In this document: positions 1 to 20,013 of the stretch, in pieces | Layout: each line of letters begins with the position of its first letter | How positions within the stretch are numbered: the first letter of the stretch is position 1 | From: a virus | IMG/VR virus record: IMGVR_UViG_3300037189_025052 | Span: 1-20,013 of that record | Reading direction: 5' to 3' (one strand) | Length of the DNA stretch: 20,013 nt | The notes under the pieces: generated by a model | Told to the model about the DNA's origin: nothing | Database searches by the model: none | The model's input: the letters and a program-made list of their open reading frames with translations, nothing else | Made by a program: the position numbers and the translations under genes

Positions 1-80
1 GTACAAGCACCGTCACCATTAAATTTATCAATAGTTAAAGTATAGTTTTGTACTTCAGGACTATTACCCAAATAAGACAT
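1..80 (-). CDS. Partial tail/fibre-type structural protein (N-terminus only)
   Basis: Only the first 26 complete codons are in the window; the gene continues past the left edge. The ATG overlaps the TAA of the 108-residue gene upstream by one base (TAATG), the same tight coupling used elsewhere in this operon. The N-terminus begins MSYLGNSPEVQNYT and continues with LTIDKFNGDG. From memory, a start with YLGNSP-type residues followed by a beta segment is common in tail-fibre or minor structural proteins of marine phages, where the next segment is a beta-sandwich. That recollection plus position at the end of the tail operon is the only support. Function beyond 'probable virion structural protein' cannot be given from this fragment. 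Confidence 0.6.
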   Translation of the reverse strand, partial: MSYLGNSPEVQNYTLTIDKFNGDGAC

Positions 81-406
81 TAGGATATCTCCAAAACAGA
101 AACGATAATATCAGCAGAACTAGAAATAGAAGTGTTTACATGTAAGTAATCACCTGCTTCTAGCACAAGTTTTTGGTCTCCACCGATTGGAACTAAGGCA
201 CCACCTGGAGCAATTGTCGCATTTTTAATCATATGGACATTTGAACCAGCTGCGTTGAGATACACATTGGCGCTAATTGAATTGTTCAGAATATTCGCAA
301 TGGTCATTCCAATGACTGTCGTTTGTGTTGCCGCAGGACAAACATAAGCATTCTGGTTTGTTGTCCCTACCGCACTTAAAATTGAATTTTTAAAATTATT
401 TGGCAT
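80..406 (-). CDS. Small beta-rich structural protein, 108 aa
   Basis: This is a 108-residue protein with no signal peptide or membrane segment. It is rich in Asn, Ala, Ser and Val and has alternating hydrophobic residues, suggesting a small beta-sandwich. The N-terminal half (roughly residues 10-50) reads AVGTTNQNAYVCPAATQTTV then a segment with IGMTIANI. The C-terminal half has APGGALVPIGGDQKLVLEAG, a pattern I associate with small minor virion proteins of marine phages, possibly decorating or capping fibres. It lies at the distal end of the baseplate operon, after the two paralogous beta-repeat proteins. Its start has an AGAGG ribosome-binding candidate 11 bases upstream, and an ATAAATA motif overlaps the preceding stop codon. 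The role is inferred from composition and context only; no named family is claimed. Confidence 0.75.
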   Translation of the reverse strand: MPNNFKNSILSAVGTTNQNAYVCPAATQTTVIGMTIANILNNSISANVYLNAAGSNVHMIKNATIAPGGALVPIGGDQKLVLEAGDYLHVNTSISSSADIIVSVLEIS

Positions 407-412
407 TTTATG

Positions 413-428
413 AAAAACCTCTGTTTTT
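413..428 (-). promoter_or_regulatory. Weak hairpin with SD-like bases in its loop
   Basis: On the minus strand a 6-bp inverted repeat (AAAAAC / GTTTTT) flanks an AGAG loop. The AGAGG at 422-418 is the best ribosome-binding candidate for the 108-residue gene, whose ATG is at 406. The stem is AT-rich and weak, so it is unlikely to terminate transcription; it could modestly modulate access to the ribosome-binding site. Confidence 0.25.
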
Positions 429-430
429 GT

Positions 431-438
431 TATTTATC
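431..438 (-). promoter_or_regulatory. Candidate late promoter (GATAAATA)
   Basis: GATAAATA on the minus strand matches 7 of 8 bases of the T4 late consensus TATAAATA. It overlaps the TAA of the upstream 225-residue gene and lies 24 bases before the ATG of the 108-residue gene. That leaves room for a start site about 6-8 bases downstream and a short leader containing AGAGG. AT-rich DNA yields such matches by chance, but the same core recurs at several junctions in this window. Confidence 0.4.
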
Positions 439-1111
439 CTAAAGCAACGACCAAAGCTAGATATTCTGATGCTAGAGCTTGAGCGTTTGTTGAATTTGCG
501 ACATTTTCAATTGTCAAATAAATCTGTGTATTTGCAGCACCAACCAAGTTGGTTACATTGGCTGTTTGAAAATTACCATAATTTGTTGTTGAATTACTAT
601 GTGTAGTATTACCTGCTACATTAACTGTGCCACTATTTGTTATGTTCTGTGATACAATTAGATTATTCAAAACTAAATTTTGATTTGTTGGGTAATTTAA
701 AGTATTGGTTATAGTTAAATTTGAAACCGTAGTGTTCTGAGATACAGTAAGATTACCATATACTTTTGCGTTAGTACCAACATTAAGTGTAGATGTTACA
801 TTTAAAGATGGAATATTTTGTGATAAAGTTAAATTTGTAAGTGTTGTGTTTCCACCAGTAATGGATCCACCAATAACAGCATTACCTGAAATAGTTAAAT
901 CGTTGTATCCTATATTATCAAGTGTGACATTACCAGAAACAGTTAAATTGCCAGATACATTTAAATTATTAGCAATACTTAATGAAGTATTAACATAGAA
1001 TGTTGTATTACCTCCACCAGAGGTTAATGAATTAAGTGTGTTAACAATTTCATTGGTTGTGTTTAACCAACCATAAAAAGTATTAGAAGTGTTTATTTGA
1101 TTAATTGCCAC
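434..1111 (-). CDS. Beta-repeat fibre-like structural protein, copy 2 (225 aa)
   Basis: This 225-residue protein is rich in Asn, Thr, Val and Ser. From about residue 40 to 170 it is built of short beta-strand repeats such as NLNVSGNLTVSGNVTLDN and DLTISGNAVIGG, a pattern typical of trimeric phage fibre shafts. It is a paralogue of the adjacent upstream 223-residue protein. Both share the opening MAI-x4-TSNTF, the NVGTNAKVYG segment mid-protein, and a C-terminal block with STTNYGNF, GxANT and IY-x-TI, ending in ALG. The start codon is GTG, three bases after the previous stop; homology of its first residues to the ATG-started paralogue supports this start. The role is probably a minor tail or fibre component; the attachment site is unknown. 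There is no chaperone-like or enzymatic motif. Confidence 0.8.
   Translation of the reverse strand: MAINQINTSNTFYGWLNTTNEIVNTLNSLTSGGGNTTFYVNTSLSIANNLNVSGNLTVSGNVTLDNIGYNDLTISGNAVIGGSITGGNTTLTNLTLSQNIPSLNVTSTLNVGTNAKVYGNLTVSQNTTVSNLTITNTLNYPTNQNLVLNNLIVSQNITNSGTVNVAGNTTHSNSTTNYGNFQTANVTNLVGAANTQIYLTIENVANSTNAQALASEYLALVVALG
435..448 (-). repeat. 14-nt direct repeat, copy A (paralogue 3' end)
   Basis: The 14 bases at 435-448 are identical to those at 1116-1129. Each encodes the last residues and stop of one of the two paralogous fibre-like genes. The 681-base offset is about one gene length, marking the duplication unit. Confidence 0.75.
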
Positions 1112-1114
1112 TTT

Positions 1115-1786
1115 TTATCCTAAAGCAACAGCAAATGCTGTCATAGCTGAAATGTTTGACGCAACTGTTCGTGCGGCCGTTGTATTACTAATAGTTTCAT
1201 ATATTTTTGTATTTGCTTGTCCTAAAAGTAAAGTAATATTAGCAGTTTCAAAATTACCATAGTTAGTTGTTGAATTACTTAGTGTAGCATTTCCAGACAC
1301 TACCAAGTTACCATTAACTTGTGTTGTTACTATTGTTACATTTGAAGCATAAACATTTGTATTATGAAAATATAAATTTGCTGTTGCAGTTAAATTGTTT
1401 GAAACAAGTAAATTTGATACATTTAAAATACCATAAACTTTAGCATTTGTTCCTACATCAACTGTTGTACTTACATTTAAACTAGCAATATTGTTTGTTA
1501 TCGATAAATTCTGAAAAATGCCATTGTTGCTACTTAAATTATTGGTGACACTTAAATTACCAGATACATCTAAATCATTTAAACCATATTGGTCAAGAAT
1601 AAAAGTGCCAGATACATGTAAATTACCACCAATAACTAAATTATTTGCTACATCTAAATTCGTATTAATAATCGTTGTGCCATTACCACTTGGCGCAACA
1701 AACTCATTTACACGGGAAGCTAGTTCCTGTGTTGTGGTTATCCAATGAGAAAAAGTATTTGAGGTACTTAAACCTGTAATTGCCAT
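1115..1786 (-). CDS. Beta-repeat fibre-like structural protein, copy 1 (223 aa)
   Basis: This 223-residue protein is the upstream member of the tandem pair. The N-terminal 30 residues (MAITGLSTSNTFSHWITTTQ) are followed by beta-strand repeats including NLVIGGNLHVSG, DLDVSGNLSV and NLSITNNIASLNV, then NVYASNVTIV and the conserved STTNYGNF end block. It has no signal peptide, membrane segment or cysteine pattern. A good ribosome-binding site, GGAAG, sits five bases before the ATG and is embedded in the last codons of the upstream 78-residue gene, whose TAA lies two bases before this ATG. The repeats suggest an elongated, probably oligomeric beta fibre. The sequence differs from its partner mainly in the middle, as expected for divergence after duplication. 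The exact role is unknown; position suggests a peripheral tail or fibre component. Confidence 0.8.
   Translation of the reverse strand: MAITGLSTSNTFSHWITTTQELASRVNEFVAPSGNGTTIINTNLDVANNLVIGGNLHVSGTFILDQYGLNDLDVSGNLSVTNNLSSNNGIFQNLSITNNIASLNVSTTVDVGTNAKVYGILNVSNLLVSNNLTATANLYFHNTNVYASNVTIVTTQVNGNLVVSGNATLSNSTTNYGNFETANITLLLGQANTKIYETISNTTAARTVASNISAMTAFAVALG
1116..1129 (-). repeat. 14-nt direct repeat, copy B (paralogue 3' end)
   Basis: Identical to 435-448. It encodes the VALG-stop terminus of the upstream paralogue and abuts the GTG start of the downstream copy. Confidence 0.75.
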
Positions 1787-1788
1787 AA

Positions 1789-2025
1789 TTACTTCCGCAA
1801 TTCAGCTATCTCAATTAACAACCTTTTAATGTCTTGCATATCAGATTCTAATTGGGCAAGACGCTCTTTTGTTTCTAATTGTTCAGCTTTATTTTTAATC
1901 AATATATTTTTTCTTTGTTTATATTCAACCAAAGCAGAGTAATTATCGTTTAATAATGCTTTAGAATGAATATCACGAATTAAAGATTCGTTTTCAGTTT
2001 TTATTAAAGTGGACTCTTTTATCAT
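1789..2025 (-). CDS. Small conserved coiled-coil protein, 78 aa
   Basis: A 78-residue charged protein. The N-terminal part, with KTENESLIRDIHSKALLND, is followed by a basic stretch (KQRKNILIKNK, about residues 36-46). The C-terminal helix (about residues 47-77) has heptad-like spacing of Leu/Ile/Met and fits a short coiled coil. From memory, small proteins with a similar N-terminus and coiled-coil end occur in tail-gene clusters of other marine T4-like viruses, so it is probably a real conserved gene rather than a chance ORF. It starts with an ATGA overlap of the 514-residue gene's stop, implying translational coupling. Possible roles are an assembly factor or trimerisation adaptor for the neighbouring fibre proteins; no biochemical function is known to me. 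Confidence 0.75.
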   Translation of the reverse strand: MIKESTLIKTENESLIRDIHSKALLNDNYSALVEYKQRKNILIKNKAEQLETKERLAQLESDMQDIKRLLIEIAELRK

Positions 2026-3566
2026 GGTGCTAAAGCCAAAGCTCTAAATTCTCTTACAATTGGAGAATATGTTGGATTACTTGTTCTCATAACTATTTTA
2101 ATAGCAAATGTTTTAAAAGTTTCATAATTGGTTGAATTAGAACCAATATATGAAGTGTCACTTGTAAAAGGAATATACAAGTATTCTATAAAATCATCAA
2201 GTGTTTGAGAATTTCTTGTATCGGCTAACAATTCATTACCTTGTTGAACTCGCTTCATTCTTACATATGGTCTGTCATCAAAATTTGTACTTACATCATC
2301 AGCTGAAAGAACTTTATAATAAACTTCAATTTCAGCTTCAACTGGTTTATAAGCAGTAAAATACACTCGTATCATATTCGCATCAAAACCATCCTGTAAA
2401 GTAACTCGGCGTGTAATATATCTTGATATTCCTGGACCGCCACGGCTATTGGTTTCTTGTTCCGCAATAATTACTGCCGTAGTATTACCTGATGGAACAA
2501 GAGGCGCATCTGGTGTTACTGTTACTGTATCAACATAACCAGAACCTCCATTATTTACCACAATACTTTCTATTTTACCAGATGTTGTGTTGGCTACTCC
2601 TGTAATTGAAGCACCTGATCCATAAGTTGAAGAAATAGCAATATTAATATTACTTGTGTAACCAGATCCTCCATTAATGATTGTGAAATCTTCTACCTCA
2701 AAACTACAATCATTAATGTTGTATTTTATTCCTATCACATTTAATCGTTCAGCATCTATAATTGGAGAAACATCTTCATCTGTTGTACTTAAATTAACAT
2801 TTATATCAAATGAACCATTTGCTGAGTTTAAAAAAACATTTCTTTCATTTAAATATATGTCATTATCTATATCTGTTGGTTCATAATCACTACTTAAAAT
2901 TTTTGTAGAATTTGATGTTGTTTTAATGCTATAATTTATTAATGTATCATTAAAAGATAATTCTGTGGAATTAATTTTAAAGACATCATATTCAGTATTT
3001 GCCGTTGGAGCACGATTTAAAACTCTAAGAGCTCTACTGCCTGTTAAAAAATCACACTTATTTAAACGAAAAACTAAATCAATGTCTTGATAAGCAGTAT
3101 ATGTTGTACCATTAGATGATTTAAAGAAAGATCCGGAATATGGTTGCTTATCTACTCGCCTATCAGATCCATCTAATCTTGTGCCACCAATTTCAGCAAT
3201 AAAAACTTCGTAGTTATCTGAATATGTGCTAAGAACTAAAGCATGTTCACCAGGTAACAAATAAACAGGAGCAACAAAAGGAAATCTAGTAAAGTGAGAT
3301 GTATTATCTAAACTTGGAATGTTTGGATATTCTCCTGATACAGTATTGATTGCGAAATGTTTTTTGGTTATGGAAGAAAAAGGATAAAAAATATAAGAAT
3401 GTGGATAACCATTTAATGTTGGCCGTAATTCAACAGTAAATGGTAAATATGTTTCAGTATCTTTTGTGCGAAAAATTAAATCAACACTATTTAAAAAAAC
3501 ACCTTTTGGATATAAAGAAGCATCCACAAAAAAGGTTTGTGCTACTGGATTAATCGTTGTTGCCAT
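2022..3566 (-). CDS. Virion structural protein, partner of DUF4815-type protein (514 aa)
   Basis: This 514-residue beta-rich protein opens with INPVAQTFFVD (residues 5-15), followed by KGVFLNSVDLIFRTKDTET and FTVELRPTLNGYP. I recognise this pattern from the C-terminal part of large DUF4815-type structural proteins of marine T4-like phages (the DPLAQTF segment), so it may be a detached C-terminal domain of the preceding gene. Residues about 290-355 carry two Gly-Tyr repeats (INGGSGYTSN and NNGGSGYVDT), a module also found in gp6, gp8 and the gp7-position protein. A C-terminal beta segment has FDANMIRVYFTAYKP and FDDRPYVRMKRVQ. It starts 23 bases after the preceding stop and overlaps the next gene by ATGA. 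It is likely a peripheral baseplate or fibre-attachment component; this is inference from family resemblance and position. Confidence 0.8.
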   Translation of the reverse strand: MATTINPVAQTFFVDASLYPKGVFLNSVDLIFRTKDTETYLPFTVELRPTLNGYPHSYIFYPFSSITKKHFAINTVSGEYPNIPSLDNTSHFTRFPFVAPVYLLPGEHALVLSTYSDNYEVFIAEIGGTRLDGSDRRVDKQPYSGSFFKSSNGTTYTAYQDIDLVFRLNKCDFLTGSRALRVLNRAPTANTEYDVFKINSTELSFNDTLINYSIKTTSNSTKILSSDYEPTDIDNDIYLNERNVFLNSANGSFDINVNLSTTDEDVSPIIDAERLNVIGIKYNINDCSFEVEDFTIINGGSGYTSNINIAISSTYGSGASITGVANTTSGKIESIVVNNGGSGYVDTVTVTPDAPLVPSGNTTAVIIAEQETNSRGGPGISRYITRRVTLQDGFDANMIRVYFTAYKPVEAEIEVYYKVLSADDVSTNFDDRPYVRMKRVQQGNELLADTRNSQTLDDFIEYLYIPFTSDTSYIGSNSTNYETFKTFAIKIVMRTSNPTYSPIVREFRALALAP

Positions 3567-3589
3567 TTTTTAATTTTACCCTTTTATAA

Positions 3590-6500
3590 TTAGCAATCGC
3601 CGGTACCCGAATCGCCGGTACCACCTGAATCACCGCTTCCATCACCGGTGCCGCTTCCATCGCAACCGGTGCCACCGGTACCGCAGCCAGTACCGGTACC
3701 GGTACCGCCGGCGCCATCACCGTCACTACCACCACCACCGCTGTACACATAACCAATAACTGTGGATTTAACCGTTGTATCTTGTACCGCATATGATGGA
3801 CCAGCATCAACATCTTCGTAAATATTACTTACTTTTATAACTGGAACACGAATTGAAACAGAAATATCTTCGATAATGTTTAAAATTCCTCTAGCCTCAA
3901 ACGACCTTTCTGCTATCATTGTTGTTAATATAGGATTATTTTGTTTATTATCAACAATCCTAAAAATCTTAGAACCTGTTGTAAATCTAGTTTCACTTAA
4001 ATAAGTTGTTGCATCTAGATTTGGCAAATGAAAAGTACCTGACATATAACCAAAATCATCAGTACTTGGAAAAAGAACCGACCAAATAGAAGTTTGATCT
4101 GGAATAACATCCCAAGCAGTGTTTACAGTAGCTACTTTTGTATTTCCATTATAGTTAGTTATTGTTCTGTTTTGTCCAGCACCTTTTCCAGAAACAATTC
4201 GTACTCTATTATATCCTAAATCAACACTATAATTTAATGCCGTATTGCTTCTGTTTGGATGTGAATACCAATCTCTTGCCTGAGCATGACTGATAGAATT
4301 GAAGGTGTTACCTATATCCGTATACCAATTTGTATAAGGAGCCCCAGATCCTAAAGTGATTGATGTAGCATTAGCAGTTACAACATTTGAAGCATTCCAT
4401 GTTAATGAATTTATTACAGCAGTACAAAGACTTTGTGAACCCGTAATCGTATCATTAGCAGCAAAAGTTCCTCTCATATTAGTAACATACAAATAAGAAT
4501 TTGGAGCAGCCCAAGAACGACCTTGTTGTAAAATGGCTGTTGCTGTTCCACCACTTGAAGATGTTATAGTTTCATATGCACCATAACCAGATATAAAATT
4601 ACTACTTACATTTATTAATTCAAAGCAAGAAGGCATTTCAATAAATTTATTCACATATGTATCATCAAAATAAAGGTAAGCAAATTTATTTGGTTTTAAA
4701 TTTTTAGCAACAAATTTAATTGGTTGAGAACGAATATAAGGAACAACAGATAAATCAACTTGTCTATTGCCAATATTTTCTACAATTCTGTCTGGAACAA
4801 CAGTTGTATTTGTGCCAGTTCTAAATTTTCTTTGATCTGTAGTTACTGTTGTTCTAGAAATTGTATCTTGATAGATGTAAGTACCATCTTGTCGTTGTTG
4901 TGTAATTAGTTGTGTTTGTGAAGATTGACCAGTATTGTAAATAGTATAATCACCAAATTGTGTTCCAAAACCTGGAGCTCGAAGATCCTCTAAAGCTTTA
5001 CCAATATTTTCCCAAGCATCATTTTCACCTTCTAGATTTACAAGAACATCAGGCCTATTTTCCGTATCGATCCAATAGTCTGAAGCAGGAAATAAACTAA
5101 TAGCACCACTATAAAAATTCAAATTGAATGGATTAACAGCTAAAGAACGAGATGATACATTTTGAGCAATTAAGTTTGAGGAAGTAAAAGGTAAACTAAC
5201 AACTGTATTACCAGCGTAAAGATTAGCTGTTGCTGTAGATGTGTCAACAATAAATCCTAAAGCATTTGCCGTAAAAAATGGTCTCAATTCTCCCTTTTCA
5301 AAATCCATAGAACAATTGTAATCAATATTTCCAACATCACCAATTTGGTGTCCTCTAAACGAATCAACTAAAATACCGTTTTTAAATCTTTCTAATCCAT
5401 CCGAATCAAGAACTGTTAAATCGGCCGCTGATTTTTCCAAAGTGTTTAAAAGAGAATAATATTCTAAATTGCCAATTCTTTTCTCTAATCTACCAATATC
5501 TCTCATCGTATATCGTTTGTTTTCAAAATATCTTATCTTAACATCAGTAGGAAAGAAAGTATAAGGAGAAATATTTAATTCATAAAGAGTCATTCCTAAA
5601 TCATCATCCGGTTTAGCAACAGGAGTTAAACTAGGATTACCAGTTAATACTTTAAAAGTTCTGTCTTGTGTTAGAGTAATTTTATCTTTTCTTGGTAAAT
5701 AATACGAATAATCTGATTCTAAAGCTTCTTCAGCCTTAGTTATAGAAATTCCATTTAAAGTAAAATTAGTTGTAGCATTTGTTCTTATTGGTCTAAAATC
5801 AACACAATCTCTTAAACTTAGTATAGTACCGTTTGTTGGACTTGTAAAAGAAGGTATTTGAGCATATCTACTATCTGTATTAGCAGATAAACTTGCCACA
5901 TTATAAGAATCTACTGTTAGGTAACCTGAACCAGAATGAGTAAAATAATTAACTAAAACTAAAATTTGACCAATTGGAGGATTAACATATGGTTTTAATG
6001 TAATTGAAGCATGGTCATAGTAATTATCTTTTTGCCCATCATTCAAAATATAACGGTCAGTAATATCTTTTGAAGAATTGGTTAAATCCGCTACGGCAAC
6101 AGCTACAGCAGGATTACCAGAATCAATAACTTTGAAAGAACCTTTTCTTATTGAACTTCCAATTTGTACATTAAAACGACCGTACTGTTTATCAAAATCA
6201 CCATTTAATTTATGAACATCTGAAATATAAAGATTGTCAGAAGAACCATTTCTTTTATTTGGACTGCTTATAGCAATTTGACCAAAAGAAGGATAAATGG
6301 TTGTAGAACCAATTGTAGTTCCGCCAGTTACAGCTACATTAGTTGTATTTGCCTCAACATATGTTTTTGTTTTTGCTACAGAAGAATTAAAATCTACAGT
6401 AGCAATAATGTCTACTGTAAATGTATTTCCTGTCGCAAATGATAAATTTGCAGCAGAACCTGAAACTGTAATGGATCTTCCAGAAGAAGTAGCAAATGTT

Positions 6501-8431
6501 ATTGCTTGATTTGAAGTAAACTCTGGAGCACCAGAAACATTATTAGCATACACTAAAAAGTGTTCTAATTTTTGAGTTTCAGAAAGAGCACCAGATCCAA
6601 CAAATAATTGATTAGCATCACCGGTCGAAAGATTTAATACACCGGTAGTAACAGTTTGATTCTTAAATACTTTTCTTCCACGATAGTCTTGATCTGACAT
6701 ACCAAAAGATATGAAATTTTCTGGTATTTTAAAAACTAATGAATTAAAATCTGTATCGGATAAAAAAGTATTTCCTGTAGCAATAGTACCAGTTTTATTT
6801 GTATCTGAAACATTAGCTGTTGCTATTAATGTTGCGGATGAATTAACAACAAAAGATTCTATATCTTTAATATTAAAATCAATATTATAGACTGAATTTG
6901 CTCCAGGAGAAGTTGTAAATGGTAAATTTGGATCTACAGTAGCTGTTTTTGTTGAAGCATCATAGTTAATAATTGTTCGTTTTGCGTTATCACCAGCTAA
7001 GCCAGTTGTGATGCGAATAATAGAACCACTATAAGCATTGCTTGATGTTGATGATAAACCGCCTAAGATAATGGATGTTGTATTTCCACCTGTAGCATTA
7101 CCAGTAATTGGTACAAAATTCGTATCAAAAATATAAAAGTTATATTTGTATGTTTGTGTATTGCCTGTATTGGCCGCAGAAACATACTCAATTTGCCGTA
7201 TTCTAGCAGTACCAATTTTTGTATTAGCTAATAAGTTTGTATTAGCAGTATTAATTTTGCCTACATCAACACAATGTAGGTCAATTGATGACATGGTACT
7301 AATGTCAAAAAGACCTTTAACATTAGAGACCTCCAAATAATTACCATAATTTGATTCTATATCATAATTTATAACATTTGCTTTTGTCCTAGCACGGCTA
7401 ATATCAATATTTCTTGCTGATACAGTTTCAAATTCAAAACCACGAATGTAAGCTTTTCCTGGACTTAAAGAAACAGTAAGTAATTCGCTATTAGCAGTAT
7501 TACCTAATGAAGGTACATTATCTTTTACTTCTATTAAAAAAGGTTTTACAGTATAATTACCTGATTCGTCATAAGTTCTACGAGCAAAAGTTTTTTCTAG
7601 TTCAGAATATATTGGGTATATTCTTTGATAAACAATTTGACTATTTTCTAAACGAATAATTTCAAAAAACTTTGTATCATCAGTTGAAGTTAATGTTCTT
7701 TTAGCAAGGGTTAAAGTAATTTTATATCTTGCTGCTCCAGGTGCTTGATAATTTGAAGCATTTAAAGCTGGATCTAATAAAGAAGTATCTTCTAATTCAG
7801 TTATAACTGAATCATTAAATTCTAAACCAATTCTATATGAAGCATTTATAGAATATTTTTCTAAAGGTATTGTTTGAGCGCTAACTTTTATAAAATAACC
7901 ATCAATATAATATACACCTTCATTAATAAAAGCTACAGACGAAGCGCCTATAGCATTTGCTTCATTTAAAACTCTTCCTTCAAATGCATCACTATCGAAA
8001 GTGTAAAAACTATCACCAACATTAAATACAGTTGCTACAGCAAATTGTATAATAATTGTTGGCGGATCAGTATCCGTAGCCTCAATAACAGCGATAACAC
8101 GAGCAATACTACCTTCTGAGGTTGATGTTTTAGCAATTTTTTTGTTTAAGAAGTTATTTACATCAATATTGTTACCATTAGAATCTGTTGTTTCTAACTT
8201 TAAATAGGTAACTGTTGTAGAATAAGAAACTTCGCCGCCAGTTACAACTGAACCGTTGCGGAATATATGTGTACCAAATCGTTCAACTTGTTTTTGAAGG
8301 ATGCTTTGTATTTGAGTTAATTCACGAGCCTGTAAAGCATAACCAGGTTTAAATAAAAGTTTTAAATATTTTTTATCCTCATCATAATCATCATAATAAG
8401 GATTAACATTAAAATTTTGAACTAATGACAT
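3590..8431 (-). CDS. DUF4815-type baseplate/fibre structural protein (1613 aa)
   Basis: This is the largest protein in the window. The N-terminus (residues about 10-70) has NPYYDDYDEDKKYLKLLFKP, YALQARELTQIQSILQKQVE and FRNGSVVTGG, which I recognise as the DUF4815 signature of large structural proteins in marine T4-like phages. Its position directly after gp8 corresponds to T4 gp9/gp10, so a peripheral baseplate pin or fibre-network role is likely but not shown. Two internal copies of an RTI-x-NY-x4-TK-x-ATV module lie near residues 480-500 and 1435-1455. The last 50 residues are an extreme Gly/Thr/Asp/Ser tail with three Cys, ending in DC, encoded by GC-rich DNA unlike the rest. Start choice is firm: ATG with AGGA six bases upstream, overlapping the gp8 stop codon. 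No catalytic motif was seen. Confidence 0.88.
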   Translation of the reverse strand: MSLVQNFNVNPYYDDYDEDKKYLKLLFKPGYALQARELTQIQSILQKQVERFGTHIFRNGSVVTGGEVSYSTTVTYLKLETTDSNGNNIDVNNFLNKKIAKTSTSEGSIARVIAVIEATDTDPPTIIIQFAVATVFNVGDSFYTFDSDAFEGRVLNEANAIGASSVAFINEGVYYIDGYFIKVSAQTIPLEKYSINASYRIGLEFNDSVITELEDTSLLDPALNASNYQAPGAARYKITLTLAKRTLTSTDDTKFFEIIRLENSQIVYQRIYPIYSELEKTFARRTYDESGNYTVKPFLIEVKDNVPSLGNTANSELLTVSLSPGKAYIRGFEFETVSARNIDISRARTKANVINYDIESNYGNYLEVSNVKGLFDISTMSSIDLHCVDVGKINTANTNLLANTKIGTARIRQIEYVSAANTGNTQTYKYNFYIFDTNFVPITGNATGGNTTSIILGGLSSTSSNAYSGSIIRITTGLAGDNAKRTIINYDASTKTATVDPNLPFTTSPGANSVYNIDFNIKDIESFVVNSSATLIATANVSDTNKTGTIATGNTFLSDTDFNSLVFKIPENFISFGMSDQDYRGRKVFKNQTVTTGVLNLSTGDANQLFVGSGALSETQKLEHFLVYANNVSGAPEFTSNQAITFATSSGRSITVSGSAANLSFATGNTFTVDIIATVDFNSSVAKTKTYVEANTTNVAVTGGTTIGSTTIYPSFGQIAISSPNKRNGSSDNLYISDVHKLNGDFDKQYGRFNVQIGSSIRKGSFKVIDSGNPAVAVAVADLTNSSKDITDRYILNDGQKDNYYDHASITLKPYVNPPIGQILVLVNYFTHSGSGYLTVDSYNVASLSANTDSRYAQIPSFTSPTNGTILSLRDCVDFRPIRTNATTNFTLNGISITKAEEALESDYSYYLPRKDKITLTQDRTFKVLTGNPSLTPVAKPDDDLGMTLYELNISPYTFFPTDVKIRYFENKRYTMRDIGRLEKRIGNLEYYSLLNTLEKSAADLTVLDSDGLERFKNGILVDSFRGHQIGDVGNIDYNCSMDFEKGELRPFFTANALGFIVDTSTATANLYAGNTVVSLPFTSSNLIAQNVSSRSLAVNPFNLNFYSGAISLFPASDYWIDTENRPDVLVNLEGENDAWENIGKALEDLRAPGFGTQFGDYTIYNTGQSSQTQLITQQRQDGTYIYQDTISRTTVTTDQRKFRTGTNTTVVPDRIVENIGNRQVDLSVVPYIRSQPIKFVAKNLKPNKFAYLYFDDTYVNKFIEMPSCFELINVSSNFISGYGAYETITSSSGGTATAILQQGRSWAAPNSYLYVTNMRGTFAANDTITGSQSLCTAVINSLTWNASNVVTANATSITLGSGAPYTNWYTDIGNTFNSISHAQARDWYSHPNRSNTALNYSVDLGYNRVRIVSGKGAGQNRTITNYNGNTKVATVNTAWDVIPDQTSIWSVLFPSTDDFGYMSGTFHLPNLDATTYLSETRFTTGSKIFRIVDNKQNNPILTTMIAERSFEARGILNIIEDISVSIRVPVIKVSNIYEDVDAGPSYAVQDTTVKSTVIGYVYSGGGGSDGDGAGGTGTGTGCGTGGTGCDGSGTGDGSGDSGGTGDSGTGDC
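3593..3742 (-). repeat. GC-rich simple-repeat tract encoding Gly-rich tail
   Basis: These 150 bases encode the C-terminal 50 residues of the 1613-residue protein. They are built of imperfect repeats of GGTACC, ACCGGT and GCCGGT-like units, giving Gly every second residue or so with Thr, Asp, Ser and Cys between. Base composition contrasts sharply with the AT-rich flanks. Other frames also stay open here, producing a spurious overlapping reading frame (3550-3813). Confidence 0.8.
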
Positions 8432-8437
8432 ATCGTT

Positions 8438-8441
8438 TCCT
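8438..8441 (-). promoter_or_regulatory. Ribosome binding site (AGGA) overlapping gp8 stop
   Basis: The minus-strand sequence TAGGAAACGATATG places AGGA six bases before the ATG of the 1613-residue gene. The gp8 stop TAG shares its last two bases with the site, implying coupled translation. Confidence 0.65.
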
Positions 8442-10044
8442 AGAACTTAACAACAAATTTAATATTTTCGGCTTGACCATCTACTCTATCAATTTTTAAT
8501 TCATTATCAATATATAAAATATCTCCAGCATACGGTTTAAATTCTGGATTTGTAACAGATACAATTGTTCTGGAAACGCCAGAAGTTAATCCATTGAGTG
8601 ATAAACCAGGCAAAAATGTTCCTTTTACTTTTGTTAATCTCACTTCATTTGTAGTTTGAGCATTAACAAAAGCATAAGCGGTAGGATTACTTAATGAACC
8701 CTGATAAACATATTCGTTTAAAGTAAAACTTAAACCTGCTACGATACTTAAATCGGTAGTTTGTGAAATTACACTATTAGCTGTAGATGTATTTGCTATA
8801 ACAGTTGAATCATATTTATATGGGTCCCTTAACAGGCCTATTTGTCTAAAAGATGTATCGGTAGATATTAAACCATTTTCACTCGAATCAATTTCTCCAA
8901 TCCTAACTGATACCATAACATTATTTGCATTTAACTCTTTAGCAGGATTATATGCGTGACCAAATTTTGGAGGAAGAACAACCCTACAGTTAGCATTAGT
9001 GCCTGAACCGTAAATAAAAGCATTAGCAGAACTATATCCTGTTCCAATAGTAGTTACTGAAATTTTAGATACATTTGCATTAGCAGCTGAAACTTGAGAA
9101 GAAGTATTTGATAGAGTTGCTAAAGCTATAGCTCCAGTTCCATCACCTTCAATGTAAACTCTAGTAGATACTGTAATATTATTAGCATTACCTCCAGCTG
9201 AAGTTGTTGCTGCTGATATATTAATAACACCAGTAATTGTCGAAAGAGATGTAATATATGAACCTGTAGAAATTCCAGTACCCGTAATTGACATATTTGC
9301 CAAATTAGCAAGTGTTGGTATACTAAAAATTTCTAAAACTAAGTTAGTATTTGATAGTTTTAGTGATGTTTGGCCAGATGTAAATCCATCAAATTTTATA
9401 TTTGAGGCTTGGCGATAATTTGTTCCTGAATTTTTAACTATGATGGATGTTAATTCTCCATCAACAACACCTAAAGGACTTACTCCAAAATCTAAAGCAC
9501 TGGTGCTGGTTGGTGCTGGGACCCAATTATCATCCAAAAATTTATTCGAAGAAGAAACATTAAACATATACTTCCAAATATAACCATCCGCAGTACCAAT
9601 ATTGCCATTCGAAGTGTTGTAATCTCCTGAAGGTTCAACGGTAGAATTTGCGGAATTATTATTTGAAACGCACTTGTATACATTTCTGCCTGATGTAAAA
9701 ACATACATCGATTTTAAATTTCGTGTTGTATTGGCAGTAAATAAATCACCAAATTCAATTGTGTCATCATAACTTCTATATTTGGTGTTGGCTGTCCAAT
9801 CAAACCTAGGAATGACTAAACTCAAATCATTTCCTGTAATTTTCTTTGCAGCAAACATATTATCCCAAGCTTGTTTTTCGGTGTTTACCGTTTCAACTAT
9901 AGGGTCTGGGCTTAATTCGTTTGCGTAAGGGACATTGTTTCCTATGAAAACATAGGAAATAGAGGGAGTATTTGCTTCCGAAAACGCTTCTTTAAACTGT
10001 TCAGCGTTATGGAATGATAATTTATGGGTTACTATCGAGGGCAT
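8440..10044 (-). CDS. 8: Baseplate wedge subunit gp8
   Basis: Homologue of T4 gp8, a dimeric wedge component. Recognisable blocks match T4 gp8 in order: SLVIPRFDW (residues 75-83; T4 has DAVIPRRDW), TADGYIWKYMF (151-161; T4 GDGYVWEYLF), SFRQIGLLRDP (about 395-405; T4 GFRQISIITNP), and an NIKFVVKF C-terminus (T4 EINILFTF). At 534 residues it is about 200 longer than T4 gp8. The excess lies mostly between about residues 190 and 365, where two Gly-Tyr units (KNSGTNYRQ, TTIGTGYSS), a GDGTGA element and a TGTGISTGSYI beta element are inserted. It lies between the gp7-position gene and the DUF4815-type gene, as gene 8 lies between 7 and 9/10 in T4. The first nine bases upstream are non-coding with no SD; an ATAAATA motif precedes the start. 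Confidence 0.88.
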   Translation of the reverse strand: MPSIVTHKLSFHNAEQFKEAFSEANTPSISYVFIGNNVPYANELSPDPIVETVNTEKQAWDNMFAAKKITGNDLSLVIPRFDWTANTKYRSYDDTIEFGDLFTANTTRNLKSMYVFTSGRNVYKCVSNNNSANSTVEPSGDYNTSNGNIGTADGYIWKYMFNVSSSNKFLDDNWVPAPTSTSALDFGVSPLGVVDGELTSIIVKNSGTNYRQASNIKFDGFTSGQTSLKLSNTNLVLEIFSIPTLANLANMSITGTGISTGSYITSLSTITGVINISAATTSAGGNANNITVSTRVYIEGDGTGAIALATLSNTSSQVSAANANVSKISVTTIGTGYSSANAFIYGSGTNANCRVVLPPKFGHAYNPAKELNANNVMVSVRIGEIDSSENGLISTDTSFRQIGLLRDPYKYDSTVIANTSTANSVISQTTDLSIVAGLSFTLNEYVYQGSLSNPTAYAFVNAQTTNEVRLTKVKGTFLPGLSLNGLTSGVSRTIVSVTNPEFKPYAGDILYIDNELKIDRVDGQAENIKFVVKF

Positions 10045-10050
10045 AAACTG

Positions 10051-10058
10051 TATTTATG
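10051..10058 (-). promoter_or_regulatory. Late-promoter-like motif (CATAAATA) before gp8
   Basis: CATAAATA differs from the T4 late consensus TATAAATA at one base. It lies in a 12-base string, TGACATAAATAC, that is identical to one upstream of gp48. It overlaps the stop of the gp7-position gene and ends only six bases before the gp8 ATG, so a start site at the usual distance would give an almost leaderless mRNA. It may be a promoter or a conserved junction sequence. Confidence 0.35.
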
Positions 10059-12564
10059 TCAATATTTTTAAAGTTTGTGTATTAGAATTTAATGAAAAAG
10101 CTGAAGAAACGGCAACATTTGTATTACTAATAATACTGCTAATTGTTCTAATTTGACCATTTACAGACACATTAGAACCAAGGGTTAATATTCCTCTTGT
10201 ATTAGCAACATTGAATTTGGTACCTGTTCCAACGATAAAAATTGATCCGTTTGTAGTATTTACAAAACCAGATATAGTATTGGAGGTCTCAATAGAAATC
10301 GTAGTATTGGTAGTTTCAATAGTTTTAAAACGATTGAATAGGGCATAATTAACAAAACCCGAAGGGTGTAAAAGGTCTTTTAATATATTTTTATATTTTT
10401 TGAAAGAAGTTAAAGAAGAAGTTACATATGAAAAATTTATATAATAATCTTCGCCTTCTAATCTTCTTTCTGTTGTTGAAATTATAGAGTCTGTTGTTGT
10501 CCAACGGCCAGGAAATGCGGTATAAGAAGCACCTAAAGTTGCGTTAGCAATAGCATTTCCAGCACCATAACCAGTTAAATCAATTTGTGGTATATATTTG
10601 TAACCTTCTCCACCAGAAGTCAATTTAATTGATTGTATAACACCTTTAGGATTTTCTGCGATTGCGGTTAAACTTTCACCATCACCCATCAAAGAAGTTA
10701 TAGCTATATTTGCTCCAGAACCACCAAAAGCTGTAGATACATTGACTGTTGGAAAGTTATTTTGTGTATAGTTTACTCCACCTGTTATACCTCTAACATA
10801 AGATCCAACACTATAATTGTTTCCTGTAATAGTAAATGCCACATTGACATTTGCTTGTGTTGAAGAAGTAATGGCATTAATATATCTGTCTTGACCTGAA
10901 ATTATAATTTTGTCACCAATTCGTAAATCAGTATTAAAATTAGTGTTTGTACCAATAATCATAACACCATTATTTGTTATGTTTGCTGTGCCTGTAATTC
11001 TAGGCGCTTGTACTGAAATTGACAGTATTGTTCCTGTTCCATTTACAGCTGAAACTGCGGCGGCCGCTCCATATCCATATGTGTCGTTTGGATTTGAACC
11101 AAAAATAACTTCATCTCCAACTCTATAACCTGTACCTCCATTATATACATCAATTCTACCTACAGACCTGAAGTTTTTAATATCAAAAAAGCTAGAACCT
11201 GCTTGGTAAATAGCACCTTCTGAATCTAATGAAGAAGTATTAATAGAGGTATTTGAAAAAATAACCGTTGCGTTTGTTATAGGTCCAAGATCAGTAATCG
11301 TTAAAGGAGTTAAAGCATCAACCAATCGACTGTTAACATTTTCTGATAACGCACCTGGAAAACCGTAATTTGGAGCAGAAATTAAAATATTTAAATAACT
11401 ACTAATTACATCATCCGTAATAATGTAAGTATTCGCAGTAGTCGATAGTGTATTAACTGAAGAAATGGCACCTGTTATAATTGAAGGTAAATTTTGGCTT
11501 TTAATAATTCCTGCCGTTTTAAAACCAGCACCACCATAATTAACTTGTATTTTTGTGGTAACTCCAGAAGAAACAGATTCTACTTCAGCTGTTGCTCGTG
11601 AAACGGCGCCGCCCGCAACAATTAAAACTGGATCTCCTACATTATAATCTGTTCCTCCATCAATAACATTTATCTTTGTTAAAATTGAAAAAGTATCAGC
11701 AACAACTTTTATTAAATTACCATTAGAATCAATAATACTACTTTCAACTTCTTCGCCATTTTCAAAAGAACCAACTAAGGTCTTTGAATTAACAAACAAC
11801 TCAAAAGGTAAACCAAAATTTAATCTATCGGTAATAAGTCTTGAAACAGCTCTTTCAACTATAGCTGTAGCACCAGAAGAAAGACCTGTTATTTTTCTGT
11901 TTGTTAATAACTCAATATCAAAATCGTTATAGTCTACTTTTATTATTGAGTTTGCAGCTGGAGCAGAATTAAAAATTATTTTTTTCGTTTCTTTTCTTAT
12001 TACATAATTTAAATTTTCTTGTTGTAAAGAACCATTTACATATACATCAATATCGCCAGAATTTACTGGCTGAGCAAGAAAGAAAGTTGTATTTGAACCG
12101 TTACTTGTATAAACGCTTCTTATATCGGTTTTAATTTTTAGAAGATTATCAATTGACCATTTGCCATCAGAAAGTCTTAAAATATTATCTTTTGGTAATT
12201 GTATTGAAACTTCATCGTTATACAAAAGTCTAAAGAGTAATTTAAAGGCAGCTTCATTACCTTTTGCCAAATATAACGGTAATAAATTTTTAATTAAAAA
12301 ATCTTTGCTAACTTCTGTTTCTCTTGGAACCAACGAAGCAAAAGTATTAAAAAAACTATTCTCAAAATTATCTATTGATAAATCAACATCAGGAATATTT
12401 CTAAGATTTTTAGCCTGCTGAGTTAAATCATTTTTTTGGCCTGTTTGCTTTTGTTCTAAAAATTCATAATATGCTTCTAAGAAGGTTATGAATAATGGAT
12501 ATTCTTCCCGAACAAATTCAGGAACCTGACGGTTGATTAATATTGAGGTATTTGCGAAAGACAT
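10054..12564 (-). CDS. Probable baseplate wedge protein in gp7 position (836 aa)
   Basis: Located between gp6 and gp8, exactly where T4 encodes wedge subunit gp7 (about 1030 residues), but I see no clear sequence match to T4 gp7, so the assignment rests on synteny. The N-terminal 130 residues are helical and distinctive: QVPEFVREEYPLFITFLEAY, then FLIKNLLPLYLAKGNEAAFK and LLFRLLYNDE, a pattern I recall from large structural proteins of marine T4-like phages. The rest is beta-rich: SGDIDVYVNGSLQQ-type segment (about 165-215), Gly-Tyr modules near residues 300-350, 470-520 and 595-680, and two copies of a GT-x2-F beta unit near 530-580 and 770-825. Its ATG overlaps the gp6 stop by one base (TAATG). 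It probably links inner and outer wedge parts, as gp7 does. Confidence 0.75.
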   Translation of the reverse strand: MSFANTSILINRQVPEFVREEYPLFITFLEAYYEFLEQKQTGQKNDLTQQAKNLRNIPDVDLSIDNFENSFFNTFASLVPRETEVSKDFLIKNLLPLYLAKGNEAAFKLLFRLLYNDEVSIQLPKDNILRLSDGKWSIDNLLKIKTDIRSVYTSNGSNTTFFLAQPVNSGDIDVYVNGSLQQENLNYVIRKETKKIIFNSAPAANSIIKVDYNDFDIELLTNRKITGLSSGATAIVERAVSRLITDRLNFGLPFELFVNSKTLVGSFENGEEVESSIIDSNGNLIKVVADTFSILTKINVIDGGTDYNVGDPVLIVAGGAVSRATAEVESVSSGVTTKIQVNYGGAGFKTAGIIKSQNLPSIITGAISSVNTLSTTANTYIITDDVISSYLNILISAPNYGFPGALSENVNSRLVDALTPLTITDLGPITNATVIFSNTSINTSSLDSEGAIYQAGSSFFDIKNFRSVGRIDVYNGGTGYRVGDEVIFGSNPNDTYGYGAAAAVSAVNGTGTILSISVQAPRITGTANITNNGVMIIGTNTNFNTDLRIGDKIIISGQDRYINAITSSTQANVNVAFTITGNNYSVGSYVRGITGGVNYTQNNFPTVNVSTAFGGSGANIAITSLMGDGESLTAIAENPKGVIQSIKLTSGGEGYKYIPQIDLTGYGAGNAIANATLGASYTAFPGRWTTTDSIISTTERRLEGEDYYINFSYVTSSLTSFKKYKNILKDLLHPSGFVNYALFNRFKTIETTNTTISIETSNTISGFVNTTNGSIFIVGTGTKFNVANTRGILTLGSNVSVNGQIRTISSIISNTNVAVSSAFSLNSNTQTLKILT

Positions 12565-14621
12565 TAAACTGTTTCTAGGTTTACTGTAATAGAAGATGGA
12601 TCGGTTTCATCAATTGTAATTATTGTATTTCTAACCGATTCAATGATGCCTTTTTCTGATTCTATTGATAATCGAACTGTTTCGTCTGTTGATGAAACGC
12701 TGGTAATATTAATGTCATTTATTGTAATCGTGCCTGCATCATAATTAACTTCGCCAACATTACTATCTACAATTTGTCTTTGAGCATTACTATCAAAATA
12801 AACTGTTCTTAATGTTCCAATTTTCGCATCTATAATAGCAGTAGCTACGGCTCCAGAACCGCCGCCGCCACTAATTGTAACAATGGCTCTAGAATAATCG
12901 ATGCCTCGGTTTATAATATTAATTTTTTCGATAGATCCATTTACAATTACCGCTTCTGCTGTTGCTCCTGTACCATCACCAGTTACAGTTACTGTTGGAG
13001 CAACCAAATAGTTTAGACCTGGATTTGAAACTGAAATTGAAGATATGCCAGTAAATGATAAAGGAACTTCTTCAAAAATAACAGTTCTATTTACTCCAAC
13101 CGAATCTCTTACCGTAAATTCTGTAGAGGTTAATTTATTTGTTACTGTTCCTCTGTGTATAGGAATATTAAAATTTATTTCATAAGAAGCATTTTGATTT
13201 AACAGAGGTATAAATCTCTTTTGTGCTCTAATCGTCAATTCATTACCAATAATAGAATTTAAATCAACATCATCGATTGCTTTTTCTAATTTAGAATCAA
13301 CCAATCTGGCATCAAATTTATCCAAAAAGGTATCTTTATAGTTAAGTACCGCATTACGAATACTTTCTTTTAAACTTGATTCTGTTTTTGTTGTTTTTTT
13401 AGGATCATATTTAGCTTCTACTTCAACAATTAGGTACAAGTATTCTGGATCAATAATCTCGGATGTAGTTGTAATTATTGATTTTGGATCAACAATCTCT
13501 CTAACAATTCTTAATTTTTCTGTTTCAGAAATAAAGTAACCTTCTCTTGGTTTTAAAGATATAAAAACTTTACCATAAACGGGAGGAATATTTTCTTCGC
13601 CACCCCAAACAGAAATTGAATCTATATCTGGATAATTATTTAAAATATATGTTTCATAATCTTTATAAGTTACCAAACGGTTTTGTGTTGAAAATCTTGC
13701 TGCAGCTGAAAATTTAATATTGTCAACACTTTCTCGGTCAGAACCTCCTGCAGCTGCACTTTGCGGATTAATAGTGAAATTAGATAAAGGTATTCCTCTT
13801 GAGTCTGTAACTGTCGCAGTAGCAACAAAATTATTTGCTTTATTCGCAGAAGTTCCATTCGTAACTAGGTAAGTAACTGTTACAATTGCACCATCAGGTA
13901 AAGATTTGCCTACAACACCATTTCCAAAATATATTTCAAATAATCCTCCACGACTTTCTTGTAAAAAGAAAACTTCAGAAGAAGATGTTATATCTAAAAC
14001 ATCAGTTACTTTTTCGTATACTGTTGTTGCGCTATTAGCTGCATTTGGAGTTACTGAAACTTTGATTGTTGTCGTGTCAATTTGTGAATCAGGTAATTGA
14101 AAAATTGACTTTGGATTTGAACTCGCATCGTAATTGAAAGAATATGTAATTAACTGACCTTCATAAACATTTAAATTTTCAAAAACATATTGTGTATTAG
14201 ATTTAGTTACAGTTGTGTCCTCTAACACCACAAAATTATAAGCACGACCATCTATTTGATTTGATAAAAAAGCAAAGCCTTCTGGTAAAGTACAAGTAGC
14301 AGATACAGCTGAATTTGATTCTATCGTAAAATTAATTATTGAAACAGGTGATCTTGTGGAGTAAGGCGTATAACCTAATGTTTTAGCATGAGATACTACT
14401 GAATCACGGAGAAGGGCGGTATCAAGAAAAGACTCATTTGCTACCATATTTAAATAATAGGCGTTGTAATGAGTATTATAGGCAAGAATATCTAATAGAA
14501 CTGATAAACCAGCACCATCAAAATCATAATCCGTAAATTCAGGTTGTTGTTTTAAAAATGCTTTGAGATTAGTTTTGATTGTATCAAAATCTAATTCGGT
14601 TACTCTTAAACGGTCTACCAT
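12564..14621 (-). CDS. 6: Baseplate wedge subunit gp6 (baseplate J-like)
   Basis: Homologue of T4 gp6, the wedge protein whose dimers form the inner ring that holds the baseplate together and rearranges during sheath contraction. The length, 685 residues, is close to T4 gp6 (660). The N-terminus (residues 1-90) has TELDFDTIKTNLKAFLKQQP, FDGAGLSVLLDILAYNTHYN and YLNMVANESFLDTALLRDSV, which are characteristic of the family. The mid-region (about 225-330) contains GLFEIYFGNGVVGKSLPDGA and NRLVTYKDYETYILNNYPDI, the baseplate J-like core. Near residues 525-600 it carries two Gly-Tyr-like repeats (NPGLNYLVAPTVTV, GDGTGATAEA, NRGIDYSRA, GGGGSGAVATA), which appear to be an insertion. It begins one base after the gp25 stop codon and its stop overlaps the next start. 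Confidence 0.93.
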   Translation of the reverse strand: MVDRLRVTELDFDTIKTNLKAFLKQQPEFTDYDFDGAGLSVLLDILAYNTHYNAYYLNMVANESFLDTALLRDSVVSHAKTLGYTPYSTRSPVSIINFTIESNSAVSATCTLPEGFAFLSNQIDGRAYNFVVLEDTTVTKSNTQYVFENLNVYEGQLITYSFNYDASSNPKSIFQLPDSQIDTTTIKVSVTPNAANSATTVYEKVTDVLDITSSSEVFFLQESRGGLFEIYFGNGVVGKSLPDGAIVTVTYLVTNGTSANKANNFVATATVTDSRGIPLSNFTINPQSAAAGGSDRESVDNIKFSAAARFSTQNRLVTYKDYETYILNNYPDIDSISVWGGEENIPPVYGKVFISLKPREGYFISETEKLRIVREIVDPKSIITTTSEIIDPEYLYLIVEVEAKYDPKKTTKTESSLKESIRNAVLNYKDTFLDKFDARLVDSKLEKAIDDVDLNSIIGNELTIRAQKRFIPLLNQNASYEINFNIPIHRGTVTNKLTSTEFTVRDSVGVNRTVIFEEVPLSFTGISSISVSNPGLNYLVAPTVTVTGDGTGATAEAVIVNGSIEKINIINRGIDYSRAIVTISGGGGSGAVATAIIDAKIGTLRTVYFDSNAQRQIVDSNVGEVNYDAGTITINDINITSVSSTDETVRLSIESEKGIIESVRNTIITIDETDPSSITVNLETV

Positions 14622-14622
14622 T

Positions 14623-15027
14623 TTATCTAATCCGCTCTAGGAAAAAATTAATTGTAATTGGCGCAGTATTGTTAATGATAAAAAATTCCAAATAGATTTG
14701 ATACTTATTTTCGTCTGGAGAAGGTATAGCTTCTACTTTAGATACCTGCGCTCTAGGTTCAAAATTGCCAATAACTTCTGCTATTTCTCGTTCTAACTGT
14801 GAGGCTGTTACTGAATCAACTTGTTCAAAAAGAAGTCGGCGAATATTACTACCAAGGTCTGGTTGAAAAGGTCTCTCATAGTGATTTGTCAATACTAAAT
14901 TCTTAATGGAATTAATTATTGCATACTCATTTTTGTGAGTATTAATATCTTTTTTGACTGGATGAATTGTAAAATTCAAATCCAAATCTCTAAAAGTGCG
15001 TGTTGTTTCTATGTTTACTGTTGCCAT
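14623..15027 (-). CDS. 25: Baseplate wedge subunit gp25 (gpW/gp25 family)
   Basis: Homologue of T4 gp25, a short wedge protein that binds gp6 and forms part of the conserved sheath-initiating core; the same fold occurs in TssE and other contractile injection systems. The length, 134 residues, matches the family (T4: 132). Characteristic motifs are NSIKNLVLTNHYERPFQPDL (about 39-58), GSNIRRLLFE (59-68) and the EPR motif at Glu90-Pro91-Arg92 in NFEPRAQV. The C-terminal beta hairpin ends FFLERIR. Although the family is often labelled lysozyme-like, the role is structural. It sits between the PAAR tip gene and gp6; in T4 gene 25 is elsewhere, whereas neighbouring gp25 and J-type genes are usual in compact contractile systems. 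Confidence 0.93.
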   Translation of the reverse strand: MATVNIETTRTFRDLDLNFTIHPVKKDINTHKNEYAIINSIKNLVLTNHYERPFQPDLGSNIRRLLFEQVDSVTASQLEREIAEVIGNFEPRAQVSKVEAIPSPDENKYQIYLEFFIINNTAPITINFFLERIR

Positions 15028-15031
15028 TTTC

Positions 15032-15039
15032 TATTTATT
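15032..15039 (-). promoter_or_regulatory. ATAAATA motif before gp25
   Basis: AATAAATA on the minus strand fills most of the 12-base gap between the PAAR gene stop (TAG) and the gp25 ATG. It ends four bases before the ATG, too close for a normal leader, so it may be chance in AT-rich DNA or an A-rich translation-initiation region. Confidence 0.2.
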
Positions 15040-15333
15040 CTAATCTCCAACGAAAACATTAGGTGAACCTCCAGATGTAACTGGATTACAATGAGGTCCT
15101 CCAGGAATAGGACAAAGACTATCTGGAGCAGCAGGTTCTGGACTATGATTTACCACAAGAATACCACCAGCATAAACATTTTTACAAGCAGCAGATAAAG
15201 CACCACCGCCATGTGAATTTGGATCACCGTTTACTGAAACTAATAATCCATTTGCAAAAACTGTTGATTGACCAGAAGCTATTGTTGTTGCTCCACAAAC
15301 TCTTGGATCTGTATCTCGATGTATTGCTGGCAT
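15040..15333 (-). CDS. PAAR-type spike tip protein
   Basis: A 97-residue Gly/Pro/His/Cys-rich protein that fits the PAAR family, small conical zinc-binding proteins that cap and sharpen the spike of contractile tails (T4 gp5.4, VgrG tips). It begins with PAIHRDTDP, contains GDPNSHGGGA (about 36-45), VNHSP (61-65) and GPHCNPVTSGGSPNVFVGD at the end. The latter pattern, G-S-xx-V-F-V/I-x-G/N, is typical of PAAR repeats. His5, His41, His63, His81 and Cys13, Cys50, Cys74, Cys82 are candidate metal ligands; the family usually uses three His and one Cys. It follows the gp5 spike gene directly (stop-to-start gap of four bases), which is the expected partner. No C-terminal toxin or enzymatic extension is present. 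Confidence 0.88.
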   Translation of the reverse strand: MPAIHRDTDPRVCGATTIASGQSTVFANGLLVSVNGDPNSHGGGALSAACKNVYAGGILVVNHSPEPAAPDSLCPIPGGPHCNPVTSGGSPNVFVGD

Positions 15334-15337
15334 TTTA

Positions 15338-16183
15338 TTAAGGATTCAAATCTATTTTTGGTGCTATAAATGTCATATTACCACCAGAGGTTATATCACA
15401 AGTACCACCAATTTCTAAACTAAAATTACCATCAACATACATCTTAACATCACCTTTTACATAAACAGATTCATCACCAATTACTACTGTAAACTTATCT
15501 CTTTGTATTCTTTCAGACCTATCACCGTTTGCCGCCCATTCAATATAAGAACCTGAGCGGTGATACAAATGAACTCTCTCGGCACCTTTTGTATCATCAA
15601 ATTCTAAAGCATGGCCTGATTCAGATTCATAAACATTATTATATGGATACTTAGCATTATAATAAGAATTTGGTTCTACTTTTGATGCTTTATTTGCAGC
15701 TTTACTTTGATTAATTGGAGATGGATAATCTTCATCATTTCTTGCTAAGCGTGAGGTTGTTGGTTCATCTAAACGGCGAGGATATAATGTTGATGTTTCA
15801 GAAGGTTTAACTGGCGCAGAATTCAATTGACCTGTATCTCGGCCATCACCAAATGCCTCTTGTGCGTTTCCTGCTTTTAATGGTATTCCAGGCAAAACTC
15901 CTAATATGATTGGTTCTTGTGCATTTTCTCCGTCAACAAAAAATCCAAAAACCATATCACCTTCTTTTGGAGAATAAGCAGATGGATTATTTGTTGGTAG
16001 AGAAGGCGTAGCCCAAGGAAGTCCGCTAGTTGGCAATTGCATTTTATTTTCAGAGTGCCATCCAACACAACGAACTTTGCAACGACCAAGTTTTAAAGGG
16101 TCTTGTCTATCTTCAACAACACCAATCCACCAAACAAAACCAGCTTTACCGGCAAAATCTTTATTTTCTTCGTTTTTTATCAT
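15338..16183 (-). CDS. 5: Baseplate hub spike gp5, lysozyme-less
   Basis: Homologue of the T4 central spike gp5. Residues 14-100 form the OB-fold domain: GFVWWIGVVEDRQDPLKLGR, then CKVRCVGWHS, LPWATPSLP, EGDMVFGFFVDGENAQEPII and LGVLPGIP. The C-terminal part (about 188-281) is a triple-stranded beta-helix needle. It opens with SGHALEFDDTKGAERVHLYH and contains V-x-G octad repeats at VKGDVKMY, VDGNFSLE and IGGTCDIT. T4 gp5 has 575 residues with a lysozyme domain between these parts. Here about 80 residues of polar, low-order linker (101-180) occupy that position and no lysozyme motif is visible, so the protein punctures but probably does not digest peptidoglycan. It is followed immediately by the PAAR tip gene and preceded by the probable hub gene. 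Confidence 0.92.
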   Translation of the reverse strand: MIKNEENKDFAGKAGFVWWIGVVEDRQDPLKLGRCKVRCVGWHSENKMQLPTSGLPWATPSLPTNNPSAYSPKEGDMVFGFFVDGENAQEPIILGVLPGIPLKAGNAQEAFGDGRDTGQLNSAPVKPSETSTLYPRRLDEPTTSRLARNDEDYPSPINQSKAANKASKVEPNSYYNAKYPYNNVYESESGHALEFDDTKGAERVHLYHRSGSYIEWAANGDRSERIQRDKFTVVIGDESVYVKGDVKMYVDGNFSLEIGGTCDITSGGNMTFIAPKIDLNP

Positions 16184-16184
16184 A

Positions 16185-17507
16185 TCAATAAGTTAAGATT
16201 TCTCTTTGTTGTTCATCATCACTTGCTGAAACATATTTTGAATCCGATGAACTAGAGGCTACTTCAATGATCGTTTCGTGTTTTTCGTAACCAATTATAT
16301 GTCGTGAAGCAACAATTAAATATTTACCATTTATACTTCTATCTTCACCACTAGAAGAACCAATAATTGGCGCATTTACATTTACATTGAAGCCAGAAGA
16401 TAATTGAAAATTGCCAGGCATCACAAGTTTTAATCTCTTAGACATTAAATTTTTGATAATTGCTTTTCTTTGAAACAACCAACTTTCAATTCCATCTCTG
16501 TTTGTTAAAGAACTTGGTTCTTTCTTTTTAATGTATTCACTAAATTGTCTATTGTAATTAAAAATGCTTACTGCTTTGCGTGAATTGAATGCTTGCGAAT
16601 TAAGCATACCATCACGACTTTGAATCTGCGTAAAATTTTCGGTTTGATTACCGTGTTTCATATTCAAATAATGATCGCCATATGAAATATTTTTTGTGTT
16701 AATAGTTCGTGTAATTGGATCAAATCCAATAAATTTACCTGCATTAACACCAGACCTAGTTCTCTCAATATTATCATTAAGTGAAACTACCTCTAGATAT
16801 CTAGCTCCTCCTATTTCATCAAAAGCAGTTTCACCTTTAATATTTTTTGTTTCATAAAAGATATCAAGTATTGCTGGTTGTGTAAGTAATGTTGAAAGAG
16901 TAGCAAAATTAAAACCAGTAACATTCTGATAAAACATAAAATTTGGTGACTGATTTATATCTACAGCTCTTTTTGAACACCATTCAATTGCTTCTAATGG
17001 TCTTAAATTTGGTATAACAATCTTTTGAACGCCAGAAGAAAATTCATAAATGCCGCCTAAGTTATTCTGAGGTACTTTAAGGTAATCAATTAAAATTCTC
17101 TCTACAATTTTTGAATAATTGGTTTCATATGATTGATTTATTCTTTGTTGGTCAGAATAAATTAGTTCATCTGATGTAAAATGTAGAATATACTTTTCTA
17201 ATCCAGGTTTAACAATTGATCGATCAGTTTGTTTATAGATACGAAAAGCTTTTTTAAAATCTAAAATTTCAGAATTTTTATCTTTTTTAATATGAATGAG
17301 TACAGATTCCGAACCATCAAATAGAAGTTTACTTGATAATCCAACAGCATCACTAATTATTAAACTACCACTCATTACAGACAAAAACATATTATCAAAA
17401 ATGTTTATTTCATCACATAAATTTGCTATATCAATTTTACCGCCTTTAGTAACAAGAACCAACTCAATTATTTCAAATTGAGTGGATTTCAACATTTTCA
17501 AACTCAT
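16185..17507 (-). CDS. Probable baseplate central hub protein (gp27-like)
   Basis: A 440-residue protein encoded immediately before gp5. Its size and layout fit the gp27/VgrG-N hub that forms the trimeric base of the spike (T4 gp27: 391). The N-terminal part (residues about 5-100) reads TQFEIIELVLVTKGGKIDIA, then FDNMFLSVMSGSLIISDAVG and SVLIHIKKD, matching the hub's tube-like beta-barrel pattern of an opening definition of gene-product stress and displacement. The C-terminal segment, PGNFQLSSGFNVNVNAP then GKYLIVASRHIIGYEKHETI, resembles the last beta-barrel of gp27 (GNFNLTPGVKIIFND and FYVDEVIHEL). The assignment is by architecture and neighbour rather than strong identity. The ATG overlaps the gp53 stop (ATGA). 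The gp5 start follows one base after its TGA. T4 keeps gene 27 in a separate hub cluster, so this placement differs. Confidence 0.78.
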   Translation of the reverse strand: MSLKMLKSTQFEIIELVLVTKGGKIDIANLCDEINIFDNMFLSVMSGSLIISDAVGLSSKLLFDGSESVLIHIKKDKNSEILDFKKAFRIYKQTDRSIVKPGLEKYILHFTSDELIYSDQQRINQSYETNYSKIVERILIDYLKVPQNNLGGIYEFSSGVQKIVIPNLRPLEAIEWCSKRAVDINQSPNFMFYQNVTGFNFATLSTLLTQPAILDIFYETKNIKGETAFDEIGGARYLEVVSLNDNIERTRSGVNAGKFIGFDPITRTINTKNISYGDHYLNMKHGNQTENFTQIQSRDGMLNSQAFNSRKAVSIFNYNRQFSEYIKKKEPSSLTNRDGIESWLFQRKAIIKNLMSKRLKLVMPGNFQLSSGFNVNVNAPIIGSSSGEDRSINGKYLIVASRHIIGYEKHETIIEVASSSSDSKYVSASDDEQQREILTY

Positions 17508-18154
17508 AGAGCAATCACTCTCTTAAATTCTTTTTCCACTTCAGGTATAAATTCAGATTTTAAAAGGTTAATTTCTCGCTTACTTTCATTTTCTTCTATT
17601 TCATAATCATAATATGAACGAGTTTCTTTTGATATTTTTATGACAACATTTTCGTTTGCTTGTGTTGTATAATTTGTTGTGCTAGATGCCACATTAGCAT
17701 AAGTGTTACCATCAACTTGTAATTTTTCAATTGAAATTGTACCATCATTTCCAGTTGTAGTGATAACTTTAAAATATGCTTGAACATTATTTTGACTTAA
17801 TGCCCAAATAATTCCACTTTGAACTGTTGTATTTGCGGCGCCATTGGCTGTATACTTTTTATCAATGTATTCAATAATTGAATTTTGATCGAGTGGCCAA
17901 TCAAATTGAGGATCAATAATGTCATTGAAAAGTAAAACTACCCAATGATATTCTACATTTCCATAGTATTTGTCCGCAATTATTTCTGGTGTGTCACCGT
18001 CTTGTATTTGATACTTATAAAATGCGTTTGAATTTTCTTTAAACTTTTTCTCAAATCCAAACCTAGCAATTATGTTTGTTACAGCATCTACACCTGTAAC
18101 ATCATTATTGCTTGCATAAAATGTTTTTGGGTAATATCTAAAAAATTTAGCCAT
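17504..18154 (-). CDS. 53: Baseplate wedge subunit gp53 (LysM-like)
   Basis: Homologue of T4 gp53 (196 residues; here 216), the wedge protein that clamps neighbouring wedges around the hub. The N-terminus, MAKFFRYYPKTFY, and the segment NIIARFGFEKKFKENSNAFY (28-47) lead into a LysM-like motif at about 48-90: YQIQDGDTPEIIADKYYGNV then EYHWVVLLFNDIIDPQFDWP. This is the typical family signature. The middle (about 100-170) is a beta-rich Thr/Asn region, and the C-terminus is a charged helix (EIEENESKREINLLKSEFIP). It lies between gp48 and the hub gene, mirroring the T4 53-5-6 order. The upstream gap of 20 bases has no clear Shine-Dalgarno. Its stop overlaps the next start, suggesting coupled translation with the hub. 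Confidence 0.93.
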   Translation of the reverse strand: MAKFFRYYPKTFYASNNDVTGVDAVTNIIARFGFEKKFKENSNAFYKYQIQDGDTPEIIADKYYGNVEYHWVVLLFNDIIDPQFDWPLDQNSIIEYIDKKYTANGAANTTVQSGIIWALSQNNVQAYFKVITTTGNDGTISIEKLQVDGNTYANVASSTTNYTTQANENVVIKISKETRSYYDYEIEENESKREINLLKSEFIPEVEKEFKRVIAL

Positions 18155-18174
18155 TTTATTTTAACTTTATTATA

Positions 18175-19467
18175 TCAACTTGTACCAAATTCGCCTCGTT
18201 GACTTGCAGCAGTTTTTTCTGAGGTAATATCACCTGCTGCAGGGTCATTAGGTTTATTTTTTGTTAGGTAAGTTGTTTCTTGGAATTGTAAAGTCATTTG
18301 AATCGCAACAGGCATACCGGTTCCACCCACAGTAGCGCTTTGACCTGGAACTTCATAAGCATAAAAACCGTTTGGTGCGTAATTCACTTGTATTGAAGTG
18401 AGAACACAGTTACCAATTTCAGGCAAATTTTTATTTTCTTCACCAGAGTAGTAAAATTTTATATCAAATTCAGAGGGAGGAATCAATAAACTACCAGCAG
18501 ATCCTTGTTTAAATTCTGGTGCCTGATGAAATTGTAAAGTGTTAATGATTTTTTGAACTTCTACAGCTTCTCTTTCATCTCTTGGATAAAAAATGAAGTC
18601 ATATTGGAATGAACGAAATTGTGGAGACCGGTATATAACTTCTAAAAGAGGATTAACTACCGCACCGGTAGCAAGAAAACCGCCGGCGGCACCAACAGCA
18701 CCTAATCTCTTATTTGCTTCTTGTTGTAAAAAAGCGGCAGAAGCTCTTACTGCGTCATAAGCAGCTTCTTTATATTCACCTGTTTTAATTTTATCTAAAG
18801 CAGCTGCTCCAAAAATTCCTAAAGCATTTGAAGCTAAATCTAATTCTGAATAACTTTGTTTATATTCAAATTGTAAAGTTTCTGGCATATACAAAGCAAT
18901 TGCTTGATTTGTTCGTGTGGTTCCTCTAACACCACGAAGAATATCTCCACTTGAAACTAAAGATTTAATATTATTTCGAGTAATTTCTTGTGAAGCAACA
19001 CCGTTAGCATTTATTATATTTGTTTGACCAAAAGGATTTGTTAGACTTGATATGCCGCCAGTTACCGTTTTATAGGCACTTCCAATTGAGCTTGCTAAAT
19101 TTCCAACAACACCACCAGTAACATTATTTACTTGATTAAAAGCATTTTGAACTCCAGATGATAATGCTCCACCAAAATTACCTTTTACTGCTTGAGCAGC
19201 TGAACCAACTAAATTATTAAGAGGATTTTTAAGTGCTGAATTTGTAGCTTCAACAAAACCAGTTGTTGTTAGATTTTCATCTGATTTTGAACCTTGTTGT
19301 TTTTTAATGTAAAAAACCATGTAATGGCCTTTATCAGCACTACCAATATCTAAAGGATACCTCAGAGTTGTAGTAGCATATTTGCTTTCTACAAGAGATT
19401 TTAATGGTCCGTTAGGTGAAGATTGATTTTTATTAAACTGGATATTACCGAAACCAAATAATGACAT
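18175..19467 (-). CDS. 48: Baseplate tail-tube cap gp48 (gp48/gp54 type)
   Basis: A 430-residue homologue of the T4 gp48/gp54 pair that sits on the hub and nucleates the tail tube. The C-terminal half carries the family blocks: YRSPQFRSFQYDFIFYPRDE, REAVEVQKIINTLQFHQAPE, GSLLIPPSEFDIKFYYSG, then IGNCVLTSIQVNYAPNGFYA and MPVAIQMTLQFQETTYL (compare T4 gp48 FGPCQIQSIRFDKTPNG and TLEITMREIITL). The N-terminal region (about 1-60) includes LKSLVESKYATTTLRYPLDI and YMVFYIKKQQ. The middle (70-170) is a flexible Ala/Gly/Asn/Ser-rich linker. gp48 is preferred over gp54 because of position next to gp53 and common naming in cyanophages, but the two are similar. It is the first gene of the minus-strand operon, with AGGA seven bases before the ATG. 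Confidence 0.83.
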   Translation of the reverse strand: MSLFGFGNIQFNKNQSSPNGPLKSLVESKYATTTLRYPLDIGSADKGHYMVFYIKKQQGSKSDENLTTTGFVEATNSALKNPLNNLVGSAAQAVKGNFGGALSSGVQNAFNQVNNVTGGVVGNLASSIGSAYKTVTGGISSLTNPFGQTNIINANGVASQEITRNNIKSLVSSGDILRGVRGTTRTNQAIALYMPETLQFEYKQSYSELDLASNALGIFGAAALDKIKTGEYKEAAYDAVRASAAFLQQEANKRLGAVGAAGGFLATGAVVNPLLEVIYRSPQFRSFQYDFIFYPRDEREAVEVQKIINTLQFHQAPEFKQGSAGSLLIPPSEFDIKFYYSGEENKNLPEIGNCVLTSIQVNYAPNGFYAYEVPGQSATVGGTGMPVAIQMTLQFQETTYLTKNKPNDPAAGDITSEKTAASQRGEFGTS

Positions 19468-19474
19468 ATGAGTG

Positions 19475-19478
19475 TCCT
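19475..19478 (-). promoter_or_regulatory. Ribosome binding site (AGGA) for gp48
   Basis: The minus-strand sequence TTAGGACACTCATATG has AGGA seven bases before the gp48 ATG. It is one of the few clear Shine-Dalgarno sites here, fitting the first gene of the operon. Confidence 0.65.
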
Positions 19479-19493
19479 AAGAGAGATAGATAG

Positions 19494-19501
19494 TATTTAT
19501 G
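19494..19501 (-). promoter_or_regulatory. Candidate late promoter for gp48 operon (CATAAATA)
   Basis: CATAAATA matches seven of eight bases of the T4 late consensus and lies in the 12-mer TGACATAAATAC, also present before gp8. A start site about 6-8 bases downstream would give a leader of roughly 20 bases containing AGGA, a good geometry. The motif overlaps the gp4 ATG on the opposite strand. This is the best candidate promoter in the window; the inference relies on the T4 late model (gp55-type sigma), whose gene is not in this window. Confidence 0.5.
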
Positions 19502-19933
19502 TCATATAAAGGATGGTTTACTCCAAACAACCCACAAAAATACAAAGGCGATGCCACAAACATCGTCTATCGGTCATCATGGGAACTTCGTGTGATGAAA
19601 TACTTAGATGAGCAACCAAAAGTCATCTGGTGGGCATCTGAAGAACTTTTTATACCATACAAATCTCCTGTTGACCAAAAGGTACATCGTTATTTCCCTG
19701 ATTTTATCGCAAAGATTCGTCAACCAAATGGAGAAGTAACCGTGGTCATGGAAGTTAAACCATTCAAACAAACTCAACTTCCAACACAAAAGCGTAGAAC
19801 ACAAAAGTTTCTACAGGAGGTTGCCACATATGCGGTAAACCAAGAGAAATGGCGTGCAGCTGACCTTTTTTGTAAAGAACATGGATGGAAATTCATGCTA
19901 ATTACAGAAAACGAATTAGGGCTTAAACTTTGA
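19499..19933 (+). CDS. 4: Head completion nuclease gp4 (PD-(D/E)XK fold)
   Basis: Homologue of T4 gp4 (also called gp50/65), needed for head completion before tail joining. The 144-residue length fits the family (about 150). Motifs include YRSSWELRVMKYLDEQP (24-40, with Glu30), WWASEELFIPY, HRYFPDFIAK (63-72, Pro67-Asp68) and VVMEVKP (82-88, Glu85 and Lys87). Together E-x(n)-PD-x(n)-E-V-K is a restriction-endonuclease-like active site, resembling TnsA-type nucleases. The C-terminal part, with FLQEVATYAVNQEKWRAADL, is helical. It is the only complete plus-strand gene here and faces away from the baseplate operon across about 30 bases. A weak AAGAGAG lies about 13 bases upstream of the ATG; no other plus-strand promoter is evident. 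Intact catalytic residues suggest it is an active nuclease. Confidence 0.9.
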   Translation: MSYKGWFTPNNPQKYKGDATNIVYRSSWELRVMKYLDEQPKVIWWASEELFIPYKSPVDQKVHRYFPDFIAKIRQPNGEVTVVMEVKPFKQTQLPTQKRRTQKFLQEVATYAVNQEKWRAADLFCKEHGWKFMLITENELGLKL

Positions 19934-19941
19934 GATAAATA
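19934..19941 (+). promoter_or_regulatory. ATAAATA motif between gp4 and next gene
   Basis: GATAAATA immediately follows the gp4 stop and ends five bases before the next ATG. It is the same core as the junction motifs on the minus strand, but here its spacing would not allow a normal leader. Confidence 0.25.
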
Positions 19942-19946
19942 GCCCA

Positions 19947-20013
19947 ATGGCTTATCTTGTTGACCGCATAAATCAATCTCTCGCTAAAGAGGGCTTAGCT
20001 CCTCGCACAAATA
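19947..20013 (+). CDS. Partial unrecognised gene downstream of gp4
   Basis: An ATG 13 bases after the gp4 stop opens a reading frame of 22 complete codons to the window edge, beginning MAYLVDRINQSLAKEGLAPR. The segment looks like an N-terminal amphipathic helix. Close spacing and the same strand as gp4 suggest co-transcription and a role in head or neck completion, but I do not recognise the protein from this fragment. Confidence 0.6.
   Translation, partial: MAYLVDRINQSLAKEGLAPRTN

Follow-up and report, generated by a model that had tools for sequence, protein, structure and literature searches.

Several baseplate proteins of the virus studied here carry a portable, insertion-type beta domain, a module made of short Gly-Tyr units that is absent from T4 gp6 and T4 gp8. 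Profile comparisons indicate that the module is probably related, at a distance, to domain I of the T4 sheath protein gp18 (Pfam PF22639, Gp18_dom_I), and this link is the new point. Taken as a whole, the explanation that we favor on balance is that a gp18-domain-I-like module was inserted in several baseplate proteins, where it would most likely form a docking knob.

The window is the whole stretch of DNA analyzed, a 20,013-base viral fragment with a T4-like baseplate operon on its minus strand. The operon encodes gp25, gp6, a protein at the gp7 position (p836; window 10054-12564), gp8 (534 aa; 8440-10044), a 1613-aa DUF4815 protein (p1613; 3590-8431), and a 514-aa protein whose ORF spans 2022-3566 (p514). 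Through gp6, the nearest cultured relatives are Methylophilales phage Melnitz and Pelagibacter phage HTVC008M, with 40% identity over approximately residues 1-504. The window also contains two adjoining, similar genes of 223-225 aa at 434-1111 and 1115-1786, with NLTVSGN-like beta repeats; their products, for which Pfam matches were sub-threshold only, are perhaps short fibre proteins.

The beta unit has the consensus ITSITITNGGSGYTFAPTVTLSGAGGSGATAAAE over approximately 35 residues and the order strand, GGxGY turn, strand, GxGA turn, strand. Units are mostly paired at a spacing of approximately 40 residues, so that a pair comprises six strands. The original prediction had placed the Gly-Tyr pattern in gp6, gp8, p836, and p514, and every site that it named was confirmed in frame on the minus strand, which is the strand of all units of the window described below. 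An iterated unit profile scored ten units across these four proteins. The first unit of gp8 and one unit of p836 are each split by another domain.

In gp6 (685 aa), the module is an insertion. Unit 1 (residues 526-557; 12951..13046) scores 36.5 bits and unit 2 (residues 564-596; 12834..12932) scores 16.8 bits. In the AF2 model, strands are predicted at 525-533, 543-548, and 554-560 for unit 1 and at 563-571, 579-584, and 592-598 for unit 2, with a block mean pLDDT of 80-91 over residues 521-600 and no helix within 523-602. Residues 317-685 of the model superpose on T4 gp6 (3h2t) over 271 residues at 3.3 A with a Z of 22.4; thus, the T4 fold is retained around the module. The gp6 proteins of Melnitz, HTVC008M, Mosig, BUCT-ZZ01, and phiM12 are 594-619 aa in length and have no unit, and four of the five align hairpin strand to hairpin strand across the module site, with BUCT-ZZ01 aligning less cleanly. 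The unit is likewise absent from T4 gp6 and from three cyanophage gp6 proteins, a direct search with the gp6 module among named phages gave no match, and none of the 2401 phage records with a gp6 match spans 80% of the window gp6. The module is present in all 150 near-full gp6 ORFs of a clade sampled by similarity to the window virus, and several glycines, a Tyr, and Ala are invariant there.

The gp8 protein is longer than that of T4 (534 versus 334 aa), with the units lying in the extra part, as had been proposed, and T4 gp8 has no unit. The gp8 proteins of cyanophages S-MbCM6 and P-HM1 contain an unbroken unit pair. The gp8 of the window virus clade has a pair of the same type in which a nested domain splits the first unit. 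Its first part occupies residues 199-224 (9373..9450; 16.0 bits) and its last strand, placed by alignment with cyanophage gp8, residues 299-312 (GDGTGAIALA; 9109..9150). Unit 2, at residues 325-353 (8986..9072), is marginal at 11.7 bits (E 0.024) and aligns with the GGTGYT unit of cyanophage gp8. Between the two parts of unit 1 lies a tailspike/decoration-like beta domain at residues ~225-298 (9151..9372), which is absent from the gp8 proteins of S-MbCM6 and P-HM1. In the model (residues ~209-295), VIA-align matches it to 7w1d, 8eci, 4ru4, and 6e0v over 69-76 residues at an rmsd of 1.8-2.6, and it resembles domains in K1 lyase, phage Bridgette (8eci), LKA1 gp49, and Phi92 gp150, at a Z of 7.4-7.8, a range where common arrangement alone is possible. 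The gp8 model itself falls below 50 at 184-206 and 330-339 and is of too low quality across the module to reveal a fold, so among the models, structural support is good for the gp6 module only. Separately, gp8 residues 428-499 are modeled as a small barrel like T4 gp7 768-843 (5iv5_BJ; Z 7.7, 1.4 A over 64 residues), which also resembles EF-Tu-type barrels at a Z of ~5.

Five units were placed in p836. Unit a (residues 296-329; 11578..11679) scores 20.2 bits and is also matched by the gp18 domain I profile, and its partner, unit b (residues 337-372, GGAGF; 11449..11556), was placed by eye and has no profile score. Unit c (residues 468-504; 11053..11163; 23.1 bits) gives the best gp18 domain I match. 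A second unit is interrupted by a nested domain with inferred boundaries at residues 519-590 (10795..11010), and the remainder of that unit is unit d (residues 594-623; 10696..10785; 17.9 bits). Unit e (residues 643-676; 10537..10638) scores 35.1 bits. The nested domain is one of two copies of a second repeated domain in p836, of the GTxTxF...GDxI type, which is nested in a GGxGY module once and C-terminal (759-836) once. A profile of residues 519-592 found 761-829 at 23.9 bits, and the reverse direction gave 30.5 bits.

p514 contains unit 1 at residues 291-322 (2601..2696; 22.1 bits) and unit 2 at residues 332-369 (2460..2573; 29.5 bits). p514 is the detached C-terminal part of what is, in relatives, a single protein of approximately 1985 aa. 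p514 and p1613 form a single fused ORF of more than 1900 aa in 53 loci and are separate in ten, and no locus has both states; this is a gene split. Relatives of p514 are scarce, as only three loci were found by pattern search, and a search of named phages with the p514 module returned 17 records, all below 60% identity. The C-terminus of p1613 is a tail rich in Gly, Thr, Ser, Asp, and Cys.

The recurrence of the module across protein families was assessed with profiles searched against the 15 window proteins and 1888 ORFs from 164 loci, some of which share a contig and three of which are parts of the window; because these loci overlap or duplicate one another, counts of units and families are not counts of independent genomes. 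The iterated unit profile gave 946 domain matches at E<=0.01, and the reversed set gave zero even at E<=1. Profiles built from one family recovered most of the others, as judged against 315 shuffled or reversed sequences. The gp6-only profile matched p514 (20.1 bits), p836 (16.0), and gp8 (15.1), with the best control at 7.0. The gp8-only profile matched gp6 at 21.4 bits (control 7.7), the p514-only profile matched p836 at 20.2 (control 9.5), and the p836-only profile matched p514 at 17.4 (control 7.8). Matches of at least 12 bits occur in 154 of 160 gp6-family ORFs, 139 of 146 for p836, 66 of 114 for gp8, 41 of 100 for p1613, and 6 of 12 for p514. Nine further families of this operon, with 528 ORFs between them, had no such match. 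Three contigs (135.9, 157.7, and 123.8 kb) gave 17 profile matches in total, each of them in a module-bearing family as judged by place and frame length. It could be argued that the likeness of the units reflects convergence of glycine-rich beta hairpins with no shared ancestry, since the units are short, their composition is biased, and some cross-family pairs stay at control level (gp8 to p514 at 7.8 bits versus 7.7, and p836 to gp8 at 8.8 versus 7.8, neither clearly above controls). This is highly improbable, given that reversed sequences of equal composition yield no matches, that strand order and both loops are common to the units and come in pairs, and that gp6 gained whole units at one defined site.

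Portability, as originally predicted, is borne out by the absence of the unit from T4 gp6, T4 gp8, and the gp6 of five isolates. The same residues were not found at homologous positions of T4 gp6 and gp8, and the module segments are not integral to the conserved core of these proteins. The predicted route of spread, intragenomic recombination, has no support for any recent time from either a comparison of slots or a codon test. Units in the same slot of different genomes reach 0.60-0.77 of the self score, whereas units in different slots score about equally within and between genomes; for instance, the similarity of gp6 units 1 and 2 is 0.39 within 122 loci and 0.40 between loci. Recent copying between genes was rejected, as units within a genome are no closer than units of different genomes. 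The same codon is used at 220 of 461 identical amino-acid positions (0.477), compared with 0.478 expected from codon usage. The slot scores and the random use of synonymous codons thus show that each module copy is old and evolves independently, in the manner of orthologues. An old duplication could still be their origin. At the nucleotide level, the best repeat that joins two of the proteins through the module is 38 nt at 79%.

A statistical link to gp18 domain I emerged from searches in both directions. In the T4 stretch examined, the only notable match of the unit profile was gp18 residues ~102-118 (11.9 bits, E 0.02). Across the complete T4 genome there was one match, at E 0.002, whose place is not among the matches listed, and a unit search of solved structures reached gp18 102-171 at E 7.5 only. 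In reverse, a profile from 16 sheath domain I sequences gave 38 matches at E<=1, of which 34 lie at module sites, which make up 4.7% of residues; its best match scored 16.1 bits versus 9.9 on reversed sequences. With hhalign, the gp18 profile was compared with 270 windows over twelve families, 38 of them module windows, and the top eight were all module windows. The best was p836 461-545, at unit c (P 1.1e-8 over 60 columns), although the p836 sequences that mainly carry the link are orthologous and hence not independent. A mixed-family module profile matched gp18 weakly (P 0.0013-0.0017, probability 15-19%), and the top 25 windows include none from gp6; p836 is therefore the bridge on which the kinship depends.

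The Pfam Gp18_dom_I model reported no window protein at E<=1, and only T4 scored above its cut-off. Below the cut-off, it gave 11 matches outside T4, in seven of ten non-T4 records, with eight of the 11 overlapping listed module places, and it also matched two of 14 control genomes. Fold searches with the whole gp6 and gp8 models placed no gp18 chain among the best 50 matches listed for either; this says nothing against the kinship, because a large protein can mask a single-domain match.

In the published description, gp18 domain I (residues 98-188) consists of a six-stranded barrel and a helix; it is inserted in domain II, protrudes, lies outside the gp18-gp18 contacts, and binds the baseplate and the retracted long fibres (PMC3004832). 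The module would share its strand order, the turn after strand 1 (G-x-N-Y in gp18 and G-x-G-Y in the module), and its nature as an inserted domain, and six strands are predicted for the gp6 module. It differs in residing in baseplate proteins instead of the sheath, and the gp6 module model lacks the helix described for gp18 (PMC3004832). The gp18 mutations G106S, S175F, and A178V are reported to inhibit fibre retraction (PMC3004832). All three positions fit the T4 sequence when numbered without the initiator Met. G106 corresponds to the glycine of the TPGSNY motif, its third residue, and S175 and A178 are the fifth and eighth residues of SSSSSGLAAV, which by our reading of the strand order would be the counterpart of the second-unit GxGA loop.

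The unit profile also matches proteins beyond this operon. S-MbCM6, P-HM1, P-RSM6, P-SSM7, and Sf-CH1b have 22-28 unit matches each, and Melnitz, HTVC008M, Mosig, phiM12, and BUCT-ZZ01 have 2-4 each; HTVC008M bears the module in gp8 and in its gp7-position protein. The cyanophage matches include the annotated gp14 neck (S-MbCM6 and P-HM1), the gp5 hub (Sf-CH1b), gp7, and giant structural proteins, and the PHROG neck family phrog_460 matches the window gp6, p514, and p836. The giant cyanophage proteins (L161 11473-30156 and L164 8690-20158; frames of 7022 and 7124 aa), one of which is annotated as gp8, differ in having tandem unit arrays, and a cyanophage protein with five tandem units is not obviously composed of two-unit barrels. 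By sequence match, the tailspike Dpo31 (PDB 28lx) has two units at 450-513 (E 4e-4), differing in being a tailspike. Relatives are also encoded on twelve cellular contigs, both bacterial and archaeal (128 pattern matches). Among the four of these loci that were read, one, from a proteobacterial MAG (L191 ~4001-4390), encodes a giant protein with at least six tandem units, and the other three appear by our reading to encode two secreted-looking proteins and one resembling a prophage tail protein. The promiscuous Ig-like domains of phage virion proteins are likewise portable extra beta domains (PMC9230969), and no Ig-type Pfam family matched p514, p836, gp6, or gp8 at E<=1. Searches of the literature for the motif (GSGYT, phage structural protein) and for PF22639, gp18 domain I, and sheath domain I found no description of the module, which does not prove that it is unpublished.

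A docking knob is favored because of the kinship with gp18 domain I and because the fibre-retraction mutations lie at the glycine of the motif and in the second of the glycine loops. A two-unit, six-strand module would have entered hairpins or loops of gp6, gp8, p836, and the DUF4815 protein, of which p514 is the C-terminal part. Its two glycine loops would form an edge gripping tail fibres or neighboring wedge proteins before contraction, and the barrel would additionally carry further nested domains. For these baseplates, exposure and docking are inferred by kinship, and the docking role itself is put forward tentatively, at slightly under even chances. The decoration of the outer baseplate surface suggested originally is plausible only via the relation to gp18 domain I.

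Glycan binding, the other role first suggested, found no support; the tailspike-like part of gp8 is a separate nested domain. A broader version, in which the module would serve adhesion as a decoration with weak affinity for cell-surface glycans, would accord with the unit pair in the solved Dpo31 tailspike, with the related units in secreted-looking bacterial and archaeal proteins, and with the glycan binding proposed for the extra Ig-like domains of sheath proteins (PMC9230969). However, the conserved positions are turn-like glycines, a Tyr, and small residues, with no sugar-binding residues known here, and the gp18 relative has a tail fibre as its documented partner; adhesion is thus unlikely. 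We give a similarly low probability to the module being a neutral spacer or scaffold, one without a specific partner that makes baseplate proteins larger and accommodates nested insertions. Two copies do host nested domains (gp8 225-298 and p836 519-590), and gp6 is functional without the module in other phages, but a spacer would not readily explain its retention, with invariant residues, in every near-full gp6 ORF of the similarity-chosen clade.

The widest form of the docking reading is that gp18-domain-I-like docking barrels constitute an unrecognized superfamily across all contractile-tail tiers (the sheath in T4 and the wedge, hub, and neck proteins in marine phages), tailspikes, and bacterial and archaeal surface proteins, with the glycine loops as a common fibre socket. 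This wider form is speculative and rather doubtful at present; were it true, relocating a single knob would let phages hold their fibres at different sites. For annotation, caution is warranted, as PHROG or BLAST matches through the module can pass on wrong names, such as neck, gp7, gp8, or tail fibre. The motif occupies long unannotated stretches of marine T4-like virion proteins, and the kinship provides it with an evolutionary label and a functional one that can be tested; it also connects the T4 sheath knob with baseplate insertions in aquatic phages. From the gp18 mutations, it is predicted that fibre position depends on the equivalent glycines of the baseplate copies.
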